Source of the DNA: Candidatus Hydrogenedentota bacterium
Lineage (GTDB): Bacteria; Hydrogenedentota; Hydrogenedentia; Hydrogenedentales; JAEUWI01
Length of the DNA: 64,000 nucleotides
NCBI GenBank assembly: GCA_016791475.1
Contig: JAEUWI010000035.1
Coordinates: 1-64,000 of the forward strand
Direction of reading: 5' to 3'
This document shows, piece after piece, positions 1 through 64,000 of the stretch. Below the pieces are notes generated by a model. The model was not told the DNA's origin and did not search any database. It was given only the letters and a program-made list of their open reading frames with translations. Within the stretch, counting starts at the first letter, position 1. Each line of letters begins with the position of its first letter. Both the position numbers and the translations under genes were made by a program.

Positions 1-164
1 CCTACATTCGGCAAGCCATGACCACAGTGACAAACAGGGAAACGAGACCCTGTTGCACTTAGTTTATGAATCCAAGCGGTTTCGCGTCAGCGCCTCAAAC
101 TGGCAGCCCGCGCGGATTCTGTGCGATCATAGGACTTCCCCGAAGCCCCAATCCGTGAGTCCCC

Positions 165-1187
165 ATGAATACAAGCGATCTTGATTACCACCTTCCCGAC
201 CATCTCATTGCCCAACAGCCCTGCCCCCAGCGGGACCAGTCCCGCATGCTGGTCGTTGACCGCGCCGCAGGTACGATTCGCGAAGACGTTTTCTCCAACC
301 AGCCTAATTACCTGAATCCCGGCGACTGCCTCGTGCTCAACGACACGCGCGTCATTCGCGCGCGGCTGAAGGGGCAGAAAGTCACGGGCGGGCAGGTGGA
401 AATCTTCCTGCTCCACGAGGAATATCCTGGGACCTGGACCGCGCTGGTGCGTCCTTCCGCCAAGGTGAAGCCGGGCACCCCGGTGCATCTGGCCGGCGGC
501 GTCATCGCTACGGCGGGCGAGATCCTCCCCGAGGGACGGCGCCTGGTGCACTTTGAGGCGCCGAATGTGATTGAGGTACTGGAGCAAATCGGCGAGCTGC
601 CCCTCCCTCCCTACATTCACCGGGAAACCCAGGCGGACAGCGACCTGCGGCGATACCAGACGGTATATGCCCGCCATCACGGCGCCGTGGCCGCCCCCAC
701 GGCGGGACTTCACTTCACACCGGAAGTTTTCGACGCGCTCGCGGCAAAAGGCGTGAACAAAACCCACGTGACGCTTCACGTAGGTTATGGAACCTTTAAG
801 CCCATCACCGCAGACAAGCTTGAAGACCACTATGTGGACCCGGAAGAGTTCCATGTGTCGGAAGACGCAGCCGCCACCCTGAACGCCACCCGCGCCGCGG
901 GCGGCCGGATCGTCGCCGTGGGCACCACCGCCACCCGGACCCTCGAAACCCAGTACCGAGATGGCCGGTTCCATCCGGGCGAAGGCAACACCAGCAAGTA
1001 CATCTATCCGCCCTACACATATGGCGGCGTGGATGTTCTGCAGACGAACTTTCACCTGCCCAAATCAAGCCTCCTCGCCCTCGTCTTCGCCTTTGCGGGA
1101 CGGGAACTCGTTATGGACGCGTACCAGCACGCCATTCGGGAGGAGTTTCGGTTCTATTCGTATGGGGATGTGATGCTGATCATTTGA
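165..1187 (+). CDS. queA: S-adenosylmethionine:tRNA ribosyltransferase-isomerase QueA
   Basis: 340 aa, close to the usual 340-355 aa of the family. QueA transfers and isomerises the ribosyl group of SAM onto 7-aminomethyl-7-deazaguanine in tRNA, giving epoxyqueuosine; it is cytosolic. The sequence carries family-typical blocks such as APTAGLHFTPEVF and HVGYGTFKP in the middle and the N-terminal start DLDYHLPDHLIAQQP. The ATG at 165 places that conserved start at residue 6. No other queuosine gene (tgt, queG) lies nearby, so it appears to be a stand-alone housekeeping gene. The 164 bases before it hold no recognisable gene. Confidence 0.96.
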   Translation: MNTSDLDYHLPDHLIAQQPCPQRDQSRMLVVDRAAGTIREDVFSNQPNYLNPGDCLVLNDTRVIRARLKGQKVTGGQVEIFLLHEEYPGTWTALVRPSAKVKPGTPVHLAGGVIATAGEILPEGRRLVHFEAPNVIEVLEQIGELPLPPYIHRETQADSDLRRYQTVYARHHGAVAAPTAGLHFTPEVFDALAAKGVNKTHVTLHVGYGTFKPITADKLEDHYVDPEEFHVSEDAAATLNATRAAGGRIVAVGTTATRTLETQYRDGRFHPGEGNTSKYIYPPYTYGGVDVLQTNFHLPKSSLLALVFAFAGRELVMDAYQHAIREEFRFYSYGDVMLII

Positions 1188-1193
1188 TGGAAG

Positions 1194-1222
1194 TTTACTG
1201 ATGGGGTCGAGAACGATACAAT
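1194..1222 (+). promoter_or_regulatory. Sigma-70-like promoter for the AlbA_2 gene
   Basis: A -35 TTTACT (1194-1199), a 17 bp spacer and a -10 TACAAT (1217-1222) precede the ATG at 1258 by 35 bp. It starts just after the queA stop codon, so the next gene probably has its own transcript. Confidence 0.5.
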
Positions 1223-1257
1223 ACCCATAGTTCGATTGTTGAAAATGAGAGATTATC

Positions 1258-2838
1258 ATGATGTCCACCCCTGACGGCCAGATGTATTTTGATGATTTAC
1301 CTGCGCGAAGCTATTCGGCTGTCCTGACTGCGGAGGAGATCTTTAGCTTTGCGGATGCCGCATTCATGGCTGGAGTTCATGAAAGTAGCCTGATAGAGAA
1401 GAAGTCGAGCCGTATTCAACCCAAGCAATTGGCCGAGTACCTTTCAATGTGGGCAAACACGACGGGGGGCGGGCTTATTGCAATTGGAATCTCGGACGAT
1501 GGCACTCTGGAAGGCTTTGTCAGGCAGTCACCAAACCACGTGAACCGACTTGAACAGGCAAGAGCGGACTTGTGTCCCGATGCGCACTTCAAGTCAAAGC
1601 GACTTCCCTTCACGCATCCTTCAGGCGAACAAGATTTTGTTCTGCTTTTCTACGTTCAGTTTCACGAAACCAAAGCGGTTGCGACGGCACAAGGTGAGTA
1701 TTTTGTGCGTATCGGGGATCAACGAAGGAAGTTGAAAGACGATCTCGAAATCCGCGAGCTGCGAGATTCGAAAGGTGAGGTTCGGGCAGAGTCTGAACTT
1801 GTGAGCCTAGATTTTCCCGAGGATTTCAATGGTCGGGCCATAAGTCAGTTTGTCGAAACAGTTCGGGCGCGAGACGAGCTTAGTGCGGAGTTGCGACCTG
1901 AGGAGATATTGAGTCGTCATTCACTCGGCAAAATTCGCGTCGGAAAATTTCTTCCCAATTTAGCGTGCGCACTACTTTTTGCATCCGTACCACGGGAAGT
2001 CGCGCCTGGTTGTCGTATCCGATTTCTTCGCTTTGATGGCGAAGAAGAGGGATCAGGTGAAAAGTGGAACGCGGTAAAAGATCTTTATGTTGATGGAAGC
2101 ATTCCGGAGCAGATCATTGGAATTGCCCAGATCCTCAAGTCACAACTTCGAACGTTTTCGAGACTTGGACCCGGAGGTAAGTTTTTTACTGCGGAAGAAT
2201 ATCCCGAAACGGCATGGTACGAGGCGATTGTTAACGCTTGCGTTCACCGAACCTACAGCAATGGTTTGCGCAACGCGACCGTGTTCGTAAAGATGTTCGA
2301 TGACCGTCTCGAAATATTGAGCCCAGGTTCCTTCATGCCTTTTGTCTCACCGAGCAATATCTACACTGTGCTAAGTGTTCCACGAAATCCAAATCTTATG
2401 AACGCGTTGCGATACTTGGATCTCGTCAAAATGGCTCGTGAGGGCACGCGGCGAATGAAGGCAACCATGGGCGAAATGGGTTTGCCCGTCCCGGAATTTA
2501 GAGCGAGACCAGATGTAGGCACCCATGTCACTGTCATACTCAGAAATAAAATCAAGCAACGAAAGGCTTGGGTCGACTCCGACATTGCTAGTGTCGTGGG
2601 GGCGTCGCTGGCGCGATTGCTCAGCGACCAAGAACGGCGCTGCCTGAATTTTGTTGCGGAAAACGGAAGTATTAGCGTAAGCGATGCGCAGCGACTGACT
2701 TCGCAATCCTGGCCCGCATGCAAGAAGCTGCTTGATGGACTTGTAAGCAAAGGTGTATTGACACATACCCATCGCACCGACTTGGAGCGCGATCCTAAGG
2801 CCCGCTATACACTTTCCGATATCCAAGACGCCGACTAG
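1258..2838 (+). CDS. AlbA_2 (Schlafen-type) ATP-binding protein with C-terminal winged helix
   Basis: 526 aa. Residues about 40-165 match the AlbA_2/Schlafen fold: EKKSSR, then a helix, then MWANTTGGGLIAIGISDDG and later YFVRIGDQRRKL. Residues about 315-430 look like the HATPase_c_4 domain of COG2865-type proteins (AIVNACVHRTY, the ILSPGSF block, EGTRRM). The last 90 residues resemble a winged helix (LNFVAENGSISVSDAQRLT). Such proteins are usually called putative transcriptional regulators or RecG-related; some belong to defence loci. The gene is clearly AT-richer than queA and the minus-strand genes after it, and stands alone, which fits transfer. ATG at 1261 is an equally possible start. 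The exact role is unknown. Confidence 0.85.
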   Translation: MMSTPDGQMYFDDLPARSYSAVLTAEEIFSFADAAFMAGVHESSLIEKKSSRIQPKQLAEYLSMWANTTGGGLIAIGISDDGTLEGFVRQSPNHVNRLEQARADLCPDAHFKSKRLPFTHPSGEQDFVLLFYVQFHETKAVATAQGEYFVRIGDQRRKLKDDLEIRELRDSKGEVRAESELVSLDFPEDFNGRAISQFVETVRARDELSAELRPEEILSRHSLGKIRVGKFLPNLACALLFASVPREVAPGCRIRFLRFDGEEEGSGEKWNAVKDLYVDGSIPEQIIGIAQILKSQLRTFSRLGPGGKFFTAEEYPETAWYEAIVNACVHRTYSNGLRNATVFVKMFDDRLEILSPGSFMPFVSPSNIYTVLSVPRNPNLMNALRYLDLVKMAREGTRRMKATMGEMGLPVPEFRARPDVGTHVTVILRNKIKQRKAWVDSDIASVVGASLARLLSDQERRCLNFVAENGSISVSDAQRLTSQSWPACKKLLDGLVSKGVLTHTHRTDLERDPKARYTLSDIQDAD

Positions 2839-2872
2839 ACTGTACTGGCAGAAATCATTGGCGCGGACTTTT

Positions 2873-3964
2873 CTACTTGTTTCCCAACGCTCCAATCCGC
2901 TCTTCCACCTCATCGACCACGCGCTGAATCAGCGCCGCCGCGTGCCGGTCACGCACCAGCCTTGCGGACTGGCCCGCCCAGAGGGGCGTGAAATCTTCGC
3001 GCCCCTGGGCTTCGCCCGCTTCGCGGAGCACCCGGTTCAACTGGCCCTGGAGTGGATAAGGCATGGGCCGTTCGTGCCGCTGTGCATAGGCCTCCGATAC
3101 GCGATTGGCAAGCCCCCGGCCCAGACGCCCTGAATACGCCCGGGTCAACACGGTATGCCAAGCCGTCTGGCTGTGGAGGGTGTCCCGATGGTGGGTAGTG
3201 GCGTTGGATTCTTCGCAGGCCAGGAAGGCGGTGCCAATTTGTGCCCCCGATGCTCCCAGGGCGAGGACCGCTGCCACACCACGCCCGTCGGCAATGCCGC
3301 CCGCCGCAATTACGGGGGCACGGACAGAATCCACCACCTGCGGCACGAGGGCCAGGGTGCCCATGAGGGACGACTCCGCCGGGCGCAGAAACGATACCCG
3401 GTGTCCGCCCGCCTCGAAGCCCGTGGCCACGACAACATCCACCCCGGCTTCATCCAGCGCAACGGCCTCCTCCACCGTGGTCGCGGTACCAGCGGTGACA
3501 ATGCCCCGCTGTCGGCAGCGCTCGAGTATGCTTTGATTGGGAACGCCGAACACGAAACTGAAGACCGGTGGGGCGGCTTCGAGCAGCGCCTCGGCCTGGG
3601 CGTCAAAATCGTGGGGGGCGGCGGGTGTCAGCAAGGACGGTGCGACGCCGAGTTCCTCGAAGAGCGACGCCAGTGGAGAGAGCGCCTCCTGAAAGCGCGC
3701 TTCCACGGAAGTTGCGTCGGCCAAACTGTCGACCGTCGACACCCAGAAATTGATGGCAAATGGGCCGTCCGTCAGGGCGCGGATCGACGCGCACAAGCCG
3801 CCCAGCTCGGAAGGCGCCAGGCCCATGGCCCCAAAGGAGCCGAGCCCGCCGGCATTCGTAACGGCGGCCACCAACTCCGCGGAGGAATGCCCCCCGCCAA
3901 AGGGTCCCTGCACGATGGGGTAGCGGAGGTTGAGCAGTTCAGTCAGGCGTGTTTTGTACCACAT
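2873..3964 (-). CDS. Nitronate monooxygenase (2-nitropropane dioxygenase family)
   Basis: 363 aa FMN-dependent TIM-barrel enzyme that would oxidise alkyl nitronates such as propionate-3-nitronate. Visible family blocks are the N-terminal LRYPIVQGPFGGG, the glycine-rich FMN phosphate site AAGGIADGRGVAAVLALGA and the adjoining GAQIGTAFLACEE. The length fits class I/II nitronate monooxygenases. It converges with the AlbA_2 gene, 34 bp away. FabK-type enoyl-ACP reductases share the fold and are the main alternative; no fatty acid gene is near. Confidence 0.88.
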   Translation of the reverse strand: MWYKTRLTELLNLRYPIVQGPFGGGHSSAELVAAVTNAGGLGSFGAMGLAPSELGGLCASIRALTDGPFAINFWVSTVDSLADATSVEARFQEALSPLASLFEELGVAPSLLTPAAPHDFDAQAEALLEAAPPVFSFVFGVPNQSILERCRQRGIVTAGTATTVEEAVALDEAGVDVVVATGFEAGGHRVSFLRPAESSLMGTLALVPQVVDSVRAPVIAAGGIADGRGVAAVLALGASGAQIGTAFLACEESNATTHHRDTLHSQTAWHTVLTRAYSGRLGRGLANRVSEAYAQRHERPMPYPLQGQLNRVLREAGEAQGREDFTPLWAGQSARLVRDRHAAALIQRVVDEVEERIGALGNK

Positions 3965-4038
3965 GGAGGATTCCTTGATCGGTGGGTTTGGGCCTCGCGT
4001 TGCAGGGACGGCAGGGACAGCAGGGAGAACTAAATGGT

Positions 4039-4072
4039 CCCCATACGACCCAAAAGACCCATAAGACCCCTG
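4039..4072. repeat. Degenerate copy of the 9-bp GGGTC(T/G)TAT repeat family
   Basis: Read on the minus strand, this short stretch contains GGGTCTTATGGGTC and GGGTCGTATGG with small interruptions. These are the same two unit variants that make the tandem array at 60347-60430. Just upstream (about 4002-4026) lie two or three GCAGGGA(C) units. The 171 bp between the two minus-strand genes holds nothing else except the terminator at 4081-4116. Confidence 0.6.
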
Positions 4073-4080
4073 CCCATTAC

Positions 4081-4116
4081 AAAAAGCCCCGGTGCGGCCG
4101 TCACCGCACCGGGGCT
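4081..4116 (-). terminator. Rho-independent terminator of the Tat-exported oxidoreductase
   Basis: On the minus strand, AGCCCCGGTGCGG (4116-4104), a 6-nt loop and its perfect 13-bp complement (4097-4085) are followed by a short T run (4085-4081). It begins 20 bp after the stop codon at 4136. Confidence 0.85.
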
Positions 4117-4135
4117 CGACAATTCATTCACCAAA

Positions 4136-5527
4136 TCAGCAGGGCAGTTCCCAGCCCTTGCGATATTCCTTGCTCACGATTTCCTTCGGGTTATTCACGT
4201 TCGTAACTTCGCCCTTGATGTTGTCCCACTTCAGCTTCTGGCCGGACTTGACCACCAGGTTGCCGAAATTCACCATTTCGGTGAAGGGGCCGGAGTAGGA
4301 GAAGTTGGACGCGGGCTGGTAGCCGTTCTTGATGCCGTTGATCCAATTCAGATAGGGGTTCTGATCCGGGATGCGTTCCAGGAAGGGCTCCGGCTTGGTG
4401 TACTGCTCCATGGCGGAGGCGGGCATGAGGCGGGTACGGTCGCCGTATTCGCCCGTGGTGATAATGCCCTTCTCGCCGATGAGGAAGGAGCCGTTGGAAT
4501 CGTTGTCGCCGAGCATTTCGCCTTCGGGGATACCTTCGGGGCGCTTCGGGCGGTTGTAAATTTCTTCGCCGGGCTTGTCGGGGTTGGGCCAGTGGCCGTC
4601 ATACCAGTACACGTCCACCGCCTGCATGTCGCCGCGCGCGGGGAAGGAGTACTTGATGGTGCTCATGATCGGGAAGGTCTCGCTGTTGACACCTTTCTGC
4701 TCAATCACTTCCACGGTGAAATATTCGGCTTCCACCAGCTTCAGGGACATGTAGATGGGGTCCATGATGTGGCAGGCCATGTCGCCCAGGGCGCCGCCGC
4801 CGAAGTCCTGCCAGGCGCGCCAGTCGTGGGGCGCAAGACCCTTGTTGTAGGGGCGCCAGGGGGCCGCGCCGATCCAGCGATCCCAGTCGAGGTTTTCGGG
4901 GGTCTTCTGGGGGGGAAGGGGCTCGCCCATGCCCTGATTCGCCCACACGGGACGGTGTGTCCACACGTGGGCTTCCTTCACCTGGCCGATGGCGTCTTTC
5001 CAGATCATTTCGCAGAGTTCGCGTGCGCCGTCGCCGCAGTGTCCCTGGTTGCCCATCTGGGTGAAGACCTTCATCTCCTCCGCCGTGTTCTTCAGCAGGC
5101 GCGCCTCGGCCACGGTGTGGGTCAGCGGCTTCTGCACGTAAACGTGCTTGCCCATCTTCATGGCCATGTAGGCGGCGGGCGCATGAGTGTGGTCCGGAGT
5201 CGAAATCGTCAGCGCGTCGATCTCGGGCATCTGCTCCAGCATGTTCCGGTAGTCTTTGAACTTCTTCGCGTCGGTGAAGGTGCCGAAGGCCTTCGCGGCG
5301 CGATCCGCGTCCACGTCGCAAAGGGCGACAATGTTTTCTTCGCGGCAGGCATAGATATCGCCGCCGCCCTTGCCGCCCGCGCCAATAGCGGCGACGTTCA
5401 GCTTCTGATTGGGGGAAATCTTACCGGGCACGACCTGGGCCGTGTTGGGCTGGGCCGAGGCGATGGTCACCGCGGTCGTCGTGGTCGCCGCCAGAAAGGC
5501 GCGGCGGCTCAACTTGCTGTCTGACAT
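4136..5527 (-). CDS. Tat-exported Gfo/Idh/MocA family oxidoreductase
   Basis: 463 aa from the ATG at 5527, which has GGAGAG 5 bp upstream; a longer reading to 5668 lacks such a site. The first 35 residues are a twin-arginine signal (KLSRRAFLAA), so the NAD(P)-dependent enzyme is probably folded with cofactor and exported. A Rossmann block AAIGAGGKGGGDIYA follows near residue 50, then the family motif as VQKPLTHT (EKP in most members, here QKP). The C-terminal half resembles GFO_IDH_MocA_C sugar-dehydrogenase domains. Exported members are abundant in planctomycete-like bacteria, probably for sugar or glycan breakdown; the substrate is unknown. A strong terminator follows. Confidence 0.88.
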   Translation of the reverse strand: MSDSKLSRRAFLAATTTTAVTIASAQPNTAQVVPGKISPNQKLNVAAIGAGGKGGGDIYACREENIVALCDVDADRAAKAFGTFTDAKKFKDYRNMLEQMPEIDALTISTPDHTHAPAAYMAMKMGKHVYVQKPLTHTVAEARLLKNTAEEMKVFTQMGNQGHCGDGARELCEMIWKDAIGQVKEAHVWTHRPVWANQGMGEPLPPQKTPENLDWDRWIGAAPWRPYNKGLAPHDWRAWQDFGGGALGDMACHIMDPIYMSLKLVEAEYFTVEVIEQKGVNSETFPIMSTIKYSFPARGDMQAVDVYWYDGHWPNPDKPGEEIYNRPKRPEGIPEGEMLGDNDSNGSFLIGEKGIITTGEYGDRTRLMPASAMEQYTKPEPFLERIPDQNPYLNWINGIKNGYQPASNFSYSGPFTEMVNFGNLVVKSGQKLKWDNIKGEVTNVNNPKEIVSKEYRKGWELPC

Positions 5528-5664
5528 TTCTCTCTCCTTGTAAAAATCATGAATGGAAGGAACCGCGGCCCGGCGCCAGGCACCGGGGACACTGGGGGAC
5601 ATTATAGGAGTTTCCGAAGCCCGTCGCGAGATCTTTTTTTCTCGTTCCCGTGGGGCCGTCTTGT

Positions 5665-7692
5665 TCAAGACGCCGGGGGGTACAGGGAGCGGTAGGCCGC
5701 GTAATTTCCGAGCACCTTCTGAACGTAGTCGCGGGTTTCATCGACGGGAATGGCCTCTACGAAAGCGTCCAGATCCAGATTCCGGAACTTCGCCCGCCAT
5801 TTGTCCCGATTGCCCGGTCCCCCGTTGTACGACGCGGCGGCATCGATAAGATTGCCGTTGCTCCGCTCCACCATGCGGTGCAGGTACCAGGCGCCCAATC
5901 GAAGCGAATTTACGGGGGACTCCAGATTGGCAACGTGGACGGGCTCGATATTGGGGTCCACATCGGCCATCCATTTCGCGGTGGCCGGCATGATCTGCAT
6001 GACGCCACTCGCCCCGGATCGCGAGGTGAGATTCGGTCGGAAGGTGCTCTCCTGGCGGGCGATGGAAAGAATGAAGTAGGGATCCAGACCCGTTTCCCGA
6101 GCCATATCCTGTACCTCTTCCCAGTAGGCCCGGGGGTACTCCAGCCGAAGCCGCGCCAGGCTGCGCCGTCCCTGTTCGTCCACCCCCCAGCCTTCGTGAG
6201 TGGCAAATTGCAGCGCGGTGTGGGCCAGGCCGGCCTCCGCGATGGCGCGGAGGCGGATTTCCCGATCAGGTCGCTGGTTCAGCCCCTGTAACATGGGCAC
6301 CACCTCCCATTCACTCTCTTCGAGGCCGTGGCGCGCGAAGAAAGAGAGGCGCTGATACGCGGGATCGGCGATAACCGATTCCGGCAGGGGGGGTAATTCC
6401 TCCAGCAAATTGCCAAAGGGCAGGAGCACGGGATTCGTGCCGTCCACCCTGAGATTGACGTCGGGCGCTCCCGTAGGCACCTTGGCCTCCTTCAGGCGCT
6501 CCAGCGCCCGATGGGCGTAGTAGTAGCCCAGACCATTGTCGGAGGCCGCCGTGTAATAGAGGCGGGTGAGCGCGCTATCCGACGCCGTAGCCGGGTGGGT
6601 GGCACATTTGTAGTAGGCCTGGGAGCGGAATCGGCTGTCTGGATACTCCCGGCCAAGCCGCACAAAGTACTCCAGCCCCCGGGCGGCATTACCCTGGTTC
6701 AGGTAGAGCTGCCCGAGTTGATAGAGCGCGTCGTCGGCGCGAAAGTGATTCTTACATTTCGATGGAAGCAGCTCATAAACCCGCGCGGCGTCGGCGAGCC
6801 GGCCCTCCTTTTCCAGGACGCCGCCGAGATACCAGACGGTCTCTCCCGCGTCGCGTGTTTCCGGGGCAATATCGACGAGGAAGCTGCAAAGGAACTCCGC
6901 GCCGACATAGTTCTTCTTCTGGGTGGCAATACGGGTTGCGTAGGCCGCGACGAAATGCGCCGCCGGATCGGCCGACTGCTCCCGCAGCAAGGCCAGGACG
7001 CTGGAATCGTTGCCGGGATCGGGATCATAAAGCTGGGCCGCCAGCACCGAAACCGGCATCGCACCGCCGGCTCCGGGCAGAGAAACGGGCGCCAGGGGAA
7101 GCTTCTCTTTCAAATCCGTGTAGGCACTCGCACGGAGCAGGCCGAGGAGAGCCAGGGTCTGATCCTGAGGCGTCGGTGACTTGATCAGGAGCCGGGAAGC
7201 ATCCAGGCGCTGCTTGATGTAGTTCGTGTTCTCGATGGTATCTCGGAGAAAGTCAAGGCGCGGGTCCGACACCTCGGGTCGGGTCAGGGCCGCCTCGCTG
7301 AATTGCCAAAGGTAACTTTCCATCCACCAGGGCGTCGGCGCGATCTGCTCGAATCCGCTGAGCTGGGCGATCACGCCGGCATGATCCTGGCGCTCGGCGG
7401 AGAGTTTCGCCATATGCCCGCGGGCCATGGAACGCCAGGGTCCCTCCGGGCCGTCGATGACCTTTCGGTAGGCGGCTTCGGCGCCCGCACCGTTTTTCTG
7501 CCGGGCGAGGCACATGCCGATCCGAACGGTCGCCCAGGGCCCAAGGGACGGATCGCCCTCCGATGCCTGAAAGGCCTTGAGCGCCTTCCCATAGTCCGCC
7601 GCGCGGTATGCCTCATAGCCTTGAAGGTAGGAGACTTCACCCGGCAGGGACGCCAGCATGCACAGGCTGCCCAGAAGAAAGGACGAAATCAT
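5665..7692 (-). CDS. Soluble lytic murein transglycosylase (Slt70-like)
   Basis: 675 aa from the ATG at 7692, which has GCAGGAG 11 bp upstream. A short hydrophobic segment (MISSFLLGSLCMLASL) gives export to the periplasm. Residues about 20-500 form a TPR-like superhelical region as in Slt70. Residues about 530-675 are the SLT domain: catalytic Glu near residue 548 in IARQESTF, then SGASGVMQIMPAT, AAASYNGGPGN and IPVDETRDYVQKVL. It cleaves the MurNAc-GlcNAc bond of peptidoglycan to 1,6-anhydro products. The protein continues to QKVLGNYAAYRSLY, typical of the family end. It lies 40 bp downstream of the sulfatase-like gene on the same strand. Confidence 0.93.
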   Translation of the reverse strand: MISSFLLGSLCMLASLPGEVSYLQGYEAYRAADYGKALKAFQASEGDPSLGPWATVRIGMCLARQKNGAGAEAAYRKVIDGPEGPWRSMARGHMAKLSAERQDHAGVIAQLSGFEQIAPTPWWMESYLWQFSEAALTRPEVSDPRLDFLRDTIENTNYIKQRLDASRLLIKSPTPQDQTLALLGLLRASAYTDLKEKLPLAPVSLPGAGGAMPVSVLAAQLYDPDPGNDSSVLALLREQSADPAAHFVAAYATRIATQKKNYVGAEFLCSFLVDIAPETRDAGETVWYLGGVLEKEGRLADAARVYELLPSKCKNHFRADDALYQLGQLYLNQGNAARGLEYFVRLGREYPDSRFRSQAYYKCATHPATASDSALTRLYYTAASDNGLGYYYAHRALERLKEAKVPTGAPDVNLRVDGTNPVLLPFGNLLEELPPLPESVIADPAYQRLSFFARHGLEESEWEVVPMLQGLNQRPDREIRLRAIAEAGLAHTALQFATHEGWGVDEQGRRSLARLRLEYPRAYWEEVQDMARETGLDPYFILSIARQESTFRPNLTSRSGASGVMQIMPATAKWMADVDPNIEPVHVANLESPVNSLRLGAWYLHRMVERSNGNLIDAAASYNGGPGNRDKWRAKFRNLDLDAFVEAIPVDETRDYVQKVLGNYAAYRSLYPPAS

Positions 7693-7732
7693 AGGTACTG
7701 CTACTCCTGCCCCCGCCGGGGCGTTTGCTGCC

Positions 7733-9016
7733 TTAACGTTGTGGATCGGCGGCACTGGAACCGAGCGACGCCAGCAGCATCTTGCGAATGGCCGACGACT
7801 GCCGCTCTCCCAGGAGATTGTGCCGTTCCAGCGGATCCGCCTGCAAATCAAAGAGACGCTCTCTTCGGCCTGTCCCCTCCACCAGCCACTTGTAGCGGGC
7901 GGAGCGGAGGCCGCAGCTATCTTCCCCGCACAACACGAGGGTCCGGCGGTGGGGAAGTCCCTCCTCCCGCAGATGGGAAGCAAGACTGCGTCCCCCTTCG
8001 ATCGGGGCACTTTCGACATCGAGCACTTCGAGCAACGTGGGAACCAGGTCACCCGTTGACACGAGGGCGGAATCGGTACCGCCGCGCCGCTGATTGGGCA
8101 CCCCGCCGATCACGAGGGGCACCCGGACCAGGGGCTCGTAGAGCGGTGCGGGCGCCGTATGCAGGAGACCGCGATAGCCCAGGCAGGCGCCGCGTCCGGC
8201 CGTAACGGCGAACACATTGTTGGTGCGTCCGCGGGACGTGAGCGTGGCGAGGAGCCTTCCGACTTGACGATCGACGTGGCTGATGCCGCCGTACCAGGCG
8301 GTGAGAACGCGCCGGAAATCGGCTTCGCTGCGCCCCGCGCCGTCACGGGGATCGGCAATCTCCAGATCGGGTTCCAGGGGATCCAGCAGCGTGCCCTCGG
8401 GAATTTTGAGTCGCGAAGGGCGGTACATGTGCTTCCAGGGCACCGGCGGATCCAGGGGCCATCGCGGTCGGGGGAGGCTCACCCACAGAAAGAAGGGTTC
8501 CGCAATGGTTCGAGCCAGCCGCACGGCTTCGTTTCCGGTCCAGGTGGTCGGGTGGTACGCCTCCCGCAGCAGGAGCGCAGCGGAGGCGTCTTCGTCGTCC
8601 GGCTGGGCCTGGCCTTCCGTGCTCAGCCAGTCCTGGTAGGCGTCGGCCAGTCCCGGGCTCCCTATGGCCTCGACGAGATCGAAGCTCCCGGTCAGGCGCT
8701 CGCCCGGCAGGTCCAGCGCGCCGACGGCCGCCGTGGTGTAGCCGGAAGCGCGCAGGAAATCCGGCATTAAGAGGGGCTCAATCGCCGGGCCCGGCGCGGG
8801 TCCGTCGGGATCGAAGGCGTTCGGCACCGAGCCCGTGAGGAATGCATGGGCCCCGGAGGGTGTGTGGGGAAAGGAAGAAAAGGCCTGGGTAAATTGAATG
8901 CCGTGGGACGCGAGGGCATCTATGTTTGGCGTGCGGACATCCGGGTTGCCCGAACACCCAAGGCTATCCCAGCGGAGACCGTCCGCGGTGATCACGATGA
9001 TATTGGGCTGATTCAT
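7733..9016 (-). CDS. Sulfatase-fold (alkaline phosphatase superfamily) protein lacking the formylglycine Cys/Ser
   Basis: 427 aa from the ATG at 9016. The N-terminus NIIVITADGLRWDSLGCSGNP is the metal-binding start of sulfatases, and DALASHG follows as expected. In true sulfatases the next block is C/S-x-P-x-R ending LLTG. Here the residues are FPHTPSGAHAFLTG, with His at the Cys position, Gly for Arg and one extra residue; the nucleotides confirm this. Later blocks (YGGISHVDRQVGRLLATL, then PLVIGGVP, VSTGDLVPTLLEVL, and the C-terminal YKWLVEG) are normal. No signal peptide is seen. It may be a hydrolase with a different nucleophile or an inactive paralogue. It follows an oxidoreductase, suggesting a glycan-related operon. 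Confidence 0.82.
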   Translation of the reverse strand: MNQPNIIVITADGLRWDSLGCSGNPDVRTPNIDALASHGIQFTQAFSSFPHTPSGAHAFLTGSVPNAFDPDGPAPGPAIEPLLMPDFLRASGYTTAAVGALDLPGERLTGSFDLVEAIGSPGLADAYQDWLSTEGQAQPDDEDASAALLLREAYHPTTWTGNEAVRLARTIAEPFFLWVSLPRPRWPLDPPVPWKHMYRPSRLKIPEGTLLDPLEPDLEIADPRDGAGRSEADFRRVLTAWYGGISHVDRQVGRLLATLTSRGRTNNVFAVTAGRGACLGYRGLLHTAPAPLYEPLVRVPLVIGGVPNQRRGGTDSALVSTGDLVPTLLEVLDVESAPIEGGRSLASHLREEGLPHRRTLVLCGEDSCGLRSARYKWLVEGTGRRERLFDLQADPLERHNLLGERQSSAIRKMLLASLGSSAADPQR

Positions 9017-9128
9017 GCCGTACTGCTGCCTTCTGCTACCGCCGGGTCCACGACTGCCGGGCCGCGGGCGGGCGCGTCCATGTGCTCCATAGAGTATACC
9101 GGCGCGCGGGGAACCGGCAAGAACGTGG

Positions 9129-10118
9129 TCAGTTTTCGACCAGGCGCACCGCGCCACCGCTCTCCATGGCCGTCCAGATGGCTTCGGTCACGCGAATCGT
9201 TTCCAGCCCGCACTCGGGTGGTGATTCGGTCGTGGCCTCGCCCAGAATGCAGGCGATAAAGTTGCTGTCTGGATTCTCCGCGTAGTCGGGCAGCGTGTAG
9301 GAAACCGGCAAACCCTGGGCGTCCTGCTGGACGAGGGCGCCGTCCTGTCGCAAATAGAACGCCCCCTTCGAGCCGATAATGGTGTGATCCTCATGCCAGG
9401 CGGGCGCATTGCCGATGATGGAGATATTCCCGAGGGCGCCGTTTTCAAAGTTGAGCGTGATGGCGCTGTTTACGTCCACTTCGCGACCAAAATTCTCGCC
9501 CCGCGCCGACACCGCCGCCACCCGAAGGCCCGTAACCCACAAAATAATGTCGATCACGTGGCTGCCCGAGTCATTCAACTGCCCGCCGCAGGAAAGTGCG
9601 CGGACTTGCCGCCAGGTGCCTTCGGTGAGACGAAGCCACTCCTGCGCCTGGATGGACTGTACAAATTGAATTTCCCCGAGCTGGCCCTCGGCAATGGCCG
9701 ATCGCATGTAGCGAAAGACGGGATCATAGTGCCGCTGGTACGAAAGGGAGAGCACTTTCCCGGTTTCCCGGGCGAGGTCGATCAGGGACCGGGCCTCGTG
9801 GCGGTCGCACACGAAGGGCTTTTCGGTGAGCACGTGGAGGCCGCGCCTCAGGCTCACGGAGATTTGCTCGCCGTGATACGCGTGGGGACTCAACACCAGT
9901 ACCGCGTCGAGATCCACCGCCGCCAGCATCTGCTCATAGGTGGAGTAGGTGGCGATGGTTTCGCTGCCGGGACAGCGCGCGCGAAAGCGCGCCAGCGAGT
10001 CGGCCGATGGGTCCGCCAGGGCCGCAATCTCCGCGCGGCCCGTGGCCATCAGCCGCTGATAGTGTCCGGGCGCGATGCCGCCGGCTCCGATGAATCCGAC
10101 TCGAATCTTTCGGGTCAT
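9129..10118 (-). CDS. Gfo/Idh/MocA family oxidoreductase (cytoplasmic)
   Basis: 329 aa from the ATG at 10118, preceded by AAGGAA. The N-terminal Rossmann motif is VGFIGAGGIAPGHYQ. LTEKPFVCDRHEARSLID carries the EKP motif, and the C-terminal half (GGQLNDSGSHVIDIILW) has the usual dehydrogenase fold with a conserved Asp and His. It should be an NAD(P)-dependent sugar or cyclitol dehydrogenase or isomerase; the substrate is unknown. It starts only 2 bp after the YfhO-like gene ends, so the two are probably co-transcribed, and the sulfatase-like gene follows 112 bp downstream. Confidence 0.9.
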   Translation of the reverse strand: MTRKIRVGFIGAGGIAPGHYQRLMATGRAEIAALADPSADSLARFRARCPGSETIATYSTYEQMLAAVDLDAVLVLSPHAYHGEQISVSLRRGLHVLTEKPFVCDRHEARSLIDLARETGKVLSLSYQRHYDPVFRYMRSAIAEGQLGEIQFVQSIQAQEWLRLTEGTWRQVRALSCGGQLNDSGSHVIDIILWVTGLRVAAVSARGENFGREVDVNSAITLNFENGALGNISIIGNAPAWHEDHTIIGSKGAFYLRQDGALVQQDAQGLPVSYTLPDYAENPDSNFIACILGEATTESPPECGLETIRVTEAIWTAMESGGAVRLVEN

Positions 10119-10120
10119 GG

Positions 10121-12508
10121 TCACGATTCCTTGTTCCCCGAAAAATCCGCGGGGGTAATGATGGGGGCGGCGCCCCCGCCGTGTTGCGTAAAATGCCCGT
10201 AAAGCTGCCGGCTTGCCGTAAAGACGGCCCAGCCCAGGCACCCGATCAGCGCGAGGCCCGATGTGAGCAGGCCCAGCGTGACACTCAATGGCGCATAGGT
10301 GAAGGTTACATTGTGTTTGCCCGCGGGCAGATACACGCCGCGGAACATGCCGTTCACTTTCAGAATCGGTTCACGCGCCCCGTTGACGTAGGCGTGCCAG
10401 CCGGGCGCGAAGGTATCGGCCAGCACCAGAATTCCCGGTCGTGTGGTGTCGGCCGTGATCTCGACCTCTTCGGCGGACTCGCGCGCCACCGCGCAGCGGG
10501 CCTCCGCAACCAAGGTCGCACCGTCCTCCGAATGGCCCGGTGGCAAAGCGGGCAGAAGGGCCTCATACTCTCCGCCCGATGCCGTGACCACGCAGGTGGA
10601 GCGCGCCGGGAAGTCTGGAGCAACGAGTCTTTCGATGGCGCCGTCCAGATCGGCGGCAGCCTCCCACTGGGGCACCCAGCGCACCCGCGCATGGGCTGAT
10701 TCGTTCTTCCAGAGGCTGAGCCGCCCGAGGGTCCGCAGGAAGCGCAGCCGCAGCCGCTCGCGGGTTTCTTCTTTGTCCATCCAGGGGAGATTGCGTTCAC
10801 CCGCCACCACCCGCACGCCCATGTAGTTGAGAAGCAGGGGGTAGAAGGGGCCATCCGCGTCGGGCTCCGCGCTCAGTGCCGAAACGCCCATATAGGGCGT
10901 CAGCCGCGACCACCATCGCGCCTGATCGCGCGTCAGGGGCCAATAGGCCCCGCCCGCGTTTTCCACCGGGTGGAGAAAGCCTATATTCGCGGGCAGCACC
11001 GACTCGCGTGAAGCGGGCAGGGTGAGAATACGTTCGCCCAGGGCCTGGGCCTCCGCCTCGCGCACGGCGGGCAGGCACGCGTCGAGCCAGTGGGCGTCCC
11101 CCGCATAGGGATGCTGGTAAACGTTGGTGCTGGCTTCGCGCAGATCCACAAAGAGCAGGAAAGCCAGGCACGCGCCGCACATCACCCCGATCCAGCGCAC
11201 ACGGAGAACGAAGAAGGGCAGCAGTACAAGTACCGCCGGGGCGATGCGCCCGCGGGTGTCCGCCGTGCCGACGACCAGCAGGACCGCCGCGAAAATCATG
11301 GCCAGCAGGACCGAGCCCCAGATCAGGGGCGAACGCGGATCACGGCCCGCCAGCAGGAGCCGATCGGCGCCAAACCCCGTGAGCAGGGCCACGGCGAAGG
11401 TGCCGGGATAGACCAGCACCTTCCAGGGGTCGGTCGCGGGGGAGGCATCGGAGCCCCACACGGCGATCCCTATCCAGAAGACGGCGCTGGCGATAAAATA
11501 CAGCACTTCAAATCGCCGCTGCCGATAGAGCAGTGCGGCGGGGATCAGGATAAGCGGAATCGCACCGGAATAGAGCATCCCCGGAAGCACGGCGGTGCGG
11601 GGCAGTAGCAGCGCGGCGGGAATCTCGCTCAGGTGCGCTGGAAGGTGACCGGACCATCCACCGGGCCAGAGCCCCTCGGCGGGATGCTCCAGGGTCAGCA
11701 CCCAGGCCATAAAGGGAAGCCACTGGACCGCAGACAGCGCCAGACCGATGGCGGACATCATGGCAAAGCCCCTGAGGGTGTCCCCGATCTGGATCCCGGT
11801 GAAACGACGCCGGACCCAGGCGCGCGTGATGCCGTAGAGCAGCGCGCTCAGCGCGAGGATGGCGCCGAAAAGTGGCTCGCCGGCGAGGAGCAGAAGGGCG
11901 ATCACCACGCCCCCCGGCAGAACCAGAATGCGCCGGTATTTCTCACTGAACTGGTACGCGATGCCGTACAACACGGGGGGCCAGATAAGCACACCGAGCA
12001 TCTCGGGACTCGACATGACGGAGACGCTGGCCCCGCCGAAGGCATAGACCATGCCGCCGATGGCGGCGGGAATCCAGGCCGTGCCGAGGGTCCGGAGGAG
12101 CAGGGCGGTGAAGAGGGCCATGAGGAAGAGTCCGGCGAAGGCGTGAAGCGCGAGGCCCGTCACCGCCGGGGTAACCAGAAACACGAGGTTCAAGGGTTGC
12201 AGCATGCCGTGCACGGGATTGGCGAAGAATGGGACACCGCAGAATTGCCGGGGCGACCAAAGGGGCCATTCTCCATCCCGAAGGCGGCTGCTGGCGTAGG
12301 AAAGGGTCGGCAGAATGCGACCGTAGACCTCCCCGTTCTCAAAAGCACCGGAGGCCGCGCCCGGCGGGGCCTCCACATGGGTCCAGAACAGCGGTGCGAG
12401 CAAAGAGAAGATCGCCGCCAGCAGGAAAAGGGGGAGCATGCCGAATCGTCGAGACGTCAGTTCCACCTTGACCGTTTCCGTTCTTTGACCATCATCGTGC
12501 GGCTCCAT
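10121..12508 (-). CDS. YfhO-type multispanning membrane protein
   Basis: 795 aa if the ATG at 12508 is used. An ATG at 12592 would add 28 residues, and I see no strong ribosome site for either. The first hydrophobic segment (MLPLFLLAAIFSLLAPLF) begins about residue 23, and at least ten more segments follow to about residue 460. Then comes a soluble domain, ending in the typical YfhO tail (ADTFAPGWHAYVNG, then LPAGKHNVTFTYAP) and a last transmembrane helix. YfhO proteins are GT-C-like and are linked to glycosylation of teichoic acids or lipids in Gram-positives; the role here is unknown. The divergent GT2 gene at 12700 fits a surface-glycan theme. Confidence 0.83.
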   Translation of the reverse strand: MEPHDDGQRTETVKVELTSRRFGMLPLFLLAAIFSLLAPLFWTHVEAPPGAASGAFENGEVYGRILPTLSYASSRLRDGEWPLWSPRQFCGVPFFANPVHGMLQPLNLVFLVTPAVTGLALHAFAGLFLMALFTALLLRTLGTAWIPAAIGGMVYAFGGASVSVMSSPEMLGVLIWPPVLYGIAYQFSEKYRRILVLPGGVVIALLLLAGEPLFGAILALSALLYGITRAWVRRRFTGIQIGDTLRGFAMMSAIGLALSAVQWLPFMAWVLTLEHPAEGLWPGGWSGHLPAHLSEIPAALLLPRTAVLPGMLYSGAIPLILIPAALLYRQRRFEVLYFIASAVFWIGIAVWGSDASPATDPWKVLVYPGTFAVALLTGFGADRLLLAGRDPRSPLIWGSVLLAMIFAAVLLVVGTADTRGRIAPAVLVLLPFFVLRVRWIGVMCGACLAFLLFVDLREASTNVYQHPYAGDAHWLDACLPAVREAEAQALGERILTLPASRESVLPANIGFLHPVENAGGAYWPLTRDQARWWSRLTPYMGVSALSAEPDADGPFYPLLLNYMGVRVVAGERNLPWMDKEETRERLRLRFLRTLGRLSLWKNESAHARVRWVPQWEAAADLDGAIERLVAPDFPARSTCVVTASGGEYEALLPALPPGHSEDGATLVAEARCAVARESAEEVEITADTTRPGILVLADTFAPGWHAYVNGAREPILKVNGMFRGVYLPAGKHNVTFTYAPLSVTLGLLTSGLALIGCLGWAVFTASRQLYGHFTQHGGGAAPIITPADFSGNKES

Positions 12509-12699
12509 TGCCCCGGAGCCGGTGGCCGCCCGTGCGAACCAGTGAACGCCTCCGGTTCCGCATAGTACCACTCCCCCGGAATTGCTTTCCATTTCACGGC
12601 TTGCGCCGACCCGCCCACCTTGGGTAAGCTCTGCGAGACGCAGCGCGAGCCGCGCACTCGGAACTTCTACCGCAACTCGGGAAAACGGTGGTTGCAACC

Positions 12700-13641
12700 A
12701 TGGACGTCTCCATAATCATCCCGACCCGCGATCGCGCCGCCTGGCTGCCCACCTGCCTGGCCCATCTCGAACAGCAGACCTTTCCAGCGGCGCGCTTCGA
12801 AATTATCGTCGTGGATGACGGCAGCGCGGACGACACCTCCTCGGTGCTCCAGCGCTACGCGCAGGGTGCGCCGGTGCGTATCCGCCCCATCCGAACGGAG
12901 CGCGTGGGCTTCGCGGCCGCCCGTAACAAGGGTGTGACCCTGGCCACGGGAACGATGCTCCTCTTTTTCGCCGAGGACGAACTCGCCAGCCCCCGGATTG
13001 TGGAGAACCACTGGCGGGCGCACGGTGGCGATCAGGTGGAGGTTTGTCTGGCCGGTGAAATTCACGTCCACCCCCAATTGTCTCCGGATAGTTTCACGCG
13101 ACTTTCCATCGACGATTCGCCGGATGATGACGAGTACGCGGAGCAGGTTTCCTACTTCGACGCGCAATCGTCGAATTTCAGCATCGGCAGAACAATCTTC
13201 GAACGGATCGGGGGCTTCGACGAAGTGGAAGGACTCTCTCCGCTGGAGCACATTGTCCTCGCTCACCGGCTGGGCAAAGAAGGGGTGGAAATCCGCCGGC
13301 TCGCCGACGCGCGCTCTTATGTGTGGCAGCCTGCCTCCCTGCCTGCGGAGCGGGTCCGCTACTACGATATGGGCTACGCCATGTTCGAAGTACTCCGCAT
13401 GTCGCGATCCGCCGCCATCGTGGAACGCCACCAACTGAATCGCGGCCCCATCGAACGCACGCTCAGCGCCTTTCTTGTGCCCTACTACCTCCGGGCGTTC
13501 GAGCGAAACAACCGGGAGAATCACGCTTTCGCGAGCGCCCTGCGGCGGCGCATCCTGCACCATGACCGGGCGGTCGGCTTCAATGACGCCGCGCACGGGC
13601 GGCCCCGACACGCGCCCGCGCCCGCGCCGCCCGCCCGCTGA
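12700..13641 (+). CDS. Family 2 glycosyltransferase
   Basis: 313 aa from the ATG at 12700; a GTG at 12688 would add four residues. The start MDVSIIIPTRDRAAWLPTCL and the block FEIIVVDDGSADDTS are the nucleotide-sugar-binding half of the GT-A fold. The metal site, usually DxD, reads FFAEDE here, so it is atypical. A galactosyl-transferase-like C-terminal region (FERIGGFDEVEGLSPLEHIVLAHRLG) follows. The last 20 residues are Pro/Ala/Arg-rich. It is soluble with no transmembrane segment and probably adds a sugar to a surface glycan or lipid. It diverges from the YfhO-like gene. Confidence 0.87.
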   Translation: MDVSIIIPTRDRAAWLPTCLAHLEQQTFPAARFEIIVVDDGSADDTSSVLQRYAQGAPVRIRPIRTERVGFAAARNKGVTLATGTMLLFFAEDELASPRIVENHWRAHGGDQVEVCLAGEIHVHPQLSPDSFTRLSIDDSPDDDEYAEQVSYFDAQSSNFSIGRTIFERIGGFDEVEGLSPLEHIVLAHRLGKEGVEIRRLADARSYVWQPASLPAERVRYYDMGYAMFEVLRMSRSAAIVERHQLNRGPIERTLSAFLVPYYLRAFERNNRENHAFASALRRRILHHDRAVGFNDAAHGRPRHAPAPAPPAR

Positions 13642-13756
13642 GGGCCGGGGTGTTGAACCCTTTTCCGCCCGCACTTGGATCCTGCGTCGGAATTTGCCAC
13701 ACTAGGGACGAAAATCCACGGGACTTTGCCAACCGATCGGGTACCACGCCACGCCA

Positions 13757-14914
13757 ATGAAGTTCATCCATACCGCCGATATCCATCTCGACCAGTCCTG
13801 TGCCGCCATGGAATTGCCGCCCACGCTCGGCAATGAATACCGGGCACATCTCCACGCGGTGCTCCAGAAAATACTGAATCGCGCCCGGGACGTCCGAGCC
13901 GACGCCATCTTCATTACGGGAGATCTCTTTGAACACGAGCGCGTCACCCGCAATACCATCAACACGCTGCGCGACGCCTTCGGCGCTCTGGCGCCCACCC
14001 CGGTCTTTCTCTGCGCCGGACGACACGACCCCGCCGTTGCGGGTTCTCCCTATCTGACCGAGGCTTGGACGGCCAACGTCCATGTGTTCTCGGAACCCGT
14101 CTGGCGCAGTGTCGCGCTGCCGGATCGGGATTTCACCGTGCACGGCTTCGGGCTGACGGACGGCGCCCCGATGGACCGCCTGCCGGGCGATCTGGAAATT
14201 CCCCGGGACGGCCGCACCCACGTCGCCATCGGTTATGGCCTGGAGCAAAACGTGCTCCACGGCGGACGGGAAGGCACGGCGGCTTTTGAAACGATGCCCG
14301 CGCTGCCCGACGGCCTGGCCTATCTGGGTCTGGGCGGACTCCATGGGCGAACCGAGATCACGAACCCCACAGGAACGGCGATCTGGTATCCCGGCGCACC
14401 GGAAAGTTGCCACCCGGGAGAGTCCGGCAGCCACGCCTGCCTGGAGATTGACATTGAAGCGGGCTCGAACGCCACCGTCACCCCCTATAACCTTTCATCG
14501 GGGCGATTCCAGGCGCTGACGCTGGACTGCAGCGCCTTCACGAGCGGCCAGGAATTGCTGGACGGGATTCGCGCTCTGCTCCTGCCCTTGCGGGACTGTC
14601 CCCTGATTCGCGTGACGCTGGAAGGCGCCCTGCTCCGGCAGATCTATGACGAACTGGAAGGGATCCGGGATATTCTTGCTGAGGAGGTCCATTATCTGCA
14701 GTGGCGCGAAGCCTGCCAGGTCGGCGATGACTACGCGGCGATTGCGAAGGAGCGCACGAGCCTTGGGGCCTTTGTGCAGCGTATCAGCGAAGAAATCGGC
14801 GACGCGCCGAGCCATGCGCTGCGGCTACAGCGCCAGCGCAGCCGGGATCTTGGTGTATGCGCTTATCGCGCCACACCGCTGCCCATCAAAGGCCTGACGG
14901 GAGATTATCGTTGA
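13757..14914 (+). CDS. SbcD/YhaO-like metallophosphoesterase with degenerate metal site
   Basis: 385 aa. The N-terminal half is a calcineurin-like phosphoesterase of the Mre11/SbcD type: FIHTADIHLDQ (D8, H10) and FITGDLFEHE (D56) are intact. The third motif reads AGRHDP at 88-91, where GNHD is expected. The fourth motif His appears as Tyr (HVAIGYGLEQ), and GHxH appears as GGLH (193-196). Several metal ligands are therefore missing. The C-terminal half resembles the capping and ATPase-binding region. Its stop codon overlaps the TTG start of the YhaN-like ATPase, so the two should form a DNA end-processing complex, possibly with altered or no nuclease activity. Confidence 0.82.
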   Translation: MKFIHTADIHLDQSCAAMELPPTLGNEYRAHLHAVLQKILNRARDVRADAIFITGDLFEHERVTRNTINTLRDAFGALAPTPVFLCAGRHDPAVAGSPYLTEAWTANVHVFSEPVWRSVALPDRDFTVHGFGLTDGAPMDRLPGDLEIPRDGRTHVAIGYGLEQNVLHGGREGTAAFETMPALPDGLAYLGLGGLHGRTEITNPTGTAIWYPGAPESCHPGESGSHACLEIDIEAGSNATVTPYNLSSGRFQALTLDCSAFTSGQELLDGIRALLLPLRDCPLIRVTLEGALLRQIYDELEGIRDILAEEVHYLQWREACQVGDDYAAIAKERTSLGAFVQRISEEIGDAPSHALRLQRQRSRDLGVCAYRATPLPIKGLTGDYR

Positions 14915-17900
14915 GAATTCGATCGATCCATATGGCGGGCTACGGCCGTTTCAGCGACGAAGTCATCGAATTCGTGCCCGGACTCCAGATCATCATCGGC
15001 CCCAACGAAAAGGGGAAGTCCACCATCCGCGCCTTTCTGGCCGATATGCTCTACGGGCAAAAGCGAAACGAGGCCCAGCGGATCTACGACGACGCGAACG
15101 CCCTCCGCGCGCCCTGGAACGGAGACGGGTCCTATGGCGGCTCACTGACCTATGAATTGGACGGCGGCGAGGTCTATGAAGTCGTGCGCAACTTCGACAA
15201 GGACCGCGAGTCGATCCAGGTCTTCGACCGGTTGAAGAATAAGGACGTGACGGATTCCTTTACCCGGTTTCGCAATCGCGAACTCGACTTTGCCCGCCGC
15301 CATCTGGGCCTGGGCAAGGATGTTTTCCTCAGCACGGCCACCATTACCCATACCAGCCTCACCGACCTCGGCGACAGCGAAGCCCTGGACCAGATCCGGG
15401 AAACTATCCTGGCGCTGGCGGACTCCGGCGGCGGCGCGGGCACGGTGGAGGGCGCGCTGGACGCCCTGGCCCGGCGCATTTCGGCGATCGGGCGCCCCGA
15501 CGCCCGGAACAAGCCCCTGCCCGCCGCGCGCCAGCAACTCGCGGCGCTGGAAAAGGAGTATCAAGTCGCCCGCGAACAGCAGGAAACCCTGCGCGCCCTG
15601 GCCATCGCCCGAAAGAAGGTTCTGGATGAGGGCGCGGCCCTCCAGCGGGACAAGGCGGATGCGGAAGCCGCTCTCGCGGCCCACGAGCACCAGGGTGATC
15701 TCGAGCGCTTGCGCGATGTCGAGCGGCTTCAGGAACAGATTACCGCGATCTCCGTCAAGTGTGAGGCGCTCGGCGCGCTGCGGGGGTTCCCCCTCGATTT
15801 GGATAGCCAGGTTCAGGCCGCCCAGGCGGGTGTCGCCGCCGCGCAACGCCAGTTGGAAAAGTCGCAGGCGCAGCACGAGGCCCTGAAGCAGAAACTGGCC
15901 GTCGAACTGGAAGCCGGCAGTGGACGCCCCCTTCAGTCCAACGAATTCCCGCCCGCACTCGAGCAGCAGATCAATCAGACCCAGGCCACCCTTCATCAAT
16001 TGACGCAGCGCATCGACGAAGCCCGTACCCTGGTCAACGCCGCAAAAGACCGCATGGACGAGGTCCAGCAGCAATTGACCGAGATGCCCGACTTCAGCCG
16101 CCTCTCGGCGGACCCGGTGGAGTGGCTCACCCAACTGGCCAGCTCTTTCGCGGCCGCGCTCCGCGCCCGCGATGAAGAGTGCGCGCTGCGGGCTTCCCTG
16201 CGCAAGGAGGTGGCCTCGTTGCGGGCGCTCAACGCGCCCTACGACCCCCTCTTTGAGCCTTGCGCCGATTTCTCGGAGTTGGCCCGGGAATACCAGGTGC
16301 AGGTGCGCCTCCACGAAAGTCAGCGAAGCCAGCACGCCAGCGATCTTCACTCGCTTCAAGGCACCTACGAAGAAGTGAAGGGCGAACTCCGCGCATTTCT
16401 GCCGTTGGGCATCGTCAGCCTGCTGATCGCCTGCGCCATAGGCGGCTATTATTTCCTGTCGGACAACCGGGAAACGGGTATCGGAGCCCTGGTCACCCTC
16501 GCCGTCGGCCTCATTTTCCTCACCATGCACCTCTCCCAGCAGGGCCACCTCAAGCGCCTCGCCCGCAATATCGGCATCGCCGAACAGGAACTGGCCAATA
16601 TCGCCGCCGTGGAGCGGGACAAGAGCCTGGATCGCATCGACGACATGCTGCGCGAATCGGGGCTGCAGAGCGTGCGCGAACTGGAGGCCCTCTACGACCA
16701 GTACAAATCCACGCAGATGGAACTACGGATCCGGAGCACGGCACTCGCGGGGCAGGAAGAGAAGGCCGCCGAGGCCGAGGAGCGGGTACCCCAGTTGCTC
16801 AGCCGTTTCCAGGACACGTTTGCCAAGGCCGGCGAGACGATTGAAAGCGAGAACGACGTGCAGGAAGCCGCCGGACGGGCCATCGCCCGTTACCAGGCCT
16901 ATCGCGAGGCCAAACGGCGCGCGACGTCGAACCGCTCCGTGCTGGAGCGACACGAGGCCGAATTGAAGCGCCTTGAACTGCTCGCCGCCCAGACGAGCGA
17001 CGACCTGGCCCTTCTGGAGCTGGAAGCCCGGGAGTTCGTCCGCGACTATGGGCTGCCGGGCCTTGACGAATACGCCGAGGTCAAAGACCTCATCAACGCC
17101 TTCCGGGAAAACATCGCGGACAGCCGGGAGCTGCAGGGCCGGCATGACATGCTGAGCGAGAACCTTCGCAATCTGGAACGGCAGATGGACGAAGAACGAG
17201 CTGAGCGGGACGCCGCGGCGCAGAGCCTGGCCGCGCTGCTCGGCCGCGCGAACATAGACACTTTCGAGACGTGGAATCTCCGGGCGGCCGATGCCCGCGA
17301 ATTCGAATCGCTGGAGCAGGAGCGGGAACATCTGGAGGACCGGCTGGCGGACAAGCTCGACCGACACACCCTCCTTTCCCTGCAGGAGCGGGTGGCGCGC
17401 TTCGGTGGCGGCGGCCCTTCCCCCGAAACACCCCCCGAGGTGTTGCGCGAACGGATCGCGCGCCTCAATGAAGGTATCGAACGCAAAATCCAGGAGGAGC
17501 ACGCGCTCCACGTTGAACTCACCGAACAGAGCGTACGCACCCGCGCCCTCGGCGAGCTCGAAGAGGAGATCGCCCTGACGGAGTCCGGCATTCTCGCGAT
17601 GGAAGCCGAGATCGAAGCCGCAAGCTACGCCATGGCCCTCATGGAGTCCGTCGCCGAAGACAAGCATGCGGAGATCGCGCCCAAGCTGGCGCGCATCGCC
17701 AGCGACTATCTTGCGGCGATCACCTGTGGCAACTACAGCGAACTCTTCCTCGCCCGCGACTTGAGCGTGGGTGTGCGGGTGCCGGCCACGGATCAGGTGA
17801 ACGACGCGCCGGAAAAATCCCTGAGCAAGGGCACCGTGGATCAAATCTATCTCGCGCTGCGCCTCGCCTTCGTTCAGTGTGTGAGCGAGAACGGCGAGGG

Positions 17901-18072
17901 CATCCCCATGCTGTTGGATGACCCCTTTGCGAACTACGACGACGAACGTCTGGAATCGGCGATGACGCTGATCCATGGTCTGGTTGGCCAGAATCAGATC
18001 CTGCTTTTCACCTGTCGGGAAGACGTTGTTACGGTGGCGGAACGACTGAATGCGTCGGTTATTCGCCTGTAG
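14911..18072 (+). CDS. YhaN/SbcC-like AAA (ABC-type) ATPase with coiled coil and central membrane hairpin
   Basis: 1053 aa from the TTG at 14911, which overlaps the upstream TGA as TTGA and has GGGAG 9 bp before it; the family starts at this point (LRIRSIHMAGYGRFSDE). Walker A is GPNEKGKS at residues 30-37. Long Glu/Arg/Gln-rich coiled coils occupy most of residues 170-900, interrupted near residues 497-540 by two hydrophobic helices (GIVSLLIACAIGGYYFL and GALVTLAVGLIFLTMHL), as in YhaN of Bacillus. The C-terminal lobe has the signature LSKGTVDQIYLALRLAF and Walker B MLLDDPFANYDDE. It likely tethers DNA ends with its SbcD-like partner and may be membrane-associated. Confidence 0.88.
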   Translation: MRIRSIHMAGYGRFSDEVIEFVPGLQIIIGPNEKGKSTIRAFLADMLYGQKRNEAQRIYDDANALRAPWNGDGSYGGSLTYELDGGEVYEVVRNFDKDRESIQVFDRLKNKDVTDSFTRFRNRELDFARRHLGLGKDVFLSTATITHTSLTDLGDSEALDQIRETILALADSGGGAGTVEGALDALARRISAIGRPDARNKPLPAARQQLAALEKEYQVAREQQETLRALAIARKKVLDEGAALQRDKADAEAALAAHEHQGDLERLRDVERLQEQITAISVKCEALGALRGFPLDLDSQVQAAQAGVAAAQRQLEKSQAQHEALKQKLAVELEAGSGRPLQSNEFPPALEQQINQTQATLHQLTQRIDEARTLVNAAKDRMDEVQQQLTEMPDFSRLSADPVEWLTQLASSFAAALRARDEECALRASLRKEVASLRALNAPYDPLFEPCADFSELAREYQVQVRLHESQRSQHASDLHSLQGTYEEVKGELRAFLPLGIVSLLIACAIGGYYFLSDNRETGIGALVTLAVGLIFLTMHLSQQGHLKRLARNIGIAEQELANIAAVERDKSLDRIDDMLRESGLQSVRELEALYDQYKSTQMELRIRSTALAGQEEKAAEAEERVPQLLSRFQDTFAKAGETIESENDVQEAAGRAIARYQAYREAKRRATSNRSVLERHEAELKRLELLAAQTSDDLALLELEAREFVRDYGLPGLDEYAEVKDLINAFRENIADSRELQGRHDMLSENLRNLERQMDEERAERDAAAQSLAALLGRANIDTFETWNLRAADAREFESLEQEREHLEDRLADKLDRHTLLSLQERVARFGGGGPSPETPPEVLRERIARLNEGIERKIQEEHALHVELTEQSVRTRALGELEEEIALTESGILAMEAEIEAASYAMALMESVAEDKHAEIAPKLARIASDYLAAITCGNYSELFLARDLSVGVRVPATDQVNDAPEKSLSKGTVDQIYLALRLAFVQCVSENGEGIPMLLDDPFANYDDERLESAMTLIHGLVGQNQILLFTCREDVVTVAERLNASVIRL

Positions 18073-18231
18073 TTTAAATGTCGGTTTGTGTTTATTTGTG
18101 ATCTTTTGGCGCGTGTTTATCTCCAAAAAACGCAAATTATTGGCGGAATTTGGCGGGCGACGCGACGCGACGATTCCATCCAAACACAAAGATCACTTGC
18201 CGATTTCCGGAGGCTGTGGTAGAATTGGGTT

Positions 18232-18304
18232 GGTCAGCGCCACAAGTGGCGTTTCTCCTTCCGCGGAGGTCTGGTACGGTTCGTCGTGTCAGACCTCTTT
18301 TTTT
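18232..18304 (+). ncRNA. Candidate small RNA between the YhaN-like gene and mnmE
   Basis: A -35 TTGCCG (18197-18202), 17 bp spacer and -10 TAGAAT (18220-18225) are followed by about 73 nt. This contains a hairpin CGCCAC-aa-GTGGCG and ends in an intrinsic terminator: GAGGTCTG (18266-18273), its exact complement (18290-18297), then seven T. The 253 bp gap has no gene. The terminator could instead end read-through from the YhaN-like gene, so the RNA is only a proposal. Confidence 0.35.
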
Positions 18305-18325
18305 GTCTCTTACCGAGACGAGTCG

Positions 18326-19702
18326 CTACTTCCCGATGCAAAACGATCCGAAGATCGCGGCCAGCACATCGTCCGGCGTGGTCTCTCCCGTGATCTCGCC
18401 GAGGGCTTGAAGCGCCTCCTGAAGTTCCAGCGCCAGAAACTCCGGCGACATCCCCTGTCCTCCGAGAAATCGCTCCACGCACGCCGCGGCACGGCGCAGA
18501 CTGTCCTGCTGGTGGAGACGATTTACCAGCGCTTCGTCCGCCGCGATGTTGGCGCCCCCCAGGAGAATCCGGCCGAGCGTTTCTTCCAGGGTACTGAGCC
18601 CCGCGCCCGTGAGCGCCGACACAAACTGAGCGGCGGTGGCTTCACGCGCCCACTCGGGAATTCGCGGCTCGTCGACGAGGTCACACTTGTTCAGTGCGAG
18701 GACGACGGGGATCTCCAGGGCGATCAGTTCTTGGAACAGATCGCTATCTTCTTCCTTGCTCTCTCGCGAGGCATCCAGCACGAGCAACGCCACCTGAGCG
18801 GACTTCTGCACGTCCCGGGCAATCTGAACCCCCTGACGCTCAATCTCGTCGTCGGTGTGCCGCACGCCGGCGGTGTCGATGAGCTTGACCGGCACGCCGG
18901 CAAGGGTGATGTATTCTTCGAGGCGGTCGCGGGTAGTTCCTGCCTGGGCGGACACGATGGCCCGGGCGTCGCGCAAGAGGGCGTTGAAGAGGCTCGATTT
19001 GCCGACATTGGGGATGCCCGCGATGGCCAGGATGGCGCCGTCGCGGTAAACGCGGCCCGCCTCGCTCTTTCGCAATAGATCGAGCATCTGGCGATGGGCC
19101 TCGGCCGCCTGGGCCATGAGGGCCTCGTCGATAAGATCCGGGATATCGTCTTCCGGAAAGTCTACCACCGCTTCAACTCGGGCGAGCAACTCCAGCAGCA
19201 CTTCGCGCATTTGAAAGAGGGTGCGGGACAGGACCCCGCTGGAGGCCGCGTTTGCCGCCTGCAGGTTGGCGCGGGTTCGGGCCTGAATCTGGTCGATGAC
19301 GGCTTCAGCCTGAACCAAATCGATGCGCCCGTTCAGAAAGGCGCGCAGGGTAAACTCGCCGGGCCGGGCCAGCCGTGCGCCTTGATTCAGCGCGGCTTCC
19401 ATGATGGCGTTGAGGGGCGCGGGGCCGCCGTGACCATTGATCTCCACCACGTCTTCGCGGGTGTAGGTGTGGGGGGCGCGCATGACGTGGCAGAGCACTT
19501 CATCAACAGTCGCGTCGTCGGCCCCGAGGATGTGCCCGTGAAAGACGGCGCGCGCGGCATCGTCCAGACTGCGGCCCCGGGACGATCGGAAGATGGCCGA
19601 AGCGATCGCGATGGCGTCGGGACCGCTTAAACGAACAATCCCCACCCCCCCTTCGCCCGGGGGGGTGGAGATGGCAACAATCGTATCACCGGTGTCAGTC
19701 AC
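18326..19702 (-). CDS. mnmE: tRNA uridine-5-carboxymethylaminomethyl modification GTPase MnmE
   Basis: 458 aa, the normal length. With MnmG it makes the cmnm5 modification at wobble uridine 34, using a formyl-folate bound by the N-terminal domain. Visible are the N-terminal TIVAISTPPGEGGVGIVRLSG, the G domain (G1 AGIPNVGKSS at about 228-237, G2 GTTRD, G3 DTAG, G4 NKCDL) and the C-terminal CIGK with the essential Cys. The start is GTG at 19702 inside an 8-bp overlap with the jag stop, so it is translationally coupled. mnmG is not in the window. Confidence 0.97.
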   Translation of the reverse strand: MTDTGDTIVAISTPPGEGGVGIVRLSGPDAIAIASAIFRSSRGRSLDDAARAVFHGHILGADDATVDEVLCHVMRAPHTYTREDVVEINGHGGPAPLNAIMEAALNQGARLARPGEFTLRAFLNGRIDLVQAEAVIDQIQARTRANLQAANAASSGVLSRTLFQMREVLLELLARVEAVVDFPEDDIPDLIDEALMAQAAEAHRQMLDLLRKSEAGRVYRDGAILAIAGIPNVGKSSLFNALLRDARAIVSAQAGTTRDRLEEYITLAGVPVKLIDTAGVRHTDDEIERQGVQIARDVQKSAQVALLVLDASRESKEEDSDLFQELIALEIPVVLALNKCDLVDEPRIPEWAREATAAQFVSALTGAGLSTLEETLGRILLGGANIAADEALVNRLHQQDSLRRAAACVERFLGGQGMSPEFLALELQEALQALGEITGETTPDDVLAAIFGSFCIGK

Positions 19703-21071
19703 TCAGGGCGCCTACATCGATATCGCCACCCTCGCTCCGACCGGCGTACTCGCCGCCTCCGGAACGGCCACGGCCACCGCGACGGCGTCCGCCCCGGTTG
19801 CCCCGACTGGAACGGGGCGCGCGCTCGGGGCGCGTCGCATTCTTCGGACTGATGACCACGCTGCGGAAGAGGGACTCGCCCAGACTGAAGGTACGGATTT
19901 CCTCATCGCCCTGGAGGGTCAGGTGGATGATGCGCCGCTCCTGGGGGCTGAGCGGCTTCAGGCGCATGTTGCGCTGGGTCTCTTTCGCCCGGTTGGCCAT
20001 GGTGCGGGCCAGTTCTTCCAGGGACTCGCGACGGCGGTCGACATAGCCTTCCACGTCGACAACGATGCGCTCGGTGTTTTCATTGGTGTCGCCCCGAGAG
20101 ATCATGCGGTTGATCAGGTACTGCATGGCGCTCAAGTTGCGGCCCTTGCGACCAATCAGGATGGCGCTGTCTTCGGAGGACACGTTGATGCGGGCGCTTC
20201 CGTCTTCGGAGCGAACGAAGGCCGCCGTGCCGGCGATGCCCATGTGGGTAATGATGGCTTCGAGGAGCGACGCCGCTTCCACACCCTGCTCATCGGTGAT
20301 GGGCGCGGTCGTGTCGATGCCGGAGCTTTCCTGCTGTTCGACAAATTCGTCCGAAGGCGCTTCGCCATCGGCCAACGCGGCTACGGGACGCTCTTTGCGT
20401 TCCGGACGTTCCTTACGCTCGGGGCGTTCTTTCCGTTCCTGACGCTCTTTGCGCTCCGGACGTTCGGCCCGCTCGCCACGGTTTTCTTTGCGTTCGGGAC
20501 GATTGCGCTCACGATCACCGCGGGACTGCTGGTTATCCCCCTGCTTCTCGGCGCGCTCTCCCCGTCCGCGACCGCGTCCGCCACGCTCGCCGCGGGGCTG
20601 CTGGCCTTCGCGCTCTCCACCGGCCTGCTGGCCTTCCTGCGCTTTGGCACGGTTGCCGTCGCGATTACCGCGTTCGCCGGCCGGCCTGTCGCCGTGGCCG
20701 CCGCGGGCATTCTGATTGTCCCGACCGCCCTGGCCATCCCGGTTTTCGCCTCTCTCGCGGGCTTCGGTCTTTTCGCGATGCTGTCCACGATCACCGCGAC
20801 CACGTTCGCTACGTTCCTGACGCTCACCCCGTTCCGGGCGATTTCCCTCGCGGCGGGGCCGCTCACTCGCGGCGGGGCGCTGGGGCTCGTCGGGCATATT
20901 TTCCACAATGAGCCGGACCTTTACCGGTCGCGCGCCAAACCCAAGAATCCCCTTGCTTCCCTCGTCGATAATTTCGATCTTATCGACTTCGTACATCTCG
21001 ACACCCAACTGCTTCAGCGCGCTTTGAATGGCTTCTTCGCGTGTCTTCGCGCTGGCCTCCACTGCTTTCAT
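19695..21071 (-). CDS. jag: Jag/KhpB RNA-binding protein (Jag_N-KH-R3H) with long basic/acidic low-complexity insert
   Basis: 458 aa, about twice the usual length of 200-250. Residues 1-52 are the Jag_N domain (AIQSALKQLGVEMYEVDK, then GSKGILGFGARPVKVRL). Residues about 60-245 are an Arg/Glu/Gly/Asn-rich disordered stretch with repeated ERKER-type units. A KH domain follows (VSSEDSAILIGRKGRNLSAM), then an R3H domain (LARTMANRAKETQR, with LSPQERRIIHLTLQ). The C-terminus is Gly/Arg-rich with RGG-like units. KhpB binds RNA in the cytosol and the gene is classically placed next to yidC, as here. A good GAAGGAG site precedes the ATG at 21071. Confidence 0.93.
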   Translation of the reverse strand: MKAVEASAKTREEAIQSALKQLGVEMYEVDKIEIIDEGSKGILGFGARPVKVRLIVENMPDEPQRPAASERPRREGNRPERGERQERSERGRGDRGQHREKTEARERGENRDGQGGRDNQNARGGHGDRPAGERGNRDGNRAKAQEGQQAGGEREGQQPRGERGGRGRGRGERAEKQGDNQQSRGDRERNRPERKENRGERAERPERKERQERKERPERKERPERKERPVAALADGEAPSDEFVEQQESSGIDTTAPITDEQGVEAASLLEAIITHMGIAGTAAFVRSEDGSARINVSSEDSAILIGRKGRNLSAMQYLINRMISRGDTNENTERIVVDVEGYVDRRRESLEELARTMANRAKETQRNMRLKPLSPQERRIIHLTLQGDEEIRTFSLGESLFRSVVISPKNATRPERAPRSSRGNRGGRRRGGRGRSGGGEYAGRSEGGDIDVGALSD

Positions 21072-21152
21072 GGCTCTCTATCTCCTTCGGGGCCTCCGCC
21101 CTCGTTACTCCGGTTTTGCCGCGCTCTTGCCGGATGGTTAGTGGATTCGTCC

Positions 21153-23078
21153 TCAGTCCTTACCGGACTCCTTGCCCCGCGGACCTTTCTTCTTTCCCCG
21201 GCGCTCTTCCCGCGCCATCTCCCGTTTTCTCGCCTGCGCCGCCGCGTAGAAATGCTTCGGGCGGGCTTTCTTCTTGGCCACCGCCCCCGGCTTGGCTTTC
21301 AGTTCTTCGTCGCTCACATGAACAAAATAATTCTGGAGGATACCGAGCAAGGTGCTCGTTAAGATATACAAGTTGAGGCCGGAAGCCATGTTGTAGCAGA
21401 TGGCGCTGAAGAAGATGGGCATCAGCGTCATCATCATCTTCTGCTGCGGGTTCTGCACCGGTCCGGAAGTCGGCATGAGCTTGGTGCTCAGGACCATGGC
21501 CCCGCCCATGAGGAAGGGCAACAGATTGAAGTGCTCGATCCCGTTGGCCATGAAGGGCATGGGGATCACGAAAGGCAGCGTGAACAGCGCGTCGGGCTTC
21601 GACAGGTCGGTAATCCACCCCAGGAAGGGTGCGCCGCGAAATTCGAAGGCCGTCGCGTAGACGCGATACAGCGCGATGAAGATGGGCATCTGGAGGAGCA
21701 TGGGCATGCAGCCGCCGAGGGGGTTCACGCCCCGCTCGCGGTAGAGCTCCATCATGCGCTTCTGAAGTTCCTGCTGGTCCTCGCCCACTTCCTTCTTGAT
21801 CTCTTCCATCTCGGGCGCGAGCTTCTGCATCTTCTTCATGCTCTTCATGCCCTTGAGGGTCAAGGGGAACATGGCGGTGCGCACGAGAATGGTGAGGAAG
21901 ATGATGGCGAGGCCATAGTTGGCCGTGAAAGAACTGAGTCCGTAGAACCAGTTCAGCACCCAGAGCATGCCCTTGGCAAAGGTGTCCATGATGCCGAACA
22001 TGGTGAAGAATTCGAGGGAGGTTTTCAGGTCGGGCCAGGCCTGGGCCAGGCTGTGTCCCTGAAGTGGACCGAGGTAAACCTTGAAGCTGCGGATATCCGC
22101 GGCGCCGGCCGCCACTTCGGTGCGGGGGACGCTCAGGGCGACCTGGAAGTGCTTGGGATCCCCCAGACTCCAGCCGCGAGCCCCTTCATACTCGGGCTTC
22201 ATGGCGACGATGAAAAAAGCGCTCTTGACGGCGACCCAGTTCGGCGCCTGCATGACCTTCGAGTAGGTGCCGTCGATCGGGCGCTCGAGATCCTTGGTGG
22301 GGAAATGGATGTTCGCCTCGCCTTCGCGCCAGACGATCTCCTGGTGCGACATCGCATTGCTCTGGTCGCCGGAGTTTACGTTCGGCGCCCAGTAGAGCGA
22401 GTAGGCCGGTTCGGTATCGAGCCCCAGTCGACGGGCCTCGCCACCATTGTTGATGTAGGTCACCGAGACATCGAGGACATTGGGGTGTTCGGCGGAGAGG
22501 GTAAAGGTCTTCTTGACGGTGGCGGCATAGGGCTCGGGCAACTGCACCTGAAAGCTCAGGGAGCGTCCGTCCCCGCCCGGTTCCGGCGTCCAACGAACTT
22601 TGTTGAGGTAATCGCCGAGATATTCATTCTGGAATACGAGGCTCAGGGGGTATACCGCCTCGTTCTCGGCAACGTCGCCCCAGAGCGGCACGAGGGACTG
22701 CTTTTCGCCGTGGACCACGTGGACCGTGCCCTGCTTGAGCCGGGCTCCCACGTCGGTGAAGACGAGGTCAAGCCCGGAGGTGCCGTCGGCGTCGACGTTG
22801 GACAGGGTAAACTCTTGCGCGGGGCCCTGGGCGGGATCATAAATCAGCCCGCTGAGCGCCTGCGCGCTTTCCGCGGGAATGGCCGGGGCCGTCGGCGCGG
22901 CGACGGGCGCACTCGGTTGCCCGGGCGCCACGGTGCCCGTTGCGGCCGGGGGGGCCTGCTGCTGCGTCGGGGGCGGCATGAAATAAAACGTCGAAATCGC
23001 GAGCACGGACATCAGAATAATAAAGATAAAATTATTCCGCTGCGCGTCTTTATCGCGCTGATTGTCACCCAGCATCAT
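21153..23078 (-). CDS. yidC: Membrane protein insertase YidC
   Basis: 641 aa. It inserts membrane proteins alone or with Sec. TM1 lies at residues about 14-31 (NNFIFIILMSVLAISTFYFM), then a Pro/Ala-rich linker and the large periplasmic P1 beta-domain typical of Gram-negative YidC (about 60-370). The conserved core runs from NYGLAIIFLTILVRTAMFPLT, with the hydrophilic-groove Arg, through KMQKLAPEM and GCMPMLLQMPIFIALYRV, to the last TM. A Lys/Arg-rich tail (KKKARPKHFY to the end) is suited to ribosome binding. Two ATGs (23078, 23075) are possible; GAGGAG lies upstream. The P1 domain supports a diderm cell envelope. Confidence 0.97.
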   Translation of the reverse strand: MMLGDNQRDKDAQRNNFIFIILMSVLAISTFYFMPPPTQQQAPPAATGTVAPGQPSAPVAAPTAPAIPAESAQALSGLIYDPAQGPAQEFTLSNVDADGTSGLDLVFTDVGARLKQGTVHVVHGEKQSLVPLWGDVAENEAVYPLSLVFQNEYLGDYLNKVRWTPEPGGDGRSLSFQVQLPEPYAATVKKTFTLSAEHPNVLDVSVTYINNGGEARRLGLDTEPAYSLYWAPNVNSGDQSNAMSHQEIVWREGEANIHFPTKDLERPIDGTYSKVMQAPNWVAVKSAFFIVAMKPEYEGARGWSLGDPKHFQVALSVPRTEVAAGAADIRSFKVYLGPLQGHSLAQAWPDLKTSLEFFTMFGIMDTFAKGMLWVLNWFYGLSSFTANYGLAIIFLTILVRTAMFPLTLKGMKSMKKMQKLAPEMEEIKKEVGEDQQELQKRMMELYRERGVNPLGGCMPMLLQMPIFIALYRVYATAFEFRGAPFLGWITDLSKPDALFTLPFVIPMPFMANGIEHFNLLPFLMGGAMVLSTKLMPTSGPVQNPQQKMMMTLMPIFFSAICYNMASGLNLYILTSTLLGILQNYFVHVSDEELKAKPGAVAKKKARPKHFYAAAQARKREMAREERRGKKKGPRGKESGKD

Positions 23079-23156
23079 AAAAGTGCTTCTCCTCGGCCCG
23101 GGGCGCCGTGCATGTGGCGCAACGCGTGCGGGGGCCGGTGTTGTGACGGATGCTCC

Positions 23157-23384
23157 TCAATGGCCATGGCGCTTCTCGGGCACGGGATCGTGCCCCCCCC
23201 TGCAGAAGGGGTTGCATCGGAGGATGCGCCAGGCGCCCAGAAGGAGTCCGTAGACGACGCCATGGGTCCGGAGTGCGTCAATGGCATACTGGGAGCAGGA
23301 GGGATAGAATCGGCAATTCTGGCCAAGCCAGGGGGACAGCCAGCGCTGGTAGAGGCGGATTATGCCGACCAGCACCTTAACCAT
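23157..23384 (-). CDS. yidD: Membrane protein insertion efficiency factor YidD
   Basis: 75 aa, the usual size. The sequence IRLYQRWLSPWLGQNCRFYPSC and SQYAIDALRTHGV, then RILRCNPFCRGGHDPVP, is a clear DUF37/YidD match with all conserved Cys. It is a small membrane-associated protein that assists YidC. Its ATG overlaps the rnpA stop by 8 bp, and yidC follows 78 bp later, the standard order. Confidence 0.96.
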   Translation of the reverse strand: MVKVLVGIIRLYQRWLSPWLGQNCRFYPSCSQYAIDALRTHGVVYGLLLGAWRILRCNPFCRGGHDPVPEKRHGH

Positions 23385-23787
23385 CCATTACGCCGCCGCG
23401 ATGGAGCAAGCGCTTCATCGTTTGTACACAGGTTGCGTAGTCCAGCCCCGCCGCCTCCGGCCGCGCCACCACCACGAAGTGACACGGTGGCGACAGGAAT
23501 GGCCGGTGGGTACGGTAGAATTCGCGGAGGTAACGCTTCACGCGGTTGCGCGTCACGGCCTTGCCGACCTTGCGAGACACCGCAAGGCCCATCTTGGTCC
23601 CTTGCTGCTCCTGCGTTGCCAGATAACAGACGAAATAGCGATCCGCGACCTTGCGGCTATTGGAAAAAACCGCGCCGTATTCAGATTTCTTCCGGATTCT
23701 ATCCGCCGGCGGAAAGCTGTTTCCGCCGCAGCGCGCAGAAACGCCGCGGGGGCCGCCCGATGGAGTTGCGGAGGGGTCCGGTGTCAT
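23377..23787 (-). CDS. rnpA: Ribonuclease P protein component RnpA
   Basis: 136 aa from the ATG at 23787. A GTG at 23817 would give 146 aa, and neither has a clear ribosome site. The conserved part starts at FPPADRIRKKSEYGAVF and contains the RNR-type signature KVGKAVTRNRVKRYLREFYR that contacts RNase P RNA. It helps the catalytic RNA bind pre-tRNA. The first 20 or so residues are a Pro/Gly/Ser-rich extension not usual in the family. It follows rpmH by 51 bp and overlaps yidD. Confidence 0.94.
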   Translation of the reverse strand: MTPDPSATPSGGPRGVSARCGGNSFPPADRIRKKSEYGAVFSNSRKVADRYFVCYLATQEQQGTKMGLAVSRKVGKAVTRNRVKRYLREFYRTHRPFLSPPCHFVVVARPEAAGLDYATCVQTMKRLLHRGGVMDG

Positions 23788-23838
23788 ATCGCTGGATTCG
23801 ACTGTCTGGTCCCGCACTACAGGATCATCACATTCAAT

Positions 23839-23973
23839 TTAAACCGTGAGGCTCTTCCGGCCCTTGCGGCGGCGGCTGCTGATTACGCGGCGACCGTTCT
23901 TGGTGGCCATGCGGGCACGGAAACCATGGGTGCGCTTCCGTTTAATGTTCGAAGGCTGGAAAGTGCGCTTCAC
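23839..23973 (-). CDS. rpmH: 50S ribosomal protein L34
   Basis: 44 aa from a GTG at 23973 with AAAAGGAG 6-13 bp upstream. The protein starts [19 protein letters not shown] and continues [20 protein letters not shown], a textbook L34 with its Lys/Arg richness. It is the first gene of the rpmH-rnpA-yidD-yidC-jag-mnmE cluster and structures the large ribosomal subunit. Confidence 0.97.
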
Positions 23974-24091
23974 GCTATGCTCCTTTTACATCTCAAATTC
24001 GTATTTTTAGACAACGGATAAGAAAACCGGGACCGTCCGGAAACAGACATAGTGCGCCCGTCCCAGTTCCAAAGATTGAGCTAAGGGCGTA

Positions 24092-24121
24092 ACTATACGA
24101 AATTAAGGGTTTTGATGTCAA
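24092..24121 (-). promoter_or_regulatory. rpmH: Sigma-70-like promoter of the rpmH cluster
   Basis: On the minus strand a perfect -35 TTGACA (24121-24116), 18 bp spacer and -10 TATAGT (24097-24092) give a leader of about 110 nt before the GTG of rpmH. The 303 bp between rpmH and the next gene was searched by eye for DnaA boxes. Only single partial matches were seen and no dnaA gene is present, so I do not call an origin. A possible opposing -10 (TATAGT, 24213-24218) precedes the plus-strand gene. Confidence 0.75.
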
Positions 24122-24276
24122 ACGGGAAACGGCGCTTCCCAGACCCTTCGTTCCACAGCCCGCCGCGCCAATGGCCCGGAATTTCGAATAGCGACACAAA
24201 ACCCGTACGCGGTATAGTATCAAGAGTCCGCCGTCGGGGCGGTCCATTGGCTTGACACCGGGCCGGGAGACCTGTG

Positions 24277-26007
24277 ATGCGTAGACGAGTATTCGTGGCC
24301 CTGCTTTGCTGGGCCTTGGTCCTGAGTGCCGGAGCGCTCGCGCCGGGCGATGCGGTCGGCGGCATGACGTTTAAAGACATTCGCTTTCTACCGAGGACGC
24401 TGGACGACTTTGGCGAACGAGCGGCCTTTGTATTCGCGTTCACCGCCACAGCCGATCCCGGTCGGGCGGCGCTGGATACACACCTGAAGTCGCTTCACGA
24501 ATCCTGGAGCGATAAAGGCGTCGAGATCGCCGCTGTCCACCCGTCGCCCGCCGACACCATCCCCACCATCGCACTCCATGGCATCGAGCGGGAACTACCC
24601 TTTACCCTCCTGGGTGATCCCGACGGTAGCGCCGCGAGAGCGCTGGGCGTCGAAAAGCTGGGCTCCTTCGTCATTCTCGACGGCCGGGACAAGCGGCTGC
24701 GCTATCGCGGCGACGGGGCGGGCGTCGCGGCGGCGCTGGATGCCGTCCTCGCGGGCGAAAGGGTCCCGGAAACCGAGCGGCCCGTGGACGGCGGAGCGAT
24801 CCCGGCCCGTGCCGTTCCCGATCCCGACGCGCCCGTCACCTACAGCGAGCACATTGCCCCGATCCTGAATGAGCATTGCGTGGCCTGCCACCGCCCGGGC
24901 CAGACCGCGCCCTTCGCCCTGCAGGACTATCGCCACGCGTCCGCGCGGGCGGACATGATCCTGGAGGTGGTCCTGGAGGAGCGCATGCCCCCGTGGTATG
25001 GCGCGCGGAAGCATGGGCCCTTCGTCAATGAACGTACCGTCACCGAAGCGGAGAAGACCCTCCTCGCCCAGTGGATCCGAGGAGATAAGCCCGAAGGGGA
25101 TCCCGCACTCGCCCCCGCCCCTTCTGTGTTTCCCGATTCCGAATGGGCCATCGGCGAGCCCGATCTCGTTCTCACGGCGAAGGACGTGGAGCAGATTCCA
25201 GCCGAGGGCTTTATCCCCTATCGCTATGTGACACTCCCCTATCAGTTCGCCGCCGACATCTGGGTGCAGGGTCTGGAAATCCTTCCGGGCAATTCCGAGG
25301 TGGTGCACCACGCCAATTTAATCTACACCCTGCCCGGCCAGCCTTATGACGAGCAGAACGGTTTCCTGACCGGCAAAGTACCCGGCGGCAATCCCGTGGA
25401 TCTTGCGCCGGGGGTCGGCATGATGATTCCGAAGGGGGCCGTGCTGACAATTCAGATCCACTACGTCACGACGGGCAAGCCCGAGACCGACCAGATGCGG
25501 GTCGGGATTCGTTATGCGGACGGGATCGTCGCCAAGCGCACCTTCCACCAGCGCATACGCCCGGAGACCATCGCTATTCCCCCGGGCGAGCCCTTCTACC
25601 GGATGAGTGCGGAGGAGACGATCCCCCACAACGCCACGGTGATAGCGCTCTTCACCCACATGCACACGCGAGGGCGGGACATGACCTTTTTCGCGGACTA
25701 TCCCGACGGCCACAGCGAGACTTTGCTGACCATCCCCAACTACAGCTTCGACTGGCAGCTCGCCTATCAGTACGCCCCCGGCACGAAGCGTTTTCCCAAG
25801 GGCACGAAGATCCGGACGGTCTCTCACTACGATAACTCCGCCTTCAATCCCTACAACCCGGATCCCACGATTGAAGTGCCCTACGGGGATCAGACTATCC
25901 ATGAGATGAATGACGGATACGTGTTTTATCTGGATGAGGAGGAGAATCTGAATTTGAACATCGATGGGGCGACGGGCCAGGTGAGGGAGAGCGTGGCGGG
26001 GAAATAG
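24277..26007 (+). CDS. Exported redoxin-cytochrome c-copper monooxygenase-like fusion protein
   Basis: 576 aa from the ATG at 24277 (GGGAGA upstream). Residues 1-25 are a signal peptide. Residues about 30-165 have a redoxin fold (FVFAFTATADP, then PFTLLGDPDGSAARALGV, then FVILDG) but no catalytic Cys where peroxiredoxins carry one. Residues 189-205 hold a c-type haem site, CVACH (Cys201-His205). From about 290, HHANLIYT and FTHMHTRGRDM resemble the copper ligands of type II ascorbate-dependent monooxygenases. This domain order recurs in planctomycete-like genomes with unknown role. A periplasmic redox function is inferred. Confidence 0.8.
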   Translation: MRRRVFVALLCWALVLSAGALAPGDAVGGMTFKDIRFLPRTLDDFGERAAFVFAFTATADPGRAALDTHLKSLHESWSDKGVEIAAVHPSPADTIPTIALHGIERELPFTLLGDPDGSAARALGVEKLGSFVILDGRDKRLRYRGDGAGVAAALDAVLAGERVPETERPVDGGAIPARAVPDPDAPVTYSEHIAPILNEHCVACHRPGQTAPFALQDYRHASARADMILEVVLEERMPPWYGARKHGPFVNERTVTEAEKTLLAQWIRGDKPEGDPALAPAPSVFPDSEWAIGEPDLVLTAKDVEQIPAEGFIPYRYVTLPYQFAADIWVQGLEILPGNSEVVHHANLIYTLPGQPYDEQNGFLTGKVPGGNPVDLAPGVGMMIPKGAVLTIQIHYVTTGKPETDQMRVGIRYADGIVAKRTFHQRIRPETIAIPPGEPFYRMSAEETIPHNATVIALFTHMHTRGRDMTFFADYPDGHSETLLTIPNYSFDWQLAYQYAPGTKRFPKGTKIRTVSHYDNSAFNPYNPDPTIEVPYGDQTIHEMNDGYVFYLDEEENLNLNIDGATGQVRESVAGK

Positions 26008-26038
26008 GGCTGCATGGAGGTATGGAGGGGGTGTGACC

Positions 26039-26467
26039 TCAGATGGTTACTCGGTGTTGTAACCGCTTAATTTCAATTTCAACCCTGTGTGTTCGATAGA
26101 ATCTATCTTTGCGCGCCTGGGTATCAGCGCTGAGGCTGGGTACCTTTGACGCCACCAGTATACACTTCTTCGTTGCGTCCCCGTGCCGCTCCCGGAAGTG
26201 CCCCAACGTCACCGCGAGTTGCTCAATACCGTGGTCGATTTTCGATCCTTTGAGTTCCAGATAAAACACCGATTGAAGCGGCACCGATATTTCCAGAATA
26301 TAGTCGCAACGCTTACTCGTTGAATCGCCCTTAAAGACGCACCGATCCACGGCAATTCGCCTCACGGTTTTCATGGCTGGATTATCGATGACCAGCTTCC
26401 TCTTCTCCTCCTCGGTCACGATGAGTCGGTCATTTCGAGTTTCTATGCATTCGTCCGGAATGTTCAC
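26039..26467 (-). CDS. Small PD-(D/E)XK-like nuclease candidate, partner of the ATPase
   Basis: 142 aa from a GTG at 26467 that overlaps the ATPase stop as GTGA. I do not recognise the family by name. The pattern CDYILEI, 15 residues, then YLELKGSKIDHG (D55, E71, K73) matches the D-x(n)-ExK core of PD-(D/E)XK nucleases. A Gln in a following helix (IEQLAVTLGHF) and a strand CILVASK fit the same fold. It has no signal peptide or membrane segment, and its base composition is AT-richer than neighbours. With the ATPase it resembles the ATPase-plus-small-nuclease layout of anti-phage systems such as Septu, whose nuclease however is HNH. Confidence 0.6.
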   Translation of the reverse strand: MNIPDECIETRNDRLIVTEEEKRKLVIDNPAMKTVRRIAVDRCVFKGDSTSKRCDYILEISVPLQSVFYLELKGSKIDHGIEQLAVTLGHFRERHGDATKKCILVASKVPSLSADTQARKDRFYRTHRVEIEIKRLQHRVTI

Positions 26468-27645
26468 GCGCTGACTTCCGAATACTTAAGCCGAAGCAGC
26501 CGGTCGAATTCCTCGGACAGGACTTCCGATACTCCGTCAATCACGTTCACACCAATCAGGCGGCTCTCCTCGTCCAGAATACTAACCAATTGGCCATCCT
26601 GAATGGTGTAAGCCCTTACCTCCTCGTAGCGAAGCTGGAAATCCGGGTCCACCGCATTGCTTTCTCCGAGCCTTTCCAGGACGTCACCCGCGATAATCAG
26701 GTTGTTCAACGCGGTCAGGATGTATGGGCTGTGGGTCGTGACGAGAAATCTCGTCTCGTAGCGACGCTGTAACAGGGACAGCAATCGGATAATATTCCGC
26801 TGCGAATCGGGAAACAAGTGTGCTTCCGGTTCCTCGATGATGACTGATAATTTGCGTAATCTTGTATCACGCGACGACAATGCCAAGAGCAGTGGCAATA
26901 CCGATTGCTGTCCCGATGAAGCATCGGACAAAATGACGGAGCGCCCTCCGACATCGATCCAGTCCTGCTCGTTGTCGCGTCGATAATTTCCCTTGAGAAC
27001 AAGATTGAACAGTACCTGCAACTGAACGCTATGAGGGTCGCTTTCACTCTCCAACGCGTCCAGGGCGTAAAACTGCCTGTAGGTTTCGAACTTGGCACCA
27101 AATTCCCACATGGTCGGATCGAGTCTTGGATTCTCGCGAAAGATTTTGAACGCGTTCTGCTGAAGGATCGACAGGAACGATCGACCAGCGGGGATAAACA
27201 GGGAGTCGGCCTGGTCATATTTTCCGCCCAGGGCAAAGTGCACCTGTCGTGCCCTCGCTCCATCATCGATCCTCGAAGTGACTTCCTCGACCGCTCCATC
27301 CAATCCGTCGAATTCCACTTCGATATCTTTTGCTCCTGAGTTCCGACGGATTCGGGCGCTGAAGTTACCGACAGCATAGTTGAGCTCAAAGGATCCGTCG
27401 CCCCACGACAACGGAGAGAAGTAAGAACAGAACTGCTCTGACCAGTACCCGTCAACCCAAACTTGACCACGAGACCCAAGCGCCAGTTCTAAAACGCTGG
27501 ACACAAAACTACGGCGAAAAAAATGTATCAGCTTCGCGAGCACGCTCTTTCCGGAAGCCTGGGGCCCGATGATTACGGTAAACTTGGCGACCTCCAAATC
27601 GGCTTGGCCGATACCAAGAAAATTCTTTGCTGTCAGTCGCTCCAT
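26464..27645 (-). CDS. OLD/AAA_15-like ATPase of a two-gene putative defence module
   Basis: 393 aa. Walker A is GPQASGKS at 27-34. The ABC-type signature is SDASSGQQSVLPLL (240-253) and Walker B is LSVIIEEPEAHLFPDSQ (266-282) with the EPEAH box of OLD-like ATPases. The H-loop is LVTTHSPYIL (301-310), and PAGRSF (152-157) is common in this group. No Toprim domain is fused, unlike OLD nucleases. It is followed with a 4-bp overlap by a small nuclease-like gene, so the pair is translationally coupled. The location between two cytochrome/lipoprotein genes on the opposite strand, and the AT-rich codons, suggest insertion of a mobile defence unit. Confidence 0.85.
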   Translation of the reverse strand: MERLTAKNFLGIGQADLEVAKFTVIIGPQASGKSVLAKLIHFFRRSFVSSVLELALGSRGQVWVDGYWSEQFCSYFSPLSWGDGSFELNYAVGNFSARIRRNSGAKDIEVEFDGLDGAVEEVTSRIDDGARARQVHFALGGKYDQADSLFIPAGRSFLSILQQNAFKIFRENPRLDPTMWEFGAKFETYRQFYALDALESESDPHSVQLQVLFNLVLKGNYRRDNEQDWIDVGGRSVILSDASSGQQSVLPLLLALSSRDTRLRKLSVIIEEPEAHLFPDSQRNIIRLLSLLQRRYETRFLVTTHSPYILTALNNLIIAGDVLERLGESNAVDPDFQLRYEEVRAYTIQDGQLVSILDEESRLIGVNVIDGVSEVLSEEFDRLLRLKYSEVSA

Positions 27646-27780
27646 TGTGATTCCAATCGGCTGTCCGGCGCTTGGGAGAACATCGACCCCGTGCGAATCT
27701 AGTCGAACCGGGTCGGGAATACGGTATAGTCTACCTGAGACCCAAGGGGAATTGAAGTACGAACTTGGAACCTCTCCGGG

Positions 27781-29367
27781 GTGATCTCAGTTGGGATGGG
27801 ATGGAGACATCCGGTGATCGAGACTGTTCACCCCCATAAAATATTGCGTTGTCATCGAAACAAACCATTTCACTGCTTCAATACAGGATGCTACCAACTG
27901 AAAATCTTCCGTACGCTGGGACCACGACAGGCCCTTCTCCGCCCCCCATCGATTGGCTGCCTTCTCTTGCTTACCGTCCTCGTCTCCGGCTGCCAGGCGA
28001 AAGGATGTGGTAATCCCTATGGCACGCCCGACCAGGCTACGGCCATTGAGGACGCCATGTATCAGGGCTCGATCGCGGACTGCGTCGCGGCGATTGCTGC
28101 GGCCCGGGAGACCCGTGCCGTCTGCGTCGGGTGCCCCGATGTGGAATTCGCCCGGGCCGCACCAGACACCACACCGCCCACGCTGGAAGACGTCGCGACG
28201 GCATGGAACACGGTGCATCTTCCGGGGCTGAACACCTACGGGGAGGATTGCCCTCCCATCGGTCGTGAATGGCCCGCCGCGGCGCTGGGTGGATACTATG
28301 CGCGTCTCGCGGGCTATCCCGCGCCGGAAGAGTTGCTCGCGCTGATCGCGAAACAAGTCGAAGGCGCACAATACGGTCCCGCCCACGCTCCGGAGCCGCT
28401 GGTTACCCATGTCGGCCTGTATGGCTATGCCGGACGCCTTGCTGAGAGAAGCGACCCTTGTTATCGGGGCGGCGTGGTTCGGGAGCGCGTGGAGGAAATC
28501 TGCGGCAAGCTCCCCCAGTTCTGCCCTGCCTATACGTCGGGGATCTGGGCGGGCGAGCGCTTTGTGGTGGCGGATTTTTCGGTGACGCCCCGGGCCTATG
28601 ATGGCGGCGCGGCCTACGACCACGGTTGGGCGGGCGCCCTGATGGTGGAGGCCTGGTTGCAAGCGGGCACGCCGGAAGACCGCGGTCTTTTCGAGGCCTC
28701 GGCCCGGCTGGCGGCCGCGTGGAGCGCGAAGGAGCCGGCGGTGCGCAACCACAACTACACGGCCAAGAATATCTGGCTCCTGGCGCAACTCTATGCCCTC
28801 ACCGGCGAGGCGCCCTTTCGAGATGCCCTGGTGGATCGGCTGGAACGCAATCTCAAGCCGGGCGTACTCATGGATCGCGACGCGGACGGTCTCGTGGACG
28901 GCATGGCCCATCAGCCCTTTGCCGAACTCAATCCGGTGGCCCGGACCCCCGGACGCATGTGGGACGGGCACAACAGCATTCTCTGGTATCAGGCGATGAA
29001 TACCTGGGCCATGACGGAAGCCTACTGCGCCTTCCGTGACAGAGGCGATGTGGAGGAGGCCGGGGAGTTGCGACCGTTTGCCGTCGCCATGCTGGACAAT
29101 ATGGCCTGGGAATTGACCCAGCTCGGGCCGGGTGTGGACATCGGCGAGGGCGCCCATCCCACGCCCTACGCCCTTCTGGTCGGCCTGAGGAAGATCGCCG
29201 CCGCGGAGGGGGAAACCCACGCGAACTGGGAAGCCGCCCTGGCCGTTCTATGGAACACGGGATATTTTGAGCGCTTCGAGGGCGGCCGAAGCACGGCCAA
29301 CTGCGGGTTGTATCTGCTCCACCTGAGCGGAGCGCCATTTGTCCCATTGGGAGCACGGGTTCCTTGA
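27781..29367 (+). CDS. Lipoprotein with six-hairpin (alpha/alpha toroid)-like glycosidase fold, unknown function
   Basis: Up to 528 aa; the reading frame opens at GTG 27781, but the true start is uncertain. The lipoprotein signal (GCLLLLTVLVSGC, Cys about residue 71) implies that translation begins nearer to residues 45-55. The body has repeated helical hairpins (YDHGWAGALMVEAWLQAG, NYTAKNIWLLAQLYALTGE, MWDGHNSILWYQAMNTWAM) like alpha/alpha-toroid glycosidases or unsaturated-uronate hydrolases, but I recognise no catalytic signature. It has several Cys in the first 70 residues after the lipobox. A surface or periplasmic carbohydrate role is inferred only. Confidence 0.7.
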   Translation: MISVGMGWRHPVIETVHPHKILRCHRNKPFHCFNTGCYQLKIFRTLGPRQALLRPPSIGCLLLLTVLVSGCQAKGCGNPYGTPDQATAIEDAMYQGSIADCVAAIAAARETRAVCVGCPDVEFARAAPDTTPPTLEDVATAWNTVHLPGLNTYGEDCPPIGREWPAAALGGYYARLAGYPAPEELLALIAKQVEGAQYGPAHAPEPLVTHVGLYGYAGRLAERSDPCYRGGVVRERVEEICGKLPQFCPAYTSGIWAGERFVVADFSVTPRAYDGGAAYDHGWAGALMVEAWLQAGTPEDRGLFEASARLAAAWSAKEPAVRNHNYTAKNIWLLAQLYALTGEAPFRDALVDRLERNLKPGVLMDRDADGLVDGMAHQPFAELNPVARTPGRMWDGHNSILWYQAMNTWAMTEAYCAFRDRGDVEEAGELRPFAVAMLDNMAWELTQLGPGVDIGEGAHPTPYALLVGLRKIAAAEGETHANWEAALAVLWNTGYFERFEGGRSTANCGLYLLHLSGAPFVPLGARVP

Positions 29368-29410
29368 TTCGACTGGACTGTCACGGGGCAACGCTGGCAT
29401 AATATATATT

Positions 29411-30700
29411 ATGAATACACTTTTACGAAACCTGATCCTCCTCGCCTGCGTCGCCCCCCGGGCCGCGCTTGCTCAGGACGCCTTTGAGGCGCCGCCGATC
29501 AGCTACAGCGAAACCGCACCGGACAATCCCATCGAGCGGCTGCGGACCGAAATTGAAACCGGGAGCGCCACGCTCGCCCAGGACGAGCACGGTTACCTCC
29601 GGCCGCTGTTAAAGCTGCTGGGGGTTCCCGAGTCCTCCCAGGTGCTGGTCTTTTCCAAGACTTCGCTCCAGATCAACAACATATCCCCCGCCGCGCCCCG
29701 CGCCATTTACTTCAATGACGACGTCTACATTGGTTCGGTGCAGCACAGCGATGTGGTGGAAATCTCCGCCGCCGACCCGAAGTTGGGAACGGTGTTCTAC
29801 ACCCTCGCTCCCGGCGCCGGGTCGCGGCCGGAGATTGTGCGCCAGCGGCACGAATGCCTTCAGTGCCACGGCGGGAGCATGACGCGGAATATCCCAGGGC
29901 ACATTGTGCGCTCCGTTTTTCCCGCGCAAGACGGTCAGCCCATCATGAAAGCGGGCTCCGCGCTCACGGATCACACCACGCCGATGGAAGAACGCTGGGG
30001 CGGCTGGTACATCACGGGGACCCATGGCAACGCCCGCCATCGGGGCAACCAGATCGCCACGGAAACGCCCTATGACGCGATTATCGACGTGGAAGCTGGG
30101 GCCAACCAGCCGACGCTGCCGCCACGGGTGAACACGGCGGATTACCTGACCCCGCACAGCGATATCGTGGCCATGCTGGTGCTGGAGCACCAGGCCCACA
30201 TGCACAACCTGATGACGCAAGCCAACTTCGAAACGCGCATGGCGCTCCATCGCCAGGCGGTGATGGACAAGATATTCGACCGGGCCCCGGATGAACTCAG
30301 CGAATCGAGCCAGCGGATCATCAAGAGCGCGGGCGACGCGCTGGTGGACTATATGATCTTCGCCCATGAAGAAGAGCTGAAGTCCCCAATTCAAGGGACC
30401 TCGGGCTTTGCGGAAGCATTTTCCGCGCTGGGTCCCCGGGACAGTCAGGGGCGCTCGCTGCGTGAGCTGGATTTGGAAAGCAGGCTGTTCACGTATCCCC
30501 TGAGCTACCTCATCTACTCGCCCCAGTTCGACGGCCTGCCCGGCGCCATGAAAGACTACGTCTACCAGCGCCTGTGGAACATCCTCACGGGGGCCGAGGC
30601 CACCCCGGATCTGCTCTTTCTCACCAATGCGAAGTGCCGGGCCATCCGGGAGATCCTGATCGATACGAAACCGGGGCTACCGGCGTATTGGGTCCGGTAA
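29411..30700 (+). CDS. Exported mono-haem cytochrome c-like protein
   Basis: 429 aa from the ATG at 29411. Residues 1-21 form a signal peptide ending ARAALAQ-type (PRAALAQ). One haem c site CLQCH lies at 149-153 in a stretch HECLQCHGGSMTRNIPGH. The remaining sequence (SALTDHTTPMEERWGGWYITG; VAMLVLEHQAHMHNLMTQ with several His) is conserved in planctomycete-like bacteria as a protein of unknown role. The gene follows the lipoprotein by 43 bp and may be in the same transcript. An electron-transfer or oxygen-sensing function in the periplasm is inferred. Confidence 0.78.
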   Translation: MNTLLRNLILLACVAPRAALAQDAFEAPPISYSETAPDNPIERLRTEIETGSATLAQDEHGYLRPLLKLLGVPESSQVLVFSKTSLQINNISPAAPRAIYFNDDVYIGSVQHSDVVEISAADPKLGTVFYTLAPGAGSRPEIVRQRHECLQCHGGSMTRNIPGHIVRSVFPAQDGQPIMKAGSALTDHTTPMEERWGGWYITGTHGNARHRGNQIATETPYDAIIDVEAGANQPTLPPRVNTADYLTPHSDIVAMLVLEHQAHMHNLMTQANFETRMALHRQAVMDKIFDRAPDELSESSQRIIKSAGDALVDYMIFAHEEELKSPIQGTSGFAEAFSALGPRDSQGRSLRELDLESRLFTYPLSYLIYSPQFDGLPGAMKDYVYQRLWNILTGAEATPDLLFLTNAKCRAIREILIDTKPGLPAYWVR

Positions 30701-30731
30701 CGCGCACGCAGGCCCTGTGCGGTGAATCTTC

Positions 30732-30761
30732 TTCCGTGAATTTCCGTGTCTTTCCGTGGTC
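30732..30761. repeat. Solo copy of the TTCCGTG 10-bp-period repeat
   Basis: Three units beginning TTCCGTG spaced 10 bp apart (TTCCGTGAAT, then TTCCGTGTCT, then TTCCGTGGTC). The same motif forms both arms of the inverted element at 34944-35120. Confidence 0.7.
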
Positions 30762-30794
30762 GAACCATTGTTTTGCGGGCAATGGCTGCTCCCA

Positions 30795-30828
30795 GTGAAC
30801 TTGTGCCCAACGGTCGTTCACCCTTTTT
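30795..30828 (+). terminator. Weak intrinsic terminator after the cytochrome c gene
   Basis: GTGAAC (30795-30800) pairs with GTTCAC (30816-30821) and is followed by CC and five T. The stem is only 6 bp with a 15-nt loop, so this is tentative. Confidence 0.35.
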
Positions 30829-30858
30829 CAATCGCCGCATGCTTACAGCCGGAAGCTG

Positions 30859-31791
30859 CTACGCATGCGGGTGCGCCTGCTCATAGACCTGCCTGAGGCG
30901 CTCGATGCTCACGTGGGTATATATCTGCGTGGATGACAGATTTTCGTGCCCGAGAAGTTCCTGCACCGTGCGGAGGTCCGCGCCGCCGTCGAGCATGTGG
31001 GTGGCGAAGGTGTGGCGAAGGGTGTGGGGCGAGACCTCCCGCCTGCCAGGCAGTACCAGGCGCACGTAGTGCTCCACAACGCGCTGGATGCTTCGGGTGG
31101 TCAGCGGGCCGCCCCGGGCGTTGACAAAAAGGACATCATGCTTCGGTTCCCCGATGGAGGCACGAACCCCCAGATAGTTCTTGAGTGCTTCCCGGGCGAA
31201 TTTGCCAAGATGGACGATGCGCTCCTTCTTCCGCTTGCCGAACACCCGCATGGTGCTCTGGATCAGGTCTACATCCCCCAGCTTTACGCCCCGGGCCTCG
31301 CTGGCGCGGGCGCCGCTGCTGTAGAGCGTCTCCATCAACGCGCGATCCCGGATGCCGAGCGGTTTCGAGGTGTCCGGGGCCTCCAGCAGGGCCGTTACCT
31401 CGGGGATGGAGAGTACATCGGGCAGGTCCCTGGGCAGCTTCGGCGAAGAAACGGCCTTGGCGGGATTATCCTTTAAATAGTCCGATTGGACAAAATAGCG
31501 GTAGGCGGCCCTGAGCGAGGCCAGTTTCCGGGCCGTGGTCCGGGGGGAGTTGCCCCGGGTCTGGATATGGGCGAGGTAAGAGCGGATGTTCTGCTTGTCG
31601 GCCCGCTGAAGCACATCAAGGGAGGCCTGGGGCAGGATTTCGTCGTCCGGCAGGTCAAAGGCCCTGGGCCCGAGCACCATCCAGGCGCAGAAGTGGTCCA
31701 GATCGCGCATGTAGGCCCGCAGGGTGTGGGGCGAATAGTTCCGCTCGATCTTGAGGTAGTTCATGAACTGGAGTATGGGGATTTGCGACAT
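30859..31791 (-). CDS. xerC: Tyrosine recombinase XerC/XerD
   Basis: 310 aa from the ATG at 31791. The N-terminal SAM-like DNA-binding domain (FMNYLKIERNYSPHTLRAYMRDL) is typical of Xer. Catalytic residues are present: Arg162 in SSGARASEARG, a Lys in FGKRKKER, His256 and Arg259 in SPHTLRHTFATHML, His282 in LLGHENLSSTQIYTHV and the nucleophile Tyr291. It resolves chromosome dimers at dif sites. Xer next to topA is a known arrangement in several phyla, so this is probably the housekeeping enzyme rather than an integron or phage integrase. XerC versus XerD cannot be decided here. Confidence 0.9.
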   Translation of the reverse strand: MSQIPILQFMNYLKIERNYSPHTLRAYMRDLDHFCAWMVLGPRAFDLPDDEILPQASLDVLQRADKQNIRSYLAHIQTRGNSPRTTARKLASLRAAYRYFVQSDYLKDNPAKAVSSPKLPRDLPDVLSIPEVTALLEAPDTSKPLGIRDRALMETLYSSGARASEARGVKLGDVDLIQSTMRVFGKRKKERIVHLGKFAREALKNYLGVRASIGEPKHDVLFVNARGGPLTTRSIQRVVEHYVRLVLPGRREVSPHTLRHTFATHMLDGGADLRTVQELLGHENLSSTQIYTHVSIERLRQVYEQAHPHA

Positions 31792-31881
31792 GGGCGATCG
31801 TACCTTGGGCGCATTTTGGGCGAGGCGGGCTTGTGGAAGCAAGCGATGCTGTGATCTGCGAAGGGCGATCGGAGGGATCAA

Positions 31882-31930
31882 ACGGATCGGACCGATCTGA
31901 TCGGTCTAATCAGTCTGATCAGTCCGATTC
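31882..31930. repeat. GATCGGAC-type imperfect palindromic repeat
   Basis: A run of interleaved GATCGG, CGATCTGATCGG and CTGATCAGTCCGAT units that can fold on itself. It shares its core words with the near-perfect palindrome at 53560-53602. It lies between xerC and topA; a small hairpin plus T6 (31946-31967) follows. Confidence 0.6.
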
Positions 31931-32127
31931 CACCACCGCAAAAGCCGAAGCGCATCTTCGATTTTTTGAGTTAAGTTCCATTTTGGCGCACAATTACCCA
32001 GACTAGCCTACTTGCCCTTGGGACGGGCAAGGTGTTAATGTCTCGCCAAAGCATGAGCTGTTGAATACGGCCCCCCGGCATTCGGGCGGGCCGCGCGGGC
32101 AATTTCTGCCCTGATAAGGATATCCCC

Positions 32128-34827
32128 TTGAAACTGGTAATTGTAGAGTCCCCGGCGAAGGCGAAGACCATCGGGAAGTTCCTGGGCAAGGACCACACGG
32201 TGCTGGCCAGCTACGGCCACGTCCGTGATCTCCCGAGCAACGCCGACGAGATTCCGGCTGAATATAAGAAGAAGCCCTGGGCGCGGATGGCGGTGGATGT
32301 GGAGAACGACTTCGCACCGATTTACGTGGTGCAGGCGGACAGCAAGAAGCAGATTGCGGAGCTGAAGAAGCACCTTAAGGAGGCCGACGAGGTTGTTCTC
32401 GCGACGGACGAAGACCGCGAAGGGGAAGCCATAAGCTGGCACTTGCTGGAGATTCTGAAGCCCAAAGTGCCGGTCAGGCGCATCGTATTCCACGAGATCA
32501 CCCAGGAAGCCATCCGCGAGGCGGTTGCGAATCCCCGGGACGTGAATCAGGAGCTGGTGCGGGCCCAGGAAGGGCGCCGCATTCTGGACCGTCTTTTCGG
32601 TTATTCCCTCTCCCCCGTACTGTGGAAAAAGGTCCGTACCAAGCTGAGCGCGGGCCGCGTGCAGAGCGTGGCGGTGCGCCTGGTGGTGGAACGGGAGGAA
32701 GAGCGCCGGGCCTTCCACAAGGCGAACTATTGGGACATCGAGGCGGCCCTCAAAGCCGAAGGGATCGATTTCATGGCGACCCTGGTCGAGGTGAACGGCC
32801 AGCGCATCGCCTCGGGCAAGGATTTTGACGAGACCACCGGTCTGCTGAAGTCGGACAAGGTGCTGTGGCTGAAAGAGGAAGAGGCCCGTTCCCTGAGCGA
32901 GGGTCTGAAGGCCCACGTGCCGTGGACGATTACCTCGGTCCAGCAGAAAGAGGCCAAGCTCCGGCCCTATCCCCCGTTTATCACGTCCACGTTGCAACAG
33001 GCGGCCAGTTCGGTGCTGGGATTTTCCCCGCGAGACACCATGCGCGTGGCCCAGCGCCTCTATGAAGGCGTGGACCTGGGCGGTGGCGAGCGGGAAGGTC
33101 TGATTACCTACATGCGAACCGACTCGGTGACCCTGAGCAACCGGGCGCTGGAAGAAGCGGAAAAGGTGATTAAAGACAAGTACGGCGAGCGCTATCACCA
33201 CCGCCGTCAGTTCTCCACCAAATCGAAGATGGCGCAGGAGGCCCACGAGGCCATCCGCCCGACGCACTTGAGCCGCACGCCGGAACAGGCCGCAAAGTAC
33301 ATCAGCGGCGACGACCTGAAACTGTATCGCCTGATTTGGAACCGCACCCTGGCCTCCCAGATGGCCGATGCGGAACTGCTGCGCACAACCATCGATTTCG
33401 AAGCCAACGCCAACGGAAAGAAGGCCACGTTGCGTTCCAACGGATCGGTGGTGACGTTCCCCGGATTTTTGAAGGTGGCGGACAGCGGCCAGCAGGATTC
33501 GCTCCTGCCCGCCCTGGCCGAGGGCGATAAAGCCGGCCCCGGCCAGAAGGTCACGATTGACGATATTAATGCCCTGGGCCATGAGACGAAGCCCCCTGCG
33601 CGCTACAACGAGGCCTCGCTCGTGCGACGACTGGAAGAAGAAGGCATTGGCCGGCCTTCGACCTATGCGCCAACAATCTCCATCATCCAGCAGCGCGGGT
33701 ATGTGGAAAAGCAGGGTAAGGCGCTGGTCCCCACCTTCGTGGGCATCGCGGTGACCTTCCTCTTGCGCGACCACTTCCCGGAATATGTCGAGATTAAGTT
33801 TACGGCGCGGATGGAAAATGCGCTGGACGCGATTGCTGAAGGCCAGATGGACTGGGTGGATTTCCTCCGCGCCTTCTACAACGGTCACGGCGATTTCGGC
33901 GCCGGGCTCGCCCCCACGATTGAATCGGAGCTGGACAAGATCGAGTTCCCGAATATCCCGGTGGGGATTGCGGCGGACGGTCAGCCCCTGGTCGTACGCC
34001 TGGGACGCGCTCAGCCTTTCATCCAAAAGGGCGAGGGCGGTACGGGCAATACGGCCTCCATCCCTTCGGATGTGACCTACGATGAATTGACGGTGGAACA
34101 GGCGGAGGCCCTGCTGGAAGCCCGGGCCAAGGCGGATGAACCGCTGGGCCAGGATCCGGAAACCGGCAAGAACATCTATGCTATTCTGGGTCCGTACGGC
34201 CCCTATGTTCAGCTTGGCGAACAGGAGGAAGGCAGCAAAGTGAAGCCCAAGCGCGCCAGCCTGGGCAAGGGCATCACGCTGGAGAATGTCACGCTGGACA
34301 TTGCTCTCCAGTATCTTTCCCTGCCGCGCACGCTGGGCCTGCACCCAGAATCGGGCAAACCCATTCGCTCGGCGATCGGTCGTTTCGGCCCCTACATCGT
34401 CCATGACGGCGATTTCCGGAGTCTCAAGAACATCGACGACGTGTTCCATCTTCCCCTGGAAGCCGCCCTGGAAATGCTGGCCCAGCCGAAGCGCCGGGGA
34501 CGTCAGAAGACGGTGCTGCGGGAAGTGGGCTTGGTACCGGGCACCGAGACGAAGATCGAGATGTTCGACGGGCGCTATGGCCCCTACGTAACCGACGGCA
34601 CCACAAACGCGTCGTTGCCGAAGGAGGCCGATCCGCAGACTTTCACGCTGGAGCAGTCCATCGCGCTACTGGCCGCGCAGGCGGAGAAGACGCCCGCGAA
34701 GAAAAAGGCGGCGGCCAAAAAGAAACCGGCCGCAAAGAAAAAGGCCGCCGCAAAGAAACCCGCGGCCAAGAAGAAAGCAGCGACGAAGAAGCCCGCCGCC
34801 AGGAAAAAGGCGGCAAGCGAGGGCTGA
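32128..34827 (+). CDS. topA: DNA topoisomerase I
   Basis: 899 aa from a TTG at 32128 with AAGGA 8 bp upstream; the family starts exactly here (LKLVIVESPAKAKTIGKFLG). The Toprim acidic residues are in TDEDREGEAISWH, and the nucleophile is Tyr328 in LITYMRTDS. In place of Cys4 zinc fingers, the C-terminal third has repeats of the Topo_C_Rpt kind (YGPYVQLG, FGPYIVHDG, YGPYVTDG). A Lys/Ala-rich tail of about 45 residues follows, like the basic tails of actinobacterial enzymes. It relaxes negative supercoils by single-strand passage. A strong terminator is found 52 bp after the stop. Confidence 0.97.
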   Translation: MKLVIVESPAKAKTIGKFLGKDHTVLASYGHVRDLPSNADEIPAEYKKKPWARMAVDVENDFAPIYVVQADSKKQIAELKKHLKEADEVVLATDEDREGEAISWHLLEILKPKVPVRRIVFHEITQEAIREAVANPRDVNQELVRAQEGRRILDRLFGYSLSPVLWKKVRTKLSAGRVQSVAVRLVVEREEERRAFHKANYWDIEAALKAEGIDFMATLVEVNGQRIASGKDFDETTGLLKSDKVLWLKEEEARSLSEGLKAHVPWTITSVQQKEAKLRPYPPFITSTLQQAASSVLGFSPRDTMRVAQRLYEGVDLGGGEREGLITYMRTDSVTLSNRALEEAEKVIKDKYGERYHHRRQFSTKSKMAQEAHEAIRPTHLSRTPEQAAKYISGDDLKLYRLIWNRTLASQMADAELLRTTIDFEANANGKKATLRSNGSVVTFPGFLKVADSGQQDSLLPALAEGDKAGPGQKVTIDDINALGHETKPPARYNEASLVRRLEEEGIGRPSTYAPTISIIQQRGYVEKQGKALVPTFVGIAVTFLLRDHFPEYVEIKFTARMENALDAIAEGQMDWVDFLRAFYNGHGDFGAGLAPTIESELDKIEFPNIPVGIAADGQPLVVRLGRAQPFIQKGEGGTGNTASIPSDVTYDELTVEQAEALLEARAKADEPLGQDPETGKNIYAILGPYGPYVQLGEQEEGSKVKPKRASLGKGITLENVTLDIALQYLSLPRTLGLHPESGKPIRSAIGRFGPYIVHDGDFRSLKNIDDVFHLPLEAALEMLAQPKRRGRQKTVLREVGLVPGTETKIEMFDGRYGPYVTDGTTNASLPKEADPQTFTLEQSIALLAAQAEKTPAKKKAAAKKKPAAKKKAAAKKPAAKKKAATKKPAARKKAASEG

Positions 34828-34878
34828 AACTCGCCGGGACAAAGCTACCGGTAAACAGCGAAGATATTTGACCGTTCA

Positions 34879-34914
34879 AGAGCGCAAAGGAGAGTACTTC
34901 TTTGCGCTCTTTTC
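34879..34914 (+). terminator. Rho-independent terminator of topA
   Basis: An 11-bp perfect stem AGAGCGCAAAG (34879-34889) with its complement (34900-34910), a 10-nt loop and a run of four T. Confidence 0.8.
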
Positions 34915-34943
34915 TATCAATTCCCTGACAGTCCAGGAAAGGG

Positions 34944-35120
34944 TTGACCACGGAAGGGCGCGGCATTTCACGGAATCTACAGCGATCTGAATTGTCGATT
35001 GAACATTGCGAAATGGCGCTTGCCCTGATGCCTGGATTGTGTCCCCCTCGCGATTTGACCACAATCGCGCGACTATCTCGTTCACTCCTTCCGTGAAATT
35101 TCGTGCCCTTCCGTGGTCAA
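34944..35120. repeat. 177-bp inverted-repeat element with TTCCGTG arms
   Basis: The arms 34944-34975 and 35089-35120 are 32 bp each and about 29 of 32 bases are complementary; both consist of TTCCGTG units at 10-11 bp spacing and end in GGTCAA. The 113 bp between the arms contains no gene. With the terminators on either side it fills the 353 bp gap between topA and smg. No transposase or clear target duplication was seen; it could be a MITE-like or structural RNA element. Confidence 0.7.
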
Positions 35121-35126
35121 GAAACG

Positions 35127-35158
35127 AAATCCCCGCAGGCCATTGCCAACGGGGATTT
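35127..35158 (-). terminator. Probable terminator of smg
   Basis: On the minus strand AAATCCCC (35158-35151) and GGGGATTT (35134-35127) form an 8-bp stem 22 bp after the smg stop, followed by CGTTTCTT. The T run is imperfect. Confidence 0.5.
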
Positions 35159-35180
35159 GTAATTGAGTATTTCGGATCAA

Positions 35181-35639
35181 TCAGTGCAGGGGGCCGGTGC
35201 CGCCTTCGAAGACCTGAAAGATCGTCTGCTGCGACTCCACGTCGCGCGTTCCCATGAGAATCCAGCTCAGCAGGTACTCCAGTTCGTCCAGGGTGACGAT
35301 ACCCTCCGTCTGCACGACGCGCTCGAAAATCATTTCCCGCTCGTAGGGATCAATCAGTTCGTAGAGCTCCAAACGGGCCAGGGCGTCGCGGGCCTCGCGA
35401 GAAAGTTTGTGGCTTTCGATGGCGGAGAGATGGCGAACGGTACCGGTGTTTCGGCGGCCTTCGGCCTGCTCGGCGGACAATTCGGCCCCGACCAGGCGCA
35501 TGGCGGCATCAATATCGCGCTTGGCGTAACCCTGCCCCGCCAGCCACTTACGCATCCCGGATTCGGACGGGGCGGCTTCTGGATGCTCTTCCAGCCGTTG
35601 TAGAATAACGCTGATCAACTCCGAGAGCGCTTGTTTCAT
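35181..35639 (-). CDS. smg: DUF494 family protein Smg
   Basis: 152 aa from the ATG at 35639, with GGGAG 9 bp upstream. The start MKQALSELISVILQRLEE, then GMRKWLAGQGYAKRDIDAAM, and the end LDELEYLLSWILMG are the DUF494/Smg pattern. Smg is a cytosolic all-alpha protein of uncertain function, often found beside dprA or topA in proteobacteria and others. It lies here tail-to-tail with topA, consistent with that association. There is no signal peptide. Confidence 0.85.
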   Translation of the reverse strand: MKQALSELISVILQRLEEHPEAAPSESGMRKWLAGQGYAKRDIDAAMRLVGAELSAEQAEGRRNTGTVRHLSAIESHKLSREARDALARLELYELIDPYEREMIFERVVQTEGIVTLDELEYLLSWILMGTRDVESQQTIFQVFEGGTGPLH

Positions 35640-35837
35640 AACCGTTCTCCCATGATCGAGAGCCTGTGCCGGGAAATAAGAACGTTCCGGGGATACAATA
35701 CTGCTTCCACTAACTGACTTCCTCAAGACACCCCGGGCGGGTACGACTAAACGAACGTGCTGCACGCGATTCCCGCCATGCTCTCGCAATATTGTAGGTC
35801 CCACGGAGCGGGGTGTCAACTTTTCCGTTAAATCGAC

Positions 35838-36626
35838 TCAATTTGGGGCGGCGGTCGCCGGGGTGGCCTGGCCCGCCAGCATCTGGTTCAGCCAGACCAC
35901 GATCTGTCCCGTGGCCTGGGGAGATGTGGCAAATATATCTACGCCATGGGCCGTGCCCGGGTAGGTATGGGTTTCGATATGCCCCGGGGCGATGGCCTTC
36001 AAGGTGGTCCCGGACGAGGCCGCGTAGGCATCCCCCTCTGCCCAGACCAGGAGCGTCGGCCGCTGGGCACGCTGCTCCATGAGGGGTTCGGCGGCGATAC
36101 CCTCGATTTCGAGTCCCGGCGAGAGCATGACGAGGCCCTGCAGCGCCGGGTTCTGCGACGCATAGTCGAGGGCCAGGCTTGCGCCGAGGGCCTCACCGGC
36201 GATGAAAAGGTTTTCCTGGTCCGCACCGGCGGCCACCAGCGCCTGCAGGGCCGCATCCAGGTCGAAGAGGGCCTTACGCCAGTCCGCCGGGGCAAACTGC
36301 TTGAAATTCAGTGGCTGGCCGGTGGCATCGCGGCTGTCGCCGTGCCCCCGCAGATCGAAGGTGACGACAAGATAGCCCGATTGCTGGGCGCGCACCGCGA
36401 GGGGCTCCCAGAGCGCGGCGCGGCCCCCTTTGCGGTGGACGAGAATCAAACCCGGCGGATTGGCCTGTACGGGACGGTAGATGTGTGCCGAGAGGGTGAT
36501 GCCGTCGGACGTGTTGAGCACCATATCGTGATCTTCGAGTCGGGCGCGCTGGCCGCAGGCCGCGAGGGACAAGGCCAGACACAGCGCGAGGGCCGAAGTG
36601 AACAGCCGAGGACGACGAAAAATCAT
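35838..36626 (-). CDS. Alpha/beta-hydrolase-fold lipoprotein with Ser-to-Ala change at the nucleophile
   Basis: 262 aa from the ATG at 36626. The signal LALCLALSLAACGQ ends in a lipobox Cys, so it is an anchored lipoprotein. The fold is that of small dienelactone-hydrolase-like enzymes (PPGLILVHRKGG, VTFDLRGHGDSRDATG). The nucleophile elbow should be GxSxG but reads AGEALGAS, with Ala at the Ser position; the bases confirm this. The acid (VWAEGDAYA) and His (YPGTAHGVDIF) are present. It may be inactive or a binding protein, or use the Ser two residues later. Neighbours are smg and an SCP2 protein. Confidence 0.8.
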   Translation of the reverse strand: MIFRRPRLFTSALALCLALSLAACGQRARLEDHDMVLNTSDGITLSAHIYRPVQANPPGLILVHRKGGRAALWEPLAVRAQQSGYLVVTFDLRGHGDSRDATGQPLNFKQFAPADWRKALFDLDAALQALVAAGADQENLFIAGEALGASLALDYASQNPALQGLVMLSPGLEIEGIAAEPLMEQRAQRPTLLVWAEGDAYAASSGTTLKAIAPGHIETHTYPGTAHGVDIFATSPQATGQIVVWLNQMLAGQATPATAAPN

Positions 36627-36691
36627 GCTGGCCTCAGCGACGTTCTTGACGGCCTGTACAAGACATGCGGGTCCGGAGTCCGACACGACTG

Positions 36692-36718
36692 ACGCCGGGC
36701 GCCACCCACACCCGGCGT
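36692..36718. other. Intergenic hairpin
   Basis: ACGCCGGG (36692-36699) pairs perfectly with 36711-36718 across an 11-nt loop; TTTCT follows on the plus strand only. It lies between the SCP2 gene and the hydrolase gene and might attenuate read-through. Confidence 0.35.
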
Positions 36719-36764
36719 TTCTATCGAGCGTACGGGCGGCAAGCCCCTCCGGGCGTATCCTGCC

Positions 36765-37088
36765 TTACCCGAGATTGAAGACACTCTGGAGCTTCAGGGC
36801 CAGGGCCATGTCGCCCTGAATCTTCAACTTGCCGGTCATGAAAGCCATCTGTCCGTTCAGCTTGCCCTGGAGCAGGTTCAGGAAATTGCCCGACTCCATG
36901 GTGATCGTGATGCTGGGCTTCTCCGCGGCGCCCGCGCTCACCACAGCGTCGCCGTTGGCGATGGCGATATTCCATTCACCGCCACCGTCGCCCGTGATGT
37001 TGAACTGATAGACGCAGTTCATGCCCTGAATCTTCTCTTTGTTCACTTTCGCCGGCACCTGGTCGAAGAATGCAGCTACATCAGACAT
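36765..37088 (-). CDS. SCP2 sterol-binding-domain protein
   Basis: 107 aa from the ATG at 37088. The pattern KIQGMNCVYQFNITGDGGGEWNI, then KPSITITMESGNFLNLLQGKL, then GQMAFMTGKLKIQGDMALALKL is the SCP2 domain, which binds lipids or hydrophobic ligands in a tunnel. It is a free-standing cytosolic single-domain protein. Such proteins are often near lipid-metabolism genes, but no such partner is visible here, so the ligand is unknown. Confidence 0.85.
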   Translation of the reverse strand: MSDVAAFFDQVPAKVNKEKIQGMNCVYQFNITGDGGGEWNIAIANGDAVVSAGAAEKPSITITMESGNFLNLLQGKLNGQMAFMTGKLKIQGDMALALKLQSVFNLG

Positions 37089-37190
37089 ACGCGTATTCGC
37101 CTCCGTTGAGTTTTTTGGCGGCCCATCGTCGCCAGCCTTGATACGGCCCAATTGCCCGCAAGGTCACGGGTACTCTAGCACGCGGCGAAT

Positions 37191-37373
37191 TCAGTTGACA
37201 ATGGACAGTTGACAGTTGACAGCGAAGAAAGGTGAGGCGCCAAAAGGACCGATTCGACGGATAGAACCGATTGATTAAATCCGTCCTGTTGGACCTATTC
37301 GTCTGATGACGCTCAACGATTCCGCCTGCGGCGGGTCAACCGTCAACTGTCAACGGTCAACTGCCAACTGCCA
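37191..37373. repeat. Heptamer tracts in inverted orientation upstream of aat
   Basis: Left tract 37191-37222 has AGTTGAC units at 7-bp spacing; right tract 37334-37373 has the complementary GTCAACT/GTCAACG/GCCAACT units at the same spacing. Between them (about 37248-37312) lies a degenerate GGACCGATTCGACGG sequence similar in words to the palindrome at 53560-53602. The 295 bp gap between the SCP2 gene and aat contains nothing else apart from a CATAAT that could be a -10 element just before aat. Confidence 0.6.
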
Positions 37374-37383
37374 TAATACCGAC

Positions 37384-38076
37384 ATGCCCATTTACCGACT
37401 CGATCAATTTATCGCCTTTCCGCCGGTCCACCATGCCGAAGACGGTTTGCTTGCCGTTGGCGGCGACCTGCGGGAGGAGCGCTTGCTGCTTGCCTATCGT
37501 TCCGGGATTTTTCCGTGGTACTCCGAGGGGGAACCGCTCCTGTGGTGGTCGCCCGATCCGCGGATGGTGCTCTTTCCGGGGGAGTTTCACTGCTCCCAGA
37601 GCCTGAGGCGGGTGATCAAGCGCGGCCTATTTCAGGTGACCCTGGATCGGGCCTTTCCAGCGGTGATTCGCGCGTGTGGCGACACGCCGCGACCGGGTCA
37701 GGATGGCACGTGGATCACGCCGGAAATGGAGGCGGCCTATGTGGGGCTGCATGATCAGGGTCATGCCCATTCGATCGAGTGCTGGCACGAGGGCAGACTG
37801 GTGGGCGGGCTCTATGGCGTGGCGATTGGCGGGTGCTTCTTTGGCGAGTCCATGTTTTCCCACCGGGACAATGCCTCGAAAGTGGCCATGTTTGCCCTGA
37901 CCCAGGCCGCCCGGGCATGGGGCATTCCCCTGATCGATTGCCAGGTGGCGAATCCCCACCTGTTGAGCCTGGGCGCGCGGGAGATATCCCGCAAGACGTT
38001 TTGTCAGTTGTTGCGGGATGGCTTGCGTACCACCCTGACTCAGGATGCGTGGAAAACCCTGCCGCCCCTGACTTAG
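37384..38076 (+). CDS. aat: Leucyl/phenylalanyl-tRNA--protein transferase
   Basis: 230 aa, close to the 234 aa of E. coli Aat. It moves Leu or Phe from aminoacyl-tRNA to N-terminal Arg/Lys of proteins, marking them for ClpS/ClpAP degradation. Family blocks are DGLLAVGGDL, YRSGIFPWYSEGEPLLWW, ITPEMEAAYVGLHDQGHAHS and GGLYGVAIGGCFFGESMFS. The ATG at 37384 gives the conserved start MPIYRLDQFIAFPP. The gene is followed by two exported redox genes that are probably unrelated in function; no clpS is seen. Confidence 0.96.
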   Translation: MPIYRLDQFIAFPPVHHAEDGLLAVGGDLREERLLLAYRSGIFPWYSEGEPLLWWSPDPRMVLFPGEFHCSQSLRRVIKRGLFQVTLDRAFPAVIRACGDTPRPGQDGTWITPEMEAAYVGLHDQGHAHSIECWHEGRLVGGLYGVAIGGCFFGESMFSHRDNASKVAMFALTQAARAWGIPLIDCQVANPHLLSLGAREISRKTFCQLLRDGLRTTLTQDAWKTLPPLT

Positions 38077-38122
38077 ACTCGTCGTGGACTGAATGTATTC
38101 TTGCACTTCCAAGGAAAAGAAA

Positions 38123-38782
38123 ATGATGCAGTACCTGTTGCGCGGAACCCTCGCCCTGAGCCTGGCCGCCACCCTCGCTTGGCCCGGTCTGTCCTTTGCC
38201 GAAGAACCGGAGCCCCTCAAGATTGGCGCGGACTTCCCGGATTTTACACTCCCCGATACGACGGGCCAGGAGCACACCCTCGGCCAGTATAAGGACAAGA
38301 TCGTCGTGTTCAATTTCAGCACGCCGGAGTGTCCCTGCTCCCGGAGTGTGGATGGGGCCCTGGCCGAACTGGCGGCGGCTTTTGCGGACGAGGGCGTCGT
38401 CTTTCTGGGGGTGAACTCGAACTTCTTCATGGACCCGGAATCCCTCCGTGACTATGCGAAATCCGCCGGCGTGACCTATCCCATGCTCAAGGATGACGAA
38501 GTGGAACTGGCCGATGCCGCCGGGGCCCGGGTTACGCCGGAAGTCTTCGTGAAGGACAAGAACGGCAAGGTGGTATTCCATGGTCCGCCGGACAATCGAC
38601 TGAACCCGAAGGCGACGCCGACGGAGTTTTATCTCAAGGACGCCCTGGAAGCGCTTACGATGGGCAAGCCGATTAAGAAATCGAACATCACGCCCTGGGG
38701 ATGCAGCATTCGGGGGGAGAAAAGTACCGCGGCGGATTCCGAGCATGTTGAGAAGCCGTCAGGCGAGGCGGGCCAGCCCTGA
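38123..38782 (+). CDS. Exported peroxiredoxin-like (AhpC/TSA) protein, copy 1
   Basis: 219 aa from the ATG at 38123, with AAGGA upstream; ATG 38126 is equivalent. Residues 1-26 are a signal peptide ending in LSFAEE. The redoxin domain starts at IGADFPDFTLPDTTG and has FNFSTPECPCSRSVDGAL with Cys70 and Cys72. The usual peroxiredoxin site TxxC is replaced by PECPCS, so it may be closer to thioredoxin-like or SCO-like proteins. DAAGARVTPEVFVKD gives the cis-Pro loop. It and the next gene are paralogues in the same orientation, 82 bp apart. Confidence 0.85.
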   Translation: MMQYLLRGTLALSLAATLAWPGLSFAEEPEPLKIGADFPDFTLPDTTGQEHTLGQYKDKIVVFNFSTPECPCSRSVDGALAELAAAFADEGVVFLGVNSNFFMDPESLRDYAKSAGVTYPMLKDDEVELADAAGARVTPEVFVKDKNGKVVFHGPPDNRLNPKATPTEFYLKDALEALTMGKPIKKSNITPWGCSIRGEKSTAADSEHVEKPSGEAGQP

Positions 38783-38864
38783 CCTTATCATCGTGGGGGG
38801 GCGGAATATAGATCTTGGATTGTGGCAGCGGCGCGGCGCCCTGCCGATACCAGGGAGTAGCGTA

Positions 38865-39476
38865 ATGAACATTGCAGCACGCATTTTCGCCGTCGCGGGG
38901 CTCGCCTTGGCCGTGACGGTTACCGGGGCCTGGCTGAGTGGTGTTTCGGCGGCAAGACTGGAAGCCCCGAAGATCGGCGCGGCCTTCCCCGATTTCAAGC
39001 TGCCCGACACCACGGGCAAAGCGCATGCCCTGGGCGACTACAAGGGCAAGATTCTGGTCCTCAACTTCTCTTCCCAGGAGTGCCCCTTCTCACGCGGCGC
39101 CGATCCTTCCATCAATGAACTGGCCACCGCGTTCAGAGAGAAAGGGGTGGTTTTTCTCGGGGTGGACTCCAACAAGGATCTGGACGCGGCGGCGATCCAG
39201 AAGCATATTGAGGAGGCGAAGATCCCCTATCCCATCCTCAAGGACGAGGGCAACAAGCTGGCGGATGCGGCGGGGGCCCGGGTAACCCCGGAAATCTACG
39301 TGATCGACCAGGACGGCAAGCTGGCCTATCACGGCGCTCCGGATGACCGCGCGGGCCCAACCAGCACCCCCACGGCCTTCTATCTCAAGGACGCTCTGGA
39401 CGCCCTTACCGCAGGCAAGGCGGTGGAGAAACCTACCGTGAAAGCCTGGGGCTGTGGTATAAAACGGGCCGGTTAG
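38865..39476 (+). CDS. Exported peroxiredoxin-like (AhpC/TSA) protein, copy 2
   Basis: 203 aa from the ATG at 38865 (GGGAG upstream). The signal peptide covers residues 1-30. The redoxin domain FPDFKLPDTTGKAHALGDYKG, then FSSQECPFSRGADPS, keeps one Cys (Cys73) where copy 1 has two. The C-terminus (FYLKDALDALTAGKAVEKPTVKAWGCGI) matches copy 1 nearly residue for residue, including the late WGC. The pair looks like a tandem duplication that has diverged at the active site. Periplasmic thiol chemistry is inferred. Confidence 0.85.
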   Translation: MNIAARIFAVAGLALAVTVTGAWLSGVSAARLEAPKIGAAFPDFKLPDTTGKAHALGDYKGKILVLNFSSQECPFSRGADPSINELATAFREKGVVFLGVDSNKDLDAAAIQKHIEEAKIPYPILKDEGNKLADAAGARVTPEIYVIDQDGKLAYHGAPDDRAGPTSTPTAFYLKDALDALTAGKAVEKPTVKAWGCGIKRAG

Positions 39477-39554
39477 TGACCAAATACAGCACTGAACATT
39501 TGTGTGGCGGGCGCGGATGACGCGTCCGCCCTTTAATTTGAATGGAGATTCCCC

Positions 39555-40196
39555 ATGTACACGCTTCGCCTGTTCATACCCGCTCTCGTCGCCTGCGCCC
39601 TGCTGGTTGCGGGCTGCTCGCAACCCGACCCGGTGGCTACCGAACCGGCCCCTTTGGAGCCTCCGACCCCGGTGGCGGAGGAAAGTCCGGCGGCCTCCCC
39701 GGTCGTCTCACCCACGCCGGAACCGGCACCCGCCGTCGATAGCGCCTCGGAGGCGCCCCTTCCCGAGGTGCGCGCGGTGAACACTGCGGAGCTCGGTGAA
39801 GTTCTCGAAAAAACGCGGGGCAAGGTGACCGTGCTCAATTTCTGGGCCACGTGGTGCGTGCCCTGTGTGAAGGAGATGCCCGATTTCGTGACCCTGCACG
39901 ACGAGTCCGATCCGGCGCAAGTCGCGCTGGTGAGTCTCTCCATTGACGACGCCGCCGAAATTGCGGGCGCCATTCCCGAGTTTCAGCGCGCCCACAAGGT
40001 GCCGTTTCCAATCTACGTGCTCAATGAGCGGGATGATGAGGCGCTGCTGAAGGCCCTGCGGGGGAAATTTTCCGGTATGATTCCCGCCACGTTCGTCTAC
40101 GACAAGTCGGGGGCGCTGGTGAAGACCGTGGAGGGCCCCGTCACCCTGGCGGAGCTGCGCGAAATCCTGAAACCGCTGCTCGCTCCCACCTCCTAA
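39555..40196 (+). CDS. TlpA-like thioredoxin lipoprotein
   Basis: 213 aa. Residues 1-21 are a lipoprotein signal with lipobox LVAGC. A Pro/Ala/Glu-rich linker of about 50 residues follows. The thioredoxin domain begins near residue 75 and has the active site FWATWCVPCVKEMPDF (Cys101, Cys104). FSGMIPATFVYDKSGALV holds the cis-Pro loop. It is expected to reduce disulfides at the outer face of the membrane, for example in cytochrome c maturation, which fits the haem proteins encoded earlier in the window. It is the third redox gene of this run. Confidence 0.9.
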   Translation: MYTLRLFIPALVACALLVAGCSQPDPVATEPAPLEPPTPVAEESPAASPVVSPTPEPAPAVDSASEAPLPEVRAVNTAELGEVLEKTRGKVTVLNFWATWCVPCVKEMPDFVTLHDESDPAQVALVSLSIDDAAEIAGAIPEFQRAHKVPFPIYVLNERDDEALLKALRGKFSGMIPATFVYDKSGALVKTVEGPVTLAELREILKPLLAPTS

Positions 40197-40278
40197 CCTC
40201 AATTTTTTCAATCATTTAGAAAACCAGAGGATCTCCACCGTGCCGGGGCTGTCGGGGCATGTTTCCGGGCATGGGAAC

Positions 40279-40307
40279 TTGACACCCCGTGTTGGTTATG
40301 CTAGTAT
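40279..40307 (+). promoter_or_regulatory. groEL: Sigma-70-like promoter of groEL
   Basis: Perfect -35 TTGACA (40279-40284), 17 bp spacer, -10 TAGTAT (40302-40307). Transcription would start just before or within the CIRCE element. Confidence 0.8.
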
Positions 40308-40316
40308 GCGCTCTTG

Positions 40317-40343
40317 TTAGCACTCCATTGAATGGAGTGCTAA
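40317..40343 (+). promoter_or_regulatory. CIRCE operator (HrcA-binding site)
   Basis: Perfect TTAGCACTC (40317-40325), 9-bp spacer, GAGTGCTAA (40335-40343). This is the canonical inverted repeat bound by the HrcA repressor, and it lies 10 bp after the -10 box. hrcA itself is not in the window. Confidence 0.95.
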
Positions 40344-40390
40344 CAGGTTCCCGAGGCACGGGGGTTCAAGTTCCCCGGCTCTTACGGTAA

Positions 40391-42082
<1,692 letters not shown>

Positions 42083-42113
42083 GCCACTGGCTTACGCCCC
42101 CTGAATGAATCAA

Positions 42114-42145
42114 AGCCGGGTCTCCGATGGAGACCCGGCTTTTTT
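42114..42145 (+). terminator. Rho-independent terminator of groEL
   Basis: A perfect 12-bp stem, AGCCGGGTCTCC (42114-42125), 3-nt loop GAT, complement to 42140, then five T. Confidence 0.95.
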
Positions 42146-42150
42146 CTTTC

Positions 42151-42188
42151 GGGACCGTCCCGCGGTTCTTGAAAGCGCGGGACAGTCC
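42151..42188. other. Second hairpin after groEL
   Basis: GGAC-c-GTCCCGCG (from 42152) pairs with CGCGGGAC-a-GTCC (42176-42188), one mismatch. The half-site GCGCGGGACGGT recurs at about 53618-53629. Confidence 0.45.
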
Positions 42189-42285
42189 TGTTCGGGAAAA
42201 ATAAACCGCGGCTTGGGGCCACTACAAGACGCGCCATGACTATGGCGGATCCTGGACCACTCTTCTGGACCGTCCCGTTGGGGGC

Positions 42286-43044
42286 TCACCCCGCGTCGGG
42301 AAAGCTCACGATGATCATGCTTACCTTGGGATCCACCGACTGCATGGCCGGGAGATCGGAACTGAAGGTACTATCGCCGAGAACCGTCGAATCGTCGGCG
42401 CCGGCGTCGGGCTGAAAGGTCAAGAGCAGCGCGCCGCCCCGGAAGCCGCCCTCGGGATCTTCGTGGGGCAGGTCTTTCAAGGCGCCGCCATTGGAATCCA
42501 CCAACTGCCCGCCGTAATCCCAGCCGAATCCATAGAGCAGGAAGGGCTTTCCGTTCAATTCTTCAACCCGCTTCAGGGAAGTTCCCACCGCAAGCCCTTC
42601 GGCGGTTTTCCACTGGGAACCCGCGCCGTCGATGCGCGCGGCCAGGGGAAGGGCCTTCTTGTCGAGGTCATTCCAGAGGATAAGGACGCGCCTGGTCGGG
42701 TCGCCGGGGAATATGGCCGTACCTGGCTCGGTCTCCCCCTCACCCAGCGGGTAAGGCTCGTCGCGAACATTTTCGGCGCCGTAGACGGCAATCAGGTCGG
42801 CGGCGCTGGAGGTTGGGGTGATGGGGCCCACGCGTTCGCCCGGCACGATGAGCCAATCGACGACCGCGGCGGGCGTCGGGGCTTCCGCGACCGGCGCGGC
42901 GGGAGCGGGATCCGGAGCAGGCGCCTGCGACACGGCGTCGGGCTCCTCCTGGGAATCCGGCTCGGGGGCGTTTCCGCCACAGCCGGCCAGCATCAGGGCC
43001 AGGGCCAGGCCAAAAGAAAGGGTAAATCGAATGGATACGGGCAT
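42286..43044 (-). CDS. Lipoprotein of unknown function
   Basis: 252 aa from the ATG at 43044. Residues 1-22 are a lipoprotein signal (LALALMLAGCGG), followed by a Pro/Ala/Glu/Asp-rich linker to about residue 60. The rest is a compact domain: VDWLIVPGERVGPITPTSSAADLIAVYGAENV, short Gly/Asp-rich turns, and GTSLKRVEELNGKPFLLYGFGWDYGG. I do not recognise a named family. The core resembles small periplasmic domains that respond to a starting state (GPITPTSS), but no catalytic residues are evident. It is convergent with groEL. Confidence 0.75.
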   Translation of the reverse strand: MPVSIRFTLSFGLALALMLAGCGGNAPEPDSQEEPDAVSQAPAPDPAPAAPVAEAPTPAAVVDWLIVPGERVGPITPTSSAADLIAVYGAENVRDEPYPLGEGETEPGTAIFPGDPTRRVLILWNDLDKKALPLAARIDGAGSQWKTAEGLAVGTSLKRVEELNGKPFLLYGFGWDYGGQLVDSNGGALKDLPHEDPEGGFRGGALLLTFQPDAGADDSTVLGDSTFSSDLPAMQSVDPKVSMIIVSFPDAG

Positions 43045-43120
43045 AGATCGCTCCCCGGCGAGATGCGGGCTCAACAGTGTATACACGGGCCAAAGCCCCA
43101 GGTTCTTGCGCGGTGACAGT

Positions 43121-43381
43121 TTAGGGGGGAAAGCTCCCATAGTCAAGCCGCCACGGAAATCGCGCGCCCAGGGGTGCGTTGCCCCGAGAGGCTGGCGAGA
43201 TGTCGATGAGCTCGCCGTCGCCGGGATCGAGCTGGCCGCTCATTTCGATGAGGTGGACGATGTTCACGATGAGTTCTTCACTCCCCTCGCCGCCGAGGTG
43301 GGGCGGGGCACCGGGGTCGAAGTGGGTGTTGGGCGTGCGGTCGGATTCGCGCAGGCCTTGACAGTTGAGGCGCTGACCGTG
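43121..43381 (-). pseudogene. Remnant of a minus-strand gene at the left edge of the restriction island
   Basis: An open frame of 86 codons with no start codon near its 5' end and a TAA just upstream. Codon third positions are almost all G/C and the translation is protein-like (SDRTPNTHFDPGAPPHLGG, then EELIVNIVHLIEMSGQLDPG). It ends with a stop at 43121, so the 3' end of a gene appears to survive while the 5' part is missing. The rest of the 468 bp gap holds the possible hsdR promoter. I do not recognise the family. Confidence 0.35.
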
Positions 43382-43388
43382 TTACGGT
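43358..43388 (+). promoter_or_regulatory. Possible promoter for the hsd operon
   Basis: TTGACA (43358-43363), a 19-bp spacer and TACGGT (43383-43388), 124 bp before the hsdR ATG. The spacer is long, so support is moderate. Confidence 0.4.
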
Positions 43389-43512
43389 AGTGGCGCAACG
43401 TGCGCATCGGTGCGAGCGGCAACGGGAGAGGACGAGGCGACCTCGCGCGGCAAAATTGTAATCTGAGACGGTCTGGGTGGCATGGGCTCCCATCAACGTT
43501 AGAGCGAACAGG

Positions 43513-46500
43513 ATGAGCCAAAAAGAGAGTGATATCGAGCGCAGTCTCATCGGAAAGCTCAAGGACTTAAAATACATCCACCGTCCCGAGATCCGGGACC
43601 GGGATGCGCTGGAGAAGAACTTCCGTCAAAAATTTGAGGCACTGAACCGCGTCCAACTGACCGATGCGGAATTTGCCCGCCTGCGCGATAGCATCGTCAG
43701 CGCCGACGTATTCCAGGCCGCGAAGACCCTGCGGGAATACGGCTATTTCGAGCGCGAAGACGGCACGCCCCTGCATTACACGCTGGTCAATATCAAAGAC
43801 TGGTGCAAGAATGACTTTGAAGTCGTCAACCAGCTCCGGATCAATACCAGCAACAGCCACCAACGCTACGATGTCATCCTGCTGATCAACGGCATTCCCG
43901 TGGTGCAGATCGAGCTGAAAAGCCTCGACGTTACCCCGCGCCGCGCCATGGAGCAGATCGTCTCCTACAAGAACGAGCCCGGCAACGGCTACGCCAACAC
44001 CCTCCTGTGTTTCATCCAAATCTTCGTCGTCAGCAACCGCGCCAACACGCGCTACTTCGCCAACAACCACGCCCAGCATTTCGCCTTCAATGCCGACGAG
44101 CGTTTTCTGCCTATTTACCAGTGGGCCGACGAGGACAACACCAAGGTCACCCACCTGGACGACTTCGCGGAGAAGTTCCTTCTCAAGTGCGCCCTCGGCC
44201 AGATGATCAGCCGTTACATGGTCCTCGTTGCGAGCGAGCAGAAGCTGATGATCATGCGGCCCTACCAGATCTATGCGGTCAAGGCCATCGTCGATTGCAT
44301 CCATCAGGACCGGGGCAACGGCTACATCTGGCACACCACCGGCAGCGGCAAAACCCTCACGTCCTTCAAGACCTCCACGCTGCTGAAAGACAACCCCGAT
44401 ATCGACAAATGCCTCTTCGTCGTGGACCGCAAGGATCTCGACCGCCAGACCCGCGAGGAGTTCAACCGATTCCAGGAAGGCTGCGTCGAGGAGAACACCA
44501 ACACCGAAACCCTCGTGCGACGCCTGCTCTCGGAGGACTACGCCGACAAGGTCATCGTCTGCACCATCCAGAAGCTCGGCCTGGCACTGGATGAGACCAG
44601 TAAGAAGGCACAGCAGCACCAGAAGAATGGAAAGGCCACCTACAAGGAGCGCCTGGCGCCCCTGCGCGACAAGCACATTGCCATCATCTTCGATGAGTGC
44701 CACCGCTCCCAGTTCGGCGACAACCACCAGGCCATTAAGGATTTCTTCCCAAGAGCCCAGCTCTTCGGCTTCACGGGTACGCCCATTTTCGACGCCAACG
44801 CCACCTACAAGCAGGTAGACGGCACCATCGGCTCGTACCGAACTACACGGGACATTTTCGAGAAGCAGCTACACGCCTACACCATCACCCACGCCATCGA
44901 CGATCAGAACGTACTCCGCTTTCACGTCGACTATTTCAAGGCGGCGGAGAACGAGGACGAGGGTGAGAGCAAGAAAAAGACGAAGGGCAAGCCCGACGAG
45001 GCGGCCAAACGGCGTGCCGTGGTCGATTCCATCCTGGAAAAGCACGAATCCGCCACCAACCACCGCCGCTTCAACGCCCTCATGGCCACCAGCTCCATCA
45101 ACGACGCCATCGCCTATTACAACCTGTTCAAGGAAGTACAGGCCCAGCGCCAGGTGGACGACCCAGAGTATGTGCCCCTCCACATCGCCGCCGTCTTCTC
45201 GCCGCCCGCCGAGGGTAACCCGGACGTCAAGCAGTTGCAGGAAGACCTGGCCCAGGAAAAGGCCGACAACCAGCAGGACCCGGAGGGCAAAAAGGCCGCC
45301 TTGGGGGTGATCATAAAGGACTACAACGCGCGGTACGGCACGAACCACGGCATCGGCGAATTCGACCTCTACTACCAGGACGTGCAGAAGCGCATCAAGG
45401 ACCAGCAATACCCCAACAGCGACTACGCCCACAAGAACAAGATCGACATTGTCATCGTGGTGGACATGCTGCTCACGGGATTCGATTCGAAGTTTCTGAA
45501 CACCCTCTATGTGGTTAAAAACCTCAAACACCACGGCCTGATCCAGGCCTTTTCCCGCACCAACCGCGTGCTCAACGACACCAAGCCCTACGGCAATATC
45601 CTCGACTTTCTCGGCCAGCGGAATGCCGTGGACGATGCCATCGCCCTCTTCTCCGGCGAGGACACGGGCCGCGCCAAGGAGATCTGGCTGGTGGACCCGG
45701 CCCCGCTGGTGATCGACAAGTACGAAGAGGCCGTCGCGGCCATGGCGCAGTTTCTCAATCGGAGCGGTGCGACGGACGAGGAGAAGAAACACCGGGTCTG
45801 TGAGCCGGAGGAGGTCTACAACCTCCAGGGCGACACCGCCCGCTTGGAGTTCGTCAAGCACTTCAAAGAGGTGCAGCGCTTCAAGACACAGCTCGACCAG
45901 TACACCGACCTGGACGAAACGCAAAAGGAGCGCATCGAAACGCTTTTGCCTGAAGAAAGGCTCCGCGAGCTACGTAGCTCCTACCTGGAAACCGCACAGC
46001 GCCTCAAGGCCCAGCAGGGCAAGGGCGGCGAGGACGCGGACAGCGCGGTGGACCAGCTCGATTTCGAATTCGTGCTCTTCTCCTCCGCCCTCATCGACTA
46101 CGACTACATCATGGGCCTCATCGCCCGCTACACCCAGGAGAAGCCCGGCAAACAGTCCATGAACCGCGCCCAACTGGTGAGCCTCCTCTCCGCCCACAGC
46201 AACCTCATGGACGAGCGCGACGATATCGTAGCCTATATCAACACCCTGCAGGCGGGCCAGCCCCTGAGCGAGCAAGCCATCCGCGAGGGCTACCAAACCT
46301 TCAAAGCCGAAAAAGCGGACAGCGAACTCCACGCACTGGCCGCGCGACATGGCCTGGCAGACGAAACCCTGAAGATCTTCGTCGGGGCTGTACTTGACCG
46401 CCTCATCTTCGACGGCGAACAACTCGGCGACCTCTTCGAATCGCTGGATCTCGGCTGGAAGGCCCGAAGCAAGGCGGAGCTGGCCCTGATGGAGGAATTG

Positions 46501-46563
46501 GCACCGTTCCTGAAGAAACAGGCCCAGGGACGCGAGATTTCCGGGTTGGCGGCCTATGAGTAA
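43513..46563 (+). CDS. hsdR: Type I restriction enzyme R subunit (HsdR)
   Basis: 1016 aa from the ATG at 43513. The N-terminal nuclease domain has HQRYDVILLINGIPVVQIELKS (D and ExK of the PD-(D/E)XK core). The SF2 motor has Walker A HTTGSGKTLTSFK near residues 274-286, IIFDECHRSQFG (DECH-type box) and FGFTGTPIF, then LLTGFDSKFLNTLYV and AFSRTNRVLND. It translocates DNA and cuts it when the methylation state is wrong. It leads the operon and its last 8 bp overlap hsdS, which is unusual because hsdM or hsdS more often comes first. Confidence 0.96.
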   Translation: MSQKESDIERSLIGKLKDLKYIHRPEIRDRDALEKNFRQKFEALNRVQLTDAEFARLRDSIVSADVFQAAKTLREYGYFEREDGTPLHYTLVNIKDWCKNDFEVVNQLRINTSNSHQRYDVILLINGIPVVQIELKSLDVTPRRAMEQIVSYKNEPGNGYANTLLCFIQIFVVSNRANTRYFANNHAQHFAFNADERFLPIYQWADEDNTKVTHLDDFAEKFLLKCALGQMISRYMVLVASEQKLMIMRPYQIYAVKAIVDCIHQDRGNGYIWHTTGSGKTLTSFKTSTLLKDNPDIDKCLFVVDRKDLDRQTREEFNRFQEGCVEENTNTETLVRRLLSEDYADKVIVCTIQKLGLALDETSKKAQQHQKNGKATYKERLAPLRDKHIAIIFDECHRSQFGDNHQAIKDFFPRAQLFGFTGTPIFDANATYKQVDGTIGSYRTTRDIFEKQLHAYTITHAIDDQNVLRFHVDYFKAAENEDEGESKKKTKGKPDEAAKRRAVVDSILEKHESATNHRRFNALMATSSINDAIAYYNLFKEVQAQRQVDDPEYVPLHIAAVFSPPAEGNPDVKQLQEDLAQEKADNQQDPEGKKAALGVIIKDYNARYGTNHGIGEFDLYYQDVQKRIKDQQYPNSDYAHKNKIDIVIVVDMLLTGFDSKFLNTLYVVKNLKHHGLIQAFSRTNRVLNDTKPYGNILDFLGQRNAVDDAIALFSGEDTGRAKEIWLVDPAPLVIDKYEEAVAAMAQFLNRSGATDEEKKHRVCEPEEVYNLQGDTARLEFVKHFKEVQRFKTQLDQYTDLDETQKERIETLLPEERLRELRSSYLETAQRLKAQQGKGGEDADSAVDQLDFEFVLFSSALIDYDYIMGLIARYTQEKPGKQSMNRAQLVSLLSAHSNLMDERDDIVAYINTLQAGQPLSEQAIREGYQTFKAEKADSELHALAARHGLADETLKIFVGAVLDRLIFDGEQLGDLFESLDLGWKARSKAELALMEELAPFLKKQAQGREISGLAAYE

Positions 46564-47887
46564 GTCGAAGGGGAGCGGGAAGAAGGGATTGTTGCCCAAG
46601 CTGCGCTTTCCTGAGTTTCGGGACGCGGGCGACTGGGCGAGCAAGTGCATGGGAATCTTATACAGTTTTCAGCCGACAAACTCGTATTCAAGGGAAAAAC
46701 TAAACTACATCGAAGGCGAAGTAAAGAACATTCACTACGGTGATATTCATACAAAGTTCGCTACATTATTCGATGTGACGCGAGAAAAAGTTCCGTTCAT
46801 CAACTTAAGCGAATCACTCGAAAAAGTGAACCCTGAGAGCTATTGCCTAAAAGGTGACATGGTCTTCGCGGACGCTTCCGAGGATTTGGATGACATTGGG
46901 AAAAGCATCGAAATCGTCAACACAAACAATGAGAAGATTTTGTCTGGCCTGCATACACTGATGGCTCGTCAACGGGATTCCGAGCTTGTCATCGGCTTTG
47001 GAGGTCATCTGTTCAAGTCTAGTTCGATCCGCAAACAAATCAAGAAAGAGTCACAAGGCACCAAGGTGCTGGGAATTTCCTCCGGCAGACTATCTAAAAT
47101 CAAAGTTTGCCTTCCACTGAACAAAGACGAACAGCAAAAGATCACCGATTGTCTCTCGTCCCTCGACGCGCTGATCGCCGCGCAGGCGGACAAGCTCGAC
47201 GCCCTCAAGGTCCATAAAAAAGGGCTGATGCAGCGCCTCTTCCCCCGCGAGGGCGAAACCGTCCCCGAACTGCGCTTTCCCGAGTTTCGGGATGGGGGGG
47301 AGTGGGAGGAGAAGACACTCGGATCTATTGCAGAGTTCCTCAAAGGCAAGGGTATCTCAAAGGCCGATATCCATTCAGACGGCAATCAGCCATGTATACG
47401 CTATGGGGAACTGTACACCCTCTATAGAGAGCGGATTGATACGGTGGTCTCCAATACTAACTTGTCGCCAGATGAGCTGTTCTTGAGTCATGCTGGCGAT
47501 GTGATCATACCTGCTTCCGGCGAGACCAAGATTGATATTGCGACGGCAGCTTGCGTGATACATCGTAATGTCGCACTGGGCAGCGATCTAAACATAATTC
47601 GCTCCAAACAGGATGGTGTCTTTCTGAGCTACTACTTGAACGGAACGCTTAGATTGGAAATTGCAAAAGTCGCTCAGGGTGACACAGTGGTTCATCTGTA
47701 CAAGAGCAATTTAGAGAAACTGAAAGTGGCAATCCCGTTACCGGAGGAGCAGCGAAGAGTCGCCGATTGCCTTTCCTCCCTCGACGCGCTGATCGACGCG
47801 CAGGCGGAGAAACTCGACGCCCTCAAGATCCACAAGCGCGGCCTGATGCAGCAGATCTTCCCCAGCCCGGAGGTGACGGACGCATGA
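46556..47887 (+). CDS. hsdS: Type I restriction enzyme specificity subunit (HsdS)
   Basis: 443 aa with two target-recognition domains, one in residues about 20-190 and one about 240-400. Each domain is preceded by LRFPEFRD and followed by a coiled-coil conserved region: CLSSLDALIAAQADKLDALK and CLSSLDALIDAQAEKLDALK, ending KGLMQRLFP / RGLMQQIFP. The two halves are thus pseudo-dimeric, and the flanking DNA is repeated (about 46600 and 47270; about 47150 and 47770). The recognition domains are much AT-richer than the conserved parts, suggesting domain exchange. The DNA target cannot be read from sequence. The stop overlaps the next gene as ATGA. Confidence 0.95.
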   Translation: MSKSKGSGKKGLLPKLRFPEFRDAGDWASKCMGILYSFQPTNSYSREKLNYIEGEVKNIHYGDIHTKFATLFDVTREKVPFINLSESLEKVNPESYCLKGDMVFADASEDLDDIGKSIEIVNTNNEKILSGLHTLMARQRDSELVIGFGGHLFKSSSIRKQIKKESQGTKVLGISSGRLSKIKVCLPLNKDEQQKITDCLSSLDALIAAQADKLDALKVHKKGLMQRLFPREGETVPELRFPEFRDGGEWEEKTLGSIAEFLKGKGISKADIHSDGNQPCIRYGELYTLYRERIDTVVSNTNLSPDELFLSHAGDVIIPASGETKIDIATAACVIHRNVALGSDLNIIRSKQDGVFLSYYLNGTLRLEIAKVAQGDTVVHLYKSNLEKLKVAIPLPEEQRRVADCLSSLDALIDAQAEKLDALKIHKRGLMQQIFPSPEVTDA

Positions 47888-48999
47888 GCGGCACGCCAAC
47901 CGTCTACAACTACCCCAATCTCCGCAGAGTCGTCGAACGGTTGAGGGATGACTTTTCCAGTGGCAATTGCGACTTCGTATTGCTCTACGCCTATAATCGC
48001 ACAGGAAAGACTCGACTTTCCATGGAATTCAAGGAGTATAGAAAGCGCAAACGGGAAAATGGTCGAGACACACTTTATTTCAACGCCTTCACCGAGGACC
48101 TATTCTCGTGGGACAATGATTTGGAGAACGACGCCAGACGAGCACTCCAGATCAATTCAAACTCAAAGTTCTTTGCCGGATTTAAGGATCTCGCGCTGGA
48201 AGAGCGAATTTTTGCCTACCTGAGTCGATATGCCACCTTCAACTTCAAAATCGACTATGAAAACTGGAATGTCGTCTTTAGCCAGGAAATAGCAAATCCG
48301 AAATTCAAGCCGGGGTCAAAAGAGCCCGAAACGATCACAGAAAGTAACATAAAAATTTCGAGAGGGGAAGAGAATCTATTTATTTGGTGTGTTTATCTGG
48401 CCATATCTGAACTCGCAATCGATGAGGCGAGCGCATACGACTGGGTAAAATACTTCTATATAGACGACCCCATCACATCCCTGGACGACAATAATGCTAT
48501 CGCCGTTGCGACAGATCTAGCGAATTTACTAAGACGAGCCAAGGGTAAAATCAAGACTGTAATATCCTCCCACCATGGCCTGTTTTTCAATGTGATGTTC
48601 AATGAACTGAAGAAGTCTTCACACAGATCTTATTTTATTCACCGGAAGCCCACGGAGAATACTTATACCCTGAGGGCTACCGATGAGACTCCGTTTTTTC
48701 ATCATGTGGCCACTTTAAGCGAGTTGAAAAAAGCGTCGGAAAGCGGGGAACTTTACACGTATCACTTTAACGCGCTTCGCAGCATTTTGGAGAAGACCGC
48801 CGCGTTCCATGGCCAAGACGACTTCTCTTTCTGTTTGGATAGTACAGACGAAGCGCTGTATTCCCGCGCCTTGAATCTTCTCAGCCATGGTAAAGCCTAC
48901 CCCCTCTATCAACCTGTCCAGATGCTCGAAGACAACAAGAAACTTTTCAACGACATCTTACAGGCATTCCTGAATCGCTTTGAATTCGGCATGCTGTGA
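47884..48999 (+). CDS. PrrC/AAA_13-like ATPase, candidate anticodon nuclease guarding the restriction system
   Basis: 371 aa. A P-loop in the form AYNRTGKTRLS (36-46, first Gly replaced by Ala), a signature-like KISRGEENLFI (157-167), Walker B FYIDDPITSLDDNN (191-204) and SSHH (228-231) give an ABC-type ATPase of the PrrC/RloC class. The C-terminal part has Arg299, Glu303 and His335. The same R-x3-E-x31-H spacing has been proposed as the catalytic triad of E. coli PrrC (R320, E324, H356; recalled from the literature). PrrC cuts tRNA-Lys when the type I enzyme is inhibited by phage. The gene is AT-rich and coupled to hsdS by a 4-bp overlap. Another toxin-like activity is possible. Confidence 0.68.
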   Translation: MSGTPTVYNYPNLRRVVERLRDDFSSGNCDFVLLYAYNRTGKTRLSMEFKEYRKRKRENGRDTLYFNAFTEDLFSWDNDLENDARRALQINSNSKFFAGFKDLALEERIFAYLSRYATFNFKIDYENWNVVFSQEIANPKFKPGSKEPETITESNIKISRGEENLFIWCVYLAISELAIDEASAYDWVKYFYIDDPITSLDDNNAIAVATDLANLLRRAKGKIKTVISSHHGLFFNVMFNELKKSSHRSYFIHRKPTENTYTLRATDETPFFHHVATLSELKKASESGELYTYHFNALRSILEKTAAFHGQDDFSFCLDSTDEALYSRALNLLSHGKAYPLYQPVQMLEDNKKLFNDILQAFLNRFEFGML

Positions 49000-49025
49000 A
49001 CTGCCTCAGAAGGGTGTGATTGACG

Positions 49026-50630
49026 ATGACCAAAGAACAACGCAACCAACTGGGCAAGACCCTGTGGGCGATTGCGGATCAGCTTCGCGGCGCGATGAAC
49101 GCGGACGACTTCCGCGACTATATGCTGTCCTTTCTATTCCTGCGCTACCTCTCCGATAACTACGAGGCGGCCGCCCAGAAAGAACTGAAGGGAGAGTATC
49201 CGAAGCTGCCCGAGGGTGACCGGCGCGCGCCGCTGACCGTGTGGTATGAAAACAATGCCGCCGACGCAGCCGATTTTGAGACACAGATCCGCCGCAAAAC
49301 GCACTACGTCATCCAGCCGGACTACCTCTGGAGCAGCATCGCGGAGCGGGCCCGAACGCAGGACGCCGAACTACTGCAAACGCTGGAGCGGGGCTTCAAG
49401 TACATCGAAAATGAGTCCTTTGCCAGCACCTTTCAGGGCCTCTTCTCGGAGATCAATCTGAATTCTGAAAAGCTGGGCAAGACACCGGCCGACCGTAACA
49501 AGAAGCTTTGCACCATTGTCACGACCATCGCCGAGAAGATCGCGGAGTTCTCCACCGACAGCGATATCCTGGGCGACGCCTATGAGTACCTCATCGGCCA
49601 GTTCGCCGCCGGATCCGGCAAAAAGGCGGGCGAGTTCTACACGCCGCAGTCGGTTTCCACCATCCTGTCGCGCATTGTAACCCTGGACGGCCAGGACCCG
49701 CGCTCCGGCAAAAAGAAGAAGCTCAACCGCGTGCTCGACTTTGCGTGCGGCTCCGGCTCCCTGCTGTTGAACGTGCGCAATCAGATGGGCAAGGACGGCA
49801 TCGGCAAGATCTACGGCCAGGAGAAGAACATCACGACCTACAACCTGGCGCGGATGAACCTGCTGCTGCACGGCGTGAAGGATACCGAGTTTCACATCCA
49901 CCACGGCGACACGCTTTTCAACGACTGGCCACTGCTCAACGAGATGAACCCAGCCAAAAAGCTGCAATGCGATGCGGTAGTGGCCAATCCGCCCTTCAGC
50001 TACCGCTGGGAACCCACCGATGCGCTGGGCGATGATTTCCGTTTCAAGAGCTATGGCCTGGCCCCGAAATCGGCGGCGGACTTCGCTTTCCTGCTCCACG
50101 GCTTTCACTTCCTGAGCGACGAAGGCACCATGGCGATCATCCTGCCCCACGGCGTCCTCTTCCGGGGTGGTGTGGAGAGCCGCATCCGCACCAAGCTGCT
50201 CAAAGACGGGCACATCGACACGGTAATCGGCCTGCCCGCCAACCTCTTCTTTTCCACCGGTATCCCGGTGTGCATTCTTGTGCTGAAAAAGTGCAAGAAA
50301 CCCGACGACGTGCTCTTCATCAACGCCAGCGAGCATTTCGAAAAAGGCAAGCGCCAGAATGTCCTGTTGCCCAAGCACATCGACAAGATCGTCGACTTCT
50401 ACCAGCACCGGAAAGAGGAGGACCGCTTCGCGCGCCGGGTCGGTATGGAGGAGATTGAGAAGAACGACTACAACCTCAATATCTCCCGCTATGTCAGCAC
50501 CGCCGAAGCCGAGCCGGAGATCGATCTGGCGGAAGTTCACAAGAACTTGTGCGATATTGAAAAGCGCATCGCCGAGGCGAGGGCTACGCACAACAATTTC
50601 ATGAAGGAACTGGGATTGCCACCGATTTGA
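49026..50630 (+). CDS. hsdM: Type I restriction enzyme M subunit (HsdM)
   Basis: 534 aa from the ATG at 49026; an upstream TTG at 49020 is possible. The N-terminal HsdM_N helical domain (GKTLWAIADQLRGAMNADDFRDYML) is followed by the SAM-binding motif I VLDFACGSGSLLLNV near residues 236-250. The catalytic NPPF is at about 321-324 (ANPPFSYRW), the adenine-N6 methyltransferase signature. It modifies host DNA with two HsdM per HsdS. Here it is the last gene of hsdR-hsdS-X-hsdM, 26 bp after the PrrC-like gene, so a defect upstream could affect methylation. Confidence 0.96.
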   Translation: MTKEQRNQLGKTLWAIADQLRGAMNADDFRDYMLSFLFLRYLSDNYEAAAQKELKGEYPKLPEGDRRAPLTVWYENNAADAADFETQIRRKTHYVIQPDYLWSSIAERARTQDAELLQTLERGFKYIENESFASTFQGLFSEINLNSEKLGKTPADRNKKLCTIVTTIAEKIAEFSTDSDILGDAYEYLIGQFAAGSGKKAGEFYTPQSVSTILSRIVTLDGQDPRSGKKKKLNRVLDFACGSGSLLLNVRNQMGKDGIGKIYGQEKNITTYNLARMNLLLHGVKDTEFHIHHGDTLFNDWPLLNEMNPAKKLQCDAVVANPPFSYRWEPTDALGDDFRFKSYGLAPKSAADFAFLLHGFHFLSDEGTMAIILPHGVLFRGGVESRIRTKLLKDGHIDTVIGLPANLFFSTGIPVCILVLKKCKKPDDVLFINASEHFEKGKRQNVLLPKHIDKIVDFYQHRKEEDRFARRVGMEEIEKNDYNLNISRYVSTAEAEPEIDLAEVHKNLCDIEKRIAEARATHNNFMKELGLPPI

Positions 50631-51173
50631 TGACGTGCTTTGACGAAGTCGCTACGGGGGGTATCGGCCATGAGCAGGCGAGAGGAATAAACGGACCAAA
50701 ACCACGGACAGCCACCATTATTCTCACTCTTCCCCCAGGTGTTGGTCGGGAGCACCTGGAGGCATGCTCAGGCTTCTGGAATTGCCTCTCTTGTGGGGCC
50801 GGTGGGGCTAATGGCTCGGGTTGAAGAAGACCGTGTCGCATAGTGATGCCGCCGCGTGAGTATTTTCGAAGCGACCGCCGGGCCGCTCGCTCAGGGTATC
50901 AGGGCGCGGTCGCTGCGTCAATCCAGCGCTCCCAATCGGCATAGCCCGCTGGCACGCGTCCGGGGGGGCTCGGGCGCGGGTCCGTCCCCCCCACGGCCGC
51001 CTCCATGGGGCGATTTCGGGTAGGGCCTGGGGAGCTGGTTTCGGGGCTGGATTGAATTTCGAGATATATTGGAGTTTCTGGTAATTTGACGAATTGGCCG
51101 GTGCGGTGCCAAACTGTTCTTTTACCGCAGGCCGTGTTTATTGAAATCATTCACGAAGTGAGAGGATCCTGTT
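50631..51173. other. 543-bp gap after hsdM with a possible gene remnant
   Basis: No complete gene is supported. On the minus strand 50899-51020 the frame reads GTDPRPSPPGRVPAGYADW, then ERWIDAATAP and a stop, with GC-rich codons, which looks like the last 40 codons of a lost gene. A weak promoter for the plus-strand gene may be TTGACG (51086-51091) with an 18-bp spacer and CAAACT (51110-51115). The rest shows nothing I can name. Confidence 0.4.
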
Positions 51174-53546
51174 ATGCGCTCCCCCATGCCGGCCGCCTTC
51201 GCGGCCGTACTGGCCTTTGCCGCGTTCTTCGCCGCGCGGACCGTGGCCGACCCCATCGATCTTTCGCGCGCGGTGATCGTGCTCGACAAGGACTCGTCGG
51301 TTCCTTTTAAGACCGCCGAAATGCTCCATGACGAGATTCAGCGACGCAGTGGCCAGGACCTTGCGATTGTGGGCGTAGCGCCGGCGGGCGCGGCCCGGAT
51401 TGTGCTCGGGCTGGCGGACGAATTGAGTGCGCCGACGGATGCGCCCGTGCCGGTGAAGGCGGAGGGCTTCAGCATCTGGACGGCGGGTTCGGATGTGTAT
51501 CTCGCGGGGCGGGACAAGCGCGGGGCGCTCTTTGCCGCGGGCCGACTGATCCGGCTGCTTTACTGCACGCCGGGGGTGGTGCGACTGGCGTCGGACACGC
51601 GGGTGTCGACCGCGCCGAAATATGAGTATCGCGTTCACCAGGCGGGCTACCGGAACACGGCGAACAGCTATGACCTCTGGACGGTGGAGCAGTATGAGCA
51701 GTATGCCCGCGACCTGGCCATCTTCGGCACAAACGGCCTGGAGCTGATCCAGGAAAACGGCCGCGACAACCGGGACTCACCCCTGATGGTCCGGACGATG
51801 TGGGACATGAACATCCTGCTGTCGCAGATGCTGGATCGCTACGACTTCAACGTCTTCGTGTGGTTTCCCCTGCTGGAGGATATCAGCGACCGGAAGGTGT
51901 ATGACGAGCAGTTGAATATGTTCGGCGAATTCTTCCAGGAGATGCCGCGCATCGACCAGATCTTCGTGCCGGGCGGCGATCCCGGCAACAACCCGCCGCG
52001 CCTGCTGATGCCGTGGAGCGGGGACATGGCGAAGCGGCTGCACAAGCGCTTTCCGAAGGCGGAACTGATCATTTCCGATCAGAAGTTTGTGGAGCAGGAT
52101 CTGGCGGATTTTTATGACTATATCAACGACGACAAGCCGAAGTGGCTGGCGGGCATCGCCTATGGCCCCGGCACGCACCACGATTTGGACTGGAGCCTGG
52201 AGCACCTGCCGAAGGGCTACAAGGTGCGCCACTATCCGGATATTACGCACAACAACCGCTGCCAGTTTGGGGTTCCCAACTGGGACACGCGCCATGGCCA
52301 GACCCTGGACCGGGAAGGCATCAACCCCCGCCCGACGCAGATGAAGGCGGCCCACAATCATTATGCGGCGATGACGAATGGTTTTGGTTCGTACTCCGAC
52401 GGTGTCCACGACGATCTGAACAAGGTGGTGTGGAGCGCGCTGGCCTGGGATCCCAATGCGGATCTGGACACGATATTGCTGGACTATGGCCGGGTGTTCT
52501 TCGGTGAGGCGGTGGGCGCGGATGTGGCCGAGGGCCTGCGCATGCTGGAGCGCAACATGGAGGGCATGCTGATCAGCAATGAGAACGTGCCCAAAGCGCT
52601 GGCCCAGTGGGAAATGATCGGTGTGAAGGGGGGCGAAGCGGTGCGGAGCAACTGGCGCTATCAACTCTATTATTTCCGGGCCATGTTTGACGTCTATATT
52701 CAGTCGCGCCTGCAGTATGAAACGGAACTCGAGACGCGCGCGACGGCGGCCCTGACCAAAGCCCCCACGGTCGGCAGCGAAGCAGCCATGACGGAGGCCT
52801 CCACGATCCTCAACGAATATGTGATGAATCGGGTGCGCCCCGATCTTCGCGTCAAGCTGGAAGAGGTGGGCCTTCAGGCGCTCCACAGCATCGGCTTCCA
52901 GTTCAGCTTCCTGGAACCCTACCGCGCGCGCAATCCCGAACGGGGCGCGCTGCTGGATAAGGTGGACGTGCCGATGAACAACCGGCCGTGGCTGGAGAAT
53001 GAGTTTGAGAAGGTGCGCAAGCTGGCCTCCGAGCCGGAGAAAGTGGCCCGGATCGATCGCCTGGTGAACTGGGAGAACGCGGGCCCCGGCGGTTTCTATG
53101 ACGACTTGGGCAATCCCTCGAAGCAGCCCCACCTCGTCTATCAGACCACCTTTGCGACGGACCCCGGATTTGTCCACGGACCGCAGAACGCCCACTACCG
53201 CACGCTGGACAACAGCACGCTGAAGGTGGACCCGACGCTGCGCTACAGCATGCTGGATCAGGCGGAGACGCTCTATGGCACGCCGCTGCTGGTGCGCTAT
53301 GATCAGCTCGATCCAAACGCGGCGTATAAGGTGCGTGTCACCTATTTCGGTCGCTACAATGCGACCATGTCGCTCAAGGCGGACGATCTGGAGGTGCACG
53401 GCGCGCAGGCTTCCACCCAACCCGCGGAGCCGCTGGAGTTCGACGTGCCGAAGGCCGCCACACAGGATGGCCAGGTGACGCTCCAGTGGGATCTGGTCGA
53501 AGGGCGCGGTTGCCAGGTGGCGGAGGTGTGGCTGATTAGGAAGTAG
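51174..53546 (+). CDS. Secreted glycoside-hydrolase-like protein with GH20/GH67-type N-terminal domain
   Basis: 790 aa from the ATG at 51174 (GAGGA upstream). Residues 1-25 are a signal peptide. Residues about 28-125 look like the glycohydro_20b / GH67-N alpha-beta domain (VIVLDKDSS, AEMLHDEIQRRSGQDL, DVYLAGRDKRGALFAAGRL). Residues about 150-460 look like a TIM-barrel catalytic region (FGTNGLELIQENGRDNR, FNVFVWFPLLEDIS, IFVPGGDPGNNPP, NRCQFGVPNWDTRHG). The final 150 residues are beta-rich, possibly carbohydrate-binding. No family is certain; alpha-glucuronidase- and hexosaminidase-like activities are the leading ideas. It is exported, and its neighbours handle sugars. Confidence 0.7.
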   Translation: MRSPMPAAFAAVLAFAAFFAARTVADPIDLSRAVIVLDKDSSVPFKTAEMLHDEIQRRSGQDLAIVGVAPAGAARIVLGLADELSAPTDAPVPVKAEGFSIWTAGSDVYLAGRDKRGALFAAGRLIRLLYCTPGVVRLASDTRVSTAPKYEYRVHQAGYRNTANSYDLWTVEQYEQYARDLAIFGTNGLELIQENGRDNRDSPLMVRTMWDMNILLSQMLDRYDFNVFVWFPLLEDISDRKVYDEQLNMFGEFFQEMPRIDQIFVPGGDPGNNPPRLLMPWSGDMAKRLHKRFPKAELIISDQKFVEQDLADFYDYINDDKPKWLAGIAYGPGTHHDLDWSLEHLPKGYKVRHYPDITHNNRCQFGVPNWDTRHGQTLDREGINPRPTQMKAAHNHYAAMTNGFGSYSDGVHDDLNKVVWSALAWDPNADLDTILLDYGRVFFGEAVGADVAEGLRMLERNMEGMLISNENVPKALAQWEMIGVKGGEAVRSNWRYQLYYFRAMFDVYIQSRLQYETELETRATAALTKAPTVGSEAAMTEASTILNEYVMNRVRPDLRVKLEEVGLQALHSIGFQFSFLEPYRARNPERGALLDKVDVPMNNRPWLENEFEKVRKLASEPEKVARIDRLVNWENAGPGGFYDDLGNPSKQPHLVYQTTFATDPGFVHGPQNAHYRTLDNSTLKVDPTLRYSMLDQAETLYGTPLLVRYDQLDPNAAYKVRVTYFGRYNATMSLKADDLEVHGAQASTQPAEPLEFDVPKAATQDGQVTLQWDLVEGRGCQVAEVWLIRK

Positions 53547-53559
53547 GGAATTGGGGAGC

Positions 53560-53602
53560 ATCGGACGGATCGGACTGATCAGATCGGTCCGATCCGTCCG
53601 AT
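53560..53602. repeat. 43-bp near-perfect palindrome between convergent genes
   Basis: ATCGGACGGATCGGAC (53560-53575) and its exact complement (53587-53602) are 16-bp arms around an 11-nt centre. A second hexamer layer (GATC) is present inside. It may work as a bidirectional terminator between 51174-53546 and the minus-strand gene ending at 53636, though no long T run follows. Similar words occur at 31882-31930 and about 37250-37310. Confidence 0.75.
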
Positions 53603-53635
53603 TTATACAAACCGGAAGCGCGGGACGGTGCCGAT

Positions 53636-54853
53636 TCACTTTCCCAGGGCGTGTTTGATCAGAATATCCGCGGCCCGCTCCGTGGCGCCGCCGCGCAGGA
53701 CGTCGGCCCGCAGGGCCTCGGCGCTCTCCCGGTAGCAGGGATCGTTGACGAGGGCGTCGATGGCGCGGAGCATGGCGTCGCCGTTCAGCCTGCGTGGGGA
53801 GGCCTTCACGCCGAAGCCGTGGTCGAGGATGTACTCGGTGCAGAGTTCCTGCTCCAGGTGCCCCGGCAGGGCGAGGAGGGGTTTGCCCGCGGCGAGGGCC
53901 TGGTACATGGTGCCATTGCCGCCGTGAAACACGACGGCCGCGCAATGCTCCATGATGGCGAGGCCGGGGGCGTATTTTGCAAAGCGGAAATTGGGCGGCG
54001 CGGCGGCCATGCCTTCTTCCGAGACCTGCCCCGCGGTGGTCACCACAAAGCGGTATTTCGACTGGCCCAGGGCCTTATAGCAACGGCGGAGCAGCGGCTC
54101 CAGCAGACCGGTGGATCCCATGGTAATGTAAATGTTCGTTGTGCCGTCCGAAAGCTCTTCGAACCATTCCGGCAATTCACAGGGGGGCTCGTACAGGATG
54201 GGACCGATGGACTGCCACAGGGGAAATCCGGGATGGGACTTGTGAAAGTGATCCAGATCGGGCGAGATGAGCGGGATTCGCCGGAGCAGGGTGATGCCGT
54301 TGACGGGCTCCACGCCGTGGCGGCGGTAGACCGGCTTGCGCATGCGGCCGAAGTGGAGCAGCTCCATGGCGTGGACCAGTACATTGAAGAAGGTCCACGG
54401 TTTGACGAAGTGGGTGTTGTAGGCGTTGAGCACGCCAGCCGCCGGGATGCCCAGAATGTGCCCCGCCGTGCTCGTGCCCACGCTGGCGTCGCCGAGAATC
54501 AGATCGGGCCGTTCCTCGCGGCAGACGCGGATCATGTCTTCGATGATCTCGTCGAGCGGCGCCCACTTGCGGCTATTGAGCATGTCCCAGACGCTGACGA
54601 GAAAGCCGTGATCGTGGAAGCGGTCCCACGCATAAGGCTGGGCCGGTTCCTTGACGCGGACCACGCGGAAGCCGGCGGCCTGGGCCTGATCGAGCTTGGA
54701 GCGGGGGTGTTTCGGGTCTTCGCCGGCGAATACAACCTCATGGCCCCGGGCCCGGAGCACCTTGGCAATCTCGACGCAACGGCCCACATGGGCCAGGCCG
54801 AAACCGAGGGGAAACATGAGAATTTTGAGCGGAGGCGCGGCGGATTCGGTCAT
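53636..54853 (-). CDS. UDP-glycosyltransferase family 1 (MGT-like)
   Basis: 405 aa from the ATG at 54853. The N-terminal half has LMFPLGFGLAHVGRCVEIAKVL (acceptor side). The C-terminal half has the nucleotide-sugar motif AAVVFHGGNGTMYQALAAGK, PLLALPGHLEQELCTEYI, and NIYITMGSTGL earlier. These match macrolide/glucuronosyl GT-B enzymes that use UDP-sugars on small molecules, sterols or lipids. No transmembrane segment is obvious. The start overlaps the stop of the upstream hydrolase (ATGA), so the two are translated together. The acceptor is unknown. Confidence 0.88.
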   Translation of the reverse strand: MTESAAPPLKILMFPLGFGLAHVGRCVEIAKVLRARGHEVVFAGEDPKHPRSKLDQAQAAGFRVVRVKEPAQPYAWDRFHDHGFLVSVWDMLNSRKWAPLDEIIEDMIRVCREERPDLILGDASVGTSTAGHILGIPAAGVLNAYNTHFVKPWTFFNVLVHAMELLHFGRMRKPVYRRHGVEPVNGITLLRRIPLISPDLDHFHKSHPGFPLWQSIGPILYEPPCELPEWFEELSDGTTNIYITMGSTGLLEPLLRRCYKALGQSKYRFVVTTAGQVSEEGMAAAPPNFRFAKYAPGLAIMEHCAAVVFHGGNGTMYQALAAGKPLLALPGHLEQELCTEYILDHGFGVKASPRRLNGDAMLRAIDALVNDPCYRESAEALRADVLRGGATERAADILIKHALGK

Positions 54854-55779
54854 TTGGATGGCTCCGCCATTTCCTGGTTCGCGGACTGCAACGCGGCCTT
54901 GCGCGCGGCGAGCCCGGCGTCGATCTCGGCGAGAATGGTCTTGCCGAGGAGGCCGCGCTTTTTCAGAAAAGCCGCGCAATTGTGGCGGCCGGTGTCGAGA
55001 GGCTTCACGGTGATGTTGCCCACGCCGATGTGACGGCGGGCCTGATCGGCATCGGGCACGCTGCGCTCGCCATAGAAAATCGTGGCGCGTGGGGGCGCCG
55101 GCTGGGTATCCAGGTAGAGCCGGGTCACGTCGGGGAGAGTCTTTCCCGCGAGGTAACCGCGCATCTTGCGCCATACCAGTTGGGCGGCGACGGTGACCAG
55201 GAAGACCTCCGCGAAGTCCGCCGGGCTGCGCAGCAACTGAGGGAGGTTGAAATAGACCTTCAGTTGGTTTTTCAGGCCGAGATAGACCTCGGGGGGGAAG
55301 CAGGGGGAAAAGGCGACGATCTGATCGATTTTGGCCCGCGAACTCACATAAAAGGCCACGTAGCCGCCGGCGGAGGCCCCGATGGCGACGTTGTAGGTGG
55401 AGCCGAGGCGCGCCAGGGTCTGGTTGACCAGCTCGGGATAAAAATCCGCACCGTCTCCGCCGCCATCGGGCTGCCGGAAATATCCGGTGCGATAGGGATC
55501 GCGGAGGAAGACCAGGTTGTAGTTGTTCCGGTCTTCCTTGAGCATGTTGCGAAACTCGAACTGGGGCATGCCGGCAAAGAGCACGGCCATGCCCGCGAAG
55601 GAAACGATGGTGACGTCCGAGCCGTTGTCCTCCACCTGAATATAGCGGGACAGATCGACATCCCCCTGTGCGCTCTGGGGATCGTTGAAGTTAAAGGTTC
55701 CCTCGGACTCCATGTTCCGGGAAAGTTCGGGCATGAAGGTACGGGTAACGAGTTTTACGAGGTAATTGAGAATGGCCAT
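54850..55779 (-). CDS. Alpha/beta-hydrolase-like protein (possible acyltransferase) coupled to the glycosyltransferase
   Basis: 309 aa from the ATG at 55779. The core has VAIGASAGGYVAFYVSSRA with a G-A-S-A-G nucleophile elbow, upstream strands VTIVSFAGMAVLF and NLVFLRDPYRTGYF, and a final LDTGRHNCAAFL near the position expected for the catalytic His. This resembles small serine hydrolases or exopolysaccharide-linked acyl/pyruvyl enzymes. No signal peptide is apparent. It is the first gene of a two-gene operon with the glycosyltransferase, so both may build or modify one glycoconjugate. Specific function unknown. Confidence 0.75.
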   Translation of the reverse strand: MAILNYLVKLVTRTFMPELSRNMESEGTFNFNDPQSAQGDVDLSRYIQVEDNGSDVTIVSFAGMAVLFAGMPQFEFRNMLKEDRNNYNLVFLRDPYRTGYFRQPDGGGDGADFYPELVNQTLARLGSTYNVAIGASAGGYVAFYVSSRAKIDQIVAFSPCFPPEVYLGLKNQLKVYFNLPQLLRSPADFAEVFLVTVAAQLVWRKMRGYLAGKTLPDVTRLYLDTQPAPPRATIFYGERSVPDADQARRHIGVGNITVKPLDTGRHNCAAFLKKRGLLGKTILAEIDAGLAARKAALQSANQEMAEPSK

Positions 55780-55900
55780 GAAGTCCCGTTTGGGGAAAAG
55801 CACCGAATTGACGAACACACGCTGCCCCACATCGGGTACACGGGCAGTGAGACGCACTCCCCCATTATACCGACATTGCGCGGGACTGTTCCATGGGCGC

Positions 55901-55929
55901 TTGACGCCCGTCCGGTGATGGGGTATCGT
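55901..55929 (+). promoter_or_regulatory. Sigma-70-like promoter of the ELWxxDGT protein gene
   Basis: -35 TTGACG (55901-55906), 17-bp spacer, -10 TATCGT (55924-55929). The leader of about 127 nt to the GTG at 56063 contains small stems CCGCC / GGCGG, GAC / GTC and GGCC-ttttc-GGCC, so it may be structured. The 283 bp gap between this gene and the hydrolase gene holds no other feature. Confidence 0.6.
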
Positions 55930-56062
55930 GGTTCACGTGCGTTGCCGACCGCCTGCGAAGTGGATGGCGGGCGACGGCGTCACCCAGGGCCTTTTCGGCC
56001 TGAGGATCCAGAGTCGCGCCTTGACCGTGTGGCGCGCAAATCGACCGAAAGGAGTCCTTTTC

Positions 56063-59000
56063 GTGCCCCGTTTTTTGGTTTTCTTGCTCCTATTGGCCTG
56101 TTTGGCCTTTTCCGCCGTGGTCAGGGCCGACGATGTTCGGATGATCCGGGATATTGCGGATTCGGATGCCGACGCCGATCCGACATTCCTCACGGTCTCC
56201 AATGGCCTGTTGTTTTTTAACGCGGACGACGGGGTGGCGGGTGATGAGCTCTGGGTGAGCGACGGCACGGCCGAGGGCACACGGCTGCTGAAGGACATCG
56301 ACCCGGGAGAGGGCGGATCGAGCCCCCTCTGGCTGGTGAACTATCACGACGCGGTTTATTTCTTCGCCAGCACCCCGGAACTGGGGCGGGAGTTCTACCG
56401 GTCGGACGGGACCGAAGAGGGCACGGTGTTGCTCAAGGACCTCGTGCCCGGTGACACGAGCAACCGGAGCCACCATATCCCCCTTATTGTGAATGACGTG
56501 ATGCTTTTCCGCGGGCACGACAATGCCCTGGGCGAGGTCATCTGGCGGAGCGACGGCACGGAAGAGGGCACGACGGTCCTGGCCGACCTTTCGCCGGAAG
56601 GCAGCGACGAAATCTTCTCGGGGAGCTTGATACAGGCCGGCGACGTGGCGTATTTCAACGCCAGCGACGGTGTCCACGGAGAAGAACTGTGGATCACGGA
56701 TGGCACGGTGGACGGCACGCGCATGGTGGCCGACATTGCACCGGACGCGGCGGAAAGCCAGCCGTACTTTTACGCGGGCACCCAGGGTGCGGTGTTTTTC
56801 GCGGCGCTGGATGGCGAGCACGGTTTCGAGCCCTGGTACTCGGACGGAACCGAAGGCGGCACGCGTATGCTGGCGGATCTGGTGGAAGGTGTGGACAACA
56901 GCTCGGTGGGCAACGCGTATTTCGCGCCGGACGGCACGCTCTATTGCTTCGCAAACAACAATGTCCACGGAAGCGAGCCGTACATCGCCGATCCGGGTGG
57001 GCTGAACTTCCGCCTGTTGAAGGAAATCAACCCGGACGCCGCCGGCTCGAATCCCGGCGAGTTCTTTTTCTACGAGGACCGGGTCTATTTCCGCGCGAGC
57101 AGCGCTGGAATCGGCACGGAGATGTGGGTCACCGATGGAACGACCGACGGTACGGTTCCTTTCCGCGATGTCGAGGGAGCTTCGGGCAGCTACACGCTCC
57201 CGACGCTGCTGGGCGACACGCTGATATTTTCGGCCAATACCCCCGAGACGGGCCTGGAACCCTTCCGCACCGATGGCACGCCGGAGGGCACGACGCTGAT
57301 TCTGGATGTGTACCCCGGGGCCGAGCGCGGCTTTGACGGCTCGCCCGTGGTTTACCAGGATATGGTTTATTTCCGGGGCAACGACGGCGTCAACGGGTCC
57401 ACGCTGTGGCGCACGGACGGCACCGCCGAAGGAACGGCGATGGTCCGGAAGATCAGCGCCATCTCCACCAGCTCGAATCCGCGCGCGCTGACGCCCCTCG
57501 GCGATCAGGTCATCTTCGCGGCGGAAGACGGCGCCGGGACGGACGCGCTCTGGGCCAGCGATGGCACCGAGGACGGCACGACACCCCTGCGCACCCTGGA
57601 CCGCATCGACGAGTTGACCCCGCTGGGCGACCAGATCATCTTTGTGGCGAGGGCCACGGGGACGGGACGCGAGCTCTTCGCGACGGACGGCACGGAAGGG
57701 GGCACCGTAATGCTGAAAGATATTGTGGAGGGCGCGGAAGACTCGACGCCCTCGCAATTGACGGCGACGGAAGACCATGTGTTCTTCGTGACCCGGGGCG
57801 AAGCCAATGGGGGCGCACTCTGGAAGACGGACGGCACGCCGGAAGGCACGGTGCTGGTCAAGGACGTCAACCCCGAAGACAACGACGAAGGGATAAGGTA
57901 CCTGACAGCGGCGGGCCCGAATGTGTTCTTTTCGGGCTACGACGCGGACAACGGCCAGGAGCTCTGGTTCTCCGACGGCACGGCGGACGGCACGGTACGC
58001 GTGGCGCAATTGGCGCCCGGCGCGGAGAGCGTGGCCCCCGCCGATATGATCTGGGCCGATGGCCTGCTCTTTTTCACGGCCTACACCGAGCCCGGGGGCG
58101 GCGAAGACAACAGCCGATCATTGTGGGTAAGCGATGGGACGGAGAGTGGCACCGTGCCCGTAATCGACCCTTATCCCGGCGGCAATGACCAGTTTGCGGC
58201 CTTTCACGCCGTGGGCGAACTCGTGTATTTCGTGGCGGACGACGGCGTACACGGTGAGGAGCTCTGGCGCAGCGACGGGACGCCGGAGGGCACGTGGATG
58301 GTGAAGGACATCTGGATCGGACCGGGCGACTCCTTCATTGACGAGATTATCGACATTGAGGGTCGCCTGTATTTCTCCGCGGGTGGACAGGATACGAGCG
58401 TGGAGCTTTGGACAAGCGACGGCACAACCAATGGCACGCGGGTAGCCGCGGATATTCTGCCGGAGGGCGGCTCGGATCCGGAGCAGGTGACCAACGTGAA
58501 CGGGGTGCTCTATTTCACGGCGGAGCACCCGGACTTCGGACGGGAAGTCTGGAAGAGCCACGGCACGGGCGAAGGCACCTTCATGCTGCCGGAAGTCCGC
58601 GAGGGCGTCGCCGATGGAACCCTCCGCGAACTCACGGCGGCGGGCAATAACCTCTACTTTCAGGCCACCGACGCGGACAACGGAACGGAGCTCTGGGGGG
58701 CGCTTACCGAGTTTGAAGTGAGCTTCATCCGGCGGGTCGATTCCGATCCGACGCAGGCCGATACCGTCCGCTTCGACGTGGGCTTCAACCGCCCCGTCTC
58801 GGGCGTGGACCTCTCCGATTTCGCCATAGACGCGGTCGGGATCTCCGGCGCGGCGCTGACAAACCTGGAGGTGGTCGGAAATCTGTTTCGCGTCACGGCC
58901 GCCACCGGCACGGGAGACGGCACCTTGAGCATCGACCTGATCGACGATGGCACCATCTTCGAGGACGGCGGCGGACTGACCCAGCTCGGGGGCGACGGCG

Positions 59001-60256
59001 CGGGCAATGGAAACTTCACCTACGGCGAGGTGTACACCCTGGACACGGCGCCCCCCGTCGTGACCGTCAATGAATTGTTCACCAGGTTTACGGGGCCGGG
59101 CCTCTTCGGCACGGTGGACGATCCCGAGGCCACGGTGACGATCACCATCAACGGTGAGACGTTCACGGCCCTGAACCAGCGCGATGGCACGTGGTTCCTC
59201 GAAGGCGGCAAATTCGAACCTTTCGTGGAGGGCGTGTACGACGTGATCGCCTCGGCCACCGATCTCGTGGGCAATGTGGGCACGGATGAAAGCACCGAAG
59301 ACCTGCACGTCGATCAGACGCCACCCGTGGTTACGGTGGACACCCTGGCCTCGCCCGATCCTTCACCGGCCTTCAGCGGAACGATCAGCGAGCCGACCCT
59401 GGAGATTCGGGTTGCCATCTTCGGCGACTCGGAGCTGGCCACGAATAACGGCGACGGAACCTGGACGCTGCCCGCGGGCTCCCTCACCGTCGAAGCCGAC
59501 GGGCACTACGATGTGCGCGCCACCGCCATTGACCGCGCGGGAAATGAAGGGGCGGACGAGTCGAACATCGAGTTCCTCTACGACACCATTCCGCCGTCGG
59601 TGACGCTGCTGGGTGATGCCGAAGTGGCGCTTGTGGCGGGTACGGACACCTATCTGGAAGCGGGCATTTCCATCGTCGATGGCGGCGATCCCCTGGCGCA
59701 GTTGGTGATCGAGGGTGTAGTGGACGACGACACGCCGGGCGTGTATGTGCTCACCTATTACGCGGTGGACCGCGCGGGCAACGAGTCGGAGCGCCTGGAA
59801 CGGACCGTGACCGTGACGGGCCCCGCGGAGGGTGAAGGTGAAGGTGAAGGTGAGGGTGAAGGTGAGGGTGAAGGCGAAGGCGAAGGCGAGGGTGAAGGCG
59901 AAGGCGAGGGCGAGGGCGAGCCGGAGCTCAGCCTCACTGATGCGCGCCTCCTCGAGTCGGGCTTTGCCGGCGCCGATGCGAATGATGATGGCCAGCTCAC
60001 ACTGGCGGAAGCCCGCACGGTGTTGGCGAGTCTCACCCAGGGTCAATTTGATCTGCTCGACGACAACAGCGATGGCTTCGTAACGCTGGCCGAGGTCCAA
60101 GCCTACATTGACGCGAACACGGAAACCCCGGGCGGCTGCAACGCGAAGGCACTGACGGTCGAGGCGGTGCGCAAGCACATCGGCGACTTGTTCCTGTTTG
60201 CTCTGGCGCTTGCTGCGCTGGGGATAGCGCGTCGGCACCCCAATGACACCGTGTAA
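56063..60256 (+). CDS. Giant exported ELWxxDGT-repeat protein with Ig-like domains, Gly-Glu linker, EF-hands and Cys/TM tail
   Basis: 1397 aa from a GTG at 56063 that has AAAGGAG just upstream. Residues 1-22 are a signal peptide (FLVFLLLLACLAFSAVV). From about 50 to 900 there are roughly 16 ELWxSDGTxxGT units, the TIGR04534-type repeat, probably a beta-propeller. Then come bacterial Ig-like domains (about 1000-1250), of which the last resembles DUF5011. A hexanucleotide tract encodes about 15 Glu-Gly units (about 1255-1286). EF-hand loops DANDDGQLTLAEA and DDNSDGFVTLAEV follow, then GGCN, a short spacer, a helix DLFLFALALAALGIA and basic RRH. Likely a calcium-binding surface adhesin with a C-terminal sorting tail. 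Confidence 0.9.
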   Translation: MPRFLVFLLLLACLAFSAVVRADDVRMIRDIADSDADADPTFLTVSNGLLFFNADDGVAGDELWVSDGTAEGTRLLKDIDPGEGGSSPLWLVNYHDAVYFFASTPELGREFYRSDGTEEGTVLLKDLVPGDTSNRSHHIPLIVNDVMLFRGHDNALGEVIWRSDGTEEGTTVLADLSPEGSDEIFSGSLIQAGDVAYFNASDGVHGEELWITDGTVDGTRMVADIAPDAAESQPYFYAGTQGAVFFAALDGEHGFEPWYSDGTEGGTRMLADLVEGVDNSSVGNAYFAPDGTLYCFANNNVHGSEPYIADPGGLNFRLLKEINPDAAGSNPGEFFFYEDRVYFRASSAGIGTEMWVTDGTTDGTVPFRDVEGASGSYTLPTLLGDTLIFSANTPETGLEPFRTDGTPEGTTLILDVYPGAERGFDGSPVVYQDMVYFRGNDGVNGSTLWRTDGTAEGTAMVRKISAISTSSNPRALTPLGDQVIFAAEDGAGTDALWASDGTEDGTTPLRTLDRIDELTPLGDQIIFVARATGTGRELFATDGTEGGTVMLKDIVEGAEDSTPSQLTATEDHVFFVTRGEANGGALWKTDGTPEGTVLVKDVNPEDNDEGIRYLTAAGPNVFFSGYDADNGQELWFSDGTADGTVRVAQLAPGAESVAPADMIWADGLLFFTAYTEPGGGEDNSRSLWVSDGTESGTVPVIDPYPGGNDQFAAFHAVGELVYFVADDGVHGEELWRSDGTPEGTWMVKDIWIGPGDSFIDEIIDIEGRLYFSAGGQDTSVELWTSDGTTNGTRVAADILPEGGSDPEQVTNVNGVLYFTAEHPDFGREVWKSHGTGEGTFMLPEVREGVADGTLRELTAAGNNLYFQATDADNGTELWGALTEFEVSFIRRVDSDPTQADTVRFDVGFNRPVSGVDLSDFAIDAVGISGAALTNLEVVGNLFRVTAATGTGDGTLSIDLIDDGTIFEDGGGLTQLGGDGAGNGNFTYGEVYTLDTAPPVVTVNELFTRFTGPGLFGTVDDPEATVTITINGETFTALNQRDGTWFLEGGKFEPFVEGVYDVIASATDLVGNVGTDESTEDLHVDQTPPVVTVDTLASPDPSPAFSGTISEPTLEIRVAIFGDSELATNNGDGTWTLPAGSLTVEADGHYDVRATAIDRAGNEGADESNIEFLYDTIPPSVTLLGDAEVALVAGTDTYLEAGISIVDGGDPLAQLVIEGVVDDDTPGVYVLTYYAVDRAGNESERLERTVTVTGPAEGEGEGEGEGEGEGEGEGEGEGEGEGEGEGEPELSLTDARLLESGFAGADANDDGQLTLAEARTVLASLTQGQFDLLDDNSDGFVTLAEVQAYIDANTETPGGCNAKALTVEAVRKHIGDLFLFALALAALGIARRHPNDTV

Positions 60257-60271
60257 ACCCTGAATGCGCGA

Positions 60272-60312
60272 AAGCGGCGCATGGCCCCGACAGGCTGTGC
60301 GCCGCTTTTTTT
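60272..60312 (+). terminator. Rho-independent terminator of the giant protein gene
   Basis: AAGCGGCGCA (60272-60281) pairs exactly with TGCGCCGCTT (60298-60307) and is followed by five more T. It is 15 bp after the stop codon. Confidence 0.92.
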
Positions 60313-60346
60313 GCTCGCTTCGGTAAGGGAGGGTCGACCGGGGGAT

Positions 60347-60430
60347 AGGTCTTATGGGTCTTATGGGTCTTATGGGTCTTATGGGTCTTATGGGTCTTAT
60401 GGGTCGTATGGGTCGTATGGGTCGTATGGG
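60347..60430. repeat. Tandem 9-bp repeat GGGTC(T/G)TAT
   Basis: Nine units: one degenerate, five GGGTCTTAT, then three GGGTCGTAT, ending GGG. Because the unit is 9 bp it stays in frame in all six readings. A short broken copy lies at 4039-4072 on the other strand. Confidence 0.95.
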
Positions 60431-60460
60431 ATCTGAGACTTCATACTGACCTACTGGCCC

Positions 60461-60609
60461 CATCCTTCATCCTTCATCCTTCATCCTTCATCCTTCATCC
60501 TTCAGCCTTCATCCTTCAGCCTTCAGCCTTCAGCCTTCATCCTTCAGCCTTCAGCCTTCAGCCTTCAGCCTTCAGCCTTCAGCCTTCAGCCTTCATCCTT
60601 CATCCTTCC
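60461..60609. repeat. Tandem 7-bp repeat CTTCATC/CTTCAGC
   Basis: About 21 units of two variants differ at one base (T/G); blocks of ATC-type units are at both ends and AGC-type units in the centre. The array stops 2 bp before the -35 box of the padR promoter. The 411 bp gap between the giant gene and padR holds this, the 9-bp array and the terminator and nothing else. Confidence 0.95.
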
Positions 60610-60611
60610 TC

Positions 60612-60640
60612 TTGACAAACCTAGAACTTCAAGGTATAGT
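60612..60640 (+). promoter_or_regulatory. Strong sigma-70-like promoter of padR
   Basis: TTGACA (60612-60617), 17-bp spacer, TATAGT (60635-60640). An AAGGAG ribosome site (60652-60657) and the ATG at 60668 follow, so the leader is short. Confidence 0.9.
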
Positions 60641-60667
60641 GCCCTTACACCAAGGAGCACGGTAACC

Positions 60668-61003
60668 ATGACCTCCAACAAAGAGCTTATCGGGGCGAGC
60701 ACACGCCTCCTCATCCTCTCCGTGCTTGCGCGTGAAGCCAACTATGGCTACGCCATCATCCGCGCGATCAACCAGGAGGGCGAGGGGCTCTTCACCTGGC
60801 AGGAGGGCACCGTCTACCCCATCCTCCACAAGCTGGAGAAAGAGGGCCTCGTCCGCACCCAATGGCAAGACGCCGACACGGGCCGCAAGCGGAAGTATTA
60901 CTACATCACCGCGGAAGGCCGCGAGGGCCTCGCCGAGGGCACCAAAGAATGGAGCGGCTTCCACAAGCTCATCACCGCGCTGGGGGACGGCGGCCATGGG
61001 TGA
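60668..61003 (+). CDS. PadR-family transcriptional regulator
   Basis: 111 aa. A winged helix-turn-helix of the PadR type: LLILSVLAREANYGYAIIRAI, then TWQEGTVYPILHKLEKEGLV, then GRKRKYYYITAEGREGL with the beta-wing. A helical C-terminal segment (KEWSGFHKLITAL) should give dimerisation. PadR regulators usually repress adjacent genes and respond to small molecules or membrane stress. The next three genes downstream encode PadR-operon-type membrane proteins, so they are the likely targets. It has its own near-consensus promoter placed against a heptamer array. Confidence 0.93.
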   Translation: MTSNKELIGASTRLLILSVLAREANYGYAIIRAINQEGEGLFTWQEGTVYPILHKLEKEGLVRTQWQDADTGRKRKYYYITAEGREGLAEGTKEWSGFHKLITALGDGGHG

Positions 61004-61156
61004 GGGAAGAAGAGGATCTTGGACATTCATGTCCAAGGCAAAGCCCGCTTTAATGCCGAAGGGCACTGGACCGTGTTCAGTAATGCGTCAATCTGCAATT
61101 CATTGTTTACATGTCTACCACTTTCACCGAATCACTACTACGCTCGTGGGGGATTG

Positions 61157-61306
61157 GCAAAGCTGGGAGCGCAGGCGTCCCCGCCTGCCCATGGGAGAAG
61201 TAGCTTTTTCGTTCGGGAGTGTACTCCGTGGGGATTCAGCACCCCGCACCTTAGTATTCGCGCCGAAGGCGCGATGCAGGCGGGACGCCTGCGCTCCCAG
61301 CCTTGC
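61157..61306. repeat. 150-bp inverted element with GGGAGCGCAGGCGTCC arms
   Basis: Left arm 61157-61188 and right arm 61276-61306 are about 31-32 bp and differ at only two positions when paired. Each arm also has an inner palindrome (GCAGGCG / CGCCTGC), and the centre holds GCGCC-gaa-GGCGC. It lies in the 393 bp gap between padR and the first membrane protein gene; the remainder of the gap shows nothing more. It looks like a REP/MITE-type element. Confidence 0.8.
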
Positions 61307-61396
61307 ACATTCTCTTTCAGAACTACAGCGTATTCGCAAGCGAAGAGACACGAAAACGAGACTACGGCACAACGGCAAACCCCAAAGGGCGGCAAC

Positions 61397-62395
61397 ATGA
61401 ACACCCCACTGAACGACGACACCCAACAAAAAGCCCGCGAACTCGCCCGCAAGATCACCGTGGCCCACGACCTCGACCCGGAGATCCAGGAAGAACTCTA
61501 CGGCCACATCGAGGACAAGCTGCTGGCCTACAAAAGCGGCGAGGAGCTGGTATCAGATGAGGATGCGTTTATTCTCGTGCGGGAGCACTTTGGGGACGCG
61601 AAGGTGATTCGCGGATTATTGCGCGGCGTGCATGCTGGTGCGTTCCAAGCAAGCTTGATGCGGAAAGTGCTGGCCTTGACATTGGTTGCATGTTCGGTTC
61701 GCGTCGGCTTCTCCCTTGCCCGTGAACTTTCTATCGCGGCGGCAGGCTTGTATGAATCGGGTGCCGGTGTTCTATTCTGCATTCTCTCCAGCCTTCTTAT
61801 ATTCGAGATTACGGCCCTCGGCACCTTGGCTTTTGTCCTACGGCGCTGGAAGCAAGCTGAACGGTCGGAACGCGAACTCTGGTTTGTTCGCTGGTCTCTA
61901 CCTCGTATGACTTCGTGGCTGATCGTTGCCGTCGCCATGAGTTGGCTTATACCCGCAGTTAGTATTTCCGTGTCGATAGATGAGCTTGGCTTTGAGCCTT
62001 CTCGAACCAGCTTGGGGTTGATGGCGAGTACAATGATCTGCACGCAGATGCTGTGGTGCGCCATTTGGTTCTGGTGGGCCGATTCCGGATCGCGCACACT
62101 TACGAAAAACGTTGTCATCGGACTATCCTGGGCGGCCTATTCGCTCTTGGGTTCAATGTACCCTGCGAAGGTTTTGCTGCATCTCGGTGAAGGAGGGCCG
62201 CTCGATGAAACGATTGCTCATGTTGGGCACGTCCCTCTGAGCGTATCCACCTCATTCGTCGGTACCTGGTTTACCATGTCGAGTATGTCTCCCAGCATTC
62301 CTGTGATCGCTGGATGTCTTTTTGTGACTAGTTTGTTTTCAATTGCTCGGCACATCGTCGCAACGGTTGGGAAGCACGCGCCCGCTGTCCGATGA
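61397..62395 (+). CDS. PadR-associated membrane protein 1 with conserved N-terminal cap (HAAS/DUF1700-like)
   Basis: 332 aa from the ATG at 61397. Residues about 10-75 form a helical cap (KARELARKITVAHDLDPEIQ, then EELYGHIEDKLLAYKSGEE, then EDAFILVREHFGDAKVIRGL), resembling the HAAS/DUF1700 domain of PadR-linked proteins. About seven hydrophobic segments follow from residue 95 on (LALTLVACSVRVGFSLA and others). The cap DNA is nearly identical to that of the next two genes, while the membrane part is unrelated in sequence and AT-richer. The protein is probably cytoplasmic-membrane sensor or effector of the PadR unit. No catalytic motif is visible. Confidence 0.75.
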   Translation: MNTPLNDDTQQKARELARKITVAHDLDPEIQEELYGHIEDKLLAYKSGEELVSDEDAFILVREHFGDAKVIRGLLRGVHAGAFQASLMRKVLALTLVACSVRVGFSLARELSIAAAGLYESGAGVLFCILSSLLIFEITALGTLAFVLRRWKQAERSERELWFVRWSLPRMTSWLIVAVAMSWLIPAVSISVSIDELGFEPSRTSLGLMASTMICTQMLWCAIWFWWADSGSRTLTKNVVIGLSWAAYSLLGSMYPAKVLLHLGEGGPLDETIAHVGHVPLSVSTSFVGTWFTMSSMSPSIPVIAGCLFVTSLFSIARHIVATVGKHAPAVR

Positions 62396-62497
62396 ACGGG
62401 CGAGCATTCTGAACTCGCAACGAAAAACTCAGCCGGGACGACTGTGCCACAGTCTTTCAGTAGTCTCGAGAGAAGATCGGGAAAGGCATAAAGAGTT

Positions 62498-63487
62498 ATG
62501 AGCGGTAAACTCGACAATAAGACCCGGCAAAAAGCCCGCGAACTCGCCCGCAAGATCACCGTGGCCCACGACCTCGACTCGGAGATTCAGGAAGAGCTCT
62601 ACGGCCATATCGAGGACAAGCTGCTGGCGTACACGAGCGGCGAGGAGCGGGTAACGGACGAGGATGCGTTCATTCTCGTGCGGGAGCATTTTGGGGACGC
62701 GAAGGTGATTCGCGGTTTGATGCAGGAAGTACACGCGGGAGCGGTGCAGATCGGTCTGGCGCGACGAGTCTCTGCGCTTGTGGTGGTTACGGTTGGAATA
62801 CATGCGATTGTTAGGCTGGTTCGAGTTCTCTCTATGCCGACACTTATCGCACATCCCATCCTGGATGGAACGTACGCAGATTGGGCTGTATTGAATTTGG
62901 AGTTACTTGCGATTCTCCTGATACTTCTCTACTCGAGTCGTCGTGAAAGAGCTGCCCGGCCGGTCTGGTATCAGGACTGGCCCATGAGTCGAATTCTTGC
63001 TTCTCTGTGGTTGGTGGTGGCGGTGTACTTCTGTATCCCTTCGGTTGATATAAGTGGCGTGCCAGAGACGGCGCTTCCTTGGAACTTCGTCTTGCCCACT
63101 CAGATTCTTCTTTCACATTTGCTCGTCTGGCTTTGGTGGACTTGGAGCAACTCACATACTATGTTCGGCGTTGCGGCAGGACAGTATTGGGCCTTGCTCT
63201 TTTCGTCAAAGAATGTTTTTCCTCTTGCATTCAATCTTACAGCGGCCCCCGTAGACTCACCCGACAGCATTTACTTGAAGCATTTCGAGTTTATGATCGG
63301 ACCCACACTCGTGAATGCCTCCATACGGCTAGTTGGATGGGAATCGTTCTCGACGGCCCTCTCCCTTTTTCAAGTATTGGGCACTGCTGCAGCTGTGATC
63401 ACTCTGCTGTTAGTTTGCTTGCTTGCGATGAGGCGAGAGTTTGCCCGCGCGGGCCGCACGGATGAAATCGTGAGCAGCTCATCATGA
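62498..63487 (+). CDS. PadR-associated membrane protein 2 with conserved N-terminal cap
   Basis: 329 aa from the ATG at 62498. The cap at residues about 9-75 (RQKARELARKITVAHDLDSE, then IQEELYGHIEDKLLAYTSGEE) is almost the same as in the flanking genes. From residue about 90 it has a set of membrane helices (SALVVVTVGIHAIVRLVRVL, LLAILLILLYSSRRERAAR, FVLPTQILLSHLLVWLWWTW and AAAVITLLLVCLLAM near the end) with little resemblance to protein 1. Its stop overlaps the start of the third gene by ATGA. The unknown function should be similar to that of its neighbours. Confidence 0.75.
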   Translation: MSGKLDNKTRQKARELARKITVAHDLDSEIQEELYGHIEDKLLAYTSGEERVTDEDAFILVREHFGDAKVIRGLMQEVHAGAVQIGLARRVSALVVVTVGIHAIVRLVRVLSMPTLIAHPILDGTYADWAVLNLELLAILLILLYSSRRERAARPVWYQDWPMSRILASLWLVVAVYFCIPSVDISGVPETALPWNFVLPTQILLSHLLVWLWWTWSNSHTMFGVAAGQYWALLFSSKNVFPLAFNLTAAPVDSPDSIYLKHFEFMIGPTLVNASIRLVGWESFSTALSLFQVLGTAAAVITLLLVCLLAMRREFARAGRTDEIVSSSS

Positions 63488-64000
63488 CGGGTGAATTACC
63501 AGACACTGTGAGCAGAAAAGCCCGCGAACTCGCCCGCAAGATCACCGTGGCCCACGACCTGGACCCGGAGATCCAGGAAGAGCTCTACGGCCACATCGAG
63601 GACAAGCTGCTGGCCTACAAGAGCGGCGAGGAGCGGATCTCGGATGAGGATGCCTTTATTCTCGTGCGGGAGCACTTTGGGGATGCGAAGGTGCTCCGCT
63701 CGATGTTCGCCGAGGTTCATGAGGCGGCGGCGACGTTGGCGCTGGGGCGTCTGATCGGTGCGGCGTGTATCATCACGCTGGCCGTGACCTGGCTGTGCAC
63801 GTTGCTGGCGCTGCCGTTTCAGGGGTTGGCGCTGTATTTGCTGGAACATGGCGCCACGGACGGCGCGTTGATTCCACCCGCCACGTTCCTTTTGTTCCAC
63901 GCGATGGTACCCGTCCTTCCGATGGGCGTCGCGCTGACCTTCATTCACTGGCGCAAGCGCCTGGAGGCGGGTAAGCGGCCGTGGTTTTACCGGTGGTCGA
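63484..64000 (+). CDS. PadR-associated membrane protein 3 (partial, runs off the window)
   Basis: The first 172 codons are present; the 3' end lies beyond the window. The ATG overlaps the previous stop. Residues about 11-75 repeat the conserved cap (SRKARELARKITVAHDLDPE, then LLAYKSGEERISDEDAFILV). Two to three hydrophobic segments follow (LIGAACIITLAVTWLCTLLAL and FLLFHAMVPVLPMGVALTF), then a basic WRKRLEAGKRPWFYRW turn. The cap DNA is nearest to that of copy 1, and the membrane part differs again and is GC-rich like the rest of the chromosome. Confidence 0.7.
   Translation, partial: MTGELPDTVSRKARELARKITVAHDLDPEIQEELYGHIEDKLLAYKSGEERISDEDAFILVREHFGDAKVLRSMFAEVHEAAATLALGRLIGAACIITLAVTWLCTLLALPFQGLALYLLEHGATDGALIPPATFLLFHAMVPVLPMGVALTFIHWRKRLEAGKRPWFYRWS

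Follow-up and report, generated by a model that had tools for sequence, protein, structure and literature searches.

A WonAB-type ATPase–nuclease gene pair predicted in a Hydrogenedentota genome

Introduction

In a contig of a Candidatus Hydrogenedentota bacterium (positions 1 to 64,000 of JAEUWI010000035.1, hereafter the window) an ABC ATPase gene overlaps the gene of a 142-amino-acid protein with a nuclease-like motif, which raises the question of what the two proteins may do together and whether a pair of this kind already has a name. A sequence-only reading of the locus had proposed a two-gene ATPase–nuclease module, with a layout like that of Septu and a different class of nuclease, and had found no named system with this composition.

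WonAB is a characterised anti-phage system of the Vibrio cholerae WASA-1 prophage, comprising WonA, an OLD-type ABC ATPase, and WonB, a predicted PD-(D/E)xK nuclease of ~16 kDa (16.1 kDa) (PMC12137116). Protection needs both proteins and both active sites, with K34, R182, E300 and H333 of WonA and K71 of WonB being essential; and WonB is toxic on overproduction only if WonA and its ATPase activity are present (PMC12137116). The system works by abortive infection; since translation stops while host genomic DNA remains intact, the nuclease is suspected of acting on rRNA or tRNA (PMC12137116). WonAB is also covered in a review (PMC12409358). As cited in both articles, an 'OLD-ABC ATPase + novel REase' class had been predicted by Krishnan et al. 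(2020), and according to the WonAB authors this class takes in all of their WonAB homologues (PMC12137116).

Results

The locus and its ATPase

Both open reading frames lie exactly where the sequence-only reading had placed them, in coordinates and in strand, and share the GTGA that it had described as a 4-bp overlap (Table 1); this suggests translational coupling, and a short overlap or near-abutment of both genes is typical of the family. The antisense placement between two unrelated genes was confirmed, and all three of the motifs that had been named (GPQASGKS, EEPEAH and D55-x15-E71-x-K73) are present in the two frames. The pair had further been called AT-rich, which is correct relative to the window (52.1% GC against 61%, within the lowest ~4% of equal-size windows) but not in absolute terms.

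Table 1. Coordinates of the pair, its flanking genes and the nearby restriction-modification locus in the window
Feature	Position	Strand	Details
WonA-like OLD-family ABC ATPase (PDC-M29A-like)	26464..27645	(-)	393 aa, ATG start
WonB-like PD-(D/E)XK predicted nuclease (PDC-M29B-like)	26039..26467	(-)	142 aa, GTG start
4-bp GTGA overlap, ATPase stop / nuclease start	26464..26467	(-)	
Flanking gene	24274-26007	(+)	unrelated to pair
Flanking gene	27781-29367	(+)	unrelated to pair
Type I restriction-modification locus	43477-50630	(+)	
HsdR	43477-46563	(+)	
HsdS	46556-47887	(+)	
PrrC-like gene	within 47767-48999	(+)	PADLOC PrrC 2e-132
HsdM	49020-50630	(+)	

The Walker A motif of the window ATPase contains K33 and its Walker B motif E271/E272; these are joined by PAGR (R155), the signature SSGQQ (amino acids 243–247), an H-loop TTHSPY (H305) and a conserved C-terminal extension (~311–393). 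The protein ends ~85 amino acids past the H-loop. G27, G32, K33, S34, P152-A153-x-R155, SSGQQ, EEPEAH and TTHSPY are invariant in 19 ATPase relatives. The domain matches above cut-off were AAA_21 and AAA_15, and domain profile searches found no match to the Toprim family in either protein of the pair; together with the motifs, this bears out the earlier description of an OLD-like ATPase without Toprim. The predicted model of the ATPase is confident (pLDDT 85.2) and its closest solved structures in the PDB are the PtuA proteins of retron and Septu PtuAB (E ~1e-10), followed by RecN and Rad50.

The small protein as a predicted nuclease

The D-x15-E-x-K pattern occurred in 5% of shuffles of the 142-amino-acid protein and a looser form, D-x(8-22)-[DE]-x-K, in 68%; as stand-alone evidence of a nuclease the pattern was therefore dropped, as it is not rare by chance. 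The motif is nonetheless credible since its residues are invariant across 19 aligned nuclease relatives, along with N29, D41, L72, G74 and Q83, in an alignment whose columns average 35% identity and whose members share only about 30% on average. The putative active site comprises D55, E71, K73 and Q83. In the AlphaFold2 model (pLDDT 92.9, pTM 0.88) D55 starts a strand at residues 56–60, E71 and K73 lie in a strand at 66–73, a helix at 77–90 carries Q83 and a further strand follows at 99–106, so that the modelled order of strands and helix is that of PD-(D/E)XK enzymes.

Database comparisons of the small protein gave little: there was no curated match in Pfam or NCBIfam, phmmer and the family profile yielded only sub-threshold matches in the PDB, and Foldseek found no match below 0.001 in either the PDB (best E 0.08) or a viral structure library. 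Prominent among the best Foldseek matches, individually weak and all with E >0.05, were Mus81, Nt.BspD6I (probability 0.90), NucS/EndoMS, Can2/Card1, BstEII and PspGI, all of which we take to be of the PD-(D/E)XK class. A separate likeness to NucS was also weak (E 0.013), and the best PDB match of the nuclease family profile was 4ic1 (E 0.65), presumably Cas4 SSO0001, in which the catalytic residues appear to coincide with the aligned D, E and K. Because the Foldseek E-values are poor, we base the fold call on topology, motif and conservation, from which the protein is a predicted PD-(D/E)XK-like nuclease; the earlier proposal of such a small nuclease is supported by the invariant residues, the confident model and the class-consistent if weak structure matches.

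Distribution and linkage of the pair

Within the phylum, relatives were found in 3/68 genomes, the source genome included, and relatives of the pair in one of three other genomes of the same genus; G035, a genome of that genus, has the orthologues of the flanking genes on separate contigs. Further relatives occur in a Rhodobacteraceae genome, in a genome of Pyrinomonadaceae (Acidobacteriota), in Escherichia coli and in various prophages. A nuclease relative was present in 6/398 genomes drawn from the same phylum as the Rhodobacteraceae genome (centre genome included), and one viral-contig relative in 10/5426 complete E. coli genomes. Neither protein had a match in plasmids, and the matches in phage records were two unannotated human-gut fragments.

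When viral contigs were searched with the ATPase alone, all 13 of the full-length close relatives had the nuclease directly downstream (13/13), on which ground we call the pair inseparable; more distant ATPases in viral contigs were without it. Relatives in four viral contigs were found by the nuclease search, and the genome loci examined, which had been found via the nuclease, carry the ATPase upstream. ATPase and nuclease distances are correlated (r 0.785, a value reached by 0/5000 permutations). The ATPase and nuclease form a conserved module and not a chance adjacency, as the sequence-only reading had claimed. At L024 (6683-8393), the ATPase frame of 366 amino acids stops before the conserved C-terminal extension, 187 bp from the nuclease start, and is possibly truncated or frameshifted.

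Relation to WonAB and other known systems

The best PADLOC matches of the window pair were PDC-M29A for the ATPase (6.3e-27) and PDC-M29B for the nuclease (1.1e-12). PDC-M29 is a profile name only, which no paper found in our literature search uses. PDC-M29A matched 19/19 ATPases of the family and PDC-M29B (PDLC04563) 10/19 nucleases; since about half of the latter escape the M29B models, the family is broad, with members that may have different targets or triggers.

In WonAB, as in the window pair, an OLD-type ABC ATPase that lacks Toprim precedes a PD-(D/E)xK nuclease of ~16 kDa, the window protein having a predicted mass of 16.4 kDa against 16.1 kDa. The domain composition is also that of the computationally defined OLD-ABC ATPase + novel REase operons, as that class is cited in the WonAB literature. 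K34, R182, E300 and H333 of WonA were assigned to K33, R155, E272 and H305 of the window ATPase, all invariant in the family, by motifs and spacing rather than by direct alignment; the spacing from E to H is 33 in both proteins, and WonB K71 was assigned to K73. The published WonAB qPCR primers translate to PQANGK and PRYSWE (WonA) and CDWILS (WonB), for which the window has PQASGK, SPLSWG and CDYILE, and a viral relative (L030) PRYGWE; in this comparison, confined to the primer-encoded hexapeptides, the WonAB peptides are recognisable motifs of the family alignments. The primers themselves had no match in the loci examined or in viral contigs. The two systems differ in their hosts, a V. cholerae prophage as opposed to a chromosome stretch of the distant phylum Hydrogenedentota.

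Taken together, sequence, structural models and analogy make it very probable that the window pair is a WonAB-type abortive-infection system. It belongs to an already known kind of defence system, WonAB, and is not a new system: the functional guess was a good one, and the view that no named system has this composition was wrong, given that PADLOC-DB lists PDC-M29A/B and that WonAB has the same architecture. The sequence-only reading had made its own novelty depend on the pair being unlisted, and as PADLOC-DB already lists it the claim falls.

Other systems share one part of the pair. PD-T4-4, a similar ATPase–nuclease operon discussed as a relative of WonAB (PMC12137116), matched the window ATPase through its A-type model (PD-T4-4_A, 3e-18), more weakly than PDC-M29A, but PADLOC gave no match of PD-T4-4_B to the small protein, and membership was rejected with only the A-type model present. 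OLD, Gabija (GajA) and PARIS (AriA/AriB) share with the pair an ABC ATPase core of the OLD family (AriA model 1e-21), but use Toprim-type nucleases; these readings were ruled out, there being no Toprim in either window protein.

Genomic setting

The nearest neighbours of the window pair are metabolic and housekeeping genes, with YidC and the RNase P protein near it on one side and a tyrosine recombinase of the phage-integrase family, possibly XerC/D, on the other; neither a defence island around the pair nor recognised prophage genes adjoining it were seen. About 16 kb from the pair is a type I restriction-modification locus that includes a PrrC-like gene (Table 1). PrrC is an anticodon nuclease that guards type I restriction-modification systems, and here the PrrC-like gene falls within the stretch of locally lowest GC.

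Neighbours of relatives were scanned with family tallies covering the first 25, and ten proteins were re-scanned singly. In the Rhodobacteraceae locus (L018:8794-15302) the pair is encoded on the strand opposite to a BREX system, directly next to its BrxL (687 aa) and PglZ (836 aa). Viral-contig relatives stand among portal, terminase, scaffold and replication genes, and in two of them (L023:4219-9765 and L025:4677-11630) the pair appears to lie within a phage structural gene block as prophage cargo; in L023 it follows a portal-like gene and in L025 it is among Mu-like genes. Near pairs in other viral contigs are a PifA-like protein (L028:2466-4973, 2.5e-82) and the PADLOC candidate PDC-S45 (L030:3288-4115, 2.7e-101). 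The patchy presence, the lower GC and the prophage-borne or BREX-adjacent relatives amount to the pattern of a mobile accessory element, and the viral-contig and BREX settings together with the patchy presence in the genus suit mobile defence cargo.

Discussion

By analogy with WonAB, the WonA-like ATPase would dimerise around ATP and serve as both sensor and gate, with the small WonB-like nuclease held on the C-terminal extensions of the ATPase; a cue from infection, relayed by the ATPase, would license the nuclease to attack a component of the translation machinery, with rRNA or tRNA suspected, and growth of the cell would halt before phage particles are assembled. That the window proteins form a complex and act in defence, and what their trigger and nucleic-acid target would be, we infer from this analogy.

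We considered that the pair may belong to a sister branch within the broad OLD-ABC ATPase + novel REase class, one whose nuclease cuts phage or host DNA, by restriction or suicide, and spares translation. The low identity among the nucleases and the partial coverage by the M29B models would allow for such a branch, and DNA nucleases (Mus81, Nt.BspD6I and NucS/EndoMS) are among the nearest structural analogues, with the presumed Cas4 as best profile match; however, the residues found essential by mutation in WonAB are shared, and WonB, for which a PD-(D/E)xK fold, usually that of a DNase, is likewise predicted, leaves genomic DNA intact when overproduced (PMC12137116). We regard DNA cutting as possible but doubtful. 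A plain toxin–antitoxin pair, with the ATPase as antitoxin only, would account for the overlapping two-gene operon, for the match to AAA_21 ('putative AbiEii toxin') and for the toxicity of overproduced WonB. AAA_21, though, names a broad ABC-ATPase domain, and WonA is no simple neutraliser because WonB is toxic only in the presence of ATPase-active WonA (PMC12137116); the simple form of this reading was ruled out on that dependence and we hold it to be very unlikely.

Septu or a retron PtuAB shares the logic of an ABC ATPase with a small nuclease, and the sequence-only reading was right that the layout is Septu-like and the nuclease of another class: among solved folds PtuA comes closest to the window ATPase, which PtuA PADLOC models also match (3e-16). 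That the small protein stands in for PtuB, or that a reverse transcriptase and non-coding RNA are needed, is scarcely credible all the same, as PtuB is an HNH nuclease and the PD-(D/E)XK-like partner has no HNH or PtuB profile match, PDC-M29A scores far better than PtuA on the ATPase, and the surroundings contain no retron parts, with no Rfam match in 23800-30000 and none of the neighbouring genes recognised as a reverse transcriptase. Septu and retron readings were ruled out on the missing HNH/PtuB and Rfam matches. Equally, an ABC ATPase of RecN/Rad50 fold, a weakly NucS-like partner and housekeeping neighbours might suggest a RecF-, SbcCD- or NucS-like DNA repair pair with no role in defence, but its patchiness in genus and phylum, its GC below that of the surroundings and the repeated occurrence of relatives in prophages or next to BREX render this highly improbable.

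The assignment as WonAB-type extends the type to Hydrogenedentota, a little-studied environmental lineage, in a module that is spread across distant phyla and also carried by prophages, its catalytic residues being kept; and the 19-member alignment with a confident nuclease model should make it easier to test the RNA target of WonAB and the cue that the ATPase senses. It is unlikely, in our estimation, that the Hydrogenedentota pairs form a subfamily with a trigger or nucleic-acid target unlike those of V. cholerae WonAB; alongside this reading we note that the insert of the window ATPase is shorter than that of WonA, with the arginine at 155 and not at 182. The subfamily would include three divergent copies of the pair (L003, L004 and L005, on contigs C91, C912 and C1028) which were found in one genome, G043, a Hydrogenedentota metagenome-assembled genome of 8.3 Mb with 7% contamination.
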